The notes beneath the pieces were generated by a model, which was not told the origin of the DNA, made no database searches, and worked only from the letters and a program-made list of their open reading frames with translations. Positions 1 to 64,000 of a DNA stretch of 64,000 bases are shown in pieces. A program made the translations under genes and the position numbers. This DNA comes from Picosynechococcus sp. PCC 7003 (GTDB lineage: Bacteria > Cyanobacteriota > Cyanobacteriia > Cyanobacteriales > MRBY01). The stretch lies in assembly GCF_001693255.1 (NCBI RefSeq), contig NZ_CP016474.1, positions 2,622,661-2,686,660 on the forward strand, written 5' to 3'. Each line of letters begins with the position of its first letter. Position 1 is the first letter of the stretch.

Positions 1-999
1 TCCAAAGACGCATTTCAACTCTTTTGGAGCAGTGAATATCTCTCAGAAAATGGCTGGCGTGAAGAATTTAACTTTTACGAACGCGAAATCGAACCCCTCC
101 TAGAAACCAACTATTTCCGTCCCATTGGCGAAAACGGCAAATACATCGATAACTTTGGCATCCTCGATTTCCCCTTCTTTCTCGCCTTTCTCCTCGAATT
201 CCTGGCTCGGAGTTGGTATATCAGTCGTCGTCGCACAGGGGTAAGTTGGTTCGATGCCATGCTTTGGCGTTGGTACGATATCTTTCTGCTGATCCCCCTT
301 TTCCGTTGGTTACGGGTGATTCCCGTGGTCGTTCGCCTCAACCAAGCCGATCTCATTGACCTTAGTGCGATCCAAAAACAAGCCAGTCAAGGTTTCGTTG
401 CCAGCATTGCCGAAGATATCACCGAAGTCGTCGTTATTCGGATTATCAACCAGATTCAAGGCTCTATCCACCGGGGTGAATTTGCCACCCTCCTAGCCCA
501 AACCACCAGCCGAGAATATGTCGATCTCAACGATATCAACGAACCTGTCGAGCTCGCGAAGCTTATGGCTAACCTTTTAGTCCACCAAGTCTTACCCAAA
601 ATTCAGCCCGAAGCCGAAGCCGTCATTCGCCATACCATTGATCGAGTCATTTCCATGTCCCCTGCCTACCAAGGCCTACAGATGCTGCCCGGCGTTGGCG
701 ATCTTAAAGGCACCCTGGCAAAGCAACTTTCCCATCAACTCTATCAAATCACCGCAGATACCCTGAAAGCCGTCCTTGAAGAAGACCCTGTCTTTGAACA
801 ACTCCTCGAAGAACTATTAACCCAAATGACCAGCAGCATTACTTCCGAAATCCAGGGCCAAGAAAGCCTTGCCCAAATGGAATCACTAATCAATGACCTC
901 CTCGAAGAAGTCAAAATCAATTACGTTGAGAGACTCTCTGAAGAAGATGTCGAAGACATTCTGGAACAAACCCGTGCGCTGCGGCAGATGACCCGCTAA
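1..999 (+). CDS. Conserved cyanobacterial membrane-associated protein, 5' end outside window
   Basis: The reading frame is open from base 1 to the TAA at 997-999, so the true start lies upstream and at least 332 residues are present. I recognise no named family. The visible part begins with a polar stretch, then a short hydrophobic section (FFLAFLLEFL) followed by an arginine cluster and a second hydrophobic segment (IFLLIPLFRWLRVIPVVV), resembling a re-entrant or membrane-attached region. The remaining two thirds is soluble, helical and rich in Glu/Gln/Leu, ending in an acidic tail. The hydrophobic part next to basic residues suggests membrane anchoring; the function is unknown. It converges on dnaK, and a hairpin at 1016-1038 lies between them. 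Confidence 0.75.
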   Translation, partial: SKDAFQLFWSSEYLSENGWREEFNFYEREIEPLLETNYFRPIGENGKYIDNFGILDFPFFLAFLLEFLARSWYISRRRTGVSWFDAMLWRWYDIFLLIPLFRWLRVIPVVVRLNQADLIDLSAIQKQASQGFVASIAEDITEVVVIRIINQIQGSIHRGEFATLLAQTTSREYVDLNDINEPVELAKLMANLLVHQVLPKIQPEAEAVIRHTIDRVISMSPAYQGLQMLPGVGDLKGTLAKQLSHQLYQITADTLKAVLEEDPVFEQLLEELLTQMTSSITSEIQGQESLAQMESLINDLLEEVKINYVERLSEEDVEDILEQTRALRQMTR

Positions 1000-1007
1000 A
1001 TTTACCC

Positions 1008-1038
1008 ATAAAAAACGAGGGTAGTTCATCTACCCTCG
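1008..1038 (-). terminator. Rho-independent terminator of dnaK
   Basis: A perfect 9-bp stem (CGAGGGTAG at 1016-1024, CTACCCTCG at 1030-1038, 5-base loop) is followed on the minus strand by a run of T (1010-1015). It lies about 50 bases past the dnaK stop. The stem could also help stop the converging plus-strand gene, but no T-run follows on that side. Confidence 0.85.
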
Positions 1039-1087
1039 CTAGTCACTTACTTAATTTGGTGTTATTACCAGTGGTGCTGCAAGCAGC

Positions 1088-3016
1088 TTACTTGGTTTCA
1101 GAAAACTCTGCGTCAATGACATCGTCACCACCATCGTTGCCAGTGTTGCCACCTGGTGCAGCGCCACCGGTTGCAGCATTGGGGTCAAACCCTGCGGCAG
1201 AAGGATCGCCACCAGCCTGTTGGTAGATGTTGCTGCCAATGGTGTAAAGCAGTTGTTGCAGTTCCGGCATCAATGTCGAGATTTTCTCATCATTTTCCTG
1301 GGTCACAGCTTCCTTGAGATCTTTGATCATTTGGTCAGCTTTGCTCTTGTCATCGGCAGGAACTTTATCACCGAGCTCTTCGAGTTGCTTTTCAGCTTGG
1401 TAAACGAGGGAATCTGCCTGATTCTTGCGGTCAATTTTTTCGCGGCGCTCCTTATCTGCAGCGGCATTGGCCTCAGCTTCGCTTACCATCCGTTCTACTT
1501 CGTCGTCCGGTAAGGTCGATGCGCCAGTGATACTGATGGATTGTTCTTTACCAGTGCCCTTGTCCTTCGCCGTGACGTTCAGAATACCGTTGGCATCAAT
1601 GTCAAAAGTGACTTCGATTTGGGGTACACCACGGGGAGCCGGCGGAATGCCATCAAGGCGGAACGTGCCCAGACTCTTGTTGTCCTTAGACATTTCCCGT
1701 TCACCCTGCAGAACGTGAATTTCAACGTTGGTTTGACCATCAACGGCGGTGGAGAAGACCTCTGATTTTTTGGTCGGAATCGTGGTGTTTCTGGGGATAA
1801 TCTTGGTCATCACACCACCAAGGGTTTCTACGCCCAAAGATAGGGGCGTAACGTCAAGGAGCAGAATGTCTTTTACTTCACCGGCAAGAACACCACCTTG
1901 AATAGCCGCACCAACGGCCACAACTTCATCGGGGTTCACGGTTTGGTTAGGCTTTTTACCCAGTACACGCTCAACGACATCTTGTACGGCGGGAATCCGG
2001 GTAGACCCCCCCACAAGAACGATTTCATCAATGGCGGATTTGTCGAGCTTGGCATCCCGAATCGCGTTTTCGACGGGGATGCGACAGCGGTCGATCAAGT
2101 CGGCACACAGCTCTTCAAATTTTGCCCGGGTCAAGCTCATGTCGAGGTGTTTCGGGCCGTCTTGGGTAGCAGTGATAAAGGGGAGGTTGATATCCGCTTG
2201 GGTGACGTTAGAGAGCTCAATCTTTGCTTTTTCAGCGGCTTCTGTCAGACGTTGAAGGGCTTGCTTATCTTTGCGGAGATCAATGCCTTCGGCGCGTTGG
2301 AATTCTTCGGCCAAGAAATCAACGATCTTTTTGTCGAAGTCATCTCCACCCAGGTGTGTATCACCAGAAGTGGCGAGTACTTCAAAGACACCGTCACCGA
2401 CTTCTAGGATAGATACGTCGAAGGTTCCACCACCGAGGTCAAAAACGAGGATTGTTTCGTTACTCTTCTTGTCAAGACCGTAAGCGAGGGAGGCCGCGGT
2501 GGGCTCGTTGATAATCCGTAACACTTCTACCCCGGCAATTTTCCCGGCGTCTTTAGTGGCTTGACGTTGGGAGTCGTTAAAGTACGCAGGCACAGTGATG
2601 ACAGCCTGGGTAACCGGCTCGCCAAGGTACTTACTGGCGTCTTCGATCAGCTTGCGGAGTACTTGGGCAGAGATTTCTTCGGGGGCGAATTTTTTCTCTT
2701 TGGCAGGGCAATCGATTTTCACGTTGCCGGTGCTGTCGCGTTCTACTTTGTAGGCAACTTCAGTAGACTCGTTGCTTACTTCACTGTGCTTGCGGCCGAT
2801 GAAGCGCTTTACGGAATAGAAGGTGTTGCCAGGGTTCATCACGGCTTGACGCTTGGCGATTTGCCCTACGAGCAGGTCTCCGTTTTTGGCATAGGCCACG
2901 ACGGAGGGAGTAGTTCTAAATCCTTCTGCGTTGGCGATTACAGTCGGCTTACCGCCTTCCATAACGGATACGCAAGAGTTGGTGGTTCCGAGGTCAATAC
3001 CGACGACTTTTCCCAT
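1088..3016 (-). CDS. dnaK: Chaperone protein DnaK (Hsp70)
   Basis: This is a cytosolic Hsp70 chaperone that folds client proteins through an ATP cycle with DnaJ and GrpE. At 642 residues it is full length. The N-terminal ATPase domain shows the GIDLGTTNS phosphate loop at residues 6-14, the [17 protein letters not shown] region, the [12 protein letters not shown] motif and VGGSTRIP. The substrate-binding domain (about 390-510) and helical lid follow, ending in a Gly-rich linker and an acidic tail ([10 protein letters not shown]). That tail resembles the housekeeping DnaK2 type of cyanobacteria. No CIRCE element (TTAGCACTC-N9-GAGTGCTAA) is visible upstream, and no grpE or dnaJ is adjacent. A second, decayed copy of the gene start lies about 105 bases upstream. 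Confidence 0.97.
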
Positions 3017-3077
3017 AGCAGTGTGACTCCAAAGATCAGCGATTTAACTTGAATAAAACTTTCAAATATTGGTGCAG

Positions 3078-3125
3078 TCATGCAGAACCCAAAAATTCTA
3101 GGTTGATTCCGATGACTATTCCCAT
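3078..3125 (-). pseudogene. Vestigial duplicate of the dnaK 5' end (15-codon upstream ORF)
   Basis: On the minus strand an ATG at 3125 opens a 15-residue peptide (MGIVIGINLEFLGSA, stop at 3078-3080). Its first nine residues parallel the DnaK start (MGKVVGIDL), and the bases just before the ATG also match (TCACACAGCACT against TCACACTGCT). This looks like a partial duplication covering roughly -12 to +27 of dnaK. Whether the short ORF is translated, for example as a leader peptide, cannot be told from sequence. Confidence 0.55.
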
Positions 3126-3186
3126 AGTGCTGTGTGATTTAAGGATTTTATAGTGTAGGTTCCCGAACCTGGGGGGACGGTTTTAT

Positions 3187-5076
3187 TTAGATGGTGAACA
3201 AACAGGCGGTTTCTATTGCTGGATCTTGGTTAGGTTGGCTGTCTGGATGTTCGCCAACAAGCAATAAATCATATCGCTCCGAGTGAGTGAGTTCTTCTTT
3301 TATGCTGAAGACATTAAATGTGACATGGGGATATCGAAGAGCCAGTTGCAAGCCAACCAATCGTTCATAATGTTGGCTGATATGAGCTCTCGGACATCCA
3401 ATAATCGCCACTTGATTGGCTTGTTCTAGGGCTATGGCATTTTCTAAGGTGACCTGACCACTGGGTAATGTCGCGTGTGTCCAGGTGGTGTGGATATTTA
3501 AAATAACATGGGCAATAACCAAAATACTTAATCCGTAAGACATCGTGTTTGAACCTTTAGATGCAAGCAAGGTCTGAAACCATAGGAGCAACTGGAGCCC
3601 CCCCCAAATCGCCAAAGGATAAATGACGGTGACAGCAATTTTCATTAAGCGGTATGTATAGTCAAGGGGAATAAAGGCCAATAAATATAGGATATAGACA
3701 GCAGTGACGATCAATGCTGCGCATAAATCCTGGTAGATTTGCCATTCTTTTTCTTGTTTACGCCGTTGGCATAATTTCTTTATTAAGAATAGAGCACTAA
3801 ACAAACCAACAATCATATGAAACCATAGCCCAAAATCCCGCCTTGTCGGCATTGGTTTTGGGGTTTCATGAAATAAGCTCCAAGGATTTAATGGTACGAA
3901 GTTTGAACCATGTTCATCAAAAAGGTTTAAACTTTTTTGAACTTCATAAATACCAATTTGAGACCTTAGTAGCCAGACAATTAAAAGAACACAGGCAATG
4001 GCCACCAGGGCATAATTAAGATTTTGACTCTTAAAAGTTATTTTTTTTATTTTGAAAATTTTGGCGATCGCCTTGTTTAAAGAAGATGAATAAACCAATA
4101 TTGTTGTAATATAACCAGAAATTAAAACGACAGAGAACGCTGGATAAAATGCCAGGGTGGCTAGAAGTCCTCCGATACAGAAGAGACCATGGTAAACACT
4201 CAATAAATTTGATTTTAGAGCAGCAGATCTTGTCTCTTGAAATACGACAGAGATTATGATCAAGAAAAGCAAATTTGATAAATATGAGCTAATCAAAAAC
4301 CAAATGATCATTGGAGAGGATAAGACCCAAGCCAACAAACAAATTTTTTCTAATCGTTGTCTTAGCTGTTTTTTATGATTGGCATTAATGACCTGAAATA
4401 TTTTTTGAAATAAACTCATAAAAGCAAAACCGCCAAGGACACCTTGAAAAACGGATATCCCAAGGGAAGATCCCTGGAAAGCATAGGTGAATATTGATCC
4501 CAGAAAAGAACTTAATTTTTTTGGACTGCCAATGACAAAGAAGTCAGGATTTTTCCCGGAAAATGTCAAATTGTCAACGTTAAAAGCAGCAAACCTAGGA
4601 ATATAAGCCCACATATCGGGATTTGTGTTGATCAAGAGGGGATCTAAACTGACATAGTTATTTTTTAGAAAAAAAACCGAAAATATCAAGCACCAGATTC
4701 CCAAAAAAATGGAAAAATCAAAGTTGTTTTTTATAATCTTAAACGAAAGAAAGTCAAAACCCGATACATTCTTTCTATGGATCAATAGAAGGTTACTGAA
4801 AACAATAAGCTCTATGACAAGAAAAACATAGAAGCTGTTAAACTTTACACTAATAAGACTGGCGATCGCCAATGGTAATAAGCCAACAATAGAAAAAGAA
4901 TACACTGACTGTTCTTTTGACGGTTGAGCGGCCTGGGGAAATGCTTTATCTTGATCGAGCAGTAAAAACATTTTTCGAGCCAAAAAAGTAATTAATTGGC
5001 CATTCCATTGAAGGGCGATGAAGAAGAGATATATACCGAAATAAGTACAGAAAAATACGACAAAGAAGTCACTCAT
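3187..5076 (-). CDS. Polytopic membrane protein of unknown function
   Basis: This is a 629-residue protein built almost entirely of hydrophobic helices; I count roughly a dozen or more possible membrane segments. It starts with one (FFVVFFCTYFGIYLFFIAL) at the N-terminus. A short extracytoplasmic-looking loop (NTNPDMWAYIPRFAAFNVDN) follows the early helices, and a soluble tail of about 90 residues closes the protein. The topology recalls large multi-pass glycosyltransferase-like or polymerase-like membrane proteins, but I see no diagnostic motif and assign no function. The gene is noticeably more AT-rich than its neighbours and is flanked by AT-rich spacers on both sides, which hints at acquisition. 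However, it already contains HIP1 sites at about 4057 and 4861, so any transfer is not recent. Confidence 0.8.
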   Translation of the reverse strand: MSDFFVVFFCTYFGIYLFFIALQWNGQLITFLARKMFLLLDQDKAFPQAAQPSKEQSVYSFSIVGLLPLAIASLISVKFNSFYVFLVIELIVFSNLLLIHRKNVSGFDFLSFKIIKNNFDFSIFLGIWCLIFSVFFLKNNYVSLDPLLINTNPDMWAYIPRFAAFNVDNLTFSGKNPDFFVIGSPKKLSSFLGSIFTYAFQGSSLGISVFQGVLGGFAFMSLFQKIFQVINANHKKQLRQRLEKICLLAWVLSSPMIIWFLISSYLSNLLFLIIISVVFQETRSAALKSNLLSVYHGLFCIGGLLATLAFYPAFSVVLISGYITTILVYSSSLNKAIAKIFKIKKITFKSQNLNYALVAIACVLLIVWLLRSQIGIYEVQKSLNLFDEHGSNFVPLNPWSLFHETPKPMPTRRDFGLWFHMIVGLFSALFLIKKLCQRRKQEKEWQIYQDLCAALIVTAVYILYLLAFIPLDYTYRLMKIAVTVIYPLAIWGGLQLLLWFQTLLASKGSNTMSYGLSILVIAHVILNIHTTWTHATLPSGQVTLENAIALEQANQVAIIGCPRAHISQHYERLVGLQLALRYPHVTFNVFSIKEELTHSERYDLLLVGEHPDSQPNQDPAIETACLFTI

Positions 5077-5353
5077 AAAGTCAAGATAAAAAACGATATA
5101 TTAAGTGAAATATAAATTGTTTCCCTAGTATAAGCTCAAGTTTGATGTGGAGAGATCAACGCTAGTGGAAATATTAATAAAAAAGAAACTGAATGTAGGA
5201 TGAATTTGTGATATTTTGGCTTTTGATGAAATGAGATGCAAGTGTTACAACCTTGTAAGTTATGATTTTAGATGTGACTGAGTTGATTTGCTTTGCTTTA
5301 GAAAAAGATAAGGGTTGTCTTGAGATAAGTCCCTACCGAAAACTTCAGTGATG
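5077..5353. other. AT-rich spacer with a short palindrome
   Basis: No coding sequence is evident in this spacer. It is AT-rich like the gene that precedes it and should hold the promoter of the minus-strand orphan membrane gene. A 14-base palindrome TTACAA-CC-TTGTAA lies at 5245-5258 and could be an operator; that is a guess from symmetry only. Confidence 0.35.
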
Positions 5354-5806
5354 TCAAATACTCATTCGGGCCATGAGAGCGGCGGTGAGGGGAATCAGAC
5401 AGAAGCCCAGTAATTCGGCGCGAATCAACCAAGTAATCAGAGTCTGTTGGATTGGAGAAATGGTGGGCGCTTGTTCCTTAGCAAGGTCTTTAATCCACCA
5501 CAAAATAAAAGTGATTGTGGGGTAGAGAGAGAGAAGGCTCACCACGATAAAAATGGCAATCTTGACCCAAAAGAGGGTGTTGTTGAGGTAGTAGGCCGAA
5601 CCTTTGCCGAAGTAGAGAACGCGGAGAATGCCAGTAATCAGAATTGTGCTGGCGGCTAGGCCATAGACTCCATCGGCGATACCAACCAATTTCGCTTCTT
5701 TGAGGGAAATATCTTTTTTGAAAAATAGAGCTTCCAGGCATAAGGCGACGAAACTTAGCATTAAGCCGAGGTAATGGAGATAGGCGACAAGGGCACTGGT
5801 TAACAT
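5354..5806 (-). CDS. DUF2214 family membrane protein
   Basis: This 150-residue protein has four predicted membrane helices: residues about 5-27, 45-65, 80-105 and 125-148. The pattern matches the DUF2214 family of small bacterial inner-membrane proteins, with a His in the first helix (LHYLGLMLSF) and a Tyr-rich loop (YFGKGSAYYLNNTLFWVK) between helices 2 and 3. The family's function is unknown; conserved His residues in a helical bundle could bind a cofactor, which is inference. It stands alone on the minus strand, downstream of ispE across a 134-base gap. Confidence 0.8.
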   Translation of the reverse strand: MLTSALVAYLHYLGLMLSFVALCLEALFFKKDISLKEAKLVGIADGVYGLAASTILITGILRVLYFGKGSAYYLNNTLFWVKIAIFIVVSLLSLYPTITFILWWIKDLAKEQAPTISPIQQTLITWLIRAELLGFCLIPLTAALMARMSI

Positions 5807-5940
5807 TGTTTTGCTTTACAAGATTAAAATAAAAATCACTAAATTGCTTTTTAGTTATTTTACAAAGAAAGTCTTGGCTGCGACAATCAATCTCTTGAAA
5901 AATTGCTCTGTGGATGGTGAGGCAAGAGAACCCAAAACCC

Positions 5941-6894
5941 TTAACGGACGTCGGCTTGGATGCCGGGACTGGCGATTTGCGTTACCCAAAGGTCGAGGGC
6001 TGGATCATTTAACTCTTGGGCAACTTGGGTTTTAAGGGTCTGGGCTTGTTCGAGGGTTTCGCAGATGGCAAAAACACTGGGGCCGGAGCCGGACATCATC
6101 GTACCGATCGCCCCGTGTTTGGCGAAACAATCACGCAATTGTTGCACTTGGGGAAATTCGGGTAAAACGACTTTTTCGAGATCGTTGTACAGCTCACGGG
6201 CGATCGCCTGGATATTTTTTTGTTGAATGGCTTTGATCAGACCGCCGGAATGGATTTGTTTCATGCGGGCATCCCAACTCGCTGCATCTTGGAGGTAATG
6301 CTCCCCAAATTGGGCGCGATAGGTTTGATAAGCCCAGGGGGTAGAGACGGCAATGTTGCTGTATTTTGCCAAGACAATTGGTATGCCATCAAGATCGGGC
6401 AATGGGTCTAAAATTTCTCCCCGTCCGGTGGCGATCGCCGTACCTCCCCCAATACAAAAAGGCACATCCGAACCCAGTTCTGCCGCTAACTCCTGCAATT
6501 CCGGTTGGGTTAACCCCAAATTCCAGAGCAAATTTAACCCCACCAATACCGCGGCACCGTCCGTTGACCCCCCAGCTAGTCCCGCAGCCACGGGGATATT
6601 TTTTTCGATGGTAATGTCCACTCCACCGCCCACCCTGGCATATATATCCGCAAAGCGCGTCATCATTAACTGGGCGGCCCGGTAGGCAATATTGCTGGCG
6701 GTGAGGGGGACTTCTGGGTGTTGGCAATAGAGATTAATGTCGCCGCTGCGGTTTTGTCGCACCTCAATCCGGTCATATAAGCCAATGGTCTGCATCACCA
6801 TCACCAACTCATGGAACCCGTCGGGGCGATCGCCCAAAATTTCGAGGTAGAGATTAATTTTTGCGGGGGCGGTCAGAAGATAGGCGGACATCAC
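5941..6894 (-). CDS. ispE: 4-diphosphocytidyl-2-C-methyl-D-erythritol kinase
   Basis: IspE phosphorylates the 2-hydroxyl of CDP-methylerythritol in the plastid-type MEP pathway, which supplies isoprenoids for carotenoids, phytol and quinones. The 317-residue length fits the family. GHMP-kinase signatures are visible: the N-terminal [12 protein letters not shown] substrate motif, the ATP-binding [15 protein letters not shown] glycine-rich motif near residue 100, and the C-terminal [12 protein letters not shown] motif. The frame opens with two Met codons in a row, so the start may be one codon later. It is a single minus-strand gene, divergent from the GTPase gene at 7088. Confidence 0.96.
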
Positions 6895-7087
6895 ACAGTA
6901 CCAAGCAGTAAACCGACACCATTATCCGGTTTCCTTTGTTTTTTTGGAAATCCCTCCCAATCATGAGCCAAGCTTAACCCTTAATATTTCTTGAAAGATC
7001 CCCGGCGATCGCCCCCTATCCTTAAGGGCCAGCACCTTTCGCAGTAGCATAGATAGACGAATTGTTGTATGTGGCGGGGTAAAAACA

Positions 7088-8497
7088 ATGCAAAAACCCA
7101 TTCTTGTTGGTGGCTTAGGTTTAGCCTTATTTTTCGCAGTCTTGGGTCGCTGGCAAGGCAATATTTTCGACCTCGGCGAATGGTTATTTTGGGGGGCGAT
7201 CGCCTGGGGTGGTCTCCTGCTCTGGCAAAAAAAACAGCCCCAACACCTCCAGGACAATCCCCAAAATCCCCTCAAACGAAAAGACGTTGACCAAGCCATT
7301 GCAAACGCCCAACAGTGGGTGCTGGCGCTCCAGCAGGAAGTGCCGGATCAAGATTTCACAACTTTTAGGCAAACCCTAGATAACCTCCATCAAGAATTTC
7401 AACGGGAGCGCTTCACCGTAGCGATCACGGGTGGCCGGGGCACTGGAAAAACAACCCTCCTCAAGCAGCTCCAAGCCACAGCATCAGCTCATACTCTCCA
7501 GGAAACACCGCCCCTATTCACCGACCTCGCCAGCTATGACCAAGCGGCCCAAAACCAAGTCTTTGCTGCTGACCTCGTGATTTTCCTGGTGAATGGGGAT
7601 TTGATGGCCTCCCAATGGCAGACCCTCAACCATTGGCACCAGGCTCGCCAAACAATTCTCATCGCCTTTAACAAGCAAGACCAATATCAGCCAGAACAAC
7701 GGGAATTAATCCTGAACCAACTGCGCAACCATTGTCAGCCGGCGATCGCCCCCCAAAATATCCTCCCCATCACCGCCGCGCCCCAGGCGATCAAAGTTAA
7801 GAAAATTCAAGCCGATGGCACCGCAACTGAGCATTTTGAACGTCCCGATCCGGTCATTGCGTCCCTGCAAAATCAACTCCAAACCCTCCTCAGTCAGCCC
7901 GAAACCCAACAACAACTACTCTGGTCAACCATCTGGCGCACCGCACGGCTCACCCAGCACAATGCCAAGCAAACCCTCAATCAATTCCGACGGGAACGGG
8001 CTTTACCGATCCTCGAAAAATATCAGTGGTTGGCCGCCGGCGCGACCTTTGCCAATCCCGTTGCTGCTTTAGATTTACTGGCAACGGCAGCCGTGACAGG
8101 ACAAATGATTATGGATTTAGGAGGGGTTTATCAACAGCGCCTTTCTTTAAGTCAGGCCCAGGCGATCGCCACGACCCTGGGGAAACAAATGATCCAACTT
8201 GGCCTCGTGGAACTCTCTACCCAGGCCGTCGGGGGAGTGCTCAAAACCAACGCGATTACCTACCTTGCCGGGGGCGCTGTCCAGGGAGTGAGTGCGGCCT
8301 ATCTGACCCACATTGCGGGGCTGAGTTTAATTCAATATTTCCAAGAACAAAATCCCCAAACCGCCACTGACTCTCTCAATTTCGAGAAATTAAGTCAAAT
8401 TCTCAAGCAGGTTTTTGAGCAAAATCAGCGGTCACAATTTTTCGGCAATTTCGTGAAAGGTGCCCTAAATCGCCTATCTCCCCAAGCGATTGGGTAA
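7088..8497 (+). CDS. GTPase with C-terminal DUF697 membrane domain
   Basis: This 469-residue protein begins with two short hydrophobic segments (residues 5-20 and 30-47), followed by a Ras-like G domain. The P-loop is GGRGTGKTT at about residue 115, a Walker-B-like strand DLVIFLVNGD follows, and NKQD is the guanine-specificity motif. The C-terminal third (about 310-430) is a Gly/Ala-rich helical region typical of the DUF697/YcjF-type domain found fused to GTPases in cyanobacteria. It is probably bound to the cytoplasmic or thylakoid membrane; the cellular role is unknown. The ATG at 7088 follows the short sequence GGGGTAAAAACA. The next gene starts 50 bases downstream on the same strand, so the two may be co-transcribed. 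Confidence 0.85.
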   Translation: MQKPILVGGLGLALFFAVLGRWQGNIFDLGEWLFWGAIAWGGLLLWQKKQPQHLQDNPQNPLKRKDVDQAIANAQQWVLALQQEVPDQDFTTFRQTLDNLHQEFQRERFTVAITGGRGTGKTTLLKQLQATASAHTLQETPPLFTDLASYDQAAQNQVFAADLVIFLVNGDLMASQWQTLNHWHQARQTILIAFNKQDQYQPEQRELILNQLRNHCQPAIAPQNILPITAAPQAIKVKKIQADGTATEHFERPDPVIASLQNQLQTLLSQPETQQQLLWSTIWRTARLTQHNAKQTLNQFRRERALPILEKYQWLAAGATFANPVAALDLLATAAVTGQMIMDLGGVYQQRLSLSQAQAIATTLGKQMIQLGLVELSTQAVGGVLKTNAITYLAGGAVQGVSAAYLTHIAGLSLIQYFQEQNPQTATDSLNFEKLSQILKQVFEQNQRSQFFGNFVKGALNRLSPQAIG

Positions 8498-8547
8498 GAT
8501 CTATAGTTAGCCCAAAAAATCATAAAATTCATACCCCCTAAATTCCC

Positions 8548-9570
8548 ATGGATATCGAACTCGAAAACCTAGAGGCCTCTGTTGAAAATTTGTTATCTGC
8601 GGCGAAGACCCACCTCGAAGAAAAAAAATTACAGCAGCAACGGGACGAACAATACCAGGACATTGTGCGCCAACGGGAAGCGAAGCTGCACCCTCTCCTC
8701 AAAAAAGTAGAAGAAATGATCAGTACCTACCGGGCGGAAGGATATCACAATGCCGACATAATCCAACAATTACAGGAAAAAGCTGCAGATATTCGCCGTG
8801 AAATAGCCGAAATACCCGAAAAAGCCACTGAAATTGTCGATGCCCAACTGGTACTCCGGGAAGAAAGACTTTTAGAAGAAAAAGCGCGGGAAAAAGTCCA
8901 ACGCTGGCAATCTGATCTCCGGGATGATCTGCTCGATATGATCTTTGAACAGCAGGACTTTTTTAGTGCCACCGATGCGGCGATCGCCATCCGGGGTTAT
9001 GTCGAAGATCTCAAGGAAATTGGCGCCCTCGAAGAAGTGGTCGATGCCCTGATTAACCAAATCAATGAACATAGCGAAGAAGGCCCCGTTGCCCGGCTGC
9101 GGGGAACCCACGAACAAACTCTCAACTTTATCTACAACAAAGCTCTCGAAAACCGTTCCCGCACGGAACACCACCCCAATATTCAACCTAAATCCCGCCA
9201 CCGCAAATCCGACAAACGCCCTGAACTGTATGCCGATCTTGCTGGAAAAGTCTTAGTTTTTGGGGGACATGATCGCCTCCAAACCGCCGTCAAAAATCGC
9301 CTGCGGAATTCCCAGGTGGAATTGCAATGGTACAGCGAACAGGACGGCCTCCAGCTTTCCGCCCAGGGGGAAGCCCAGGTGACTAATGTTGACCTCATTT
9401 TGATTATCACGGGCTATGCGAGCCATTCCATGACGGAGCGGGCCATGGAAGCCTGTAAAAAAGCAGACAGAAAATATGAAATTATCAACACCACAGGCAT
9501 GACTAGGGTGCTAGAAGCCATCGAAGCAGGACTTAAAACCCAACAATTGGCGCAACTGTGGAATAAATAA
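8548..9570 (+). CDS. Coiled-coil protein with DUF2325 domain
   Basis: This is a 340-residue protein. The first 200 residues are strongly charged, heptad-like helix rich in Glu, Lys, Arg and Gln (likely coiled coil). A basic linker (about 205-222) leads to a C-terminal alpha/beta domain beginning KVLVFGGHDRLQTAVKNRL and ending near NTTGMTRVLEAIEAG, the layout of DUF2325. That domain has a Rossmann-like glycine motif (VFGGHDR), but its ligand is not known to me. The 7-base gap to the next gene argues for one transcript with the GST-like gene. The function is unassigned. Confidence 0.8.
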   Translation: MDIELENLEASVENLLSAAKTHLEEKKLQQQRDEQYQDIVRQREAKLHPLLKKVEEMISTYRAEGYHNADIIQQLQEKAADIRREIAEIPEKATEIVDAQLVLREERLLEEKAREKVQRWQSDLRDDLLDMIFEQQDFFSATDAAIAIRGYVEDLKEIGALEEVVDALINQINEHSEEGPVARLRGTHEQTLNFIYNKALENRSRTEHHPNIQPKSRHRKSDKRPELYADLAGKVLVFGGHDRLQTAVKNRLRNSQVELQWYSEQDGLQLSAQGEAQVTNVDLILIITGYASHSMTERAMEACKKADRKYEIINTTGMTRVLEAIEAGLKTQQLAQLWNK

Positions 9571-9577
9571 TCGCTTT

Positions 9578-10561
9578 ATGGCAGTTCCCCCAAAGTTCTT
9601 GATTCAAACAGCACAATTTGTCTGGCATCGCCTCTGGCAAACCCTAATGTCTCCACTAGCCCCCAGCGATCCGACGGGCAATTTTCAACGGGTCGAGAGT
9701 CAATTTCGCCATTGGGTTGGTTCTGAACAGTTTCCAGCCGAGCCCAACCGTTATCGACTTTACATTGGCCTCACTTGCCCCTGGGCGCACCGGACGGCCA
9801 TTACCCGCATTCTCAAAGGCCTAGAGGATGTAGTTGAGTTGAGTGTGGCGATCGCCGATGTATCTGTGGGGGGCTGGCGTCTGGAAAATGACCCCACGGG
9901 TTGCCGCAGTATGAAAGAGCTTTATCAATTGGGACAGGCGGGTTACAAGGGTCGCTGTTCTGTGCCAGTGCTCTGGGATTGCCAAACGTATCAGATCGTT
10001 AATAACGAGAGCGCAGAGATCATTGTGATGCTCAATGCTGCCTTTAATCAGTTTGCGAAATTTCCAGAGCGGGATCTCTACCCCCAAGCTTTACAAGCAG
10101 AAGGCGATCGCCTGAATGATCTGATCTATCACACCGTTAACAATGGCGTTTACAAATGTGGCTTTGCCCGCACCCAAGCTGCCTATGACCAAGCAGCGAC
10201 AGCACTCTTTCAAACCCTAGATGATCTCGATGAACGCTTAGGCGATCGCCGCTATCTTTTGGGCAACCAACTCACTCTCTGCGATATCCGCCTGTTTACC
10301 ACCCTGATTCGCTTCGATCTGGTGTACCACGGCCTCTTTAAATGCGATCGCCGTCGCATCTGTGATTACAAAAATCTTTGGGGTTATCTACGGGACATTT
10401 ATCAACTGCCGGGTGTTGCCGCCACCTGTCCCCTTAAGACGATCCAACAGGAATATTACCGCTCCCTATTCCCTCTCAATCCCAGCGGTATCGTTCCCCT
10501 CGGCATCGATTTACAGGCGTTGCATACCCCCCACCACCGCTCAGAAAAGTTTATAACATAG
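9578..10561 (+). CDS. Glutathione S-transferase, omega/xi type (glutathionyl-hydroquinone reductase-like)
   Basis: At 327 residues this protein has the length of the ECM4/YqjG (xi-class) GST family rather than the ~200 residues of common GSTs. The catalytic motif CPWAHR is at residues 67-72; Cys67 replaces the usual Tyr/Ser and in the family reduces glutathionyl-quinones with GSH. The domain order is the N-terminal thioredoxin-like fold with VNNESAEII as the GSH-contact motif, then an all-helical C-terminal domain containing LTLCDIRLFTTLIRFD. It is likely cytosolic and involved in quinone or xenobiotic detoxification. It probably shares a transcript with the DUF2325 gene 7 bases upstream. Confidence 0.87.
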   Translation: MAVPPKFLIQTAQFVWHRLWQTLMSPLAPSDPTGNFQRVESQFRHWVGSEQFPAEPNRYRLYIGLTCPWAHRTAITRILKGLEDVVELSVAIADVSVGGWRLENDPTGCRSMKELYQLGQAGYKGRCSVPVLWDCQTYQIVNNESAEIIVMLNAAFNQFAKFPERDLYPQALQAEGDRLNDLIYHTVNNGVYKCGFARTQAAYDQAATALFQTLDDLDERLGDRRYLLGNQLTLCDIRLFTTLIRFDLVYHGLFKCDRRRICDYKNLWGYLRDIYQLPGVAATCPLKTIQQEYYRSLFPLNPSGIVPLGIDLQALHTPHHRSEKFIT

Positions 10562-10667
10562 GGAGAGTTGAATGTTTCATGAGCAATCCAATCAAACCTT
10601 TGAGGGTTAGCAACTTCGGCGCATTCCTTAGCAGCGGCTGCAAGCGATCATTTATTTGCTGATGGGC
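10562..10667. other. Non-coding spacer between GST gene and IS relic
   Basis: About 106 bases without a plausible gene. I see no T-rich terminator for the GST operon here. The next 240 bases are the IS200/IS605-type relic described separately. Confidence 0.4.
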
Positions 10668-10905
10668 TGAGGTGAACTACCCCGCCGCAAGCAGCGGGGC
10701 TTCCTACCCAAAGAACAGCTTTCTATTCCGAGGAATAGCGAGTCTTATATTCTGGCGATAGGCGGACTCCCCGGTTCCCGAGGACAAAAATCACGGTCAC
10801 AAAAAATACTTTGTATGTGTCTAGCTTGGTTTTCGCTATCCGTTGCCGTGTCAGCGATATGATTATAGAGCATTACGCCCCAAGGGGCGGGGATTTCAAC
10901 CCTTT
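10668..10905 (-). mobile_element. Relic or non-autonomous IS200/IS605-type element end
   Basis: Read on the minus strand, this stretch begins near a GC-rich hairpin (CGCCCC/GGGGCG at 10876-10889). It runs through about 170 bases of element-like sequence and closes with a second hairpin, CCCCGC/GCGGGG (10680-10699). The sequence GTAGTTCA (10673-10680 on the minus strand) follows immediately. Subterminal imperfect palindromes without inverted terminal repeats are the hallmark of IS200/IS605 elements, and this GC hairpin plus GTAGTTCA matches the right end I know from cyanobacterial TnpB elements. No transposase is left; a short minus-strand frame around 10725-10790 could be the decayed C-terminus of TnpB. 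The relic at 20 kb ends with the same GTAGTTCA. Confidence 0.6.
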
Positions 10906-10949
10906 GCCGTTAAACCCTTCTAAATGGAGCTGAGGAGAAAACTTCAAAT

Positions 10950-10977
10950 AAAAAAATCCACAGGTCATTTGTGGATT
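10950..10977 (-). terminator. Rho-independent terminator of the DUF3134 gene
   Basis: A perfect 8-bp stem (AATCCACA at 10955-10962, TGTGGATT at 10970-10977) is followed on the minus strand by a T-run (10950-10956). It is 57 bases past the stop of the minus-strand gene at 11034. Confidence 0.8.
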
Positions 10978-11033
10978 GAAATCGTCTCGTAACTTTCTTC
11001 AAAGATTTCTAGGGAAAATTCTCTTTAAGAAGA

Positions 11034-11270
11034 TTAATCAAGGTCAGCATCATCGTCATCGTCGTCATCTTCAAAGCCGTCTTCATCCATCAGCTCAGAT
11101 AAATCTTGATCGTCTGCCATCTCATCGATGATGTCGTCTTTTTTCTCACGGTAGATAATGCGACCGTTTTCTTCTAGCCATTCTAGTAACGATGTCTTTT
11201 GCTCTAGGGCAATCACAGAGGCAGGCGCATATCGAGGTTCTTGGCGCAGGGAAGGATTTTTCATAGTCAA
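11034..11270 (-). CDS. DUF3134 family protein, acidic tail
   Basis: This is a small 78-residue soluble protein. The N-terminal part (NPSLRQEPRYAPASVI, then SLLEWLEENGRI) matches the cyanobacterial DUF3134 family as I recall it. The C-terminal 25 residues are almost all Asp/Glu. The function is unknown; the acidic tail could bind metal or a basic partner. An in-frame second Met at residue 3 may be the real start. It is monocistronic, with its own terminator downstream at 10950-10977. Confidence 0.75.
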   Translation of the reverse strand: MTMKNPSLRQEPRYAPASVIALEQKTSLLEWLEENGRIIYREKKDDIIDEMADDQDLSELMDEDGFEDDDDDDDADLD

Positions 11271-11352
11271 AACTAGGCGATCGCTACGGGTAGATGAGCA
11301 GTTTTTTAGTATAACCTATTCAGGATTCGGGGAACTTGAGATAGAGTGCTTT

Positions 11353-12108
11353 TTAGGCCAAAACGGTACAGGGCGTCCCTGGCGTCGGTTCTAAAACGAG
11401 GGTATCAGGCTGTTTTTGGTGGAGCATTTGCTTAAAGTCAGCAACAGTACCTTGGGGTTTAAGGAACTTCATCACCAACCCTTCAAAGTTGACATCTCCG
11501 CCAGCAGCAGTGGGTAAAATCACCTGGGGTTTTAGCCATTCACACACTTGCAACGCGCTCGCTTGACCTTTGATTACGGGGCCGAGGAGGGGCAGGGTGA
11601 GATTAATTAATGGCGTCACCACAACATCAATCGGAGCATACTGTTTTACTTCCGGGGAATGGTAACCGTGGGGTTCGTAGTAAAGGGTTTGCCCAGTGCT
11701 GAGATCCTTGAGCAGGTAGCCATTTTCAAAGGTTGTTGGCCCCACCGGAGACCCTTTCAGGGCCAGAATTTCTAAGTTGTCAATGGTGTATTTCTGGTGG
11801 TGCTCTAGGGTGTGGATGGTTTGATAACCCAGAGATTGCACAACCTTGGCCGCATTCGGGGAGCCGACAACGGGTAAGGCGTGATCCAACTGCTCTAGGG
11901 TCGGTACATGGGCATGGTCTGGTAGCCCTTGGGATAACAAAATCAAGTCAACGTTTTTGGGAATGGGCCGATCCTGGGGGCGATCGCCTTTAAATAGCCA
12001 AGGTGTATTCCCAAACATCAACGAGCCCACTAGCCACGGATCCAACAAAATGCGTTTGCCAGCCATCTCAATGAGCCAGCTATTACTGTCGAGATATGTC
12101 AATTCCAT
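11353..12108 (-). CDS. Metallo-beta-lactamase-fold protein with altered metal-binding motif
   Basis: This 251-residue protein has the UPF0173/YtkL-like MBL layout: an N-terminal beta strand pair (MELTYLDSNSWLIEMAG), LLDPWLVGSL, then the position of the metal motif, and later YYEPHGYH and LPTAAGGDVNF. The expected THxHxDH is replaced by SQGLPDHAH (about residues 59-67): the first two His are Gln and Leu, while Asp and the final His remain. This suggests a changed or lost metal site, or use of the extra His in HAH. The substrate is unknown and the protein is probably cytosolic. It lies 50 bases downstream of the PgpH-like gene on the same strand and may be co-transcribed with it. Confidence 0.8.
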   Translation of the reverse strand: MELTYLDSNSWLIEMAGKRILLDPWLVGSLMFGNTPWLFKGDRPQDRPIPKNVDLILLSQGLPDHAHVPTLEQLDHALPVVGSPNAAKVVQSLGYQTIHTLEHHQKYTIDNLEILALKGSPVGPTTFENGYLLKDLSTGQTLYYEPHGYHSPEVKQYAPIDVVVTPLINLTLPLLGPVIKGQASALQVCEWLKPQVILPTAAGGDVNFEGLVMKFLKPQGTVADFKQMLHQKQPDTLVLEPTPGTPCTVLA

Positions 12109-12158
12109 GGGTCAGCCTAGAGATTTATTTACAGATCTTAACAACTTCTGCCCTGGGG

Positions 12159-14510
12159 TTAACGGCGAGACTCCAATGCCGCTTGGGGATAGGCAATGCG
12201 CTTGTGATTGTATTGCTCCCACACTTTTACAAAAACATCCACAATGGACGGCAACTCATTTTTCTCAATGCCAGATTCAGCTAATTGACCATCCTGCCAA
12301 CGAGCCCGAAATATACGATTGACCATAATGGCTGCTTGGTCGGGGGTTGCTTCTTTCAGGGAGCGCAGGGCCGCTTCACAACTATCCGCCAACATTACAA
12401 CGCCTGTTTCCCGCGATTGGGGGATGGGGCCAGCATACCGGAATAACTGTTCATCCACACTCTCTGGGGGTTGGCCTTCTTTTTCAGCTAGGGCGCGGGC
12501 TTGGTGGTAAAAATATGAGATTTGCATCGTCCCCTGGTGTTCTGGGATGAAGTCGCGGATGGCCTTGGGAAGCTTATGTTTTTTAGCCATTTTTTCCCCT
12601 TCCGTCACATGCTTGCGAATAATCTCGACACTTTCGTAGGGACTAAGCTTGTCATGTTTATTGGGGCCGCCCTGCTGATTTTCAATAAAACCTTGGGGGT
12701 CATGGGTTTTACCGATGTCATGGTAGAGGGTTCCGGCACGGATTAATTCCACATCACAGCCTAATTGGCGACCGGCGGCCTCGGCGAGGGAGGCAACAAA
12801 TAGCGTGTGTTGAAAGGTTCCAGGTGTTTCTTTAGCAAGCTTGGCGAGCAGCGGACGGTTCGGATTGGAAAGTTCGGCCAAGCGAATGGGGGTCAGGAGT
12901 TCAAAAAAGCGTTCCAGATAGGGAGAGAGTCCGAGGGCAATAATAATCCAGATGGTGCCAGATACTCCGAAGATCAGAGCTTCTGGCAATAGCACATACC
13001 AGAGGGTCTCGGCACTGGCACTAGCAATGAGATTCCAGGCGAGGCTAATGATGGCTTGCATGGCCCCAATGGTAAAGCCGAGGGTGGCTTGTTCTTCCCG
13101 GGAGCGCAATTTACCGCTTTGTTGGGCCGCAATGAGCCCGCCGACGGTGGCCGCAATGAGGTGATCCCATTTAATGTCTTCGTCGCTAATGCCCGTAATC
13201 CCAGATAAGAGGGCCACTTGGGCGATCGCAATGTGGGGATGGTAGAGGCTACCAGTGAGTAGTCCGACGGCTGGTAAGTTGTTGTTGTAGGGGAATTTCG
13301 TTAGGCCAAGGAGGGGGGTACTCAGGCTAATGAGCAGCAGCAACACCCAATCACGCCGACGCAGGTTTTTTTTGGTTTTGGCAACGACAATGATGGTTAT
13401 GGCAACGCCACCGCTAACCAAGAGGGCGTAACCACCGAGACCCAGCCAATTAATTTGGCGATCGCTGAGGCCAAAGCCATCGAGCAGAACAAAATCTTCC
13501 TGGCTAATTTGTTCCCCCTTGGTGACAATTACCTCGCCGGCATCAATGCTCACAACGACGGGTTCCACGGCGAGGGCAGCCTGTTCGGAACGACGTTTGG
13601 TTTCTTCGCGGTCTTCGATCAGGTTGGGGCGGAGAATTTGGGTTAAAGCGTCGATGGCAAAGGCGCGCCCGGAACTGTCGTTTTCGAGTTGTACTTGGAC
13701 GGTTTCCTGGAGGAGGCTTTGGGAAATGCCGGGGGGAATCCCCTGGGTCAAAATGCGATCGCCGGCCTGGAGAATATCAGTACGAACTTGCTCCCATTCT
13801 GCATCAGACAAGCGGAGTAAAAACGTTTGGTGGGTTTGGAACAGGTCGGTGTTAAAGGTAGTTTGGGCCTCGGCGATCGCCTGTTGATAACCTTCCCGGG
13901 CAACCATGATCGTCGTGATCAGCCTTTGCACTGCCGCCGGGCCAGCTACCCCTGCATAGCCGTAGAGTTCCCGGGTCGGGGTCGCCAAACTTGCATCCGT
14001 GGGCAGCAAGGTATCGAGGGGCGGCAGGGGAGATATTTCGAGTTGATCGGCGATCGCCAATACCGTTTCCCATTGGGCATCGCTGGCTTGGCGGAGCGTT
14101 GTTTGGCTCGGAACCGATAAAATTTGGGGATCGAGAAACGGAAATTCACCGGAAATGGTACGGATTCGGCTAATGTCATCGAGGAGGGTTTTGAGATCTT
14201 GCTTGATGGTTGGTGTCAGTTCCGGATCTCGCTTCAAGCTGGGGATAGCGCCCTGACGAATTTCCTGGCGTTTGGCCTCGGTGGTCTTGGTATCTTCAAA
14301 TTCGCCGTCGGTGGGAGCCGTGATCGTCTTTGGTGCAATGGTATCCACCGCCAATTGCGGTTGGTTATAGAAGCGATCGCCAATGACGCTGGTTAAGGAG
14401 GTGACCGCAACCACTGCCAATACCGAAGCAGAAAGTTGGCTAGGCGACTTCCGCCGGGTGGGAGATTGCCCTTGGCCCCGATGCTGTTTGGAATTAGACC
14501 AAAAATTCAT
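12159..14510 (-). CDS. 7TM-HD membrane phosphohydrolase (PgpH-type cyclic-di-AMP phosphodiesterase family)
   Basis: This 783-residue protein starts at the ATG at 14510; an upstream TTG in frame is less likely. An N-terminal membrane anchor (SASVLAVVAVTSL, about 30-45) is followed by a large extracytoplasmic domain (about 60-345), seven or so membrane helices (about 350-560), and a cytosolic HD domain. HD-domain metal ligands are visible in HTLFVASLAEAAG, YHDIGKTHDP and IPEHQGTMQISYFYHQA. The domain order is that of 7TMR-HDED/7TMR-HD proteins such as Listeria PgpH, which hydrolyse c-di-AMP. Activity on c-di-AMP here is inferred from family. The MBL-fold gene follows 50 bases downstream. Confidence 0.9.
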   Translation of the reverse strand: MNFWSNSKQHRGQGQSPTRRKSPSQLSASVLAVVAVTSLTSVIGDRFYNQPQLAVDTIAPKTITAPTDGEFEDTKTTEAKRQEIRQGAIPSLKRDPELTPTIKQDLKTLLDDISRIRTISGEFPFLDPQILSVPSQTTLRQASDAQWETVLAIADQLEISPLPPLDTLLPTDASLATPTRELYGYAGVAGPAAVQRLITTIMVAREGYQQAIAEAQTTFNTDLFQTHQTFLLRLSDAEWEQVRTDILQAGDRILTQGIPPGISQSLLQETVQVQLENDSSGRAFAIDALTQILRPNLIEDREETKRRSEQAALAVEPVVVSIDAGEVIVTKGEQISQEDFVLLDGFGLSDRQINWLGLGGYALLVSGGVAITIIVVAKTKKNLRRRDWVLLLLISLSTPLLGLTKFPYNNNLPAVGLLTGSLYHPHIAIAQVALLSGITGISDEDIKWDHLIAATVGGLIAAQQSGKLRSREEQATLGFTIGAMQAIISLAWNLIASASAETLWYVLLPEALIFGVSGTIWIIIALGLSPYLERFFELLTPIRLAELSNPNRPLLAKLAKETPGTFQHTLFVASLAEAAGRQLGCDVELIRAGTLYHDIGKTHDPQGFIENQQGGPNKHDKLSPYESVEIIRKHVTEGEKMAKKHKLPKAIRDFIPEHQGTMQISYFYHQARALAEKEGQPPESVDEQLFRYAGPIPQSRETGVVMLADSCEAALRSLKEATPDQAAIMVNRIFRARWQDGQLAESGIEKNELPSIVDVFVKVWEQYNHKRIAYPQAALESRR

Positions 14511-14581
14511 ATGCAAATTGAAAAAAATGCGATTAATTCAGACATCCACCGAGCGCAGAAGATTCAATCGGTCGCAGGGTG

Positions 14582-15376
14582 CTAAACAAGGTGGCGTTGG
14601 GAAATAAGTTGAAGCTGGGGGCGATATTGGAGAACGGACGGACTCGCAATGAGTGGTACTTGCTCCAACTGTAACTGATTTTCTGGGGGAAGTCCCGACC
14701 AGCGGCTCCAAAACTGCAAGACTTGGGTTTCCATTGCTTCTAAATCATGATGTAGCCGTAAACATAGAGGTAAATGGCGATCGCCCCGGAGGACACCGAC
14801 AAAAATTGCCACCCAAAGGCTGATAATACTTGATTCTGTTTGGACTAGGGCTAAGCTCTCTGGCCAACGACCGTTACCATAGGCGATCGCCCCGTAGATG
14901 AGCAGGCGTTGCTGGGTTGTCCTAGGGTGCTTCCCTGCTCGAATCGCCCGATCCAAGCTTACCCAGGTCTGCCCGGAAGTCCAGTGGGATTGTAGCAGTG
15001 CACCAACCGGAGAATATCGCGCGATGTGGGCGCGGAAGTTACCAGGGGCGAGTTTTTCCCGGAAACAAGCACTCAGGACACAGGCTAAATCCAGCACCAC
15101 AGCGCAGTGTTCCTGGGGCAGGTCAAATTCCCCCAGGCGATCGCCTAAATCCTGGGGATCTTCATGGCAAAACACCAACAATGGCAACAACAAAAAACCA
15201 TTTTCTAAAGGCTCCTCGGTAAACTGGGGTCGCCAATTACCCGGTACCCCCATTTCGTTGTACTGGGTCATCAAGGTCTGCAGCGACAGCATCAGCGGCG
15301 AAGGATCATTGCTCTCAAACTGACTGGCGATCGCCAAGATCATTCCCAGTAATCGGTGATAAAGACTCACAATCAT
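14582..15376 (-). CDS. Unrecognised cyanobacterial protein translationally coupled to trmD
   Basis: A 264-residue soluble-looking protein with many Leu, Gln and Trp residues. I chose the ATG at 15376 because it overlaps the trmD stop as ATGA, the classic arrangement for translational coupling; the frame could extend 13 codons upstream into trmD. The start (MIVSLYHRLLGMILAIASQF) and the alpha-helical character faintly recall a shortened ADP-ribosylglycohydrolase fold (GAxxGxxxG-type N-terminus), but the usual Asp-rich metal motifs are not evident. I assign no function. The coupling suggests its product is needed in step with TrmD, or merely shares its mRNA. Confidence 0.65.
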   Translation of the reverse strand: MIVSLYHRLLGMILAIASQFESNDPSPLMLSLQTLMTQYNEMGVPGNWRPQFTEEPLENGFLLLPLLVFCHEDPQDLGDRLGEFDLPQEHCAVVLDLACVLSACFREKLAPGNFRAHIARYSPVGALLQSHWTSGQTWVSLDRAIRAGKHPRTTQQRLLIYGAIAYGNGRWPESLALVQTESSIISLWVAIFVGVLRGDRHLPLCLRLHHDLEAMETQVLQFWSRWSGLPPENQLQLEQVPLIASPSVLQYRPQLQLISQRHLV

Positions 15377-16083
15377 TCCTGAACCTCCCCTTGAGAAGCT
15401 TGCCAAGCCGCCCACAGATCCGGCCGTCGTACTTGGGTGCGTTCAATTTGCTGGGCCAAGCGCCATGCCGCAATTTTTTGGTGATTACCAGACCGCAAGA
15501 CCTCTGGCACTTCCCACCCCCGGAACTTAGCGGGGCGCGTGTATTGCGGATAGTCCAACAGCGGCACCTGGAAACTATCGGCCTTGAGGGACGCCTCTTT
15601 TCCCACCGTGCCCGGCAGTAAGCGAATCACCCCATTGAGCAACGTCAACGCCGGAATTTCGCCACAGGTCAAGACAAAATCACCCAAGGAAATTTCCCGG
15701 GTCACCAAATGCTCCCGCACCCGTTCATCGACCCCCTCATAATGGCCGCAGATTAAAACCAACTGGTCATAGGTGGTTAATTCCGCCAAAAGCTGTTGAT
15801 CAAGTCGTTGTCCTTGGGGCGTCATCAAAATCACCTCCCGTTTGGGTTGCATAGGTAAAGACTCCACTGCCGCAAAGAGGGGTTCTGGTTTTAATAGCAT
15901 CCCTGCACCGCCTCCGTAGGGTTCATCATCAACGCTCCGGTGTTTATCCGTCGTGAAGTCCCGGGGATTGGTGAAGTTAACGGTGGCAATGCCTTTCCCT
16001 AAAGCTTTTCCCAGGAGGCCGGACTGGAGCGGCGAGGTAAAAAAATCCGGAAAAAGGGTCACAAGATCGAAATGTAAAGCCAT
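15373..16083 (-). CDS. trmD: tRNA (guanine-37-N1) methyltransferase
   Basis: TrmD methylates N1 of G37 next to the anticodon using SAM, which prevents +1 frameshifting. At 236 residues it has the normal size. Characteristic SPOUT-fold motifs are present: HFDLVTLFPDFF at the N-terminus, RSVDDEPYGGGAGM (tRNA/SAM contact loop), LICGHYEGVDERV with the knot-forming glycines, and ISLGDFVLTCGEIPAL. The C-terminal helical domain ends with the AAWRLAQQIERTQVRRPDLW region. The gene downstream overlaps it by 4 bases. Confidence 0.97.
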   Translation of the reverse strand: MALHFDLVTLFPDFFTSPLQSGLLGKALGKGIATVNFTNPRDFTTDKHRSVDDEPYGGGAGMLLKPEPLFAAVESLPMQPKREVILMTPQGQRLDQQLLAELTTYDQLVLICGHYEGVDERVREHLVTREISLGDFVLTCGEIPALTLLNGVIRLLPGTVGKEASLKADSFQVPLLDYPQYTRPAKFRGWEVPEVLRSGNHQKIAAWRLAQQIERTQVRRPDLWAAWQASQGEVQE

Positions 16084-16315
16084 AGAAAAAGGGGGAGTGA
16101 AAGTGATGGTTTTTTGACCTAAAAAAGAATAATCAGCTAATTTGAGAATGACAAGGACTATGCAATAATTGTGGGGATTTTTCTGGATTTCTCTGGTTCT
16201 TTTGGTAAGGGTTCAGACCGTAGGAATCTGGTCAATGGCTCGGGCCCAATGGTGGCTGCACCAAGTACAAACGGATCTGGAATTTCGCCACTCATCTGTC
16301 CTCAAGATTAAACTA

Positions 16316-17155
16316 ATGCCGTCAGAAACTTCTCTTGCTCAGCAAACTTCTTTTAAGAGTTCCATCCTTGTCATTGGGGGAGCGGAAGATAAGGTTCATG
16401 GTAAGGAGATTCTCGCTTCGTTCTTCCGGCGGTCTGGGGGAACCGAGGCGGCGATCGCCATTATTCCGTCGGCATCCCGCGAACCGTTATTGATTGGCGA
16501 TCGCTACCAACGAATTTTTGAGGACATGGGCGTCGCCAAGGTCAAGGTTTTGGACGTGCGCGATCGCATCCATGCCGAAGACCGCTATTACCAAGAATTT
16601 GTTGAAGATTGTACTGGCGTTTTTATGACGGGCGGCGACCAGCTCCGGCTCTGTGGTCTGCTTTCAGATACACCATTAATGGAGCGCATTCGCCAACGGA
16701 TCCACAGCGGCGAAATCACCCTCGCTGGCACTAGCGCCGGGGCAGCAGTGATGGGCCACCACATGATTGCCGGGGGCAGTAGCGGTGAATCTCCCAACCG
16801 AGGCCTCGTGGATTTGGCCATGGGTCTGGGGATGATTCCAGAAATTATCGTCGATCAGCATTTTCACAACCGCAATCGCATGGTGCGCCTCCTCAGTACC
16901 ATTGCCGTACATCCGGATCGTCTGGGCATCGGCATTGACGAAGATACGGCGGCGGTCTTTGAGCAGGAAGGCTATTTAGAAGTCCTAGGCCGGGGGACGG
17001 TCACCATTGTTGATGCCCAGGATTTGACCCACACAAATCAGTCCCGCGTCGATACATCTGAACCGTTGAGTCTCCATAATTTGCATTTGCATGTCCTCTG
17101 CCATGGCGATCGCTACGACCTCAAAAACCACCGGCCAATGTCCGGAAACCTTTAA
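16316..17155 (+). CDS. cphB: Cyanophycinase
   Basis: CphB is the serine-type exopeptidase that cuts cyanophycin (multi-L-arginyl-poly-L-aspartate) into beta-Asp-Arg dipeptides. I start it at the ATG at 16316, giving 279 residues, close to the usual length. The frame also runs back to a TTG at 16169, which would add a hydrophobic extension not known for this cytosolic enzyme. The nucleophile is in GTSAGAAV (Ser140 by this start). Other family motifs are ILVIGGAEDKVHG near the N-terminus, FMTGGDQLRLCGLL and VDQHFHNRNRMVRLL. It lies directly upstream of cphA on the same strand with a 205-base gap. Confidence 0.95.
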   Translation: MPSETSLAQQTSFKSSILVIGGAEDKVHGKEILASFFRRSGGTEAAIAIIPSASREPLLIGDRYQRIFEDMGVAKVKVLDVRDRIHAEDRYYQEFVEDCTGVFMTGGDQLRLCGLLSDTPLMERIRQRIHSGEITLAGTSAGAAVMGHHMIAGGSSGESPNRGLVDLAMGLGMIPEIIVDQHFHNRNRMVRLLSTIAVHPDRLGIGIDEDTAAVFEQEGYLEVLGRGTVTIVDAQDLTHTNQSRVDTSEPLSLHNLHLHVLCHGDRYDLKNHRPMSGNL

Positions 17156-17196
17156 ATGATGGTCACTAACCGACAAATAATCCACGAACAAATTGT

Positions 17197-17220
17197 CCTA
17201 GAATAATTAGCAATTCTAGG
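17197..17220 (+). other. Perfect inverted repeat between cphB and cphA
   Basis: CCTAGAAT (17197-17204) and ATTCTAGG (17213-17220) form an 8-bp stem with an 8-base loop, just before a HIP1 site. No T-run follows, so it is not a standard terminator. It could separate cphB and cphA expression as an mRNA hairpin or serve as an operator; both are guesses. Confidence 0.4.
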
Positions 17221-17360
17221 GCGATCGCCAAATGTCATCCTCCAGTTCACCATTTCCTCTTAATAGACCATTGCCATCCCCAGCAGTACTCTAACGCCGA
17301 TTATCGCCCACCCGTCGGCATTTGCGCCCAGCCCCACCAGACTTTCAACCACGCCAACCC

Positions 17361-20057
17361 ATGAGAATCCTCAAGACCCTAACCCTCAGAGGCCCAAACT
17401 ATTGGAGTATTCGACGCAAAAAGTTGATCGTCATGCGTCTCGATCTCGAAGAAATTGCAGAAATCCCCTCCAACGAAATTAGCGGATTCTACGAAGCCCT
17501 CAGCGAAACCTTGCCCAGCCTTGTCGAACACTATTGCTCCCCCGGCTGCCGGGGTGGTTTTTTAAGCCGTGTCCGGGAAGGCACCCTCATGGGTCATATC
17601 GTTGAACATGTCGCCCTCGAACTCCAAGAATTAGCTGGCATGCCCGTTGGGTTTGGTCGCACCAGGGCCACTGGCGATCACGGTGTCTACAATGTCGTTT
17701 TTGAATACATCTACGAGCAAGCTGGGCGTTATGCAGGGCGGGCCGCTGTGCGCCTCTGCCAATCCATCCTCGACACCGGGCACTATTCCCCCAAAGAACT
17801 CGATCAAGATATTGCCGACCTCAAAGATCTCTGTGCCAGTTCAGCCCTTGGCCCTAGTACCGAAACCATCGTCAAAGAGGCTGAATCTCGTGGCATTCCC
17901 TGGTCATTGCTCAGTGCCCGCTCCATGATTCAACTGGGTTATGGCCTACACCAGCGACGGCTCCAAGCGACCCTCAGCAACCAATCCGGCATTTTAGCCG
18001 TTGAATTAGCCTGTGACAAAGAAGGCACCAAAAATATTTTGGCCGATGCAGGTGTACCCGTGCCCCGTGGTACCGTGATTCGCTATTTAGATGACCTTGA
18101 GGATGCCATTGAAGACGTTGGTGGCTATCCCATTGTGATTAAACCCCTCGATGGTAACCATGGCCGCGGCATTACCATTGATATCAAAACCTGGGCTGAC
18201 GCAGAGCACGCCTATGATCTCGCCAGTGAAGCTTCAAAAACCCGCTCCGTGATTGTAGAACGTTACTACAAGGGCAGTGACCACCGGGTATTGGTCATTA
18301 ACGGTAAGCTCGTCGCCGTCTCTGAACGGGTACCCGCCCATGTGGTGGGAGATGGCCGCTCAACCATTGAAACCCTCATCGAAGAAACCAACCGCGACCC
18401 CAACCGAGGTGATGGCCATGATAATGTCCTCACCCGCATCGTGATCGACCAAACGGCCCTGAAAGTGCTCGATCGCCAAGGTTTATCCCTTGACACCGTG
18501 CTTCAGGACGGAGAAATTGCCTATCTGCGGGCCACAGCAAACCTAAGTACAGGCGGCATTGCCGTTGATCGTACCGATGATATTCACCCTTACAACGTGT
18601 GGCTCTTTGAGCGAGTCGCCAAAATTATCGGCTTGGATATTGCCGGGATTGATGTAGTCACCGAGGACATTACCCAACCCCTCCCCGATACCGATGGGGT
18701 AATTGTGGAGGTTAATGCCGCCCCTGGTTTTCGGATGCATGTGGCTCCGAGCCGTGGTTTACCCCGCAATGTGGCGGCCCCGGTGCTGGATATGCTTTAT
18801 CCCGATGGTGCTCCCAGCCGCATCCCCATCATTGCCCTTACGGGAACCAATGGCAAAACCACCACCACCCGCTTGACGGCCCATATCTATCGTCAAACAG
18901 GGAAAATTGTAGGTTATACCAGCACAGACGGCGTTTACATCGGTGATTATCTTGCCCAAAAGGGTGATAATACTGGCCCCCAGAGTGCGGCGATGATTCT
19001 CCAGGACCCAACGGTGGAGGTGGCTGTTCTGGAATCGGCCCGTGGTGGGATTTTACGGGCGGGTTTGGCGTTTGATTGCTGTGATGTGGGGGTTGTACTG
19101 AATGTCGCCGCAGACCATCTGGGTTTGGGAGATATTAACACCATTGAGCAAATGGCCCAGGTCAAGGGAGTGATTGCTGAAACAGTTAGCCCCGATGGCT
19201 ATGCAGTCCTAAATGCTGATGATCCCCTCGTGGCTGCCATGGCCGAAAAGGTGCGGGGTAAGGTGACTTATTTTTCGATGCAGCCGGATAATCCGTTGGT
19301 TCTAGAACATATACGGCGGGGTGGCTTGGCGGCGGTTTATGACAATGGCTATCTAACTTTGTTAGAAGGGGAATGGAAGTTGCAGGTGGAGCATGTGAAG
19401 CACGCGCCGGTAACGATGGGGGGAATGGCGCCGTTTATGATTGCTAATGCCCTTGCCGCTTGTTTGGCGGCCTTCGCCCAGGGGGTTGATATTGAGCATA
19501 TTCGCCAGGGACTACGAACCTTTAAGCCTTCGGCAGCCCAGACTCCAGGACGGATGAATCTTTTTGATTTGGGAACACACCATGCGCTGGTAGACTACGC
19601 CCATAATCCAGCCGGTTATGAGGCCGTTGGCGCCTTTGTGAAAAACTGGCCCGGCAAACGGATTGGGGTGGTGGGTGGCCCTGGCGATCGCCGCGATGAA
19701 GATTTAATTTTATTGGGCCGCATTGCCGCTGCGGTTTTTGACCGCATTATCGTTAAAGAGGACGATGATAAACGGGGCCGCCGTGAAGGAGAAGTGGCAG
19801 ATTTAATCCGCCAGGGGATTTGCGAAGAGAATCCGGATTGTCAATATGAGATGATCCTCGATGAACAACGGGCCTTGACTGTCGCCCTCGATGAAGCGCC
19901 CCAGGAGGCTCTGGTAGTGATTTTCCCCGAAAGTGTGACCCGGGCGATCGCCATGATTGAGGAACGCCTACCAAGCAAGACTAGCCCTGACCTGAATGGG
20001 GCGACCAGTATTCCCCCTGAACTTGGGCGCGGCAGTCCCTATCCCTCTTTAGGGTAG
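17361..20057 (+). CDS. cphA: Cyanophycin synthetase
   Basis: CphA makes cyanophycin without ribosomes, adding Asp then Arg to the polymer with ATP. The ATG at 17361 (MRILKTLTLRGPNYWS) gives 898 residues; an in-frame TTG lies 39 bases upstream. Three regions are visible. The first is an N-terminal domain (about 1-160). The second is an ATP-grasp domain that adds Asp, with YPIVIKPLDGNHGRG near residue 260 and IVEVNAAPGFRMH near 450. The third is a Mur-ligase-like domain that adds Arg, with P-loop GTNGKTTTTRL near residue 495, VLESARGGILRAGLAFD, and LVDYAHNPAGY near 740. The pairing with cphB puts synthesis and first-step breakdown of this nitrogen reserve side by side. I saw no clear NtcA site (GTA-N8-TAC) upstream. 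Confidence 0.97.
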   Translation: MRILKTLTLRGPNYWSIRRKKLIVMRLDLEEIAEIPSNEISGFYEALSETLPSLVEHYCSPGCRGGFLSRVREGTLMGHIVEHVALELQELAGMPVGFGRTRATGDHGVYNVVFEYIYEQAGRYAGRAAVRLCQSILDTGHYSPKELDQDIADLKDLCASSALGPSTETIVKEAESRGIPWSLLSARSMIQLGYGLHQRRLQATLSNQSGILAVELACDKEGTKNILADAGVPVPRGTVIRYLDDLEDAIEDVGGYPIVIKPLDGNHGRGITIDIKTWADAEHAYDLASEASKTRSVIVERYYKGSDHRVLVINGKLVAVSERVPAHVVGDGRSTIETLIEETNRDPNRGDGHDNVLTRIVIDQTALKVLDRQGLSLDTVLQDGEIAYLRATANLSTGGIAVDRTDDIHPYNVWLFERVAKIIGLDIAGIDVVTEDITQPLPDTDGVIVEVNAAPGFRMHVAPSRGLPRNVAAPVLDMLYPDGAPSRIPIIALTGTNGKTTTTRLTAHIYRQTGKIVGYTSTDGVYIGDYLAQKGDNTGPQSAAMILQDPTVEVAVLESARGGILRAGLAFDCCDVGVVLNVAADHLGLGDINTIEQMAQVKGVIAETVSPDGYAVLNADDPLVAAMAEKVRGKVTYFSMQPDNPLVLEHIRRGGLAAVYDNGYLTLLEGEWKLQVEHVKHAPVTMGGMAPFMIANALAACLAAFAQGVDIEHIRQGLRTFKPSAAQTPGRMNLFDLGTHHALVDYAHNPAGYEAVGAFVKNWPGKRIGVVGGPGDRRDEDLILLGRIAAAVFDRIIVKEDDDKRGRREGEVADLIRQGICEENPDCQYEMILDEQRALTVALDEAPQEALVVIFPESVTRAIAMIEERLPSKTSPDLNGATSIPPELGRGSPYPSLG

Positions 20058-20070
20058 GGAAGGATAGCGC

Positions 20071-20097
20071 GGCTACTGAAGAGAAACGGAAGTAGCC
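20071..20097 (+). other. Hairpin just after cphA
   Basis: GGCTACT (20071-20077) and AGTAGCC (20091-20097) pair perfectly around a 13-base loop, beginning 13 bases after the cphA stop. There is no T-run. It may be a 3' stabilising hairpin of cphA mRNA or the outermost part of the adjacent element relic. Confidence 0.4.
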
Positions 20098-20104
20098 AAC
20101 CAGT

Positions 20105-20307
20105 GTGGAAATAATATGCTATAACAGTAGCCACATTGATCACTTAAAAAGAATCAATGCAGCTCAGGTTAATTTAGCCTGGGCAAGGGGTCAGGAACTG
20201 GCCTCTTTAGACGCAGAGCTGCCAAGCTCTACCGATTGCGGAAGCATGAGGCAACTAGGAGCGATGAAGCGTCGGAAACTCCATGTCTCTTAGGCTGGAG
20301 TAGTTCA
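20105..20307 (+). mobile_element. IS200/IS605-type right-end relic with TnpB C-terminal tail
   Basis: A 62-codon open frame (20105-20293) encodes a peptide whose second half (ARGQELASLDAELPSSTD, then CGSMRQLGAMKRRK) resembles the tail that follows the zinc finger in cyanobacterial TnpB proteins. The zinc finger and RuvC parts are gone. The frame runs into a right-end hairpin (ACTCCA at 20278-20283, TGGAGT at 20296-20301), followed at once by GTAGTTCA (20300-20307), the same terminal sequence as the relic at 10.7 kb. In intact elements this 3' zone also encodes the guide (omega) RNA. The identification rests on remembered sequence likeness. Confidence 0.6.
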
Positions 20308-20395
20308 TTCTCCTGTTAATTCTCCCTCCATCGCTGGCTAAGGAGTGGTTTATCCGTTACTTGCCGTTTTGTTTTCTCAAGCGACAACGAACATC
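20308..20395. other. Spacer between element relic and pheA
   Basis: Nothing recognisable beyond a short AT/CT-rich stretch; no terminator stem for the minus-strand pheA was found here. Confidence 0.3.
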
Positions 20396-21280
20396 CTACG
20401 ACGAAGAGTCAGTAACCGGGGCAGGCGTTGCCCCTAGGGAAACTAAGGGAATCGTGCGGTAGTTACCGAGAATTTTTAAAATTTCTGTATGGGTTTGGAG
20501 CTCCATCAAAGCCGCCTGGACATCGGGATTTGTTAGACAACCATCGATATCGACAAAAAATAAATATTCCCCCAGGGAACGTTTTGTGGGGCGCGATTCG
20601 ATGCGGCTGAGATTAATTTTGCGGCGAGCAAAGACTTCCAGGGCGCTCACCAGAACCCCAGGAATTTTTGCCGGCAGGGTAAAGGCAAGGGAAATCACAT
20701 CTCCGGCCGTTTGGATTTCTTTCCCTAAAACCCAAAACCGGGTGCAATTTTGCGGAAAATCACCAATGGCATCCACCATGATCGGTAAATGGTAAAGGTG
20801 CGCAGCCCGGGGCGCGGCGATCGCCCCTAGGTGAGGATTATCCTTGAGGTTACTTAAGACAGCCGTTGTTGAATTGGCTTCCCTTAACGCTGCATGGGGC
20901 AAATGTTTTTCGAGCCAACGCTGACATTGGGCGAGGGCCTGGGGATGGGAACGAACTTCTTTGATCTCGCTAAAATCCTGGGCAAAGGAAATCAACGCAT
21001 GGTGAATTGGCAGGATGATTTGCTGACAAATGGAAAGGGGATGTAACTCCCAAACCAGATCGAGGGAAATAGCCACGGAACCTTGGATGGAATTTTCCAC
21101 CGGAATTACCGCCCGATCTACCTCGTCATGGGCAAGGGCATACAAACTTTGGGCAATGCTTTGGCAGGGCAATAGTTCAACGGTGGCTTCACTATCCCGC
21201 TGTAACCATTCCTGATAGGTCTGGGCTGCTGCTTCTGCATTCGTTCCCGCTGGCCCGAGATGGGCGATTTTAATGGTCAT
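20396..21280 (-). CDS. pheA: Prephenate dehydratase
   Basis: PheA converts prephenate to phenylpyruvate, the committed step to phenylalanine. The ATG at 21280 (MTIKIAHLGPAGTNAE) gives 294 residues; the frame stays open 27 codons further but would then overlap the upstream gene. The catalytic domain has the family motifs GPAGTNAEAAA, VIPVENSIQGSVA (residues about 75-90) and the TRFWVLGKE region with the catalytic Thr-Arg-Phe. A C-terminal ACT domain (about 195-280) carries the ESRP motif (RIESRPTKRSLGEYLFFVD), which in the family senses phenylalanine for feedback inhibition. There is no chorismate mutase domain, so it is the monofunctional type. Confidence 0.95.
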   Translation of the reverse strand: MTIKIAHLGPAGTNAEAAAQTYQEWLQRDSEATVELLPCQSIAQSLYALAHDEVDRAVIPVENSIQGSVAISLDLVWELHPLSICQQIILPIHHALISFAQDFSEIKEVRSHPQALAQCQRWLEKHLPHAALREANSTTAVLSNLKDNPHLGAIAAPRAAHLYHLPIMVDAIGDFPQNCTRFWVLGKEIQTAGDVISLAFTLPAKIPGVLVSALEVFARRKINLSRIESRPTKRSLGEYLFFVDIDGCLTNPDVQAALMELQTHTEILKILGNYRTIPLVSLGATPAPVTDSSS

Positions 21281-21321
21281 ACCCGACGATTGCTTGCGAA
21301 TGCTTTCAATCCTACCAAGTT

Positions 21322-21609
21322 TCAAGACTCTTGCCGCTTCCGGGGCCGACCACTCCACCACATAATGAGACCCGTGATAATCAAGATCAATAAACCCAAA
21401 CCATTCAGAAATGGGTAAATTGCCTCTAAATTCAAAGGACCAAACTCGCCCTTATGGAGATCAAGCAGCCAGGCAAAATTCGCCCCATTGTCCGTCATAT
21501 CAGCGATTTGGAAGAGTACCCCTGTCAACATGGTCAAAAGAAGAGGCGCAATCATGATGGGAACTAAGCGACGATGGACTTGGCGCATGTAGCGTTTATC
21601 AAATGCCAT
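21322..21609 (-). CDS. Small PepSY-type membrane protein
   Basis: This 95-residue protein has two clear membrane helices (about 15-37 and 66-85) and a short loop with acidic residues. The opening (RYMRQVHRRLVPIMIAPLLLTMLTGVLFQ) and the second helix ending WWSGRPRKR look like the first and last helices of PepSY-associated transmembrane proteins. Those occur in iron-uptake and redox membrane proteins. The function is unknown. It is 41 bases upstream of pheA on the same strand and may be co-transcribed. Confidence 0.75.
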   Translation of the reverse strand: MAFDKRYMRQVHRRLVPIMIAPLLLTMLTGVLFQIADMTDNGANFAWLLDLHKGEFGPLNLEAIYPFLNGLGLLILIITGLIMWWSGRPRKRQES

Positions 21610-21677
21610 TATGTAAAGATCCTTACATTTTTGGGGAATAACCCTTCCTATTGTTCAATATCCTGATTAATTTTGGG

Positions 21678-22877
21678 TTAATCAGAGGGCGAGTGTTGGA
21701 AATATTTATGGGCTGTGTAGACGAGGGTAATGACCCCGGTGAGGATCGCACTTTCATCAATGTCAAAGAGGGGATGGTGCAGGGGGTAGTTCAAGCGGTT
21801 TTGGTGACCGACCCCCAAGCGAAACATCGTTCCGGGGAGATTTTCGAGGTACATGGAAAAATCCTCGGCCCCCAGGGAAGGCTCCGGCAAAATTTCTACA
21901 TGGCGATCGCCAAGGGCTTCCCGACTTGCCTGTTCGAGGATTTTCGTCAAACCGGGATCATTTTGCACCGAAGGCACCCCCCGCTGGTAGTTGACCTTAT
22001 ATTTTGCGCCGTAGGTATTGCAGATGTTGGCGACGATATTTTCAATCCATTGGGGGAGATCGGCATGGGTTTCGGGGTGGAGCGATCGCACTGTGCCGGT
22101 CATGTGTACCTCATCGGCAATGACATTGGCGGCCCGGCCCCCGTTAATTTTGCCAATGGTGAGGACAATGGGCCGCAGGGGGTTTTGGGTGCGGCTGATC
22201 GACTGTTGTAGGGCTGTGACCACCTGGGCGGCAATCCAAATGGCATCAATGGCTTGGTGGGGACGGGCACCATGGCCCGATTCGCCGTAGATAAAAATTT
22301 CTAAATCGTCGGCGGCGGCGGTGAGGGCACCGTAGCGAATCCCGATGGTTTTAGCGGGAATGGTCGGAAAAACGTGCAAGCCAATCACCCCATCGACCCC
22401 CACCAAGGCCCCATCATCGACCATCCATTTTGCTCCCTGGGCAATTTCTTCGGCGGGCTGAAACAAAAAGCGGATATTACCGGCGATCGCCTCCGGGAGT
22501 TGAGCCAAAACCATCGCCGCTCCCAGACCCACCGTTGTATGTACATCGTGGCCGCAGGCGTGCATCACTCCCATGCGGGTAGAAGCATAGTCTAAGTTTG
22601 TACATTCTTGGATTGGCAGCGCATCCATATCGACGCGAATGCCTAGGGTGCGCGGGTCTGTACCTTGGCCCCGGAGGTTACCGACTACCCCAGTTTTGCC
22701 CACCGACTCCTGTACCGCAATGCCACAGGAAGACAAGACCCCAGACACATAGGCCGCTGTTTGCTGTTCCTCGCCACTTAATTCGGGGTGGGCGTGGATG
22801 TGGCGACGGATTTCAATTAAACGGGGTGCTAATTTTTCAGCAAGGCTTTTAATTTCGGCGAGCATAGGGGCGGTCAA
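21678..22877 (-). CDS. M20 family amidohydrolase (N-acyl-amino acid hydrolase type)
   Basis: A 399-residue metallopeptidase of the M20D group, which removes acyl groups from amino acids, for example hippurate or IAA-amino acid conjugates. Motifs seen: IRRHIHAHPELSGEE near the N-terminus, GIRVDMDALPIQE, HACGHDVHTTVGLGAA (metal ligands Cys and His), LFQPAEEIAQGAKWM with the catalytic Glu pair, and PSLGAEDFSMYLE near the C-terminus. The dimerisation lid is inserted at about 190-300 (GESGHGARPHQAIDAI). The true substrate cannot be read from sequence. The frame has a second Met at residue 5 as an alternative start. Confidence 0.9.
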   Translation of the reverse strand: MTAPMLAEIKSLAEKLAPRLIEIRRHIHAHPELSGEEQQTAAYVSGVLSSCGIAVQESVGKTGVVGNLRGQGTDPRTLGIRVDMDALPIQECTNLDYASTRMGVMHACGHDVHTTVGLGAAMVLAQLPEAIAGNIRFLFQPAEEIAQGAKWMVDDGALVGVDGVIGLHVFPTIPAKTIGIRYGALTAAADDLEIFIYGESGHGARPHQAIDAIWIAAQVVTALQQSISRTQNPLRPIVLTIGKINGGRAANVIADEVHMTGTVRSLHPETHADLPQWIENIVANICNTYGAKYKVNYQRGVPSVQNDPGLTKILEQASREALGDRHVEILPEPSLGAEDFSMYLENLPGTMFRLGVGHQNRLNYPLHHPLFDIDESAILTGVITLVYTAHKYFQHSPSD

Positions 22878-23002
22878 CTTTGGACGGGCAGTTGCAATGG
22901 AGGTTTAGCCTTTTATTGTAAAACAGCTAATTTTCTAGCGTTGTTCGACGTCGTTGCTAACCGAGGGCGATCGCCCTTAGATTTTAAGACCACCCACCAA
23001 AA

Positions 23003-23030
23003 CAAAAATCCCCAGAAAAACTCCGGGGAT
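23003..23030 (-). terminator. Rho-independent terminator of psaK
   Basis: ATCCCC (23008-23013) pairs with GGGGAT (23025-23030); on the minus strand the stem is followed by a T-rich tail (TTTTGTTTTGG). It lies about 85 bases beyond the psaK stop. Confidence 0.75.
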
Positions 23031-23113
23031 ACAACAACCTTCTCCAAAACAAAAGACAAAACGACGAATTTTAAAAATAACAAGCTCAAATCAGACCAGC
23101 AAACACAGGTTCT

Positions 23114-23377
23114 TTAGATCGCACCCATGCTACCCAAGCCGAGGATGACCCCAACACCGAGGATATGTCCGAAACTCGTGGTTGCGAGGAGTGCGGGGAG
23201 ACCCATACCACCGAACATATCAGACATCGGTAATGCGGGGCCTTCGGAGGGGTGCTTAATGGTGGCTTTCCCAATGGCGATCGCCAAAACATTGCAGATC
23301 ACCATCACAATGGCGACTTTGGGGCTCCAGGCCATGGTGGTGGGCACAGCAGCGGCAACGGTAAGGGCAAGGGACAT
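23114..23377 (-). CDS. psaK: Photosystem I reaction centre subunit PsaK
   Basis: PsaK is an 87-residue thylakoid protein at the edge of photosystem I. It binds antenna chlorophyll, and in some cyanobacteria it helps phycobilisomes transfer energy during state changes. Two membrane helices are visible (about 17-37 and 60-83), joined by a positively charged loop (GKATIKHPSEGPALP). The N-terminus (MSLALTVAAAVP) is probably trimmed. A ribosome site (GGAG) lies 8-10 bases before the ATG. It is transcribed alone, with its own terminator. Cyanobacteria often have two psaK genes; only one is in this window. Confidence 0.95.
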   Translation of the reverse strand: MSLALTVAAAVPTTMAWSPKVAIVMVICNVLAIAIGKATIKHPSEGPALPMSDMFGGMGLPALLATTSFGHILGVGVILGLGSMGAI

Positions 23378-23524
23378 AAATCTTGACTCCTAAATAACGA
23401 TTAAATAAATTTTGGATTTTTTAGCGTAATTGTCCCTAGTTTTGCCCAAAGCTGAGCCTTTGCTTTATTTCCTTTGCAATACTTAGCAACATCGTAAAGT
23501 TTTATAAATGGATCGCCCCATAAG

Positions 23525-24070
23525 CTATTCTGCGCGAATTAATGCCAGTTCAATTTCATCTTCTGTGGGTTGGGCGATCGCCGCCGTGACATCCGGGCCA
23601 AAAAACCGCTCAATTTTTTCCCGGCGCGTTTGCCAATCTTCCAGGGAAAATAACGGCGACTTAAATTCCAATACCAACGCATAGCGCCCTTCCCGGGATT
23701 CCTCGCGGATGTGGTGCAATAGAGGCCGTTCCTCGTCTGTTGGGCTTAACCCCAAACGTTCTAGGGCATCATCTAAATGACAGTCCTGACCATAGCGATA
23801 TCGGGTCACATCCTTTCTGATTTGCTGTTGGGTTGCCGTTGCCTGGCTATCCCGTAGTGCTTGCAAGTCTGGAGAAGGTTCTTGGCTATAGGCGATCGGT
23901 TTAATTTCCGCTGCCTTGAGGGCTAACCCCCCCAAAAGAATGGGGATGCCATAGAACATCCCCGCCAAATTTAAGGTGGCATTACCAAAGCCATAGGCCG
24001 CGAAACCCACCACCGAGAGGATGCCTCCCACCACTAAACCCACACTACCCAGGGAAATTTTGCCGAACAT
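23525..24070 (-). CDS. DUF2854 family membrane protein
   Basis: This is a 181-residue protein with two membrane helices at the N-terminus (about 8-28 and 31-52) and a soluble C-terminal domain of about 120 residues. The layout and the conserved blocks (FYGIPILLGGLALKAAE, DVTRYRYGQDCHLDDAL, LVLEFKSPLF) match DUF2854, a family of cyanobacteria and plastids whose function is not known to me. Probably thylakoid or plasma membrane, with the soluble part in the cytosol. Confidence 0.85.
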   Translation of the reverse strand: MFGKISLGSVGLVVGGILSVVGFAAYGFGNATLNLAGMFYGIPILLGGLALKAAEIKPIAYSQEPSPDLQALRDSQATATQQQIRKDVTRYRYGQDCHLDDALERLGLSPTDEERPLLHHIREESREGRYALVLEFKSPLFSLEDWQTRREKIERFFGPDVTAAIAQPTEDEIELALIRAE

Positions 24071-24127
24071 CCAGTTGCCCCATTAATCCTAAAAACACAA
24101 AACGTTACTAATCTTAACACGGTGTTT

Positions 24128-25072
24128 TTAAGTCGTTGGCAAACTGTAGTCGCTATTGGGCGTTGAGGGATCGGTAATTGTGGCCACCAAAGTCTTGATC
24201 ACGTCCTTTGCGCCTTTGCCCCCGGTGACAATCACTCGGTGGGCTAAAACAAACGGCGCGAGGTATTTAATATCATCGGTCGTAATAAAATCTCGATCCG
24301 CCAGAAAAGCATAGGCTTGGGCGGCCCGCTGGAGGGCTACTGTGCCCCGGGGACTAACCCCTAGAATAATTCCTTCATAATTGCGGGACTTTTGGGCAAT
24401 TTTGACAATGTATTCCTGGATTGATTTCTCGACATGGATTTTATTGACGAGACTTTGGAGTTCACGCATGTCATCTAGGGAAATACAGGGCTTGAGTTCC
24501 TCTGGGGCAATGCGGGATTGGTGGAGTTGGAGCATATCCACTTCCTCAGAAAAACCAGGATAACCAAGGGTGAGAGAAAGAATAAACCGATCCATCTGGG
24601 CTTCTGGGAGTGGGAAGGTGCCTTGGTATTCGATGGGGTTTTGGGTCGCAATCACAAAAAACGGTTTGGGCACTTTACGGGCTTCACCATCGACGGTCAC
24701 CTGTTGCTCTTCCATTACTTCAAGGAGCGCGGACTGAGTGCGGGGGGTAGCCCGGTTAATTTCATCGGCGAGGAGGACATTGGCAAACACAGGGCCGGAT
24801 AAAAATTCAAATTCACGGCTACTGGGATTCCAAATATTGGTGCCTGTAATGTCACTGGGTAAGAGATCGGGGGTGCATTGAATCCGCTGGAAACGGCCAT
24901 TGACGGAACGGGCGAGGGATTTGGCCAAAAGGGTCTTACCGACGCCGGGGACATCTTCGAGGAGCACATGGCCCCCACTTAACATCGCCACGAGCACAAG
25001 ACGAATGGCATCTTCTTTGCCGACGATGGTTTTTGAGAGGTTATCGGTGAGGTCACGAATGCGTTCTTTCAT
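24128..25072 (-). CDS. MoxR-family AAA+ ATPase
   Basis: MoxR proteins are AAA+ chaperone-like ATPases that help insert cofactors or mature partner proteins, often VWA-domain proteins. The ATG at 25072 (MKERIRDLTDNLSK) gives 314 residues, the usual length; the frame could extend 40 codons upstream inside ribF but that part is low in complexity (proline-rich). Visible motifs: KEDAIRLVLVAML, Walker A DVPGVGKTLLAK, Walker B LLADEINRATPRTQ, sensor 1 VIATQNPIEYQG and the C-terminal GVSPRGTVALQRAAQA sensor 2. The start overlaps the end of ribF by 20 bases, so both are likely on one mRNA. No VWA partner gene is adjacent, so its client is unknown. Confidence 0.9.
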   Translation of the reverse strand: MKERIRDLTDNLSKTIVGKEDAIRLVLVAMLSGGHVLLEDVPGVGKTLLAKSLARSVNGRFQRIQCTPDLLPSDITGTNIWNPSSREFEFLSGPVFANVLLADEINRATPRTQSALLEVMEEQQVTVDGEARKVPKPFFVIATQNPIEYQGTFPLPEAQMDRFILSLTLGYPGFSEEVDMLQLHQSRIAPEELKPCISLDDMRELQSLVNKIHVEKSIQEYIVKIAQKSRNYEGIILGVSPRGTVALQRAAQAYAFLADRDFITTDDIKYLAPFVLAHRVIVTGGKGAKDVIKTLVATITDPSTPNSDYSLPTT

Positions 25073-26048
25073 GCTGATTGGAGGAGGAGGTGAGCAGGGT
25101 ACGGGCGCGATCGCCATCCTGGTGAATTTGATTTTGGAGGGCCTGGAGGGAGGCAAACTTTTGTTCTGGACGTAGGTAATGGAGGAGATCAACCTTCAAG
25201 GTGGCCCCATAGAGATCCTGGTGATAATCCAAGAGATGCACTTCCACCGTCGGTAGGGCTGTGGTTGTAACCGTGGGGCGACACCCAATGTTTAGTATGC
25301 CCCATTGGGCGGTAGGCAAAACATCGCTGGTCACTTGCACGGCATAGACCCCATATTTCGGTAAAAATTTAGTGGCCTCTCCCTGGAGATTGGCGGTGGG
25401 AAAGCCAATTTGACGGCCTAATTTTTGACCATGGGTCACGGTGCCTTGAAGGGAGTAGGGACGGCCGAGCAGTTGATTTGCGTAATGGATTTGTCCCGTA
25501 GCCAGGGCTTCCCGAATGGCAGAACTACTAATCCTTGTTTCGGCTTCCCGGCACAGGGGCGTGATGTGGACATCGATCCCAAAGCTTTTGGCGATCGCCT
25601 GGAGATCGGTGGCACTGCCGCTCCGCCCCCGACCAAAGGAAAAGTCACTACCGACGCTAATGGACTGGGTTTGCAGTTGCTTAACGAGGATTTCGGCCAC
25701 AAACTCCTGGGGGGAAAGGGCTGCCAGTTCTCGGTCAAAGGAGAGTAATACCAACTGTTCGATGCCAAACTGCGCCAGAAATGCTTGTTTTTCTGGGAGG
25801 GGAGTCAGGAGATGTTGGGGGTTCCCAGAGAAAAACTCCCGGGGGTGAGGGTCAAAGGTGACAACGGTGGCGTGAATTTTGGGTGAGCTTCGGAGGCGAT
25901 CGCCAACCATTTCCCCTTGGGACAGCACCCTGGCTTGGGTAACGGCCGGGGCAATGACCCGCTGGTGTCCCCGGTGCACCCCATCAAAATTGCCCAGGGC
26001 AATGCAAGTGGGTGTTAACGCTTCAGTTGTTGATGAGATTACCCGCAC
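25053..26048 (-). CDS. ribF: Bifunctional riboflavin kinase / FAD synthetase
   Basis: RibF makes FMN from riboflavin and then FAD. At 331 residues it is full length. The N-terminal adenylyltransferase domain has GNFDGVHRGHQ (residues 19-29), VTFDPHPREFF and FSFGRGRSGSATDL. The C-terminal flavokinase domain has GRPYSLQGTVTHGQKLGRQIGFPTANL (start at about 205), YGVYAVQV, and VHLLDYHQDLYG. The last 20 bases overlap the likely moxR start, implying one transcript. Confidence 0.96.
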   Translation of the reverse strand: MRVISSTTEALTPTCIALGNFDGVHRGHQRVIAPAVTQARVLSQGEMVGDRLRSSPKIHATVVTFDPHPREFFSGNPQHLLTPLPEKQAFLAQFGIEQLVLLSFDRELAALSPQEFVAEILVKQLQTQSISVGSDFSFGRGRSGSATDLQAIAKSFGIDVHITPLCREAETRISSSAIREALATGQIHYANQLLGRPYSLQGTVTHGQKLGRQIGFPTANLQGEATKFLPKYGVYAVQVTSDVLPTAQWGILNIGCRPTVTTTALPTVEVHLLDYHQDLYGATLKVDLLHYLRPEQKFASLQALQNQIHQDGDRARTLLTSSSNQHERTHS

Positions 26049-26089
26049 GCTTTACAGTCCGAAACATTTGACCGTATTTTATACCGATA

Positions 26090-26995
26090 TCAGACGGATA
26101 GTGCTTGGGTTGGCCCCGGAAACCTAGGATTTCCTTCTCCGGAGGCTTGCAAAATAATGGTCTGTCCTTCCTGGGCGATCGCCGTTTGGGGAAAAATAGC
26201 CCGCGCCGCTTGTTGGACATCATCGAGGAAATCATCACCATGGCTCGGATCATGGTGAAACAGGATCAATTGCTTCACTTTAGCGGCCTGGGCAACCTTC
26301 ACTGCCTCTTGCCAAGTACTATGGCCCCAGCCCACTTTGCTATGGCGCGGATCATGATATTCCTCATCTGTGTAGGTCGCATCTATGATCAGAACATCAG
26401 CCCCCTGGGCGAGTCGTAGCACCTGATCATCCAGGCGATCGCGGTAATGTTCTGTGTCTGTGACGTAGGCCACTCTCAGCCCTTGCCAGTCCACTCGATA
26501 ACCCACCGCGCCACCGGGATGATTCAGAGGCCCATTGGTGACCCGCACCTCTCCGAGGGAAAGCGTTTCTCCTAGAGCTAAAGCGAAAAAGTTTAGCTCC
26601 GCCCGCATCACCTGGAGGGGCACCGGAAAGTTGGGGTGAAGCATTTGGTCATGGAGCCGTTTTTGGATCGGGATCTCGTCGTCCACCGTGACACCGTAGA
26701 TGTTGAAACAATTTTTCTGCTGAAAAGCCGGCGCAAAAAAAGGAAACCCCTGGATATGATCCCAATGGGAGTGGGAAAAAAACAAATGGGCCGTGACCGG
26801 TTCTGATTGTGCGACCAAGGTTTCACCCAGCAGACGTAGGCCCGTACCGCCATCAAAAATGAGATGTTGATCTCCCACGCGCATTTCCACACAGGGAGTG
26901 TTGCCGCCATAGCGGACGGTTTCTCGCCCAGGACAAGGAATACTGCCACGCACCCCCCAAAACTTGATCTTAAATTCGGTCTGGGCCTTGGACAT
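26090..26995 (-). CDS. Metallo-beta-lactamase-fold hydrolase
   Basis: This 301-residue protein has an intact metal site: the HxHxDH motif SHSHWDHIQGFP near residue 80, further ligands in PLNHPGGAVGYR, YVTDTEHY and the final LFHHDPSH. The opening KFWGVRGSIPCPG is typical of a cytosolic group related to ribonuclease Z and PhnP phosphodiesterases. The substrate is not known; a cyclic nucleotide or phosphodiester is possible from the fold. In contrast to the MBL-fold protein at 11.4 kb, all metal ligands are present. It lies 41 bases upstream of ribF on the same strand. Confidence 0.88.
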   Translation of the reverse strand: MSKAQTEFKIKFWGVRGSIPCPGRETVRYGGNTPCVEMRVGDQHLIFDGGTGLRLLGETLVAQSEPVTAHLFFSHSHWDHIQGFPFFAPAFQQKNCFNIYGVTVDDEIPIQKRLHDQMLHPNFPVPLQVMRAELNFFALALGETLSLGEVRVTNGPLNHPGGAVGYRVDWQGLRVAYVTDTEHYRDRLDDQVLRLAQGADVLIIDATYTDEEYHDPRHSKVGWGHSTWQEAVKVAQAAKVKQLILFHHDPSHGDDFLDDVQQAARAIFPQTAIAQEGQTIILQASGEGNPRFPGPTQALSV

Positions 26996-27213
26996 GGCTG
27001 GTCAATGTTAGCTGGATTTGTGCAGGAATGGTGTCTTACTTACTTGAAATGGTTGGCTTTAGCGGTGATAAGGCTGGCCTAATATTTCGATTTGGCTTGG
27101 ATTTTTATGATCGAACAAGTAAGACCATGAAAACAACTACCGTTAGACTAACAAACCCCACCCTAGATTTAGGGGGTCGGTATCACTTACGTGGAGTGAT
27201 TTGGATCACCGAA
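26996..27213. other. Spacer upstream of the metallohydrolase gene
   Basis: No gene seen. It contains a short stem CCCTA-GATT-TAGGG near 27166-27179, which on the minus strand lies just after plsC and may be a weak terminator. Confidence 0.3.
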
Positions 27214-27885
27214 TTAACGACCTAGGTGATGCAGTTGATTAATGACTTCGGTACAGGTTTGGGTTACTTGGTTCAGGGCTTCTTTTTTGACAGCAGAGGG
27301 CGGGGCGATCGCCTCACCAATGCGTACAGTTAACGGTACCGACTGGGGCATTTTCTTCCCCTTGACTAAAATTTTCTCAGTGCCCCAGAGACTAATCGGC
27401 AAAAGAGGCACCTGGGCTTTCGCCGCAATGAGGGCGGCACCGGGTTTGGGATCGGTGATCGTACCGTCTGGCGTCCGAGTTCCCTGGAGAAAAATTCCCA
27501 CGCCCCAACCTTGCTCAAGGGCTTTGATCGCCGCGCGGATGGCTCCCCGATCCCCGGCGCCTCGCTTCACTGGGTAAGCGCCATAGAGGGCGATCGCCTG
27601 CTTGAGAATTGGCACCTGAAATAATTCTTCCTTCGCCATAAAAGCCACCGGACGGCAGAGGCAATTGGACAAAATAGGCGGATCAAAATTGCTGGCATGG
27701 TTACTCACTGCGATAAATGGCCCCTCCTTGGGTACATGCTCTACCCCATACACCCGGCCCCGAAAATACGTCCGAAATACCGGGTTCACACAGCCCCACT
27801 TGAAAGCACGGTAGAGAATCAAACTACTCAAAGGTTCCCTGGCACGGGAAGATTCCAACTCAGGCATGGTGTAAAAAATTGGCAA
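27214..27885 (-). CDS. plsC: 1-acyl-sn-glycerol-3-phosphate acyltransferase
   Basis: PlsC adds the second fatty acid to lysophosphatidate, giving phosphatidate, the precursor of all glycerolipids. The 223-residue protein shows the four acyltransferase blocks: NHASNFD (HX4D catalytic motif, His63 and Asp68), the AYPVKRGAGDRG substrate-binding block, the LFLQGTRTPDG-like block (seen as GIFLQGTRTPDG), and the VPLLPISLWG block. The ORF begins with Met and has a second Met at residue 7, which may be the true start. It is likely attached to the inner membrane by the N-terminal region. Not in an obvious operon. Confidence 0.92.
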   Translation of the reverse strand: MPIFYTMPELESSRAREPLSSLILYRAFKWGCVNPVFRTYFRGRVYGVEHVPKEGPFIAVSNHASNFDPPILSNCLCRPVAFMAKEELFQVPILKQAIALYGAYPVKRGAGDRGAIRAAIKALEQGWGVGIFLQGTRTPDGTITDPKPGAALIAAKAQVPLLPISLWGTEKILVKGKKMPQSVPLTVRIGEAIAPPSAVKKEALNQVTQTCTEVINQLHHLGR

Positions 27886-28333
27886 AATGACGGGTTTGAT
27901 CAGTCGATATTACCGCGATCGCCGGATCGATACCTAGACATTGGGGATGAATTCAGACAATTCCCTTCCTAACGACCCATGGTGATGGAGTTCCCGATGA
28001 TTTGTAAGGTTTCGCCCATTCGCTTTCGTCTTGGTCCAAGGTATTGTTTTGTAACTTAAAGAACTTAATTTTTTCTTAAGATTCTTTTGGGTCTCTAGAA
28101 ACCTTTTTAAAAGTAAGGTTTTATATCAAAAATTGTTACTTAAATTACAAAAGAAAAATTTGGAAAATATCCAGCTAAAACGCGAATAGATAAACAAATA
28201 TCAAACTTTCAAGAAGAACTATTTTGCTTAGCTTATGTCTTTGTAGTGGACGTTACAACCACTGGGGATCAATCGGTGTTAGCTTATCATCGAGAGATAT
28301 AAAAGACTATTTAAATACTTACCCAGGAATACC
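27886..28333. other. AT-rich 448-base intergenic region, promoter zone of the DUF1830 gene
   Basis: No ORF of note. The stretch 28050-28330 is markedly AT-rich and lies upstream of the plus-strand DUF1830 gene. A TATAAA-like box sits near 28299-28304. A small stem AGTGG/CCACT lies around 28246-28264. Half of the region should also hold the minus-strand promoter of plsC. A long 5' leader or a small RNA is possible. Confidence 0.4.
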
Positions 28334-28672
28334 ATGGCTCAAATTCTTGATCCCGTCCCAAATGACGATAACAAAGCTCTACTTTGCTGCTATGTAAATG
28401 CAACCAGTCAGATCCAAGTTGCTCGTATTACAAATGTCGAAGATTGGTATTTTGAGCGGGTTGTTTTTCCCGGGCAACGGCTAATGTTTGAAGCCCTGCC
28501 CCAGGCGATCTTAGAAATTCATACGGGTATGATGGCGAGTGCTATTTTGTCGGACACGATCCCCTGCCATCGTCTAGCGATGCAAGAAACTGGCCCGGAA
28601 ACAGATGAACCAGAGCCGGCCCCAGTTAATCGAGATATTCCTGCGGTGAGACCGGTGGCGATCGCCCCCTAA
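28334..28672 (+). CDS. DUF1830 family protein
   Basis: A 112-residue soluble protein. The block LCCYVNATSQIQVARITNV followed by WYFERVVFPGQRLMFEA is the signature of DUF1830, a family I know only from cyanobacteria and of unknown function. Two adjacent Cys near residue 19 are conserved in the family as I recall it. The C-terminal 30 residues are Pro/Glu-rich and probably disordered. It is transcribed alone, with an unusually long AT-rich upstream region and a strong terminator directly after. Confidence 0.8.
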   Translation: MAQILDPVPNDDNKALLCCYVNATSQIQVARITNVEDWYFERVVFPGQRLMFEALPQAILEIHTGMMASAILSDTIPCHRLAMQETGPETDEPEPAPVNRDIPAVRPVAIAP

Positions 28673-28695
28673 GTTTTTCCTTGATTTTTGCCACG

Positions 28696-28722
28696 AACCA
28701 TCCTTCGGGGTGGTTTTATTTT
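28696..28722 (+). terminator. Rho-independent terminator after the DUF1830 gene
   Basis: AACCATCC (28696-28703) and GGGTGGTT (28708-28715) pair with one G-T wobble around a stable TTCG tetraloop, followed by TTTTATTTTG. It starts 24 bases after the stop codon. Confidence 0.88.
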
Positions 28723-28809
28723 GTCTACCTCGATGCGTCCATCGTTAAACCCCAAAGCCAAAATGTAAGATAGAATACCGCTCCTAACCCTATTTGACCT
28801 TGACCGCCC

Positions 28810-30180
28810 ATGACTAAGACCCTACCTCCCGTAACTGTAATTGGTGGTGGCCTCGCTGGCACAGAAGCCGCCTGGCAAATTGCCCAAGCCGGGGTTCCGG
28901 TCACCCTCTATGAGATGCGCCCCGTCCAAAAAAGTCCGGCCCACCATACCGCCGACCTTGCTGAGTTGGTTTGCAGCAATTCCTTTGGGGCGGCCTCCAG
29001 CGATCGCGCCGCTGGATTGCTCCACGAAGAACTCCGTCGCCTCCAATCCGTGATCATCGGTACTGCCGATCAACACCGGGTTCCTGCAGGGGGAGCCTTA
29101 GCCGTTGACCGGGCCGTTTTTAGTCAAGATCTCACCCAAAAACTCGCCGAACATCCCCTAGTCACCTTTCGCCGCGAACCCCTAGATCAAATACCCAGTG
29201 AAGGGATCACCGTCTTGGCAACCGGCCCCCTGACCACCGCTGCCCTGGCCACAGAACTGCAGCAATTCACGGGCTTAGAGTACATGAGCTTTTTTGATGC
29301 CGCGAGTCCAATCATTATTGGCGAAAGCATCAACCAAGACATTGCCTTTCTCGCTTCTCGCTACGACAAAGGAGAAGCCGCTTACCTGAATTGCCCGATG
29401 GATCAAGCCCAGTACCAAGCTTTTCGGAACGCCCTTTGTGAAGCAGAACAAGCAGAACTGAAAGATTTTGAATTAGAAACCGCGAAATTTTTTGAGGGCT
29501 GTCTCCCCATCGAAGAATTAGCTCGCCGGGGTGAAGATACCATGCGTTTTGGGCCTCTAAAACCTGTAGGTCTTTTCGATGCCCGTCTCGGTGATTTTCG
29601 CGCCCCCGAAAACAAAAACAAACGCCCCTATGCAGTCGTACAACTGCGCCAGGAAGATAAACAGGGTCAACTCTGGAACATGGTCGGCTTTCAAACTAAT
29701 CTCCGTTGGGGTGAACAAAAACGGGTATTCCGCATGATTCCTGGGTTAGAAAATGCGGAATTTGTCCGCATGGGCGTGATGCACCGCAATACATTTCTAA
29801 ATTCCCCTGAGCTGCTCGAAGCAACGCTGCAATTTAAAAAACGCCCGACCCTCCTCGCCGCTGGCCAATTAATTGGCACCGAAGGTTATACGGCAGCAGC
29901 AGCGGGGGGATGGCTCGCCGGCACCAATGCTGCCCGTTTAGCCAAAGAATTAACGCCTTTGACCTTACCGGAAACCACCATGATGGGAGCCTTGTTCGCC
30001 TTTATCCATAGCGCTTCTCCCAAGCATTTCCAACCCATGCCCCCCAACTTCGGCATTATTCCGCCCCTGGTGGAGCGCGTACGGAGTAAAAAAGAACGGT
30101 ATGGTGTTTACCGGGATCGTTCCCTCACTGACTTGGAGCAGTGGCAAGAGAATTATCGTCGTTCAGCAGCCTTGGTCTAA
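28810..30180 (+). CDS. trmFO: Methylenetetrahydrofolate-tRNA (uracil-5-)-methyltransferase TrmFO
   Basis: TrmFO makes 5-methyluridine at position 54 of tRNA (T-loop), using methylenetetrahydrofolate as carbon donor and FAD/NAD(P)H. The 456-residue length is normal. The FAD-binding motif [12 protein letters not shown] is at residues 10-21. Family motifs [35 protein letters not shown], the YLNCPM catalytic block and [18 protein letters not shown] near the C-terminus are visible. It is monocistronic, with a terminator at 30223-30250. Confidence 0.96.
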
Positions 30181-30222
30181 TGACGCCGTAACGTCCCAGG
30201 TTCACCAAGATTTTGACTGAGT

Positions 30223-30250
30223 AAGCGTACTGTGATGGTGCGCTTTTTTT
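30223..30250 (+). terminator. Rho-independent terminator of trmFO
   Basis: AAGCGTAC (30223-30230) pairs with GTGCGCTT (30238-30245) with one G-T wobble and a 7-base loop, running into seven T (30244-30250). Confidence 0.88.
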
Positions 30251-30275
30251 GTGGCTGGAGGGGCAGGCGATCGCC

Positions 30276-30305
30276 AAAAAAAATCCCCCGATGATTGCCG
30301 GGAGA
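30276..30305 (-). terminator. Rho-independent terminator of glutamate synthase gene
   Basis: On the minus strand TCTCCCG (30305-30299) pairs with CGGGGGA (30290-30284), with one wobble, followed by eight T (30283-30276). It lies about 40 bases after the stop of the minus-strand gene. Confidence 0.8.
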
Positions 30306-30342
30306 TTTGCTGGTTAATTAGGCGTAATTCACACAATTCACA

Positions 30343-33300
30343 TTAAACAGAGGTGAGTTGTTTTTCTGCCGCATTAACATTGACTTCAGGGCTATCAGCC
30401 TCCGAAGGGGGCACCACTTGCCAGAACTGGGGTAGATAGGTGGCCCAGTCCGCCAAAATTGCCTTGGCTTTGGGGCTGCCAGTCTTTTCAGCGTGGGCCG
30501 TGATCAGATCTTTCAATTGTTTTTCTCCAGCGGCGGTACCAACCCGTTGAATACTCACAATCTCTGTATTCATCTTTTCAGGAAGAGTGTTGTGTTCATC
30601 GAGAATGTAGGTGAGGCCACCGGTCATCCCGGCGCCCACATTACGGCCCACATCACCGAGCACCACAATGACACCGCCGGTCATATATTCACAACAGTGG
30701 TCACCGGTCCCTTCAACGACGGCTTTACCCTTCGAGTTCCGCACAGCAAAACGTTCACCAGCGCGACCATTGGCATAGAGGGTGCCGCCGGTGGCACCGT
30801 AGAGACAGGTATTGCCGATGATGACGTTATCTGCCGCCGTGTATTGGGACTGGGTTGGGGGGACGATGATGATTTCACCACCATTCATCCCTTTGCCCAC
30901 GTAATCGTTGGCTTCCCCTTCGAGGTGCATGGTCATTCCCAAAAGATTAAAAGCCCCAAAACTTTGACCAGCAGAGCCTTTGAAGTTGAATTTGAGCTCT
31001 CCTTCAAAGCCTTCGTTGCCGTACTGCTTAGCAATAAAACCGGAAACCCGGGCACCGACAGAGCGATCAGTATTGATAATCTTGATCTCTTGACTCAGGG
31101 AACCTTGTTCACGGATAGCCTGCTGCACTGCGGCATTTGCCAAAATTTCATCATCTAGGACAGGGCCATTACTGTGCACATCGCCATGGTTCAACCAATC
31201 GCGATTGTCGCGGACATCGGGGAGGCGGGTCAGGCAATCTAGGACAAGACCGCTGGTCTTCGTGAGTTTGACGTTTTCACGGGGTTTGAGTAGATCGGCC
31301 CGGCCAATAATTTCATTGAGACTCCGGTAGCCAAGTTTGGCCAAGATGGCACGGATTTCTTCGGCGATGAAGTAGAAGAAATTGACCACATGCTCAGGGA
31401 TTCCCTTAAAGCGATCGCGGAGGCGTTGTTGTTGGGTCGCAACCCCGACGGGGCATTGGTTGGTGTGGCAAACCCGCGCCATGATACAGCCTTCGGCAAT
31501 CATCGCAATGGAACCAAAGCCGTATTCTTCGGCCCCCATGAGCGCCGCCATAATCACATCCCAACCGGTTTTGAGACCGCCATCGGCCCGGAGAATAACG
31601 CGATCGCGCAACTGATTATCCATGAGGGTCTTGTGCACTTCTGTTACACCCAATTCCCAGGGGCAACCTGCGTGCTTAATGGAACTGAGGGGCGAGGCAC
31701 CGGTGCCACCATCATGGCCAGAAACCATAATGACATCGGCATTGGCCTTGGCGACCCCAGCAGCAATGGTACCAATACCAATTTCAGCAACGAGCTTCAC
31801 AGAAACCTTCGCAGCGGGATTGATCTGGTGGAGATCGTAAATTAGCTGGGCGAGATCCTCGATGGAGTAAATATCGTGGTGGGGTGGTGGGGAAATGAGG
31901 GTCACGCCGGGCTTAGAATTCCGCAGCATCGCGATATATTCACTGACTTTTTTGCCAGGCAGTTGTCCCCCTTCACCGGGTTTCGCCCCTTGGGCCATCT
32001 TGATTTCTAGCTGGCGACCGCTCATCAAATACTCAGGAGTCACCCCAAAGCGGCCGGAGGCAATTTGTTTGATGGCAGAGTTGGCAGTGTCGCCGTTGCG
32101 CAAGCCGTGGAGGTGGGGCAAGGTGGGAGAATCACCGCTCGCATTCACATCGTCAAGGATTTTAAAGCGGACGGGATCTTCGCCCCCTTCACCGGAGTTG
32201 GACTTGGCACCCAGGCGGTTCATGGCGATCGCCAAAGTTTCGTGGGCTTCCCGGGAGAGAGACCCTAAAGACATCCCACCGGTGCAGAAGCGTTTGACGA
32301 TACTTTCAACGGACTCAACTTCAATGAGATCAATGGCCGGGCGATCGCTCTTGAAATCCAGTAAATCCCGCAGCGCAGTCGCCGGGCGATTTTCTAGATA
32401 ATCCTGATAGTTGCCGTAGTGATCAAAGGCTTCTTGCTGATCGTCGTTGTAAGCTGCCACCGCCTTATGGAGGGCCTTGGTCATTTCGGGGGAATTCATG
32501 TGATATTCACCCCCCTTGCGATAATTCACAAAGCCATAGTTAGCCAGCTTACTGCCGGAAAGTTCAGGGAAAGCACGACTATGGAACGCAATCCCTTCCT
32601 GGGATAAATCGGCAAGGGTCATGCCACCCACCCGGGACGTGGTGCCCTTGAAGGCGACATTAATCACTTCCATACCGAGGCCGATCGCTTCAAAGATCTG
32701 AGCCCCGTGGTAGGACTGGAGCAGGGAGATTCCCATCTTAGAGAGAATTTTGAGCAGCCCTGCTTCAATGGCATGGCGATAGTTATCCTGGGCCTGTTCA
32801 ATGGTCATCGCCGGAATTTGCTCGGCGGCCATTTGTTTCTGTACCCGGGGAATATGCCACCAGTGACGGACGGCTTCGAAGGCAAGGTAGGGACAAACGG
32901 CGGAGGCCCCATAGCCCACCAGGCAGGCAAAGTGGTGGGTGCTCCAACATTGGGCGGTATCGACCACAATGGAAGCGCTTAAGCGGAGTCCAACGCTGAT
33001 GAGGTGATGATGCACTGCCCCCACTGCCAGGAGAGGTGGAATAAAGCTGTGGTCTTGATCGACAGTACCGTCAGCGCGATCGCTCAGGATAATAATTTTA
33101 TTGCCAGACCGGACGGCCGCTTCTGCTGCTGTGCAAAGGCTTTCTAGGGCACCCCGGAGACCATCGGGGCCATTGGCGATCGCATAGGTCGTTGCCAGGG
33201 TCGTGGCTCCCAGTTGGCTATCCCGTACCCGTTGCAGTTCTGCTTCGTTGAGGACAGGGCTATTCAGTTTAAGTACCTTGGCATCCTCAGTGCCACAGTC

Positions 33301-34995
33301 TAGAAGATTACCCCGTTCCCCAAGGTACATATTCAAGGACATAACCAGGCTTTCCCGCAGGGGATCGATGGGCGGATTGGTGACCTGGGCAAAGCGTTGC
33401 TTGAAGTAGTCGTAGAGCAGACGGGGCTTGTCGGACAGTACCGCTAGGGGAATATCATCGCCCATACAGAAGGTCGGTTCTTTCCCCATCTCTGCCATGG
33501 CATTGATGATCATCTCGACGTCTTCGGCAGTGTAACCAAAGGCCGTTTGGAGCCGGAGCAGATCAGTTTCGTTCTGCTGGCGATCGCCAACGAAATCCTG
33601 GGATTCAAGGACTTGGCGATTTTCTTTGAGCCAGGTGCCATAGGGCTGGGCTTCAGCGACCCGCTGTTTAATTTCCCAGTTTTTGAGCAGTTCTTGGGTT
33701 TGGAAATCAACGGCGACCATCTGGCCGGGGCCAAGGCGGCCTTTTTCCACAATGTCTTCGTCGAGGACATCCACAACCCCCGCTTCCGAAGACACGAGAA
33801 TATAACCGTCCTTGGTGATGCAATAGCGGGCTGGGCGTAAACCATTCCGGTCTAGGGTTGCGCCGACGGTTTTGCCGTCACTAAATACCAGTAATGCCGG
33901 ACCATCCCAGGGTTCTTGCATTCCGGCGTAGTAGTCATAGAAATCGGTGATTTCTGGGTGCGCTTTGAGGCTGGGCTGATTTTGATAGGCTTCCGGCACG
34001 AGGATCATCGCTGCTTCCATAGGCGATCGCCCAGCCCGGACTAACAGCTCCATCGCACTATCTAAATTGAAAGAATCACTATTGTCAGTGTTAACAATCG
34101 GGTGGAGGGCTTCAATATCTTCTTTGTCCCAGCCGGGAATTTCGAGAATATTTTCCCGGGCCTTCATCCAGTTGATATTCCCAATGAGCGTATTGATTTC
34201 CCCATTGTGACCCAACAAACGCATCGGGTGCGCCAGGGGCCATTTAGGCATCGTATTTGTACTAAAGCGACGGTGGTAAACCGCAAATTCACTCTTATAG
34301 AGGGGGTTTGTCAAATCCTTGTAGAACTTGCCTAGGACTTCCGACTGCACCATGCCTTTGTAAACGATGGTGCGACAGGATAAAGTACACACATAAAAGA
34401 CATCGGTGAGGTGTTTCCCAATTTCCGAGCGGGCAATATAGAGGGCTTTATCGAGTTCATCGCCAGTCAACCCCTTTTCCGAGACCACAAAAACCTGCTT
34501 CATCTGGGGTTGGTTTTCCCGGGCCTGAATGCCTAAGGTTTCCGGAGCCACAGGTACATCCCGCCACCCTAGGATCTTAAATTGACGACGGGTCAGAATA
34601 TCTTCAACTAACGCTTTTGCCGCCGCGCATTCCCCTTCAGCCTGGGGTAAGAACACCATCCCAACACCATAGGTTTCGGGCTCCGGTTGGGTAATCCCCT
34701 CTGCCTGGAACCACTCGGCAAATAATTCATGGGGCAACGCCGTCATCACCCCTGCACCATCACCCGATTCTCGATCGGCGGTACAGCCCCCCCGGTGCTC
34801 CATGCAGCCGAGGGCCGTCAGGGTTTGTTCAATTAATTTATGGGTTTTGCGACCATCTTTGTAGGCCAAAAAGCCAACACCACAGGCATCCCGTTCTTCC
34901 ACAAGCCAACGGGGACCGGTGTAGTAGTTTGTTGTTTCTTGATTATTATTGTTTTGGGAGAAGGTGCCTTGATGGTTCATTATGTCTCGGTCCAT
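30343..34995 (-). CDS. glsF: Ferredoxin-dependent glutamate synthase (Fd-GOGAT)
   Basis: This enzyme transfers the amide of glutamine to 2-oxoglutarate using reduced ferredoxin, closing the GS-GOGAT cycle that assimilates ammonium. It is 1550 residues. The N-terminal amidotransferase nucleophile is Cys38 (ERDACGVGF), so a leader of about 37 residues must be removed. [10 protein letters not shown] near residue 85 is the variant seen in plant-type Fd-GOGAT, whereas NADH-GltB proteins read differently there. No gltD partner lies nearby. The central domain, the FMN/3Fe-4S synthase domain with GGTGASPL and the [13 protein letters not shown] cluster region, and the GXGG beta-helix tail (around 1290-1480) are all visible. 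Also called gltS. The Fd assignment is inferred from sequence; the alternative is NADH-GltB. Confidence 0.93.
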
Positions 34996-35419
34996 AGGTT
35001 AGGAATTTTAGGGTAGAAAAAACCTGGTGTGCTGTGGGGAGGGGACGCATTTTTGGGGACGACTTGCCTCTACACGAACCCACGGGAAATGCTTGACTAG
35101 AAATCTCCGTTGGGCTTATTTAGAATAGCGATATTTTGTCGAACGTCAAGTTTTGGGGACGATGATCTCTATCCACTGCTGGTCATTCGCGGCATTGGGC
35201 AGGATTTTAGCGACTGCATTTCCCCAGGGGCTGACGTTAACTCTCTTTAATTTCTAACTTGACAAAATCTACGCTAAAGACAGCGTAGCAATATTATAGG
35301 AAATAAATTCATTTAACAATAGGGAATACCGTTTAAGAACGGTCGTTTGAGGGGTGTGAAACATTTCCTCCGGGATAAAGTCAGTGTTTGTTGATGTTGT
35401 AAGGAAAGAGTGGGCTTTG
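34996..35419. other. Intergenic region between divergent glsF and the phosphodiester-glycosidase gene
   Basis: No gene seen. It should contain both promoters. It holds a perfect 7-bp inverted repeat (see 35269-35288), a TTGACA-like box at 35259-35264, and two copies of TTTTGGGGACGA about 92 bases apart (near 35061 and 35153). I found no clear NtcA box (GTA-N8-TAC), although glsF is a nitrogen gene. Confidence 0.45.
35269..35288. promoter_or_regulatory. Perfect inverted repeat, candidate operator
   Basis: CTACGCT (35269-35275) and AGCGTAG (35282-35288) flank a 6-base spacer, five bases after a TTGACA-like -35 box at 35259-35264 on the plus strand. Its place between divergent genes makes an operator plausible; a transcribed hairpin is the alternative. 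Confidence 0.4.
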
Positions 35420-37207
35420 ATGGGATTACGTCGTTGGCAATGGTTCTTGGGGACAGTGGGCTGTTTTGGACTCAGTTTTGGGGCACCTAATTTGCTGGTG
35501 GGAGATCTGGCAAGCCCACGGGCGATCGCCAATCCCGTAAGTCTTAATACCCAAATTCAAACAAAGGGCAGTCAAATTCGTCTCAATGGTCAAACCCTCC
35601 GGGGAGCCTGGGCCCAGTGGTCGGAAAATGGCACTGTGCGCCTGGGGATTGAGTCGATGACCTTAGAAAAAACCCTGGGGATGGAATTGGGCAATGGCCT
35701 CGATTTGGGGCAGCAAGCCGTCACCTGGTTTGACAATACCCCCTACCAATTGCCGATCCGCTTTGCGACCCCCTACCGTTATTTGGATGTGACCACTCTA
35801 GCCGCAGCGCAGCAATGGCAGGCTCGGCCCAACGGCAATGTCCTGGAACTAACGACCCCCAAGGGGCAAATTTTGAGCGTCCGGCAGGGGCGACAGAGCT
35901 GGGGGACGCGCTTAGTAATTGATCTAGACCGGCCCATACTCTGGCAAAAGGTGACCCCCACAAAACTGCGGCTCCAGAGTGATTATGGGGCGACGGCCCA
36001 ACGGCTCAGGGGACAACTAAGCACCAACGAACTGCCGTTTACCCTCAAAGATAGCAATGGCTTAACGGAACTGGTGTTTAAGGCTGGTACCCCAGAGATC
36101 CAGGTCTTTAGTTTGGCGAACCCGCCCCGTTTGGTGGTGGATCTGCGATCGCAACCGGAAAATCAAAATCGGTCTGTGCAATGGCTCCCTGGGGTGCAGT
36201 GGCGACAGGAAAATGTTGCGGCCAGTTCTGGGCCTGTGCGGGTGACTTGGCTCGAAATTGACCCCGCCCAACGGCAACTCCAGCTCAAGCCGATCACCCC
36301 AGAAAACAACACAATCGTGGGCTTAGCGCCCCTGTTGATCCAATCAGAAACTAATCAGGCGATCGCCGCCATTAATGCGGGCTTTTTTAACCGAAATAAC
36401 CAGTATCCCCTGGGGATTGTCCAAGGAGACCGAGCTTTGCGTTCGGGGCCGATTCTCAATCGGGGGGCGGTGGCCTGGGACAATACGGGCCGCTGGGAAT
36501 TTGACCGCCTCAAAGTCGAAACCGATATTATTGCGGGCAATGGTGAACAGGTCAGTGTTGAACTGATTAATAGCGGCTACGTGAAAGCCGGGGCCGCCCT
36601 GTATGACCGCGCCTGGGGCAGCCGTTACACCACAGCCGTTGATAATGAAATTGTGGTGACGGTGATGACCTCCGGGGGCCGCGACCAGGTCATTCGCCAA
36701 GAAACGGCGGGGAAAGCGGGCCAAAATAGCTATGAAATCCCCCAGGGCGGTTATTTATTAGTGTTTCGTTCCTTTCGCACCGGTGCGGCCAAATTCCCCG
36801 TGGGCGTAACCCTAGAACGGCGACCCAGATTTACTCCCAATAGTTTTGCTTCGTTCCCGAATATTGTCGGCGGTGGCCCGCTCCTCCTGAAAAATGGCCA
36901 GGTCGTCCTCAATGGTCAGGCAGAACAATTTAGTACGGCCTTTAATATCCAATCGGCTTCCCGTAGTGCGATCGCCAGAACCCGAGACAACAAAATTCTC
37001 CTGGTGACTCTCCATGGCGCAGCAGAAGAAACAGCAGGGGCAACCCTCAACGAATGGGCGAATATTCTGCGGCGTATGGGGGCTACGGATGCCTTGAATT
37101 TAGATGGAGGCGGATCCTCGGCCCTCGCCATCGGTGCTAATTTAAGCGATCGCCACCCAAGCACCGCCGGACGGGTTAACAACGGCATCGGCTTGTTTTT
37201 AGAATAG
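35420..37207 (+). CDS. Exported phosphodiester glycosidase-domain protein
   Basis: The ATG at 35420 (MGLRRWQWFLGTVGCFG) with AAGGAAAGAG just upstream gives 595 residues; the frame extends 12 codons further. The N-terminus is a signal peptide or anchor (WQWFLGTVGCFGLSFGAP). A middle part (about 30-255) resembles the cell-wall/AMIN-like beta region that precedes such enzymes in cyanobacteria. The C-terminal 300 residues form the NAGPA/DUF2233 phosphodiester glycosidase domain, with AAINAGFFNRNNQYPLGIV, VGGGPLLLKNGQVV, RTRDNKILLV and the ending motif ALNLDGGGSSALAIG. Such domains remove GlcNAc-phosphodiesters in animals. In bacteria they are linked to envelope or exopolysaccharide turnover; the substrate here is unknown. 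Confidence 0.85.
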   Translation: MGLRRWQWFLGTVGCFGLSFGAPNLLVGDLASPRAIANPVSLNTQIQTKGSQIRLNGQTLRGAWAQWSENGTVRLGIESMTLEKTLGMELGNGLDLGQQAVTWFDNTPYQLPIRFATPYRYLDVTTLAAAQQWQARPNGNVLELTTPKGQILSVRQGRQSWGTRLVIDLDRPILWQKVTPTKLRLQSDYGATAQRLRGQLSTNELPFTLKDSNGLTELVFKAGTPEIQVFSLANPPRLVVDLRSQPENQNRSVQWLPGVQWRQENVAASSGPVRVTWLEIDPAQRQLQLKPITPENNTIVGLAPLLIQSETNQAIAAINAGFFNRNNQYPLGIVQGDRALRSGPILNRGAVAWDNTGRWEFDRLKVETDIIAGNGEQVSVELINSGYVKAGAALYDRAWGSRYTTAVDNEIVVTVMTSGGRDQVIRQETAGKAGQNSYEIPQGGYLLVFRSFRTGAAKFPVGVTLERRPRFTPNSFASFPNIVGGGPLLLKNGQVVLNGQAEQFSTAFNIQSASRSAIARTRDNKILLVTLHGAAEETAGATLNEWANILRRMGATDALNLDGGGSSALAIGANLSDRHPSTAGRVNNGIGLFLE

Positions 37208-37241
37208 AACCGACGCACGCTAATCCTCGCCCAAATTACCG

Positions 37242-37589
37242 ATGAATAAACGCCTTGTCCAAGTCATTGTCTTTGTGATGATCGTTCTGTTGCTGGTGCC
37301 CCTCCTGGCAACCCCTGCCTTTGGTGCCGATCTCGACCAGGGAACCCAGATTTTTGAGGCCCATTGCGCTGGCTGTCATCTCAACGGTGGCAACATTGTC
37401 CGGCGCGGCAAAAATCTCAAAAAACGAGCGATGGAGAAAAATGGCTATACCTCTGTAGAGGCGATCGCCAATCTCGTCACCCAGGGCAAAGGCAACATGT
37501 CCGCCTACGGTGACAAACTCAGCCCCGAAGAAATTCAGGCCGTCTCCCAGTACGTTCTCCAGCAATCCCAAACCAACTGGAAATCTTAG
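37242..37589 (+). CDS. petJ: Cytochrome c6-like protein
   Basis: A 115-residue exported c-type cytochrome. The signal peptide (about 1-27) is hydrophobic and ends in TPAFGA before DLDQG. The haem motif is CAGCH, and the sixth ligand is probably Met in GNMSAYGDKLS. The C-terminal helix EEIQAVSQYVLQQSQTNW is typical of cytochrome c6, the lumenal carrier from cytochrome b6f to photosystem I. It is more divergent than the standard PetJ in the middle (NIVRRGKNLKKRAMEKNGYTS), so it may be a c6B/c6C-type paralogue with another partner. The gene ends 4 bases inside the converging MBOAT gene. Confidence 0.82.
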   Translation: MNKRLVQVIVFVMIVLLLVPLLATPAFGADLDQGTQIFEAHCAGCHLNGGNIVRRGKNLKKRAMEKNGYTSVEAIANLVTQGKGNMSAYGDKLSPEEIQAVSQYVLQQSQTNWKS

Positions 37590-39088
37590 AAATCAAAGTA
37601 AATGTAAGGAATATTCCCCTCCGGCCCAAAAATCAAAATACCGTAGAAACAGAGGGGAATTAGCGCCACTTTGAGGCCCCAATTTAGTTGGAGTTGCCAC
37701 TGGCGCTGCACCAGATAAGTTCCCCCCATCCCCAACAAGAGCAAGCCCAACAACACCAAAAAACCAGGTCTTTCCAAACCAAGCCCCTCCAAATAAATTT
37801 TTTGGGTAAATTGCAGATCCCCCGGATAACGCCACAGATGCCGCAGAACTAGCACAGCGCGGGGCCCATCGGGTAAGCGAAAGGGAACCCAACTCAAGAA
37901 CACAAACGCCTGGGTCAAGAGCCATGCCCCAAATATTCCGGGTAGCGACGCCCAAAAACGCTCTAACCACAGCCAGCGCCTCGCACACCACTGCCCTAGT
38001 CGATGAATTCCTAGGCCCAAACCATGGAGACAGCCCCAGATGACGTAACCCCAGGCGGCCCCATGCCATAATCCGGCTAAAAACATCACCACAAAAAGAT
38101 TGGCACAGGTGCGCCCCAAACCCCGCCGGGATCCCCCCAGGGGAAAATACAGATAGTTACGTAGCCAATCCCCTAAGCTGATGTGCCAACGCCGCCAAAA
38201 TTCTGCCAAACTCGTTGAAAAATAAGGAAAATCAAAATTTTCGGGGAGCTGAAAACCGAGTAATTTCGCACTGCCCAAGGCTAGATCCACATAGCCACTA
38301 AAGTCAAAATAAAGCTGGAGACCATAGGCCAAGATAAAAAGCCATAGGTCACCGCTGCCCGCCCGTTCGAGGTTGTTGGCACAGAGTTCCACAAAAACCC
38401 CCAGGTTGTCCGCGATGAGGACTTTTTTCACCGCGCCGCTGGCGATGAGCCATAGCCCTTCGACCCCTTCGTCGAGCAGTAAGCCTGCAGTTCTACGACC
38501 CTGCCCCGCAAAAATATGAAAGCGCGTAATCGGCCCCGACAGGAGTTTGGGGAAGAACAGTTTGTAACTACCGAATGTCAAGAGAGATTGGGCAGCGGGC
38601 GCACCCCGGTATACATCTACCAGGTAGGCAATACATTCAAAGGTAAAAAAGGAAATCCCCAGGGGCGCAATCAGTGTTTCTTGGAAGGCGATCGCCCATT
38701 GTTCTAGTCCAGGCAGAGGCCAGAGCCAGGCTAAATTCTCAAGGGTAAAAGGAATATATTTAAACCCAAAAAGCACCGCCAGATTCAGAAAAATCCCCAA
38801 GCCCAACCAATACCCAGGCTGCCATTGCCACAACCGAAAAGCTTGCCGTAAAGACTGGGGGCGATCGCCTGCTGGACCTTGGCGAGCAAGAAATTTCCCC
38901 CAAAAGAAGTTTAAGGCCGTCAAACCTAGCAGCAATGGTAAAAACTGCGGTTGTAGCAGGCCATAAAACAGGACACTCGCCAGGAGCAGCAACCAGCGTT
39001 GCAATGGTGGCCAAAACCGTCCCAAGCCCCAATAGCTCATCACCGTTCCCAGGAGGAAACAGCCATAGCCGAAGGATACCAGCCTCAT
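37586..39088 (-). CDS. MBOAT-family O-acyltransferase (AlgI-like)
   Basis: This polytopic membrane protein of 500 residues has about ten helices. The MBOAT signature is present: FFPKLLSGPITRFHIFAGQ in the first third, FAEFWRRWHISLGDWLRNYL-like block (as LAEFWRRWHISLGDW) and GLWHGAAWGYVIWGCLHGLGL with the catalytic His. AlgI-type proteins acetylate exopolysaccharides by passing acyl groups across the membrane, usually with an AlgJ/SGNH partner. No partner is adjacent, so the acceptor is unknown. Its 3' end overlaps the cytochrome gene on the other strand by 4 bases, and no terminator fits between them. Confidence 0.88.
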   Translation of the reverse strand: MRLVSFGYGCFLLGTVMSYWGLGRFWPPLQRWLLLLASVLFYGLLQPQFLPLLLGLTALNFFWGKFLARQGPAGDRPQSLRQAFRLWQWQPGYWLGLGIFLNLAVLFGFKYIPFTLENLAWLWPLPGLEQWAIAFQETLIAPLGISFFTFECIAYLVDVYRGAPAAQSLLTFGSYKLFFPKLLSGPITRFHIFAGQGRRTAGLLLDEGVEGLWLIASGAVKKVLIADNLGVFVELCANNLERAGSGDLWLFILAYGLQLYFDFSGYVDLALGSAKLLGFQLPENFDFPYFSTSLAEFWRRWHISLGDWLRNYLYFPLGGSRRGLGRTCANLFVVMFLAGLWHGAAWGYVIWGCLHGLGLGIHRLGQWCARRWLWLERFWASLPGIFGAWLLTQAFVFLSWVPFRLPDGPRAVLVLRHLWRYPGDLQFTQKIYLEGLGLERPGFLVLLGLLLLGMGGTYLVQRQWQLQLNWGLKVALIPLCFYGILIFGPEGNIPYIYFDF

Positions 39089-39137
39089 CAGTTCGTCAGA
39101 AAAACATCAGGGTCACCATAGCAGCCCTGTCCCGGAA

Positions 39138-39968
39138 TTAATAGCCCTGTCCCGGATCAAAGGGTTCCACAATTTCTACTTCAACGGCCTTTTCAATTTC
39201 TGGTTCCGCCTCAATAATCAAAGGAGCCGATACCGGTTCTAGCTCAGGTAGGGCGATGCGCTGCGGTGCTTTTTCCTTCACGAGGTCTGGCATTGGTTCT
39301 GCCTTATCCAGCCAGTATTCTGCCACCGGTAACGTGTGTTCTAGATCTTCTAGCAGTCGCGGAATAATCATCACCGCATGGAGTTCCCCGATCCGTTCCG
39401 CTTCATGCATACCCGCATCGATGGCCATCGCCACGTTGGAAACAGTGCCGCGAATAATCGCCGTACAAAGGCCATCCCCAATGGTTTCATAGGATGCCAG
39501 TTGTACATCAGCAGACTTTAACATCGCATCGGCAGCCCCCACCATCGCCGGAAAACCACGGGTTTCTAGCAGGCCAATGGAACGATTACTGAGGCGACTA
39601 TAGCCCCGTTGCTGTTGGGCAATTTCTGCCAAATGACTCCCAATGGGAAAAATGGCCTCGAGGTTTGGCAAAGGTCGGGGAATAACTAATTTAGAAACAT
39701 ATTGATCGAACTGAGCAGCGGTGCGGGCTCCCTCTTCGACGGCGAGACGGACATCCGCTGTTTTCCCCCGAACCACGGCGGTACAATAGCCACCCCCAGT
39801 TTTTTCGTAGCCGACAAGGGTGACTGCCGCTGACTTGAGCATCATGTCCGCCGTGCCCACGATCGCCGGGAAGCTTTTAGTAGAAACGAGTCCCAAGGCA
39901 CAATCCTGAAACGGATGCACATGGCGGGGAGGTTGGCGGAGGGGTTGCCGACGGGCAGGAAAATTCAT
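39138..39968 (-). CDS. ccmO: Carboxysome shell protein CcmO (tandem BMC domains)
   Basis: CcmO is a beta-carboxysome shell component made of two BMC folds, forming trimers that behave as pseudohexamers. The 276-residue protein shows both domains: residues about 28-112 (CALGLVSTKSFPAIVGTAD, then VVRGKTADVRLAVEEG) and about 130-215 (GLLETRGFPAMVGAADAML, then IIRGTVSNVAMAIDAG). A Pro/Glu-rich tail follows. The acidic tail beyond residue 240 is long. Other ccm shell genes are not here; in this lineage ccmO can sit apart from the ccmKLMN cluster. It is divergent from raf1, which fits joint control of carboxysome and Rubisco assembly. Confidence 0.95.
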   Translation of the reverse strand: MNFPARRQPLRQPPRHVHPFQDCALGLVSTKSFPAIVGTADMMLKSAAVTLVGYEKTGGGYCTAVVRGKTADVRLAVEEGARTAAQFDQYVSKLVIPRPLPNLEAIFPIGSHLAEIAQQQRGYSRLSNRSIGLLETRGFPAMVGAADAMLKSADVQLASYETIGDGLCTAIIRGTVSNVAMAIDAGMHEAERIGELHAVMIIPRLLEDLEHTLPVAEYWLDKAEPMPDLVKEKAPQRIALPELEPVSAPLIIEAEPEIEKAVEVEIVEPFDPGQGY

Positions 39969-40094
39969 AGGAACTGGGGGAAGGATCGGTTTAGAACAGT
40001 CTCGCTTTATGATTAACTCGCTTTATGATTAAGTTTATCGGGCAAATACTGATTTACCTATCATTTTACGTTATTCCATTTTTGATTCGGCTTT
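39969..40094. promoter_or_regulatory. Divergent promoter region of ccmO and raf1
   Basis: This 126-base gap separates the two start codons and must carry both promoters. It contains a near-duplicate pair, TTTATGATTAACTCGC (around 40004-40019) and CTTTATGATTAAG (around 40022-40034), as well as GGCTTTATGATT just before raf1. The triplicate CTTTATGATT unit is visible by eye. Confidence 0.5.
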
Positions 40095-41174
40095 ATGATT
40101 GGACAACCGCAATCTCCAGAACACAAACTCTCCCCTGAAGAAACGGACGCTTTATTCCGGTCACTGCTCCACAAAGAAGGGACTTGGGTCGAGTGGGGCG
40201 TTGGTTGCCAACAACTTCAGCAATCGGGCCACAGCGCCCAGGAAATTTTTGAGCGGACGGGTTTCCAGACAGCGCAGCAAAATATGATCATTGTGGCGGC
40301 CCAGGTGTACCAAAGCATCGAAAGCAGTGGTGTCCCGGAGGATCTGCTGGCCTATTGTCGCGGCCCCCGTTCTGATGTGCTGTACGAGCTACGGATCCTC
40401 AGTCACAGCCAAAGGGCGATCGCCGCCCAAGTTTGCCAGACCAAAAGCCTTGAATTTGATGGGGCGAAGGAACTGGCCCGGGCGATGCAAGAGTTTGCCC
40501 GCTTACCTCAGATTCCTGATGGTTTTACAGAGCACCCTGGGGACGCCGTTGCCTACCAAGCCTGGCGTTCGGCCAAGCAAAAAAAAGATTTACAGGACCG
40601 CACCCGCTTGATCGCCAAGGGGTTAAAGTTTGCCCATTCCGCGACAGCCCGACAGAAAATTGAGCAACTCCTCAGTGACCTCACCATCAGCCCCACCAAG
40701 GCGGCCCCACTCCTCCCCCTCTACCGTTACGACGAAGATACCAATGTCCCCCTGTTAATTCCGGTGGCGGGATCTTTGCCCCTAGAAAGCGATCGCCTGC
40801 TGACAGTACCTCCTCTGAAGCAAGCGTCCCCTTTCAATCTCGTGACAGTTACCGCAGAGACAAGCCTGGTGCCGCTACCCAGTTGGCAAAACGTGCTTAC
40901 AGCGGGGGATCCAGTGGTGATCTTCCACCAAACCGATCAATTGCCCCAGCCCATTCCCGGCAAGCCAGAGCCTGTTTTGGTTCTACTGGATCGCCAACAA
41001 ACCACCTGGAATGACAACAGCTACTTTGCGGTGGATGCCGACGGTAAAGTGGCATTGGGTTGGTTTGCCGAAGCACCGATCGCCAAAATTTTAGGCCAAG
41101 TCCTCTTGGTGATGCGCCCGAAAAAAATTCTTGATGAGAATAACCTCCGAGAACCCTGGCAAATGGACGATTAG
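40095..41174 (+). CDS. raf1: Rubisco accumulation factor 1 (Raf1)
   Basis: Raf1 is a dimeric chaperone that binds RbcL dimers after GroEL folding and helps assemble the RbcL8 core. The 359-residue length fits. The N-terminal alpha domain (about 10-190) begins with LSPEETDALFRSLLHKEGTW and includes GFQTAQQNMIIVAAQVYQSI and the RGPRSDVLYELRIL region. The beta domain with dimerisation function (about 210-345) contains LPLYRYDEDTNVPLLIPVAG and LLDRQQTTWNDNSYF. The cytoplasmic chaperone role is established for cyanobacterial and plant Raf1. rbcLS is not in the window, but ccmO lies divergently upstream. Confidence 0.93.
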   Translation: MIGQPQSPEHKLSPEETDALFRSLLHKEGTWVEWGVGCQQLQQSGHSAQEIFERTGFQTAQQNMIIVAAQVYQSIESSGVPEDLLAYCRGPRSDVLYELRILSHSQRAIAAQVCQTKSLEFDGAKELARAMQEFARLPQIPDGFTEHPGDAVAYQAWRSAKQKKDLQDRTRLIAKGLKFAHSATARQKIEQLLSDLTISPTKAAPLLPLYRYDEDTNVPLLIPVAGSLPLESDRLLTVPPLKQASPFNLVTVTAETSLVPLPSWQNVLTAGDPVVIFHQTDQLPQPIPGKPEPVLVLLDRQQTTWNDNSYFAVDADGKVALGWFAEAPIAKILGQVLLVMRPKKILDENNLREPWQMDD

Positions 41175-41326
41175 GCCCAAAAAGCGCTACTTTTACCTTA
41201 ATTTCCATCCATTTAGCGCTGAAATTTTTGTCTGAAAATTCTCTCTAACGGTGTACTAGATAGCATTACTTTTCTAAACGATTGCGTTACAGTATGAGAT
41301 ACAGAGCGTTATTCCTGAGGTGAAAA

Positions 41327-41527
41327 ATGCCGCACTCGACCACTGCCTACACTGAAGCATCCCCAGATCACGCCATTTGGGATAGCCTGAAGCAGGCGAT
41401 CGCCCGCAGTTCTGGTTTCAAACGCTGGTATGTGAACCACTGCGAAATCCTCGCCCTTGAAAATCTCAGCGTCGATCAGCAAGTCACCATTTACCTCAAG
41501 GAAACCCTAGAGACCCTCGCCTATTAA
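41327..41527 (+). CDS. Small conserved cyanobacterial-type protein
   Basis: A 66-residue soluble protein with three evident blocks: WDSLKQAIARSSGFKRW, YVNHCEILALENLS and QVTIYLKETLETLAY. The composition and a good start context (GAGGTGAAAA before the ATG at 41327) support a real gene. I do not recognise a family and assign no function. It sits alone between raf1 and the pseudouridine synthase gene on the opposite strand. Confidence 0.65.
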   Translation: MPHSTTAYTEASPDHAIWDSLKQAIARSSGFKRWYVNHCEILALENLSVDQQVTIYLKETLETLAY

Positions 41528-41627
41528 GTGAGTCGGGTGAATATCTCCAAAGAAGCTTGGTGGACAACCGCCAATAAATCTCAAAATTTCATCATTTAGT
41601 TCCAGACATCTTTCAAGACCAGGATAG

Positions 41628-42299
41628 TCAGCGGCGTTTTCCCTTCGGTGTGCGGCTGGCTATTTTTTTGTGGGGCGATCGCTGGCGCGGCTTGGCCTTT
41701 TTTACCAAACCTTGCAAGGCCCCGATCTCTGTCGTTGTCAAATAACGCCATTCCCCCGGCCCTAAACCAGTGAGGGTCAATCTAGCTGAGCCTGTGCCCA
41801 TGGCCACACGGATGAGGCGTAACGTAGGATGGCCCACTGCGGCCGTCATGCGGCGCACCTGGCGATTTCGTCCTTCCGTTAGGGTCAGATCTAGCCAGGC
41901 TGTCGGGACATTTTTCCGGAACCGAATCGGGGGATCTCGTGGTGGTACCGTTGGCTCCGAGGTCAAACGATTGGCGATCGCCGGTCGCGTTTTTTTCCCT
42001 TGGATCATCACCCCCTGGCGTAGCTGTGCTAAAGCTTGCCCATCCGGGATATTTTCGACCTGTACCCAATAGGTGCGGGGGTGGGCAAACTTCGGTTCAC
42101 ATAGATAATGCTTTAAAGGAGCATCATTGGTCAGTAGCAAAAGCCCTTCACTATCTAGATCTAAACGACCCACAGAGTAAATATCTGGCACCGGGACAAA
42201 ATCCTTCAACGTTTGCCGCTGTGACCCTTGGGGGCTATTATCAGTAAACTGACAAAGGACGTTATAAGGCTTGTGGAGCAAAACGTATGAGTGCTGCAT
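41628..42299 (-). CDS. Pseudouridine synthase, RsuA/RluE family
   Basis: This 223-residue protein has the RsuA-type fold. Motifs include HKPYNVLCQFTDNSP near the N-terminus and the catalytic-Asp block GRLDLDSEGLLLLTND (residues about 42-57). Later come TYWVQVENIP, then the ending EGRNRQVRRMTAAVGHPTLRLIR. The lack of an N-terminal S4 RNA-binding domain fits RluE, which modifies 23S rRNA, more than RsuA. The exact target is inferred. The C-terminus is basic. Its start codon lies inside the 5' end of a divergent small-membrane-protein frame. Confidence 0.9.
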   Translation of the reverse strand: MQHSYVLLHKPYNVLCQFTDNSPQGSQRQTLKDFVPVPDIYSVGRLDLDSEGLLLLTNDAPLKHYLCEPKFAHPRTYWVQVENIPDGQALAQLRQGVMIQGKKTRPAIANRLTSEPTVPPRDPPIRFRKNVPTAWLDLTLTEGRNRQVRRMTAAVGHPTLRLIRVAMGTGSARLTLTGLGPGEWRYLTTTEIGALQGLVKKAKPRQRSPHKKIASRTPKGKRR

Positions 42300-42310
42300 T
42301 AGAACAAGAG

Positions 42311-42601
42311 ATGACTACTAACATCATGCCCGAAGTCACCTCCCAGACACCAGAAAAAATCCAACTTCAGGAAACCCAACCCAGTCCCCTGATCACTACC
42401 CCGGCGGCGCTTCCTGAAACAAAAGCAGGTGAAAATCCTCTCCTCGGCTTACTTTTGCTCATGCCCTTTATTTTTCTGATTTTGGTTGCAGCAGTCATCA
42501 TTGAGCGCCTGATTAAATGGGGTTTACGGAAATTCTTTGCCCCCCAAACTTCTCCTGCCCCTGCGATGTCGTCATCTCCCTTTGCCATATCCCATGGCTG
42601 A
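42311..42601 (+). CDS. Small single-helix membrane protein
   Basis: A short protein with a Pro/Thr/Glu-rich N-terminal half and one membrane helix near its C-terminus (LLGLLLLMPFIFLILVAAVII), followed by a basic tail ERLIKWGLRKFF. I take the ATG at 42311 (96 residues), because the earlier in-frame ATG at 42287 lies inside the pseudouridine synthase start; the next at 42326 is also possible. The function is unknown. The AT-rich region after it contains no terminator I could see. Confidence 0.55.
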   Translation: MTTNIMPEVTSQTPEKIQLQETQPSPLITTPAALPETKAGENPLLGLLLLMPFIFLILVAAVIIERLIKWGLRKFFAPQTSPAPAMSSSPFAISHG

Positions 42602-42951
42602 ACCCCATTTTTGTTAAAAACGAAAAGTTTTCATGGAGTAGCTCTCTCTCTTTTTTAAAGATTAGAAAAAGTTTGTTTATGATGTCGCCGTAGCAAGGCT
42701 TAAAATTTAAAGCTAAACTATCGAAAAAGGGAATTTTTCATTGCCTTATGGTTTGCGCAAACTAAAAAATAAAACAATTAGCTCTTGACCCTCTGTAATT
42801 CCGTAAAAATGCGGAGACTCTCTTTACAAAAGAGATAAAGTAACGGAATACAGTGGGCCTCTGTCGCTTGGGAGTGGGCGGAGACAAAACTGAAAAATAT
42901 GACTTTTTTTATATAAAATAGGGTTGATATCGACCTAAGGTTCTCACAGTT
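42602..42951. other. AT-rich region upstream of dnaE C-terminal half
   Basis: About 350 bases without a supported gene. It contains an AT-rich core (TTAAAATTTAAAGC near 42698-42713) and a hairpin TCTCTTT-ACA-AAAGAGA near 42818-42834. A frame on the minus strand (42778-43023) overlaps the start of dnaE and has no family likeness. The promoter of the split dnaE gene should be here. Confidence 0.4.
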
Positions 42952-44292
42952 TTGGTTAAAATCATTCGCCGCAAGTTCGTTGGCCATGCGCCGACCTATG
43001 ATATTGGACTCAGTCAAGACCATAATTTTTTATTGGGTCAGGGTCTGATTGCGGCTAACTGTTTTAATAAATCCCACTCAACGGCCTATGCCTACGTCAC
43101 CTACCAGACTGCTTATCTGAAGGCGAACTATCCCGTTGAATACATGACGGCACTGCTCAGTGCCAGCAGTGGCAATAAAGATAAAGTCCGCAAATATCGA
43201 GAAAATGCGGAACGGATGGGCATTCCGGTCTTGCCACCGGATATTAACGAGTCAGACCTGGACTTTAAGCCCGTGGGTGAAGGGATCCGTTTTGGTTTGT
43301 CAGCAGTCCAAAACCTTGGTGAAAATGCCATTAATGCCATTTTAACGGCACGGGAAGAGGGGCCTTTCTCAAGTTTGTCTGACCTCTGTTCCCGGTTAGA
43401 TTTGCGGGTTGTGAACCGTCGTGCCCTAGAAACTTTAATTACCTGTGGTGGACTCGATTCGCTCCATGATAATCGCCAGGCAATGCTGAAGGGTCTAGAT
43501 CTAATGATCGATTGGGCGCAGTTGAAGGCGAAGGAAAAGGCCAGTGGCCAAACGAATTTATTTGAAAGTCTGGGGGATACGGCAACGGCATTTGACGAAG
43601 CCCCTATTTTACCAAAAGTGGCTGATTTAACCTTAGAAGAAAAGCTCCGGCAAGAAAAAGAATTGCTGGGATTTTATGTTTCTGAGCATCCTTTAGAAAA
43701 GCTGCGGTCAACGATTTCGCCAATTTTATCGCCCATTAGCCTCACGGCGATCGCCAATCACATCAATAAAAAAGTCAGCGCCGTGGCGATCCTGACGGAT
43801 ATGCGCAAGATTTTTACGAAGGCTAATAACGAACCCATGGCCTTTATTCAATTAGAAGATATTTCGGGTCAAGTAGAAGGGATTGTTTTTCCCCGCACCT
43901 ATCAAAAAGTTGAACAACTCTTGCAGCTTGATAGCCGCGTCATTGTGTGGGGTAAGGTGCAACAAAAAGATGATCGGACGCAATTGATTGTGGACGATCT
44001 CGAACCCATTGAAGAGGTACGAATGTTGATGATTCGCCTCTCTCCGAGTGAGCTTCATCATACCCAGAGTCAGCAACGACTGAAGCAAATTTTGTCGCAG
44101 CAGGCTGGGGATAAGAAGAAGCGGGGGCGGATCCCGGTGATCGTGATCGTCGGAAGAGGTGGCGATCGCACCTTCATTCGCCTTGGGCAGGACTATTGGG
44201 TGGAGGACGATCACCAGGCCCTCTTGGCACTCCGACAAGGGGGCTTCCATGTCTACCGCGAAAACCTGATTCCCCAGGCCCAAGCGAGCTAA
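42952..44292 (+). CDS. dnaE: DNA polymerase III alpha subunit, C-terminal half with split C-intein (DnaE-C)
   Basis: This is the C-terminal fragment of the replicative polymerase alpha subunit. The first 36 residues (MVKIIRRKFV ... GLIAAN) are the C-intein of the cyanobacterial split DnaE intein. It has the terminal Asn36, and Cys37 (CFNKSHSTAYAYVTYQ) is the first extein residue. The N-half with the N-intein is encoded elsewhere; the two join by protein trans-splicing. The extein (about 410 residues) carries the end of the polymerase domain, the helix-hairpin-helix region, the OB-fold (MAFIQLEDISGQVEGIVFP), and the C-terminal domain. The start is TTG at 42952 with AAGG about 12 bases upstream. 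A start downstream would remove the intein. Confidence 0.95.
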   Translation: MVKIIRRKFVGHAPTYDIGLSQDHNFLLGQGLIAANCFNKSHSTAYAYVTYQTAYLKANYPVEYMTALLSASSGNKDKVRKYRENAERMGIPVLPPDINESDLDFKPVGEGIRFGLSAVQNLGENAINAILTAREEGPFSSLSDLCSRLDLRVVNRRALETLITCGGLDSLHDNRQAMLKGLDLMIDWAQLKAKEKASGQTNLFESLGDTATAFDEAPILPKVADLTLEEKLRQEKELLGFYVSEHPLEKLRSTISPILSPISLTAIANHINKKVSAVAILTDMRKIFTKANNEPMAFIQLEDISGQVEGIVFPRTYQKVEQLLQLDSRVIVWGKVQQKDDRTQLIVDDLEPIEEVRMLMIRLSPSELHHTQSQQRLKQILSQQAGDKKKRGRIPVIVIVGRGGDRTFIRLGQDYWVEDDHQALLALRQGGFHVYRENLIPQAQAS

Positions 44293-44339
44293 CAATTACT
44301 TCTACTTTTTAAAAGAAACCCATAAAACCCATAAATCCT

Positions 44340-45032
44340 ATGTCTTACACTTACGAATATCCAAAACCGGGCGTTACCGTTGACTGTGTTGTGTTTGGCC
44401 TCGACGCCACACACACCCTGAAAATGATGCTGATCCAGCGGGGGGTTGAACCCTTCAAAGGAGAATGGGCCTTGCCGGGAGGCTTTGTGCGCCTTGATGA
44501 ATCCCTCGAAGAAGCGGCGATGCGTGAACTCCGGGAAGAAACCGGCGTCGAGAAAATCTTTTTAGAGCAGCTCTATACCTTTGGGGCTCCGGATCGGGAC
44601 CCGCGCGATCGCGTCATTACCGTGGCCTATTATGCGTTGATTAACCTAGAGGATCATCCGATCCATGCCCAAACCGATGCTGATGACGTGGCTTGGTTCT
44701 CGCTGGATGAGTTGCCCGATGTCGCTTTTGATCACCAACAAATCATTGATGTGGCGACCCAGCGACTCCAGGGTAAACTCCGCTATGAACCCATCGGCTT
44801 TGAGTTGCTGCCGCGCAAATTCACCTTGACCCAACTACAAAAACTCTATGAGCAGATTTTGGGAACCCAACTGGATAAACGGAACTTCCGGCGCAAAATC
44901 CTTAAAATGGATCTCTTGATTAAATTAGATGAGCTGCAAACGGGGGTTGCCCACCGAGCGGCGCGTCTCTATTCCTTTGATGAGGCGAAATATCAACGGC
45001 TCAAGGAGGCTGGCTTCAATTTTGAACTCTAG
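44340..45032 (+). CDS. Nudix hydrolase with NrtR-like winged-helix domain
   Basis: This 230-residue protein has an N-terminal Nudix domain with an intact Nudix box (residues about 44-66; G-x5-E-x7-REL-x-EETGV pattern). The C-terminal about 80 residues begin [19 protein letters not shown] and include [12 protein letters not shown], typical of the NrtR winged helix. NrtR proteins bind ADP-ribose and repress NAD-biosynthesis genes; others of this family are active ADP-ribose pyrophosphatases. Since the box is intact, either role is possible. No NAD gene is adjacent in the window. It has its own short leader and sits 48 bases after dnaE-C. Confidence 0.85.
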
Positions 45033-45106
45033 GGTGAACTTGGAGTTAGTTCGTCAGCTTTGCACATCAGATTCGCATAATGATTGAAGGCGATCGCCAA
45101 AAGTAG

Positions 45107-45886
45107 ATGGAACCCATCGAGGAAAAACGCGATCCGACTCTCTGGTATCGGCTTTACTGTGCAAGTTTAATACTAGGCCAGGTGCTCTGGCGTCTTCTGC
45201 AAGGGAAGCTCCGGCGAGACCAGATCACGGAACAAATGCTAACGGCGGGGCCGAAGGCGTTGGTACCTGTGCTTCTGGTCGCTTTTTTTGGGGGGATGAT
45301 CTTCACGATCCAAACCGCGCGGGAACTCACTACCTTTGGGGCAGAAAGTTTTGTCGGAGGAGCATTTGCGATCGCCTTTTGTCGAGAACTGGCGCCGATT
45401 TTGACAGCAAGCATCATTGCGGGTCAGGTGGGTTCGGCCTTTGCAGCAGAATTAGGCTCGATGAAAATCACCGAACAGATCGATGCCCTCTATATGCTCC
45501 GGTCTAATCCCATTGATTATCTGGTGATGCCCCGGGTGGTGGCCTGCTGTTTAATGTTGCCGATTTTAACGGTCTTTGCCTTGGTGGTGGGGGTGATCGG
45601 GGGGACTGGGGCCGCCTACCAGTTCTATGACCTCGCGCCGATTAATTTTTTAACGTCCGTACAGACTTTTTTGGAACCCCGGGATCTGATTAATATCGGT
45701 GTCAAAGGGATTCTGTTTGGGCTGTTGGTGGGGATTATCGGCTGCAGTTGGGGCCTGACGACCATCGGCAGCACACAACAGGTAGGCCGCTCTGCCACCT
45801 CGGCGGTGGTAACGACTTGGATCGGCATTTTTATGTTGGATTTCTTTTTATCGCTCTTGTTGTTTCACCAATCCCCTCTAGGTTAA
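45107..45886 (+). CDS. MlaE-type ABC transporter permease
   Basis: This 259-residue integral membrane protein has about five or six helices. The conserved MlaE blocks are visible: FGGMIFTIQTARELTTFGAESFVGG, FCRELAPILTASIIAGQVGSAFAAELGSM, MLRSNPIDYLVMPRVVA, and the C-terminal GILFGLLVGIIGCSWGL and TGxxxVGxxTTxAVV-like block (STQQVGRSATSAVVTTW). In Gram-negative bacteria and plastids (TGD1) such permeases move phospholipids between membranes, together with an MCE-domain protein and an ATPase. No MCE or ATPase gene is adjacent. A HIP1 site lies right before the start codon. Confidence 0.9.
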   Translation: MEPIEEKRDPTLWYRLYCASLILGQVLWRLLQGKLRRDQITEQMLTAGPKALVPVLLVAFFGGMIFTIQTARELTTFGAESFVGGAFAIAFCRELAPILTASIIAGQVGSAFAAELGSMKITEQIDALYMLRSNPIDYLVMPRVVACCLMLPILTVFALVVGVIGGTGAAYQFYDLAPINFLTSVQTFLEPRDLINIGVKGILFGLLVGIIGCSWGLTTIGSTQQVGRSATSAVVTTWIGIFMLDFFLSLLLFHQSPLG

Positions 45887-45967
45887 GGGAGTCCGCAAAG
45901 ATTTACGCAGCCCGAGGTCAGGGGGATATGTTATTTTCCAAGGAGATTCTTTTATTCTGAGTGCTAC

Positions 45968-47437
45968 ATGTTACTGAGCGATGATCTGTTGTTGAATTTT
46001 AAGCGGTGTGAACGTCGGGCTTTTTTAGACCTGTATGGCGATCGCACTGAGCAGACATCCGAAAAAGATTTTCTCCAAAAATTACGTAAAGAAAACCAAC
46101 GCCAAATTCAGGAATATCTAGGCCAACGCCCCTACCACGAACCCGAAGCCGACGATTGGGAAACCTGTGCCGCTGAAACAGAAGCACTGATGGCGGCGGG
46201 GGTCGAGTGCATTTATCGGGGGGTCTTGCTCTATCACTTTGACCAGTGGCCCGGCACCCCCATTGAACAGTTGACTTTAGTGGGGAAACCTACAGTCCTA
46301 TTGCGACAACCCGGCCCTTCCCGTTGGGGGAAATGGCATTATCGACCGGTCAGTGTCAAATTAGGCCAAAAACCCAAGCCGGAATATAAGTTGGTGGCGA
46401 TGTTCCACTCTTTTTTATTGGAAGCGATCCAAGGGCGATCGCCCCGGTTAACCCAACTCATTTTGCGGGCCCGCCGTCCCCACCGCGTTGACGTAGACCT
46501 TTGGGCCGACAAACTCCAGGAGACGGTCACCGACTGCATTAACCTTTTATTACCCGAACTAGAGCCGGAAGTGTTTATTTCCCGGCAACGCTGTCACCTC
46601 TGCTCTTGGCACAACCATTGCTATGCGATCGCCCAAGCCGATAACCATTTATCCCTTGTACCCGGCGTCACTCCCAACCGCTACGAATCCCTCCAGGGCA
46701 TCGGCGTCAACACCCTCGAATCCCTCGCCCAAACTTCCCCCAAACACCTGGGCCAACACCTGGGGGCGGATATTGCCATGCAGCTCCAACAACAGGCGCG
46801 GGCCATCGTCCACCAAGAAGTCGTCTGGCGCATCAATCGTCCCAACAAAACCCAGCCCATTCCCCAGGGAACCGTCGAACTGTTTTTTGATATCGAGGCA
46901 GAACCCGACCGCAATGTCGATTATCTTTTGGGGGTATATCTCGTGGATCAGCAAAACCAACGGGAAAAATTTTACGGTTTTGTGGCAGAAACTTTGGAGG
47001 AAGAAGGCAAGATTTGGCAAGAATTTGTGGAGTTTGTCACACAATTTCCCGAAGCACCGATTTTCCATTTTTCCCCCTATGAACGGGACACCCTCAATCG
47101 CCTGGGGAAAAAATACGGCACGCCACCCCAGCAACTCCAGAAAATTGTGGGTCGCCTGATGGATATCCACCAATGGGTGACAAAATACCTTGTGTTTCCC
47201 GTCGAAAGTTATTCCCTCAAGGCTCTGGCCAATTGCCTTGGCTACCAATGGCGTGAACAGGGGGTCAGCGGCGATCAAACCGTCTGTTGGTATGACCAGT
47301 GGTTAGAAACGGGCGATCACCAATTATTAGAGGCCATTGTCCGCTACAACGAAGATGACTGTCGGGCAACCCATCACCTCAAACAATGGATCACCACCTT
47401 CCTCGAATCCCAGCAAAAAACTATGGTATTGCGCTGA
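45968..47437 (+). CDS. TM0106-type RecB-like nuclease
   Basis: A 489-residue protein that fits the TM0106 family. The N-terminal part (about 1-215) looks like a RecB/Cas4-type nuclease fold, starting with LLLNFKRCERRAFLDLYGD. It ends in a four-Cys-like FeS region (CHLCSWHNHCYAIAQ). A helix-hairpin-helix-like section (YESLQGIGVNTLESL) follows. The C-terminal domain is RNase-H/DEDD-like with VELFFDIEAEPDRNVDYLLGVYL (Asp-Glu) and ending in IVRYNEDDCRATHHLKQW. The reaction is presumably nucleic acid cleavage. The FeS idea rests on the Cys pattern C-x2-C-x4-C plus an upstream Cys and is inference. Confidence 0.82.
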   Translation: MLLSDDLLLNFKRCERRAFLDLYGDRTEQTSEKDFLQKLRKENQRQIQEYLGQRPYHEPEADDWETCAAETEALMAAGVECIYRGVLLYHFDQWPGTPIEQLTLVGKPTVLLRQPGPSRWGKWHYRPVSVKLGQKPKPEYKLVAMFHSFLLEAIQGRSPRLTQLILRARRPHRVDVDLWADKLQETVTDCINLLLPELEPEVFISRQRCHLCSWHNHCYAIAQADNHLSLVPGVTPNRYESLQGIGVNTLESLAQTSPKHLGQHLGADIAMQLQQQARAIVHQEVVWRINRPNKTQPIPQGTVELFFDIEAEPDRNVDYLLGVYLVDQQNQREKFYGFVAETLEEEGKIWQEFVEFVTQFPEAPIFHFSPYERDTLNRLGKKYGTPPQQLQKIVGRLMDIHQWVTKYLVFPVESYSLKALANCLGYQWREQGVSGDQTVCWYDQWLETGDHQLLEAIVRYNEDDCRATHHLKQWITTFLESQQKTMVLR

Positions 47438-47446
47438 TCCCGTAGG

Positions 47447-48109
47447 CTACAGTAAACCGCGATAGCGAATAAACATTAAAATCGCCGCCCAGGAACCCAA
47501 GGCAACCTTGACCGCCACGATGACATTGAGGATTGTGATCCAACCGCCACTAAATAATGTGCCAAATTCACCATCGGGTAGCTGGAAGCCCATCAGAGAC
47601 AAAGCTGCGAACAGAAAAAAGATCAGCACCGAAATTTTTTCAAGAATCGCCGCATTCCACTTTTTATAAATGGCATCCATCCACTGGGGTGAAGAGACGA
47701 TCGCCACCAAGCCAATGGCCGTCCCGCCCGCAACACCAGCGGCAAAACCACCACCAGGGCTGAGGTGTCCCCGAATGGCCAACTCAATCCCAATGAGGGC
47801 CGCAATGGTCGCCCCCAACCGCGCGAGGACAATGGAGGGAGAATCAGTAAATTGCTTGACTTCCTTTGAGGGGTGTTCGTCGGCCAGCAAAAAACGCACA
47901 CCCATGATCGCCAGTGTAAAGACCATCACTTCAAAGCCGGTGTCGTAAAGGCGATTGCGCAAAATAATCCCCGACACGGCATTGGGGACCCCCGCTTCGG
48001 CGGCCACCACTTCGGCGATCGTCCCAATCTCCCCTTCCATGGCAAAATTCGGGAAGACGAGCATTTTCACAAATAAAGAAATACCAAACGCAAGGTAGAC
48101 CCACTTCAT
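47447..48109 (-). CDS. mrpB: Mrp-type Na+/H+ antiporter subunit MrpB-like
   Basis: A 220-residue membrane protein with about six helices; the last gene of the mrp operon. The MnhB-type domain is visible in the C-terminal two thirds: VFTLAIMGVRFLLADE, RGHLSPGGGFAAGVAGGTAIGLVAI (the conserved HLSPGGGFQGG-type motif), and a final helix pair. The N-terminal 50 residues form an extra helix region. It is part of the multi-subunit Mrp complex that exchanges Na+ for H+ at the plasma or thylakoid membrane. Its ATG overlaps the stop of the gene before it by 4 bases. Confidence 0.9.
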   Translation of the reverse strand: MKWVYLAFGISLFVKMLVFPNFAMEGEIGTIAEVVAAEAGVPNAVSGIILRNRLYDTGFEVMVFTLAIMGVRFLLADEHPSKEVKQFTDSPSIVLARLGATIAALIGIELAIRGHLSPGGGFAAGVAGGTAIGLVAIVSSPQWMDAIYKKWNAAILEKISVLIFFLFAALSLMGFQLPDGEFGTLFSGGWITILNVIVAVKVALGSWAAILMFIRYRGLL

Positions 48110-48702
48110 GATTGATGATTCTCCATAAGGGATTGCGGCGACGACTGCCCAACGACATCAGGGGCAGGCTGAAGCTCCAGCAGTTGCAGTTCGATCACGT
48201 CCGTCAAGGCCGAGGTTTTAAAAATTTCATAGAGGCGTGGCACACGGGTTTTTAGGATCTGGATTTGATCATGGCCATCTACCCGCAAAATACAGTGCAC
48301 AGCTTTCTGCGCCAGGGCTTGCTCCAGGACTTGGGTATCTTCAAAAACCACTGGTTCCAGGCGTAAATGATATTTGCTGATCACCTGCTTGAGCAGCGGG
48401 TTGACTTTTTGGATGAGATTAACCGTATCTGTGCCAGTGGCCAAAACCCCTAAACGCAGACTCATTGAGGAACGCACGGCCACCGCATACAGAGTAATGG
48501 ACAGCATCGTCCCCACCAATGCTTCGGTTAAGGCCACATCCGCCGCCCCGAACATCGCGTACAGGAGCGCGGCGATCGCCCCCAGGATCCCCCGAATCAC
48601 CAGCGCATAGTAGGGATTTTTCTGGGCGACCAATAATCCTGCCGTCACCGGTAACAATAAGGCGATCGCCCCCACAAACCAGTCAAAATTAGATCCGCTC
48701 AT
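48106..48702 (-). CDS. Mrp operon DUF4040-containing subunit (truncated MrpA-like)
   Basis: At 198 residues this is far shorter than a true MrpA (about 800). It has helices in residues 6-100, with the conserved DVALTEALVGTMLSITLYAVAVR block that corresponds to the DUF4040 / C-terminal piece of MrpA. A soluble, acidic C-terminal part (about 120-198) follows. The start is ATG at 48702 with a strong GGAGG about 6 bases upstream; an upstream in-frame ATG gives 12 more codons but overlaps mrpG more deeply. It fills the MrpA C-terminal role in the cyanobacterial layout. It overlaps the mrpG end by 14 bases and mrpB by 4. Confidence 0.85.
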   Translation of the reverse strand: MSGSNFDWFVGAIALLLPVTAGLLVAQKNPYYALVIRGILGAIAALLYAMFGAADVALTEALVGTMLSITLYAVAVRSSMSLRLGVLATGTDTVNLIQKVNPLLKQVISKYHLRLEPVVFEDTQVLEQALAQKAVHCILRVDGHDQIQILKTRVPRLYEIFKTSALTDVIELQLLELQPAPDVVGQSSPQSLMENHQS

Positions 48703-48982
48703 CACCACCTCCACGACTCGAACAATAGGCCAACACATACCCCAGCACCGTATTCCAAATCGCTAGGGCAATAATTGCCAAAATCAGCAGGGGCCATTCC
48801 CGGGGAATTTTTAGCAGTAGCCCCGCCATAATCGCCATCGACCCCAAGGTGTCAGAGACCGACAAAGTATGTAATTTAAACAGTACAGAACGATTACCCA
48901 GCAGGGGAGCAGTGCCCCAAAACCAGAAAATCACCCCCACAATGATGCAGCCGTAGCTGAGGATATTGATCAAAGTGCTCAT
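48689..48982 (-). CDS. mrpG: Mrp-type Na+/H+ antiporter subunit G
   Basis: A 97-residue protein with three helices, the normal size for MnhG/PhaG. Family features: ILSYGCIIVGVIFWFWGTAPLL, then the HTLSVSDTLGSMAIMAGLLL block and a closing helix. The start ATG overlaps the mrpF stop as ATGA. Confidence 0.9.
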   Translation of the reverse strand: MSTLINILSYGCIIVGVIFWFWGTAPLLGNRSVLFKLHTLSVSDTLGSMAIMAGLLLKIPREWPLLILAIIALAIWNTVLGYVLAYCSSRGGGDERI

Positions 48983-49230
48983 GGTAAATTCACCCGCCTC
49001 AAAATGTGAGCTAGTAGCATTAACGCCGCATTACCGACGCACAAAATTAAGACACCGACCACCCCGACCGTCCAGTCATCCCGCAGCACCGAAATCACCA
49101 AAATCATCACCGAGGTTTTACTCGCAATGCTGGCGAAGGCCAGGAGCTTTTGCCAAATATCTTCATCCTGTATCGCCTCATAAATCGGGAGCAGTAACGC
49201 GCCGATCATCGCACCAAAAATCCAGGTCAT
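48979..49230 (-). CDS. mrpF: Mrp-type Na+/H+ antiporter subunit F
   Basis: An 83-residue, three-helix protein of the MnhF type. Conserved short motif ASKTSVMILVISVLRDDW in the middle corresponds to the family's lipid-facing helix region. It is joined to the neighbours by ATGA overlaps at both ends. Confidence 0.88.
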   Translation of the reverse strand: MTWIFGAMIGALLLPIYEAIQDEDIWQKLLAFASIASKTSVMILVISVLRDDWTVGVVGVLILCVGNAALMLLAHILRRVNLP

Positions 49231-49616
49231 TTGAGTTTCCTCCTTTGCACACGGTGGACTTCATACCAACCGTCTTTGTGGTAATGCAGCACGATCGTTT
49301 TGGGGGTAAAGGTAATGAGAAAAATATCGAGAAAAATTAAGCCTGGAGTCCGATTTGGTTTCACCCGCTCCATGGTGACTGTTTCATAGAGATGGGGGCG
49401 AAAAATCATTTCAAAGGCTTCGAAATAGGCCTGGGGAATCGCAATGATAATTTCCCAAAACACATGGAGCCAATCTTTAATCTGAGCCCCATCAAAGCGT
49501 TTGCCGGGCATCAAGATTGCAATGAGCACGCCGATGAGAATATTGGCTGCACTCAGGTCTGCTGTGAGCAGAAACCAGATCATTAAAATTAGAAAAATAT
49601 CGAGAATGCCGATCAT
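49227..49616 (-). CDS. mrpE: Mrp-type Na+/H+ antiporter subunit E
   Basis: I take the ATG at 49616 (MIGILDIFLIL), 129 residues, because it overlaps the preceding mrpD stop as ATGA, like the other junctions; the frame extends 5 codons further. The MnhE-type fold is a hydrophobic N-terminal half (two helices) and a soluble C-terminal half with the RTPGLIFLDIFLITFTPKT block and the short LHYHKDGWYEVHRV stretch. It is a conserved accessory subunit of the Mrp complex. Confidence 0.9.
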   Translation of the reverse strand: MIGILDIFLILMIWFLLTADLSAANILIGVLIAILMPGKRFDGAQIKDWLHVFWEIIIAIPQAYFEAFEMIFRPHLYETVTMERVKPNRTPGLIFLDIFLITFTPKTIVLHYHKDGWYEVHRVQRRKLK

Positions 49617-51049
49617 AGGGTCACCATCCAAAATAATCCAGTTAAGACAACGCTCATGGCGCCGATCAACTGCTCAAACGCCTCGAAGATCCGGGGAAGC
49701 TTGAACTCGATGCGCTTCATAATGAGCCAGTACAACGCCCAACCAATGGCAATTTTGATTAAGGCCTTGGGGATATTTTCCAGTTGATAGGCCTCGAGAT
49801 AAAAACCATTGGCGAGGACGACACCACTGAATAGAAAGGCGATCGCCCCCCAAAACGTCGCGCTTTTGGCGGTAAATTTTGTCGCGGCATCCTGGGGAAT
49901 AAATAGGAATTTGGCGAAGGCCAGGGCCGTACCCACAGCGGCAATGTTTAAGCCGATTTCCTGCCAAGGCGCAATATTTTTCAACAGTAGGGCTTTCGAG
50001 CTAAACCCAACCAGTAACGGCATGCCCACCATCGACAGGCAGGCGATCGCCAAGGGAATCCACAGGCTGCGAGAAATTTTGGTTTGACGGAGTTCCTGAC
50101 AATTACGGGTGGGCAATTGACCCGCCATCAAAAATAAAGAAGATTTCACTAAACCATGGGAGAGGGCCGCCAAACCCGCCACCGCCGGTGCCGAGAGCAA
50201 TAATCCCAATTTTGAGATGGTACTAAAGGCCAGTAAACGTTTGGCATCGGTTTCGAGAATGGCAAAGGTAATCCCCAGCAAGGCGGTGGCCATCCCGAAT
50301 AGTCTCAGCCACAGATCCAGGTCTGGCACCAAAATGCCGCAGCGCAGGAGGGGAAAGATCCCCGCTTTGACCACAACACCAGACAACATTGCCGATACGG
50401 GGGTTTCTGCTTCGGAGTGGGTCAAGGGCAACCAGAGCCCCGACACAAAGACGCCTCCCTTGGTGAGTAAGCCGAGAAAAATCAGGGCGATCGCCTCATT
50501 GGGCGCTTCAGCCAGACCCGCAAAGGCAAAGGATTTTGTCGCTTGGTAAACCAGTACTGCCCCAATGAGATAGAACAGCATCGCCGTATTGCTGAGAAAT
50601 AAATACCTGAGACCAATCCAAATGGAACGGTCGGTGCGCTGGTAGGTCATCAACAGAAAAGCCGCGATGCTAATGGCCTCCAGGGCAACATAGAGACTAA
50701 TCAGATCGGCGCAGACAAAAACAGCATTGAGGGCCCCTTGTAAAACCACCAACTGGGTAAAGAAAAAGGCACTCTTAGCGCTTTTCCAGCAGTAAAGCGT
50801 CACGGCGATCGCCACCGCCGCATTGGTCAAAATAAAATAGCCGCTCTGGTCATCCACCAACAGATCCACCCCATACATTCCCAGGAGCTTGAGGCTGTAG
50901 GGTTCCGGCTGAAAAATTTGAACAAGGCCAAAGATCAGCGAACAAATAGAAACGAAAATCGCCAGATAACGATCAACATTTGGTAGTAGATAAATACTAA
51001 ATCCCACGACAAAGGGAAAAATTACCCAGCCAATGGTCAATTCATTCAT
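49613..51049 (-). CDS. mrpD: Mrp-type antiporter subunit D (second copy)
   Basis: A 478-residue protein with about 14 helices, related to complex I subunits NuoM/NuoN and to MrpD. Conserved proton-translocation elements: a Glu in the helix containing LYVALEAISIAAFLL, and a Lys in FLGLLTKGGVFVSGLWLPLTHSEAE. A further Lys in LVKSSLFLMAGQL follows. It follows a close paralogue (51091-52527) with a 41-base gap; the two share many blocks, so tandem duplication is evident. Both are needed presumably because no full MrpA is present to supply the second antiporter channel. Confidence 0.92.
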   Translation of the reverse strand: MNELTIGWVIFPFVVGFSIYLLPNVDRYLAIFVSICSLIFGLVQIFQPEPYSLKLLGMYGVDLLVDDQSGYFILTNAAVAIAVTLYCWKSAKSAFFFTQLVVLQGALNAVFVCADLISLYVALEAISIAAFLLMTYQRTDRSIWIGLRYLFLSNTAMLFYLIGAVLVYQATKSFAFAGLAEAPNEAIALIFLGLLTKGGVFVSGLWLPLTHSEAETPVSAMLSGVVVKAGIFPLLRCGILVPDLDLWLRLFGMATALLGITFAILETDAKRLLAFSTISKLGLLLSAPAVAGLAALSHGLVKSSLFLMAGQLPTRNCQELRQTKISRSLWIPLAIACLSMVGMPLLVGFSSKALLLKNIAPWQEIGLNIAAVGTALAFAKFLFIPQDAATKFTAKSATFWGAIAFLFSGVVLANGFYLEAYQLENIPKALIKIAIGWALYWLIMKRIEFKLPRIFEAFEQLIGAMSVVLTGLFWMVTL

Positions 51050-51090
51050 GGTTATTGTCCTCCCTAAATTAGCACCCCCTTAAAGTTGCG

Positions 51091-52527
51091 CTATGCCAAC
51101 ACCAGCCAAAACAAACCCGTCAACACCAGACTCATCACCCCCACGAGATGTTCAAATTGCTCTACCACCCGGGGCAGCTTAACCGTAATCCGTTGGAAAA
51201 TCAGCCCATAGGCCAGCCAGCCGATGCCAATGGTCACCAAAGCCTTGAGGATATTACTGGGTTGATAAGCTTCCAGATAAAAACTATTGGTCACAAACAA
51301 CCCCCCCAGGAGCAGCACAACCGCGCCATAGAAATTAGGCGAAATTTTGAGACTGGGGTCTGTTTTGGTCGGGAGAAAAATAAATTTCGCAAAGGAAATC
51401 GCTGTCCCCACCGCCGCCACATTGAGGGCAAAGCTTTGCCAAGGCAGGATATTCTTCATCGTCAGAATTTTAGAACTGTAGCCCGCCAAAAAGGGCAGTC
51501 CAGAGATCGAGGCACAGGCCAGCACCAAGACCCACCAGTACGCCCGGGGAATCGACTGTTCGCGCAAGATCTTAAAGTTGCGACTCGATAACTGTCCCGC
51601 CGTGAGAAAAAGCGCACCTTTAACGAGGCCATGGGTGAGAGCATAAAACCCCCCTACCGCCGGAGCGGCCAACACAAAGCCCAATTGGGAAACGGTATGA
51701 AAAGCCAGCATTCGTTTTGTATCTTTCTCAAACACCGCATAGCCAACCCCCAATAGGGCTGTCCCCACGCCAAATAAACGCACGATAGGATCGAGTTCTG
51801 GCACGAGTAGGGCACACCGGGCCAAGGGAAAAACGCCAGCTTTAACCACGACCCCTGATAAAAGGGCGGATACGGGGGTTTCTGATTCCCCATGGGTGAG
51901 GGGGAGCCACAGACCGGAGACAAAAATGCCCCCCTTGGTGAGCAAGCCGAGGAAAATTAAGGCGATCGCCTCCTTGGGGGCCACCGCTAAACCCGAAAAA
52001 GCAAAGGAATAACTCGCCTGGTAGACCAATACCGCACCGATGAGATAAAACAACATCGCGGTATTGCTAATGAATAAATAGCGCAGGCCAACCCAGAGGG
52101 AGCGATCACTGCGGGAATAGGTGATCAATAAAAATGCGGCAATCCCAATGCACTCTAGGGCCACATACAGACTGATCAAATCTGCACAGCAGAAAGTCGC
52201 ATTCACCGCCCCATGGAGAATCACCAGTTGGGTATAGAAAAACGGTGATTTCTGTTTATCGAAACAGTAAAGGAGTACAGCCCCCGTCACCAGCCCATTC
52301 ATCAAAATGAAGTAGCCACTCAGTTCATCGAACATCAGGGTAACGCCGAAGCTATCCAAGAGTTCTAGGGTAAAAGGCTCTAGACTCCAAAGCAGACCGA
52401 TACTATAGGCCACCGAGAGGCCGGCGATCGCCAAGGCAAAATAACGGTTCCAGCGGGGCAAGAGATAAATACTAAACCCCACCACAAACGGCAACAAAAT
52501 CCAAATAATTGTGATGTCGTCGATCAT
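51091..52527 (-). CDS. mrpD: Mrp-type antiporter subunit D (first copy)
   Basis: Also 478 residues and 14 helices; identical in length to the second copy downstream. The key residues are in the same places: LYVALECIGIAAFLL (Glu), FLGLLTKGGIFVSGLWLPLTHGESE (Lys) and LVKGALFLTAGQL (Lys). The N-terminal PFVVGFSIYLLP is shared with its paralogue. The start ATG overlaps the mrpC stop by 4 bases. Sequence divergence between the copies is clear but moderate, suggesting an old duplication. Subunit-specific roles cannot be read from sequence. Confidence 0.92.
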   Translation of the reverse strand: MIDDITIIWILLPFVVGFSIYLLPRWNRYFALAIAGLSVAYSIGLLWSLEPFTLELLDSFGVTLMFDELSGYFILMNGLVTGAVLLYCFDKQKSPFFYTQLVILHGAVNATFCCADLISLYVALECIGIAAFLLITYSRSDRSLWVGLRYLFISNTAMLFYLIGAVLVYQASYSFAFSGLAVAPKEAIALIFLGLLTKGGIFVSGLWLPLTHGESETPVSALLSGVVVKAGVFPLARCALLVPELDPIVRLFGVGTALLGVGYAVFEKDTKRMLAFHTVSQLGFVLAAPAVGGFYALTHGLVKGALFLTAGQLSSRNFKILREQSIPRAYWWVLVLACASISGLPFLAGYSSKILTMKNILPWQSFALNVAAVGTAISFAKFIFLPTKTDPSLKISPNFYGAVVLLLGGLFVTNSFYLEAYQPSNILKALVTIGIGWLAYGLIFQRITVKLPRVVEQFEHLVGVMSLVLTGLFWLVLA

Positions 52528-52874
52528 GGCGTATGGCTTTTTTCGATTTCGCTGGTTTCTAAGGTCGGATTATCCCGTGACAACTTCATCACGCCCACGA
52601 GCATCAAGGCTTGAATCGAAAATCCGATCACAATCGCCGTCAAAATAACGGCCTGGGGCACCGGATCGGCATAGGCGATCGCCTCCTGTTCAGCATCCAC
52701 AATGGGAGCAAAAATCCCCCCTCGGGCCGCCACAAGAATGTAATACGCAATCACCCCGGTACTCATCACATCCATGGCCAGGATTTTCATAATCAAATTT
52801 TTTTTAAAGATGATGCCGAAAAACCCAATAAAGATCACCGCAAATACACAGGCTTCGAGTATAGACATAGACAT
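52524..52874 (-). CDS. mrpC: Mrp-type Na+/H+ antiporter subunit C
   Basis: A 116-residue, three-helix protein related to NuoK/MnhC. Visible blocks are ILEACVFAVIFIGFFGIIFKKN, the short middle helix with VMSTGVIAYYILVAA, and ADPVPQAVILTAIVIGFSIQALMLV, the classic C-subunit motif. It is the first mrp gene after nhaS, from which it is separated by 63 bases. Its stop overlaps the first mrpD start by ATGA. Confidence 0.92.
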   Translation of the reverse strand: MSMSILEACVFAVIFIGFFGIIFKKNLIMKILAMDVMSTGVIAYYILVAARGGIFAPIVDAEQEAIAYADPVPQAVILTAIVIGFSIQALMLVGVMKLSRDNPTLETSEIEKSHTP

Positions 52875-52937
52875 GGCTGCATTCCCTCCGTCCGAGTTAA
52901 GGGATTACCAGCATGGCAATCCCCAATCAATGATTTC

Positions 52938-54353
52938 CTATACCGACATTTTTTCGAGGGCCTCCCGCTCTGCGGGGACATCCGGATCCTGGGGCTTGTT
53001 CAAAACAGCCTGGAGTAGAGGCGGTGCTAAGAAAGTCGTCAAGATGACCATCACAATAATGGCGGCTTCTAGGGGCTTATCCAACACACCGCTGGCAGAA
53101 CCGATGCCCGCAAAAACCAGGCCCACTTCCCCCCGGGGAATCATGCCAAAACCAATGGCCAAACGATTCACCCCCGGCTGACCAAAGACAGCCCAGCCCG
53201 TGATTACCTTCCCGACGATTGCCACAACGATCAAGAAAGCAGCAATCACTAATCCGGCGCGGTTGGCGGACTCGAAGGGGTTGAGAACGCCGAGGTCTGC
53301 TTTTGCCCCCACGGTGACAAAAAAGATGGGTACTAAAAAGTCGGCAATGGGCATCACCTGACGGTCTAACTCTTTACGGAGATCCGTTTCATCCAACACC
53401 AGACCAGCCGCAAAGGCCCCTAAAATGGCTTCCAAATGGATCAAGTTCGCAATGATTGCCATTACCAACGCAAAGGCAAAGGCCGGAATCAACAACGCGC
53501 CACGGGTTTTTAATTTGGCGGCGATCGCCTCAAAACCTTGGTTAAAGAACTTACCGAGCAGGATTGAGCCCAACAGAAAAGCACTGGCACCAATAATCAG
53601 ATAGACCACATTTAGGAGATCCACTTCCCCAGTCTTGGCCAAACTCGCGACCACTGCTAAAACAATAATCCCCAGCACATCGTCAATCACCGCAGCACCA
53701 ACGATAATTTTGCCTTCGGTAGACTTTAGCTGGCCCAAGTCCGACAACACCTTAGAGGTAATGCCAATACTCGTGGCCGTGAGGGCTGCCCCAGCAAAAA
53801 TAGCGGGGATAACCGGGGTATGGAACAAGGTCACGAGACCGACCGTCCCCAAAAGGAAAGGTGCCACCACCCCGACAATCGCGACCACCGCAGCCTGGGA
53901 ACCCACTTTACTCAGCTCCCGGAGGTCTGATTCGAGGCCAATTTCAAATAACAGCACAATGACCCCGAGCTCTGCCAAGACTGAGATCACTTCACTTTGG
54001 CTGGCAAAAATATGCTCAAGGGCAGTGCCATCTAAACCGCCAAGCTGCTGCAAAAACAGCATTAAGCTTGAGTCGGCAGCCGTTGCTCCTGTTTCCGGAA
54101 AGACAATCAAATGTAAAGCAGAGACCCCAACTAGGACGCCCCCGACCAGTTCCCCTAGCACGGGGGGCAAACCGACCCGCTTGGAGAGTTCTCCCCCCAA
54201 CTTACTCATGGCATAGATCACCACTAGGGTCATTAAAACGCCAGTTAACACAAATGAACCGTAGTCAGCCTCTGGGGTCGTCGCCAGGGACAGGGAAGGA
54301 AGGAAATCTGTAAATCCTGGCAAACTGCCGGGAAGTATTGTGGGACATAGCAT
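52938..54353 (-). CDS. Na+/H+ antiporter of the CPA2 family (NhaS3-like)
   Basis: A 471-residue polytopic protein with 12 or 13 helices. Hallmarks of CPA2 exchangers: GLPPVLGELVGGVLVG in the first helices, LGVIVLLFEIGLESDLREL, TATSIGITSKVLSDLG and the ion-binding Asp pair VGAAVIDDVLGIIVLA. Closest in architecture to NhaS3, the essential thylakoid Na+(K+)/H+ antiporter of Synechocystis, though that match is from memory. It sits between bicA and the mrp operon on the same strand. Na+ entering with bicarbonate would be removed by it and by Mrp. A large hairpin occupies the gap upstream. Confidence 0.9.
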   Translation of the reverse strand: MLCPTILPGSLPGFTDFLPSLSLATTPEADYGSFVLTGVLMTLVVIYAMSKLGGELSKRVGLPPVLGELVGGVLVGVSALHLIVFPETGATAADSSLMLFLQQLGGLDGTALEHIFASQSEVISVLAELGVIVLLFEIGLESDLRELSKVGSQAAVVAIVGVVAPFLLGTVGLVTLFHTPVIPAIFAGAALTATSIGITSKVLSDLGQLKSTEGKIIVGAAVIDDVLGIIVLAVVASLAKTGEVDLLNVVYLIIGASAFLLGSILLGKFFNQGFEAIAAKLKTRGALLIPAFAFALVMAIIANLIHLEAILGAFAAGLVLDETDLRKELDRQVMPIADFLVPIFFVTVGAKADLGVLNPFESANRAGLVIAAFLIVVAIVGKVITGWAVFGQPGVNRLAIGFGMIPRGEVGLVFAGIGSASGVLDKPLEAAIIVMVILTTFLAPPLLQAVLNKPQDPDVPAEREALEKMSV

Positions 54354-54454
54354 AGAATTTTTGCCTCAAACGTTTTGGTAAAAAGCGATCGCAAATATTG
54401 CGGGTATGGGACAAAAGTGAAAAATAAGGATCGGTTTTGTCGCGCCAGGAGGAA

Positions 54455-54511
54455 GGCTATCTGCCAACCGTACCGAACTCAGACAAGCCAGCAAGTTGGA
54501 TTCAGATAGCC
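54455..54511 (-). other. Long hairpin between bicA and the NhaS3-like gene
   Basis: GGCTATCTG (54455-54463) is the exact reverse complement of CAGATAGCC (54503-54511); the pairing continues with CCAAC/GTTGG after a 3-base bulge, giving about 14 pairs around a 26-base loop. No T-run follows on either strand, so it is not a classic terminator. It may stabilise bicA mRNA or attenuate read-through into the antiporter genes. Confidence 0.55.
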
Positions 54512-54535
54512 AGCGGCCAACAGCAGATCAGGGCT

Positions 54536-56236
54536 TTAACCCATCTCTGAACTGGGGGCCGCAACACCTTCCGCCAAGTGGGGATAGATTCCCAGCACGG
54601 CATTCTTTAGGGCTTCTTCCCGCGACATTAAACATTTATCGGGGGGGAGCCGCTTAAAGAGTTTGAGTTTTTCCAGACGGCGGCGAGTTTGGCCCGCAGC
54701 ACCGACGATATAAACCTGACGTTCTTTGTCGAGGGCCTCTTCAATGGCATTTTCTAGGGCCAAGGAAGCGGTAACCCCCATGTGGGGCACTTCACCGATA
54801 TCAAAAACGAGGGCATCACAGTCACCCATCGCATTGTGTTCTCTGGCGATCGCCTTCGCGACCCCAAAGATCATCGGCCCACTGAGTTGAAACAAAAGAA
54901 CGCGGCCTTGGCCTTCATCCAACCAACGTTTTTCGGTGGCAGTCAGGCGAATATTATCGTCAGCATCACTGACCGTTTGGACTTTTTCGGACTGGAGATT
55001 ACTCATCCGTTCGATGGTGAGCACATTGGCCACAAAGACCCCCACACCCACGGCAACAATCAAGTCAACCAAGACAGTCAACAGAATGACGCCGTACATA
55101 ATGAAGGCTCCTTTGGGGGAGATTTCGTGGGCCCGTTTTAGGAAACTCCAGTCAATGATGTCAACCCCGACCTTGAAGGCAATCCCAGCCAATACAGCGA
55201 GAGGAATAGTTGCCGTTAAACTGGCAGCGCCAAGGATCACCACCAAGAGAACCAGGGCTCGCACCAAGCCAGACAGTGCAGATCGACCACCAGACTGGAT
55301 ATTTACCACAGTGCCCATGGTGGCCCCAGCCCCAGCAATCCCGCCAAACAACCCAGAAAAGAGGTTCCCTAGACCCTGACCAATTAATTCTTTGTTGGAA
55401 TTGTGTTCGGTACGGGTCAAGCTATCGGCCACGACGGAAGTCAAAAGGGCATCGATACAACCGAGCATCCCTAATACTGCCGCATCGAGAATCATTCTCT
55501 GGAATTCAGTCGCACTGAAGCTCGGTCGAACCAATGCTGGGAATCCGGCTCTAATTTCACCGATCCGACGGAGATCACTCACCTCTGGCGGAAAGACGAA
55601 AAAGGCGATCACCGTCCCAAGGACAAGGGCCACCAATTGGGGCGGGATCACTTTTTTGAACCGTTCGGGCATAAACCAGATGATCGCCACGGTACCTAAA
55701 GCTAAGGCCGTTTCGCCCGGTTGAATATTACTGAGTAATGTCGGTAAACTTTGGAGCGTGCCGATAACGCCGCCCCCCGGATTCGCCTGCCCCAGGAAGG
55801 GAGCTAACTGCAAAATGACCAGGATGATTCCAATCCCTGACATGAAGCCAGAAATAACGGTGTAGGGCATCATGGTGACGTATTTGCCGAGCTTGAGAGC
55901 GCCAAAAACAAGCTGGAAAACCCCGGCCATCATGACGACGGTAAAGGCGATCGCCAAACCTTCTTCTGTGGTGGCAGCACTGGCAGTGAAATGGGCAATC
56001 ACAGCGGTCATAACCACCGTCATCGGCCCCGTGGGTTCAGAAATGAGGGTCGGGGTTCCCCCAAAGAGGGCCGCAAAAAAGCCCACAAGCACAGCACCCC
56101 AGAGACCGGCTTCGGCCCCAGCACCAGACGCTACCCCGAAAGCTAGGGCCATGGGCAACGCGATGACCGCCGCCGTTAGCCCCCCAAAAATATCGCCTCG
56201 GATATTCCTAAAGTGAATTTTGTTGGTTATCTGCAT
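54536..56236 (-). CDS. bicA: Sodium-dependent bicarbonate transporter BicA (SulP family)
   Basis: BicA is a high-flux, moderate-affinity Na+/HCO3- symporter of the plasma membrane that feeds the carboxysome. The 566-residue protein has 12-14 helices in the first 430 residues, starting MQITNKIHFRNIRGDIFGGL, with the SulP signatures ALPMALAFGVASGAG and GTPTLISEPTGPMTVVMTAVIAHF. The C-terminal STAS domain (about 440-550) contains RVLLFQLSGPMIFGVAKAI and ALVFDIGEVPHMGVTAS. From memory the sequence and length agree with the characterised BicA of Synechococcus sp. PCC 7002. It stands first in the block with nhaS and mrp genes, a link made by Na+ economy. Confidence 0.96.
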   Translation of the reverse strand: MQITNKIHFRNIRGDIFGGLTAAVIALPMALAFGVASGAGAEAGLWGAVLVGFFAALFGGTPTLISEPTGPMTVVMTAVIAHFTASAATTEEGLAIAFTVVMMAGVFQLVFGALKLGKYVTMMPYTVISGFMSGIGIILVILQLAPFLGQANPGGGVIGTLQSLPTLLSNIQPGETALALGTVAIIWFMPERFKKVIPPQLVALVLGTVIAFFVFPPEVSDLRRIGEIRAGFPALVRPSFSATEFQRMILDAAVLGMLGCIDALLTSVVADSLTRTEHNSNKELIGQGLGNLFSGLFGGIAGAGATMGTVVNIQSGGRSALSGLVRALVLLVVILGAASLTATIPLAVLAGIAFKVGVDIIDWSFLKRAHEISPKGAFIMYGVILLTVLVDLIVAVGVGVFVANVLTIERMSNLQSEKVQTVSDADDNIRLTATEKRWLDEGQGRVLLFQLSGPMIFGVAKAIAREHNAMGDCDALVFDIGEVPHMGVTASLALENAIEEALDKERQVYIVGAAGQTRRRLEKLKLFKRLPPDKCLMSREEALKNAVLGIYPHLAEGVAAPSSEMG

Positions 56237-56569
56237 GGTTACGCATTTTTCAAATCAATAGTGAGCAAAGCTACTAGACAAACCATAAAGGATCTCCGGA
56301 TCGGCTTGCTGATTGTGGGCAAAGTTGCTGGCACAACAGCAACATAGTTTAATGTCTATATAAAATTTATTTTGTATTGATTAATATCTAACCATAGCCC
56401 CCTACCAATTGTCTCCATTGGGAAAACTATCTTTTTGATGAATTAGATAAGTTTTTTTTATGAAAAAGATAGGCTGGCGATCGCCCATGGCCCAATGGGC
56501 TGGGGGAGATTTCTAGGGTTCAAGTTACAATGGCAAAACTTTGTGGGGCGTCTAAGGAAAGGAAATGTT
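56237..56569. promoter_or_regulatory. bicA promoter region and spacer to the MltA gene
   Basis: A 333-base divergent spacer. The stretch 56347-56397 is very AT-rich and on the minus strand includes TATATAG-like -10 candidates and TTAGATATTAA-type partly symmetric LysR-like boxes (T-N11-A). A CcmR/NdhR-type regulator, which controls bicA-class genes in cyanobacteria, would be the natural candidate, but that is inference. Closer to the plus-strand gene there is AGGAAAGGAAATG as its ribosome site. Confidence 0.4.
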
Positions 56570-57718
56570 ATGAAAATTTTTTGGTCTGGTTTAACTATTG
56601 CAACCCTGGGAGCCTTAGCCAGTTTGGTCAGTCAGCCGGGCCTCACCCAGGTGCTCCAACCGACCACAAATCCAGGGGCGATCGCCTTGCCGGATTACGG
56701 TCTGTGGCAAAACCCAGAACGCCAAAAGTTACTAAATGCCATTGACCATAGCCTGCGTTACATCGATACCAATACCGCCCAAGAGGATTACACAAAGGTA
56801 CAAGTCCCCGGATTCAGTCGAGAAAAAGTGCGGCGATCGCTGGTACGGTTTCGACAGTTGGTGCAACAGTATCCCGACCCCCGTCAATTACATCAAGCGA
56901 TCCAGCAAGAATTTGTCTTCTATCGGTCTGTGGGCAAAGATGGTATGGGCCAGGTGGACTTCACCGCCTACTTTGAGCCGGCCTACGTCGCCAGCCCTGT
57001 CAAAACCAGCGAATTTCAATATCCTCTCTATCGTCAGCCCCCCGGTTTTGAAAATTGGTCGCAACCCCACCCCAGTCGCATTGCCTTAGAAGGCCGTGAT
57101 GGTATTCCCCCCAGCAATAGTCCCTTGCGGGGGCATGAATTGGTTTGGCTAAAAAGTCGCCTCGAAGCCTACCTGATTCAGGTGCAAGGTTCTGCCCGGT
57201 TGCAATTGACCGATGGCCGCACCATGACCATTGGTTTTGATGGCAGCACCGATTATGAATATGTCAGCCTCGGCAAAGAACTGATCAATGAAGGGATTTT
57301 TCAGCCAGAGGAATTGAGCCTCCCCAAGTTAATTGACTATTTTGAGGCGAACCCCGCAGAACTCAGTACTTATATTCCTCGTAATAATCGCTTTATTTTT
57401 TTCCAGGAAACCTTCGGGTCACCGCCCATCGGCAGTATTGGGGTGCCCGTCTTAGCAGAACGCTCGATCGCCACCGATAAAAGTATTTTTCCCCCAGGGG
57501 CGATCGCCTTTATTGCGACCCAACTTCCCTATCAGCGGGCTAATGGAGACTGGTTAAAACTCCCCGTTAGTCGTTATGTCCTCGATCAAGACACAGGTAG
57601 CGCCATCAAAGGAGCCGGACGGGTTGATATTTTCCTCGGCACAGGGCCAAACACCCAAACCCGCGCCGGTCTCGTTAATGATCCAGGAAATCTTTACTAT
57701 CTCCTCCTCAAGGATTAA
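56570..57718 (+). CDS. mltA: Membrane-bound lytic transglycosylase A (MltA)
   Basis: MltA cuts the glycan strands of peptidoglycan, leaving 1,6-anhydromuramic ends. I start at ATG 56570, preceded by AAGGAAAGGAA, giving 382 residues; a frame extension of 25 codons upstream is unlikely. A signal peptide (KIFWSGLTIATLGALASLVSQP) opens the protein. No lipobox Cys is visible, so it may not be a lipoprotein, unlike the E. coli form. The MltA domain spans about 120-290 (GQVDFTAYFEPAYVAS, ELVWLKSRLEAYLIQVQGSARL) and the 3D domain about 295-370, with GAGRVDIFLG holding the catalytic Asp. Confidence 0.9.
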   Translation: MKIFWSGLTIATLGALASLVSQPGLTQVLQPTTNPGAIALPDYGLWQNPERQKLLNAIDHSLRYIDTNTAQEDYTKVQVPGFSREKVRRSLVRFRQLVQQYPDPRQLHQAIQQEFVFYRSVGKDGMGQVDFTAYFEPAYVASPVKTSEFQYPLYRQPPGFENWSQPHPSRIALEGRDGIPPSNSPLRGHELVWLKSRLEAYLIQVQGSARLQLTDGRTMTIGFDGSTDYEYVSLGKELINEGIFQPEELSLPKLIDYFEANPAELSTYIPRNNRFIFFQETFGSPPIGSIGVPVLAERSIATDKSIFPPGAIAFIATQLPYQRANGDWLKLPVSRYVLDQDTGSAIKGAGRVDIFLGTGPNTQTRAGLVNDPGNLYYLLLKD

Positions 57719-57739
57719 GTCTCGCTCGATTTCTCGATC

Positions 57740-57772
57740 AAAAATCCCCCTAAATGTCTCAATCTAGGGGGA
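57740..57772 (-). terminator. Rho-independent terminator of the exported-protein gene
   Basis: TCCCCCTA (57745-57752) pairs perfectly with TAGGGGGA (57765-57772) around a 12-base loop. On the minus strand it is followed by TTTTT; it lies 25 bases past the stop of the minus-strand gene, and also close after the plus-strand mltA stop, where it may slow converging transcription. Confidence 0.8.
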
Positions 57773-57796
57773 CTGGTCTTAAGATTCAAAAGTTCG

Positions 57797-58360
57797 TTAG
57801 ATATCAACAACGGCCTTCGTTGGCGCTTGGAAATCTGCGCATTCCTTGAGCAGAGCATAATCTAGCTCACTGGGGACATTGATCGGCTGGAAGCCCGCCG
57901 GAACCATTTGCAACGTCGGGCGATCGCCACCATCGGCGACATAAGCCTTACCGACGTAGTCCAGCTGATAATCGTAAGCTACCTGCTCATGGGGATCGAG
58001 GACGGCTAAATCTAACTCGCCGTTGTTAATCGCCCCCGAAAAACAAGCATATTCCGAATTTACTTGATAAAAGACCCCTTGCACTCGGTTGTTCCCATTT
58101 ACCTGAAGCACCATGTAATCTTGGCCTAATTGTTGGGCAACGGGAGATGTTCCATAAACGAAGACGGCACTTTGCTGCTGGGCGATTAAGCGGGTATTTA
58201 GGGACGCAAAAAAGTTTTCACTCCGACTCAGGGCACGGTGTTCGAGGGTTGCCCCCTGGGCTAAATTTGGGGCGATCGCCGTTAGACCTAAACCCAGCAA
58301 CAGCGCCACTGGCCGGGCCACGAAATGACCTGCAAATTTTCTTAACTTTTGCCACACCAT
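57797..58360 (-). CDS. Exported protein of unknown function
   Basis: A 187-residue protein with a basic start and hydrophobic signal peptide (residues about 14-36; RPVALLLGLGLTAIAPNLAQGA). The mature part includes the blocks SAVFVYGTSPVAQQLGQDYMVLQ, VQGVFYQVNSEYACFSGAI and GELDLAVLDPHEQVAYDYQLDYVGKA, which look beta-rich. Two Cys (in EYACFSG and KECADF) could form a disulfide in the periplasm or lumen. I believe it is a cyanobacterial conserved hypothetical but cannot name a family. Confidence 0.75.
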   Translation of the reverse strand: MVWQKLRKFAGHFVARPVALLLGLGLTAIAPNLAQGATLEHRALSRSENFFASLNTRLIAQQQSAVFVYGTSPVAQQLGQDYMVLQVNGNNRVQGVFYQVNSEYACFSGAINNGELDLAVLDPHEQVAYDYQLDYVGKAYVADGGDRPTLQMVPAGFQPINVPSELDYALLKECADFQAPTKAVVDI

Positions 58361-58672
58361 ATTGCGCTCCCTAAACCTCTATCAACTGCTAAAAATCTCG
58401 ATACTGCCCTGAAAAATTTTCCAATTCCTGGATGACTGGCGAAAAATTTCTCTTGTGACTTTATTTAATTTTCTTATCTCTGACTGTAACGTAAATCGAA
58501 ACCTTAATGGAAGGGGAAAAAAGCCTTTCTTCTCATAAGTTTACGATGTGATTTTTTGCTCACAAAAAAAGACCCGGCTGGGTCAAGAAATGTAAATCTT
58601 CCACTGTGGTTGGGACGGGATATTTTTTACCGTAATCGTTAAGCTCATCATCGGAGGGACGATTTCGAGGGC
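58361..58672. other. Spacer upstream of the exported-protein gene and downstream of thioredoxin
   Basis: No gene is supported here. It contains the promoter region for the minus-strand exported-protein gene, AT-rich around 58441-58500, and the terminator of the thioredoxin gene at 58564-58584. Confidence 0.4.
58564..58584 (-). terminator. Rho-independent terminator of the thioredoxin gene
   Basis: GACCC (58571-58575) pairs with GGGTC (58580-58584) around GGCT; on the minus strand it is followed by seven T (58570-58564). It lies about 90 bases after the thioredoxin stop. Confidence 0.78.
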
Positions 58673-58996
58673 TTAATTTTGGAGGGCGCGGCGGATTTGT
58701 TGCATCAGTTGCGGCGCGGCAACGGCTCCTTCGATGCGGGAAACTAACTGCCCTTTGTTGTAGAGCACAAGGGTGGGATAGGCATGGACACCGTGGTGGG
58801 AGGCAAGGGCTGGATAGCGATCGCCATCTACTTTGACAATTTGAATTTCATTGGCCATTTGGGGACTGATTTCTTCGAGGGTTTTGCCCATAATTTGGCA
58901 GGGGCCACACCAGGTTGCATAAAAATCGACTAAAACAGGCTTTTCAGCGGCCTGTAACATTGCTTCAAAACTGGAAAATTGTTTTTTGACAGCCAT
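58673..58996 (-). CDS. Thioredoxin (y-type)
   Basis: A 107-residue thioredoxin with the active site WCGPC (residues about 30-34) within VDFYATWCGPCQIMGK, the buried Asp in VLVDF, and cis-Pro in VHAYPTLVLYNKG. The sequence after the active site (QIMGKTLEEI) and the absence of an m-type N-terminus suggest the y-type (TrxQ) of cyanobacteria and plastids, which reduces peroxiredoxins and similar antioxidant enzymes. Type assignment is inference. It is transcribed alone on the minus strand. Confidence 0.9.
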   Translation of the reverse strand: MAVKKQFSSFEAMLQAAEKPVLVDFYATWCGPCQIMGKTLEEISPQMANEIQIVKVDGDRYPALASHHGVHAYPTLVLYNKGQLVSRIEGAVAAPQLMQQIRRALQN

Positions 58997-59102
58997 GGAA
59001 AATAGCTCCGAAACGGGATTGCTAGGGGAATTGTTGCGATCGCACGACCCTAACTCCTATGATAACCCAGTCATCAAAACGCAAAGACTTTTGGAGAGAT
59101 AG

Positions 59103-59870
<768 letters not shown>

Positions 59871-59890
59871 AACGCAGCCTGGGCGATCGC

Positions 59891-60490
59891 CTATTTTTTC
59901 CGGAAGATGCCCCAATGTTCATCCCCTTGCCGACTCGGCACAGAGTTTTGAATCGGATCCAGGGCAAGAATGTTGAATTGTGGGGCAAATAATTGCCTTA
60001 ATTCCTGGGGGGTCGTGCCAAAGGGCGGGCCTCCCGGTTTGCTATGGGTATAGAAAATACCGTAGAGTTTGGCCCTTGGTTTGAGGATTGTCGCCGCGAG
60101 GGTAACGTAATCGGGGCGCTGTTCTGGGGCGATCGCACAGAAACAGGTATGCTCAAACAAATAGTCAAAGTGACTTTTATGACTTTTTTTGAGATCAAAA
60201 ATATTTTCTTCGAGTAAATTAAGAGTAACACCATGCTCTTGACTTAACGCTTTCGCAGCGGCGATCGCCGATGGAGCAAAATCAACCCCCGTTACCGAGA
60301 ATCCCTGTTTTGCCAAAAACACAGCATCATGGCCCTGACCACAGCCCAAAACCCCCCATTCCCCTTGGGGCGATGTCGATGTCTTTGCTAAAAAATCCTG
60401 GAGCGGTGGTGCTGCTTGGCCCAGATCCCAACGATGTTGAGCCATTTGATATTTTTCTTCCCAAAAATTTGTATCCCGTACCATCACCAT
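59891..60490 (-). CDS. SAM-dependent methyltransferase, TPMT-like
   Basis: A 199-residue class I methyltransferase. The opening TNFWEEKYQMAQHRWDLGQAAPPL and the SAM motif GVLGCGQGHDAVFLAKQGFSVTGVDFAPSAIAAA agree with the thiopurine S-methyltransferase group. DYLFEHTCFCAIAPEQRPDYV is the conserved substrate-loop block. In plants and bacteria members methylate halides, thiols or metalloids, so the substrate here is open. The true start may be the second or third codon (MVRDTNFW). Convergent with fabG, only 20 bases apart. Confidence 0.87.
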   Translation of the reverse strand: MVMVRDTNFWEEKYQMAQHRWDLGQAAPPLQDFLAKTSTSPQGEWGVLGCGQGHDAVFLAKQGFSVTGVDFAPSAIAAAKALSQEHGVTLNLLEENIFDLKKSHKSHFDYLFEHTCFCAIAPEQRPDYVTLAATILKPRAKLYGIFYTHSKPGGPPFGTTPQELRQLFAPQFNILALDPIQNSVPSRQGDEHWGIFRKK

Positions 60491-60668
60491 GGCCTAACCT
60501 TAAAGCTTCGTTGCAGAGCATAAATGAGTTTATTGAATTCAGTATTACACTTATTTTCATCGACTTTTCTGATCGAACTTTTCAGATTGATTGCCGTTGG
60601 GCGATCAGTAGTCCCTCATTCTCCTTTGTCTAATCATTTTTCTTTTCCTCCGCCTGTCCTACCGCAGT

Positions 60669-61793
60669 TTGCCCATGCAATATAATCCCGCTCTGATCAA
60701 AGCCCTTGGCGACATCGTCTACGAACGCTGTTTAACCTCAGGTGCAATGGTTTGGTACGGGGATTTTACGCGGGTTTTGGGGTATTCTGCCGCGGAAATG
60801 GGTGAAAATTCTCAAATTTGGCTAGATCGGCTCTATCCAGAGGATCAAACCAAAGTCTTGGCCACCCTAGAACAAGCCTGTACCCAACAACAAGCCTACG
60901 AGTTGGACTATCGGTTTCAGCATCGTGACGGCTCCTATGTTTGGATCCAGGATCGGGGGGTCCCCAAGGATGCTGTTGCGCAAGAGTTGGGTCAATTTTG
61001 GGTGATTGGGGTGATGCGTGACATTAGCGATCGCAAACAGGTAGAGCTCGATATGCACAATGCCCTGATGCGTGAAAAAGAACTCAATCAACTGAAAACC
61101 CGTTTCATTGACATCGCTTCCCACGAATTTCGCACCCCTTTAACCTCGATTTTGGGCTTTACAGAACTCCTCGAACAATACGCCCACAAATTTGACCCGG
61201 AGGCGCAACGGCGGCATCTACAGCGAATTAAGGGGGCGGCCCAACGGCTCCAAACCCTAGTTGATGATGTGCTTTCGGTCAGTCGTGTTGATGCGGGGCA
61301 ACTCACCCTAGAACCAGCGCCTATGCATTTTGAAGGGCTATGCCAGGACATCATCGAAGAGCTGCAAGTTGTGTTTGGCCATACCCACCCAATCCGGTTT
61401 GATTTCGCCCCCAAATACCAAGGCGATCGCCGCCTCTTACCCGTACTAGACGCCAAGATTATCCGCCATGTTTTGTCGAATTTACTCTCGAACGCCCTCA
61501 AATATTCCTTTCCCGGTGAAGCCGTCAGCCTGGCGGTTCGTTGCGGCGAGCAACAAGTCAGCATCACCGTCACAGATCAAGGAATTGGCATTCCCAAAAC
61601 TGATTTACCCCATTTATTCGAACCCTTTCACCGAGCCCAAAATGTCGGCAAAATTCCAGGCACCGGTTTGGGGCTACACATTGTGAAACGTTACATCGAC
61701 TTGCACAATGGTACGATTATGGTCGCAAGTCTCGTGAATTCTGGCACCACATTCCGCGTTGATATTCCCTGCTCTTTCGTGAGTAATCCATGA
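60669..61793 (+). CDS. PAS-domain sensor histidine kinase
   Basis: A 374-residue kinase. Residues about 15-125 form a PAS/PAC pair (YSAAEMGENSQIWLDRLYPEDQ and YRFQHRDGSYVWIQDRGVP). The HisKA dimerisation domain has His152 in DIASHEFRTPLTSILGF. The ATPase domain shows N-box LSNLLSNALKYSFPGE, G1 VTDQGIGIPKTDLPHLFEPF, G2 GTGLGLHIVKRYIDLHNG. No membrane helix is evident, so it is probably cytosolic. The signal sensed is unknown. The response regulator begins 33 bases downstream, so the two almost certainly form one signalling unit. Confidence 0.93.
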   Translation: MPMQYNPALIKALGDIVYERCLTSGAMVWYGDFTRVLGYSAAEMGENSQIWLDRLYPEDQTKVLATLEQACTQQQAYELDYRFQHRDGSYVWIQDRGVPKDAVAQELGQFWVIGVMRDISDRKQVELDMHNALMREKELNQLKTRFIDIASHEFRTPLTSILGFTELLEQYAHKFDPEAQRRHLQRIKGAAQRLQTLVDDVLSVSRVDAGQLTLEPAPMHFEGLCQDIIEELQVVFGHTHPIRFDFAPKYQGDRRLLPVLDAKIIRHVLSNLLSNALKYSFPGEAVSLAVRCGEQQVSITVTDQGIGIPKTDLPHLFEPFHRAQNVGKIPGTGLGLHIVKRYIDLHNGTIMVASLVNSGTTFRVDIPCSFVSNP

Positions 61794-61825
61794 CTGACGC
61801 ACAAGTCCCATGAGAAACATCTACT

Positions 61826-63634
61826 ATGGTTGCCTCCTCACTTTCCCCTACCATTCTCGTCATTGAAGACGAAGATTCCATCCGAGAGCTAATCGTTACG
61901 CTGCTCATCGCCGAAGATTATCAGGTTCTAGAGGCAGAAAATGGACAGATTGGCGTTGGGATTGCCATCGAAAATCGTCCAGATTTGATTATTTGCGACA
62001 TTATGATGCCGGGCATGGATGGTTATGGGGTCTTAGAAATTCTCCAAGCGGATCCGGAAACCGAGACGATCCCGTTTATTTTCTTAACGGCTAAAGGCAC
62101 CAAAGAAAACATTCGCCAGGGGATGAATTTGGGGGCCGATGATTACCTCACGAAACCCTTTACAACCTACGAATTACTCGACGCCATTAAAACGCGTTTG
62201 CGGAAACGTCGTTCTTGGCAAGGCTATTTCCAGCAGAAAAAACAGGCCGGCGATCGCCAACAAATCAACTACGCCGTCACCCACGATCCCATTACCCAGC
62301 TTCCCAACCAACTCGCCCTCCGGGATGACCTCAACCGCCTCCTCAAGCAGTGGGAACCGTTTGTTCACCAACAACTCAAACCCCATGAATCATGGCAAAT
62401 TCCGATTGTTTACCTGAGCGTTGATCGATTTGAAAAAATAAACGAACTCTTTGGGTATCAATTTGGCAATGTTGTCCTCAAACACATTGTGCGCCAGTTG
62501 GTGACGGTGGTGGCCGAGGATGCCTATTTAGCCTGTTTAAATTACACAGATTTTGTGGTGATTTATCCCCCCAGTTGCGCGGTGAATGAGGCCGAGCTCA
62601 ATCAAATGGCAGAGCAAATCCTAGAAGCCTTTGAGAGCCCCCTGACGGTCAATGGACAAAAGATCTTAATCAATTGGTACATCGGGATGATTACCATGCC
62701 CTACCGGGAATACAATTTTGATAAGTACCTCAACCAAGCAAAAGAGGCGATGGAGACGGCGCGTCAACGGGGTAACACAAACTACTATTTCTATTTCCAA
62801 GAAGCGCAAATTAATGCCAATCACCAAAATCTGCTTCTCGATGCGGATCTTTACGACGCGATCCAAGAAAATCAATTAACCCTGTATTACCAACCCAAGA
62901 TTAGTACCACGACTGGAAAAATTGTCGGTGCAGAAGCGCTCATTCGCTGGTTTCATCCCACCTTGGGCATGGTGTCACCGGCTAAATTTATTCCCCTCGC
63001 TGAAAAAAATGGTTTGATCACTAGCATTGGTGAATGGGTGTTTCGGGCCGCCTGTCACCAGGCTCAACAGTGGATGCAAGGAGAAATGGCCACTCCGAAG
63101 ATCGCCGTCAATCTTTCTGGACGACAGTTTTACCAATCACAACTGGTCGAAAATCTAGTCGAAATCACCCAGAAGTACGGGGTTAATCCGGCCCAAATTG
63201 AGTTGGAAGTGACCGAAAGTATTTTAATCTCGGATGTGGAATTGGCGATCGCCCATCTGCAAGCCCTAAAAAATTCCGGTTTTCCCATTGCCATTGATGA
63301 CTTTGGGACAGGCTACTCTTCCCTGAGCTACCTCCAAAACTTCCCCTTTGATATCCTCAAAATTGACCGCTGTTTTGTCCGCAACGTCGCCCATAACATT
63401 ACCAACTCCACCATTGTCAAACACATCATCATGATGGCCAAGCAGCTCGAACTAACCACCGTCGCCGAAGGGGTCGAAACCATGGCCGAATTAGAATTCC
63501 TCAAGACGCAACATTGTGACGAGATCCAGGGATTTTTATTTAGTCCGCCGGTGCCCGCCGAAAAATTTACAGCGATGCTCCAGGCCGACCAAAACTTTTA
63601 CGAACCGTGTCCAATCTCACCCGAGCCCGCCTAG
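61826..63634 (+). CDS. Response regulator with degenerate GGDEF and EAL domain
   Basis: 602 residues in three parts. The receiver domain (about 8-125) has the acidic pair in VIEDEDSIR and phospho-acceptor Asp58 in IICDIMMPGMDGYG. A GGDEF-like domain (about 160-340) has lost the signature: the expected GGDEF position reads NYTDF (in YLACLNYTDFVVIYPP), so it should not make c-di-GMP. The EAL phosphodiesterase domain (about 345-595) is intact: EALIRW at 370, NLSGRQF, ELEVTES, DDFGTGYSS, DILKIDRCF, AEGVET and EIQGFLF contain the catalytic residues. Its likely output is lowering c-di-GMP under control of the adjacent PAS kinase. Confidence 0.93.
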   Translation: MVASSLSPTILVIEDEDSIRELIVTLLIAEDYQVLEAENGQIGVGIAIENRPDLIICDIMMPGMDGYGVLEILQADPETETIPFIFLTAKGTKENIRQGMNLGADDYLTKPFTTYELLDAIKTRLRKRRSWQGYFQQKKQAGDRQQINYAVTHDPITQLPNQLALRDDLNRLLKQWEPFVHQQLKPHESWQIPIVYLSVDRFEKINELFGYQFGNVVLKHIVRQLVTVVAEDAYLACLNYTDFVVIYPPSCAVNEAELNQMAEQILEAFESPLTVNGQKILINWYIGMITMPYREYNFDKYLNQAKEAMETARQRGNTNYYFYFQEAQINANHQNLLLDADLYDAIQENQLTLYYQPKISTTTGKIVGAEALIRWFHPTLGMVSPAKFIPLAEKNGLITSIGEWVFRAACHQAQQWMQGEMATPKIAVNLSGRQFYQSQLVENLVEITQKYGVNPAQIELEVTESILISDVELAIAHLQALKNSGFPIAIDDFGTGYSSLSYLQNFPFDILKIDRCFVRNVAHNITNSTIVKHIIMMAKQLELTTVAEGVETMAELEFLKTQHCDEIQGFLFSPPVPAEKFTAMLQADQNFYEPCPISPEPA

Positions 63635-63720
63635 CTTCTGACCCTGACGCGAAGAAAGAACCGGAGTACGATAGGATTAAGCCTATTCCAATCTTTTTTC
63701 GTATCAGACATTTATTCACA

Positions 63721-64000
63721 ATGACTGCAGAGCCTAATCCCGCGATCGCCTTTTCCATGGACGACTTTGAGCATGCCCTCACCGAACATGACTACCATTT
63801 CGAACAGGGGCAAGTGGTCACAGGAAAAATTTTTGAACATCTATCCGATGGCGTCCTCGTGGATATTGGTGGAAAATCACCTGGGTTTTCTCCCCTCCGG
63901 GATGCACTCCTGGCTGGCGAGACAGATGCCCATACGGCTCTGCCCGTGGGCGAAAACGTTGAATTTTTGATTGTCCGGGGCCAAAACGCCGAAGGTCAAG
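63721..64000 (+). CDS. S1 RNA-binding-domain protein (ribosomal protein S1-like), cut by the window end
   Basis: The frame opens with ATG at 63721 and stays open to the last base, giving at least 93 residues. After an N-terminal stretch, residues about 25-93 match an S1 domain: QGQVVTGKIFEHLSDGVLVDIGGKSPGFSPL then VGENVEFLIV. The organisation fits the S1-like Rps1b type of cyanobacteria, which binds mRNA leaders. The true identity depends on the part past the window. Confidence 0.82.
   Translation, partial: MTAEPNPAIAFSMDDFEHALTEHDYHFEQGQVVTGKIFEHLSDGVLVDIGGKSPGFSPLRDALLAGETDAHTALPVGENVEFLIVRGQNAEGQ

What the first reader, a model, noticed from the sequence alone, without database searches (positions are those of the whole stretch)
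42952..43082. Split replicative polymerase: C-intein of DnaE with a TTG start codon
Sequence shows the last 36 residues of a split intein (ending AAN) fused to Cys37 of the DnaE C-extein, with TTG as the only plausible start. Established knowledge: cyanobacterial split DnaE inteins trans-splice. The rare start codon may tune DnaE-C to the level of DnaE-N. The unusual basic stretch IRRKFVGHAP in the C-intein could affect the docking with N-intein.
Basis: partly seen in the sequence, partly recalled or inferred. Interest (0 to 1): 0.55.

Follow-up and report, generated by a model that had tools for sequence, protein, structure and literature searches.

The report
Cyanobacterial split DnaE C-intein, TTG start
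This is an ordinary half-gene of a cyanobacterial DNA polymerase that is glued to its other half by a split intein; its odd TTG start codon is shared by its whole genus, and some related genomes still carry a homing-endonuclease gene between the two halves, which suggests how the split arose.

Summary
Confirmed: window 42952-44292 (+) is dnaE-C, a TTG-started gene: a 36-residue C-intein ending AAN, then the DnaE C-extein from Cys+1. The partner dnaE-N with its N-intein lies 1.16 Mb away; the own-genome search shows no intact dnaE. This is the canonical trans-splicing split DnaE intein of cyanobacteria. TTG is very probably the real start: it stands in 6 of 6 genomes of the genus (Picosynechococcus), conservation begins there, and the same place reads ATG (84) or GTG (19) in 103 other distinct loci. 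The 'unusual basic stretch' is ordinary. Tuning by TTG is untested.

Relatives show more. In 18 of 319 genomes of the order, and in a few of other orders, the halves sit in place around a LAGLIDADG endonuclease gene, intact or decaying, whose stop overlaps the dnaE-C start by 8 nt (17 of 17 readable). Five genomes in two genera carry a fused cis form. The split DnaE intein may thus descend from a three-gene homing element, the dnaE-C start codon being its fossil.

The parts
42925..42927 (+). in-frame TGA stop upstream, limiting the open frame
   Evidence: read; open frame 454 codons
42890..42919 (+). promoter-like hexamers CTGAAA-18-TAAAAT; lies in a block conserved in the three closest species of the genus
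   Evidence: 4 promoter-like sites found vs 2.1 +/- 1.6 in shuffles, so weak alone; conservation
42937..42940 (+). AAGG, weak Shine-Dalgarno-like match 11 nt before the start codon
   Evidence: read; kept in 3 of 6 species; inference
42952..42954 (+). TTG start codon of dnaE-C
   Evidence: TTG in 6 of 6 genus genomes
42952..43059 (+). 36-residue C-intein MVKIIRRKFVGHAPTYDIGLSQDHNFLLGQGLIAAN
   Evidence: TIGR01443; PDB DnaE C-inteins
43060..43062 (+). Cys+1, first residue of the C-extein (splice junction N36/C37)
   Evidence: five intein-less relatives read FAEY|CFNK without a gap
43060..44289 (+). DnaE C-extein, 410 aa (HHH_6 at residues 90-177, OB fold at 289-353 of the ORF)
42952..44292 (+). 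dnaE-C gene, 446 aa and stop
   Evidence: NF005616 above cut-off

Best explanation
This is the dnaE-C gene of a Picosynechococcus-type cyanobacterium. [quoted passage not shown] The product meets the separately encoded DnaE-N, which ends in the N-intein. The acidic N-intein and the basic C-intein associate, fold into one HINT domain, cut themselves out and join ...KFAEY to CFNK..., giving intact DnaE. Shown here: both genes, both intein halves, the catalytic motifs, the absence of an intact dnaE in the assembly, and the conservation of the TTG. Inferred: splicing itself and use of the TTG.
For: ORF and sequence. C-intein homology to solved split DnaE inteins and NCBIfam models. dnaE-N in the same genome at C1:1506849-1509524 (-), 891 aa, ATG start...KFAEY then CLAGDTPVVTVEYG...ATPDHKF..., that is Cys1 and a TxxH motif. 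Searching the own genome with the DnaE family gives three pieces, all in these two genes. All 6 genomes of the genus carry both halves. In the genus alignment, conservation begins at the TTG and the DNA upstream is largely unalignable between the two branches. TTG in 6 of 6 genus members; at the same place 84 ATG and 19 GTG in 103 other distinct loci (assigned by position). Charges: own N-intein -8, own C-intein +2, as expected for electrostatic capture (passages of PMC11923092).
Against: None strong. The Shine-Dalgarno match is weak and promoter-like hexamers are not clearly above chance. No expression or splicing data. Five of 124 loci in the start-codon survey could not be read by the pattern and were dropped, and in a few others a second start codon lies within two codons of the assigned one.
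Confidence: 0.97

Rival explanations
1. The TTG is kept by selection to lower DnaE-C synthesis to the level of DnaE-N.
For: TTG in 6 of 6 species of the genus at DnaE-C identities down to 80%, although a change to ATG needs one base; dnaE-N starts with ATG in 6 of 6.
Against: The six are one clade (100/100 in the C-extein tree), so this may be a single inherited event. Most relatives surveyed use ATG (84 of 109). In relatives with the in-place gene array the start is GTG in 11 of 17, so near-cognate starts at this site may simply be old. Genome-wide use of TTG in this genus was not measured.
Confidence: 0.25
2. The C-intein piece is a remnant and the functional polymerase is encoded elsewhere.
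For: None found.
Against: No other DnaE in a 99.98% complete genome; partner with N-intein present; both halves in 6 of 6 genus genomes.
Confidence: 0.01
3. Translation starts downstream and the product lacks the intein.
For: None; the next in-frame TTG is at residue 28, inside the intein, and the next ATG at residue 65 (read).
Against: Codon-type conservation starts at the TTG and the C-intein is conserved across the cyanobacteria surveyed.
Confidence: 0.01

Closest known systems
Split DnaE inteins of cyanobacteria (Ssp DnaE of Synechocystis PCC 6803, Npu DnaE of Nostoc punctiforme)
   Same: Same insertion site, same split site, similar fragment sizes, same motifs, Cys+1, opposite charges.
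   Different: Start codon TTG instead of ATG; the own N-intein has a C-terminal tail that brings it to 116 residues. Both are details.
Fractured genes (Dassa et al. 2009; title seen only in reference lists; content recalled)
   Same: Relatives of this locus carry split intein halves with a free-standing endonuclease gene between them.
   Different: Here the host gene is the cyanobacterial dnaE and the endonuclease is of the LAGLIDADG type (PF14528); the fractured genes are recalled to be from phage-like metagenomic sequences with a different endonuclease family. The paper was not held.
Contiguous mini-inteins and inteins with a nested LAGLIDADG domain
   Same: Five related genomes have the DnaE intein as one contiguous mini-intein.
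   Different: In the window the intein is split and its halves are encoded 1.16 Mb apart.

Membership tests
Cyanobacterial split DnaE intein | C-intein of about 36 residues fused to the DnaE C-extein, ending in Asn before Cys+1 | tested here: met
Cyanobacterial split DnaE intein | separate dnaE-N gene with N-intein starting with Cys1 after KFAEY | tested here: met
Cyanobacterial split DnaE intein | no intact dnaE in the genome | tested here: met
   (assembly 99.98% complete)
Cyanobacterial split DnaE intein | block B TxxH in the N-intein and block F YDIG in the C-intein | tested here: met
   sequence (ATPDHKF, TYDIGL); block names recalled
Cyanobacterial split DnaE intein | acidic N-intein and basic C-intein | tested here: met
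   -8 and +2
Cyanobacterial split DnaE intein | protein trans-splicing activity | not testable with these tools
   needs co-expression or proteomics
Fractured gene / split intein with own homing endonuclease (considered for the window locus) | halves in place with an endonuclease gene between them | tested here: not met
   halves far apart; no endonuclease relative in G000 at E<=0.001; no remnant in window 40001-45000 or in L031 (dnaE-N) at E<=10
Fractured gene / split intein with own homing endonuclease (for the related loci) | halves in place, same strand, endonuclease gene between them | tested here: met
Fractured gene / split intein with own homing endonuclease (for the related loci) | endonuclease cuts the intein-less dnaE allele and drives homing | not testable with these tools
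   only indirect: dN/dS 0.08-0.20 in 12 chosen pairs, both LAGLIDADG motifs kept, intein-less alleles in two genera, one of which holds arrays

The most novel reading that the evidence does not exclude
The cyanobacterial split DnaE intein descends from, and in several living lineages still is, a mobile three-gene element (dnaE-N, a free-standing LAGLIDADG homing endonuclease, dnaE-C). The endonuclease stop codon overlaps the dnaE-C start by 8 nt (xTGGTTAA), so the dnaE-C start codon, TTG in this window, is the fossil of a coupled start at the end of the endonuclease gene. Loss of the endonuclease then led either to halves that drifted apart, as in this genome, or, at least twice, to re-fusion into a cis-splicing mini-intein.
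Probability: 0.6. Interest if true: 0.65.

Novelty: new member of a known kind. Interest (0 to 1): 0.4.

Why it matters
The window's gene itself adds one more standard split DnaE intein, with a start codon that annotators could easily miss. What matters more is the comparison it led to. The origin of the split DnaE intein, a much-used protein-engineering tool, is described as a break in a mini-intein (passage), or that of split inteins in general as endonuclease invasion (passage). Living genomes with N / endonuclease / C arrays, with decayed arrays, with far-apart halves, with fused inteins and with no intein, several of these states within single genera, make the order of the steps directly testable. 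They also offer natural cis and trans versions of the same intein for engineering.

Tried and rejected
Rejected: remnant or pseudogene (partner present, no intact dnaE); downstream start (conservation begins at the TTG); unusual charge pattern (ordinary among 106 C-inteins); endonuclease remnant beside the window's own dnaE-C or its dnaE-N (none at E<=10 in window 40001-45000 and L031; none in the whole genome at E<=0.001). The promoter and terminator scan gave numbers within or near chance. A fold of the endonuclease came out at low confidence (mean pLDDT 61, pTM 0.57). Its five best PDB matches are LAGLIDADG endonucleases (E 1e-4 to 8e-4, but TM-scores only 0.27-0.47), so the family call rests on Pfam PF14528, not on the fold. 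Not done: genome-wide start-codon usage in the genus, so how rare TTG is there remains unknown. The proteins of the G388 insert gave a Uma2 domain, a weak AbiEii hit (E 0.006) and a sub-threshold Pfam hit (E 0.059). Literature: ten searches of a CC-licensed library. No listed title, abstract start or passage that I saw describes an endonuclease gene between cyanobacterial dnaE halves or a fused form of this intein, but the two papers most likely to (Caspi 2003, Dassa 2009) are not held, so novelty in print is open.

Weak spots of the side finding. Most genomes lack the endonuclease (301 of 319; 380 of 388; in family f46 12 of 14), so that it is ancestral is inferred; an endonuclease that invaded an already split intein later and spread by homing would also give arrays in scattered families. 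The distant-half remnants in genus g34 are short (27, 43 and 33 residues at E 0.001, 0.027 and 0.15 in a small database). The count of fused genomes (5 of 290) is a lower bound because the match list was cut. The dN/dS pairs were chosen, 4 of 12 have dS above 1, and the ends of the gene were left out. The intein tree has only 134 columns and 7 of 22 inner branches strongly supported; one row (G388) was dropped for lack of a readable C-intein, and three rows entered with the N-intein alone.

Full report
What is there. The TTG-started ORF at 42952-44292 (+) is real: 446 codons, in-frame TGA at 42925-42927, no ATG, GTG or TTG between. Residues 1-36 are a C-intein ending AAN; residue 37 is Cys+1 of CFNKSHSTAY. 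NCBIfam NF005616 scores 701 bits against a cut-off of 646, TIGR01443 (intein C-terminal region) 17.9 against 15.6; Pfam finds HHH_6 and an OB fold in the C-extein. A 37-residue query matches 14 distinct PDB sequences, named as DNA polymerase III alpha, its OB-fold part, or DnaE intein.

The partner. In the same genome (G000, 3 contigs, 99.98% complete) a search with the DnaE family NF005617 gives three pieces: two in one 891-aa gene at C1:1506849-1509524 (-) and one in the window gene. The 891-aa gene starts with ATG and ends with the N-intein after KFAEY: CLAGDTPVVTVEYG...ATPDHKF.... No intact dnaE was found. The halves lie about 1.16 Mb apart on opposite strands. All 6 genomes of the genus have both halves. 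The genus is named Picosynechococcus here because the closest named record is Picosynechococcus sp. PCC 7117 (95% identity over 183 residues).

The start codon. In an alignment of the six genus loci, conservation starts at the TTG; upstream only the three closest species align well, in a block that contains promoter-like hexamers and AAGG. Of 124 loci read, 5 failed the pattern and 10 were duplicates. In the remaining 109 the codon at the start position (36 codons before Cys+1, or 35 or 37 where no start codon stands at 36) is ATG in 84 (72, 6 and 6), GTG in 19 (11 and 8) and TTG in 6, and the 6 are exactly the genus members (tally mine from that output). The assignment is by position only; a few loci have a second candidate within two codons. 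dnaE-N starts with ATG in 6 of 6. TTG is thus a genus-wide, probably single-origin trait. Whether it tunes expression was not testable.

The charge pattern. Net charge of the own C-intein is +2 and of the own N-intein -8; among 106 distinct C-inteins the mean is +1.0 (sd 1.4), 16 are more positive and 19 equal, the own one among them. The basic stretch is normal and fits the capture-and-collapse model as described in passages of PMC11923092.

How it works. DnaE-N and DnaE-C are translated from distant genes, the oppositely charged intein halves associate and fold, and the intein cuts itself out, joining KFAEY to CFNK. The parts are shown; splicing in this strain is inferred from the well-studied Ssp and Npu relatives.

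What the relatives show: fused forms. A 148-residue query spanning the N/C junction of one genome (G366) was searched in 290 genomes of the order (the list of matches was cut). In five (G366, G586 of one genus; G478, G490, G524 of another) it matches end to end (in G524 from residue 2) inside one long frame: the intein is contiguous, without endonuclease, in an intact dnaE. Searches with the N-intein and with the C-extein find no separate halves in these five; a second N-intein match in G366 is 31% identical in another gene and a second C-extein match in G586 lies in the same gene. In the same two genera other species have split halves (G463, G522, G597 far apart; G501, G549 in place) and others have no intein at this site, reading FAEYCFNK straight through (G476, G569, G573; G439, G465). 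In a C-extein tree the three states mix inside each genus clade (both 100/100). In an intein tree the fused inteins of each genus group with the split inteins of the same genus (98/92 and 95/96). Two independent changes between split and fused are the simplest reading; fusion from split is favoured because the other inteins in that tree are all split, but the direction is inferred.

What the relatives show: an endonuclease gene between the halves. In G501 and G549 the 764-768 nt between dnaE-N and dnaE-C, same strand, encode a protein with two LAGLIDADG motifs (LLGLMAADG, LLGYFDGDG), Pfam PF14528 E 5e-11. A search of 319 genomes of the order finds it in 18; in all 18 a fetched locus holds dnaE-N or dnaE-C or both; one further weak match in G544 lies elsewhere. 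A profile search of 388 genomes of the class finds 8; in G123, G127, G162, G005, G045 and G061 (families f7, f40, f27, f20, f25, f42; G045 and G061 in part only) it lies at dnaE, while G025 and G197 are weak and were not examined. For geometry I examined 18 loci (15 of the 18 order genomes, plus G127, G162, G005); 17 could be read, and in 17 of 17, from seven families, the endonuclease stop ends 8 nt into dnaE-C (GTGGTTAA, ATGGTTAA, GTGATTAA or GTGGTTAG), with GGGAG, AGGAG or GGAAG just upstream and 36 codons to Cys+1; the dnaE-C start is GTG in 11 and ATG in 6. In G549 and G578 the endonuclease frame is broken earlier. dN/dS in 12 chosen pairs is 0.08-0.20, which points to purifying selection. 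G607 has a 123-nt gap with remnants of it. G449, G544 and G590 carry disrupted or contig-broken copies. In genus g34, distant dnaE-C genes carry short, weak matches to the endonuclease 3' end directly upstream (E 0.001, 0.027, 0.15), as expected if the halves separated after the endonuclease decayed.

Reading. I take the three-gene array as the older state: an endonuclease gene split the intein at the usual endonuclease site, its stop overlapping the new start of dnaE-C. Endonuclease decay then left halves that either moved apart, as in the window's genome, or re-fused by deletion. Against this, 301 of 319 and 380 of 388 genomes lack the gene, and a later invasion of an already split intein is not excluded; the fixed 8-nt overlap at the same start codon in seven families is my main reason to prefer the first. 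The window's TTGGTTAA keeps the overlap motif; 4 of 6 genus members do, the other two have GTC at codon 2. This last point is weak alone, since Val-Lys may be kept for structure. Geometry, selection and distribution are shown; the order of events and mobility are inferred.

Novelty. The window locus is a standard member of a known family. For the array and the fused forms I found nothing in the passages I read or the listings. Fractured genes (Dassa 2009, known here by title and recall) are the clear precedent for the principle, and that paper and Caspi 2003 could not be read.

Noticed in passing
L236 (G501) 1501-2277; also L237-L250, L264, L265: Free-standing LAGLIDADG endonuclease gene between dnaE-N and dnaE-C, its stop overlapping the dnaE-C start by 8 nt; 18 of 319 genomes of the order.
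   Followed up: yes
L086 (G366), L177 (G586), L178 (G478), L179 (G490), L180 (G524): Intact dnaE genes with a contiguous cis mini-intein at the usual split site, in genera that also hold split and intein-less species.
   Followed up: yes
L086 1347-6122, L178 982-6345, L180 1093-6450: These dnaE frames (1591, 1787, 1785 aa) are longer than the fused intein alone explains; in L086 a second intein-like insert follows ...ADILRR.
   Followed up: no
L258 (G388) 3265-3369 and 6288-6392: In one genus member the 3' end of dnaE-N is repeated (105 bp, 86% identity) about 2.9 kb downstream; between lie a Uma2-domain gene and two unknown genes, as if an element inserted into the end of dnaE-N and supplied a new end.
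   Followed up: partly
G590 C1:3736724-3740002 (L251, L256): The endonuclease gene between the dnaE halves is interrupted by about 2.5 kb.
   Followed up: no
L031, L259-L262, L258: The C-terminal tail of the N-intein varies strongly in length and sequence inside the genus (N-intein 107-116 residues).
   Followed up: no
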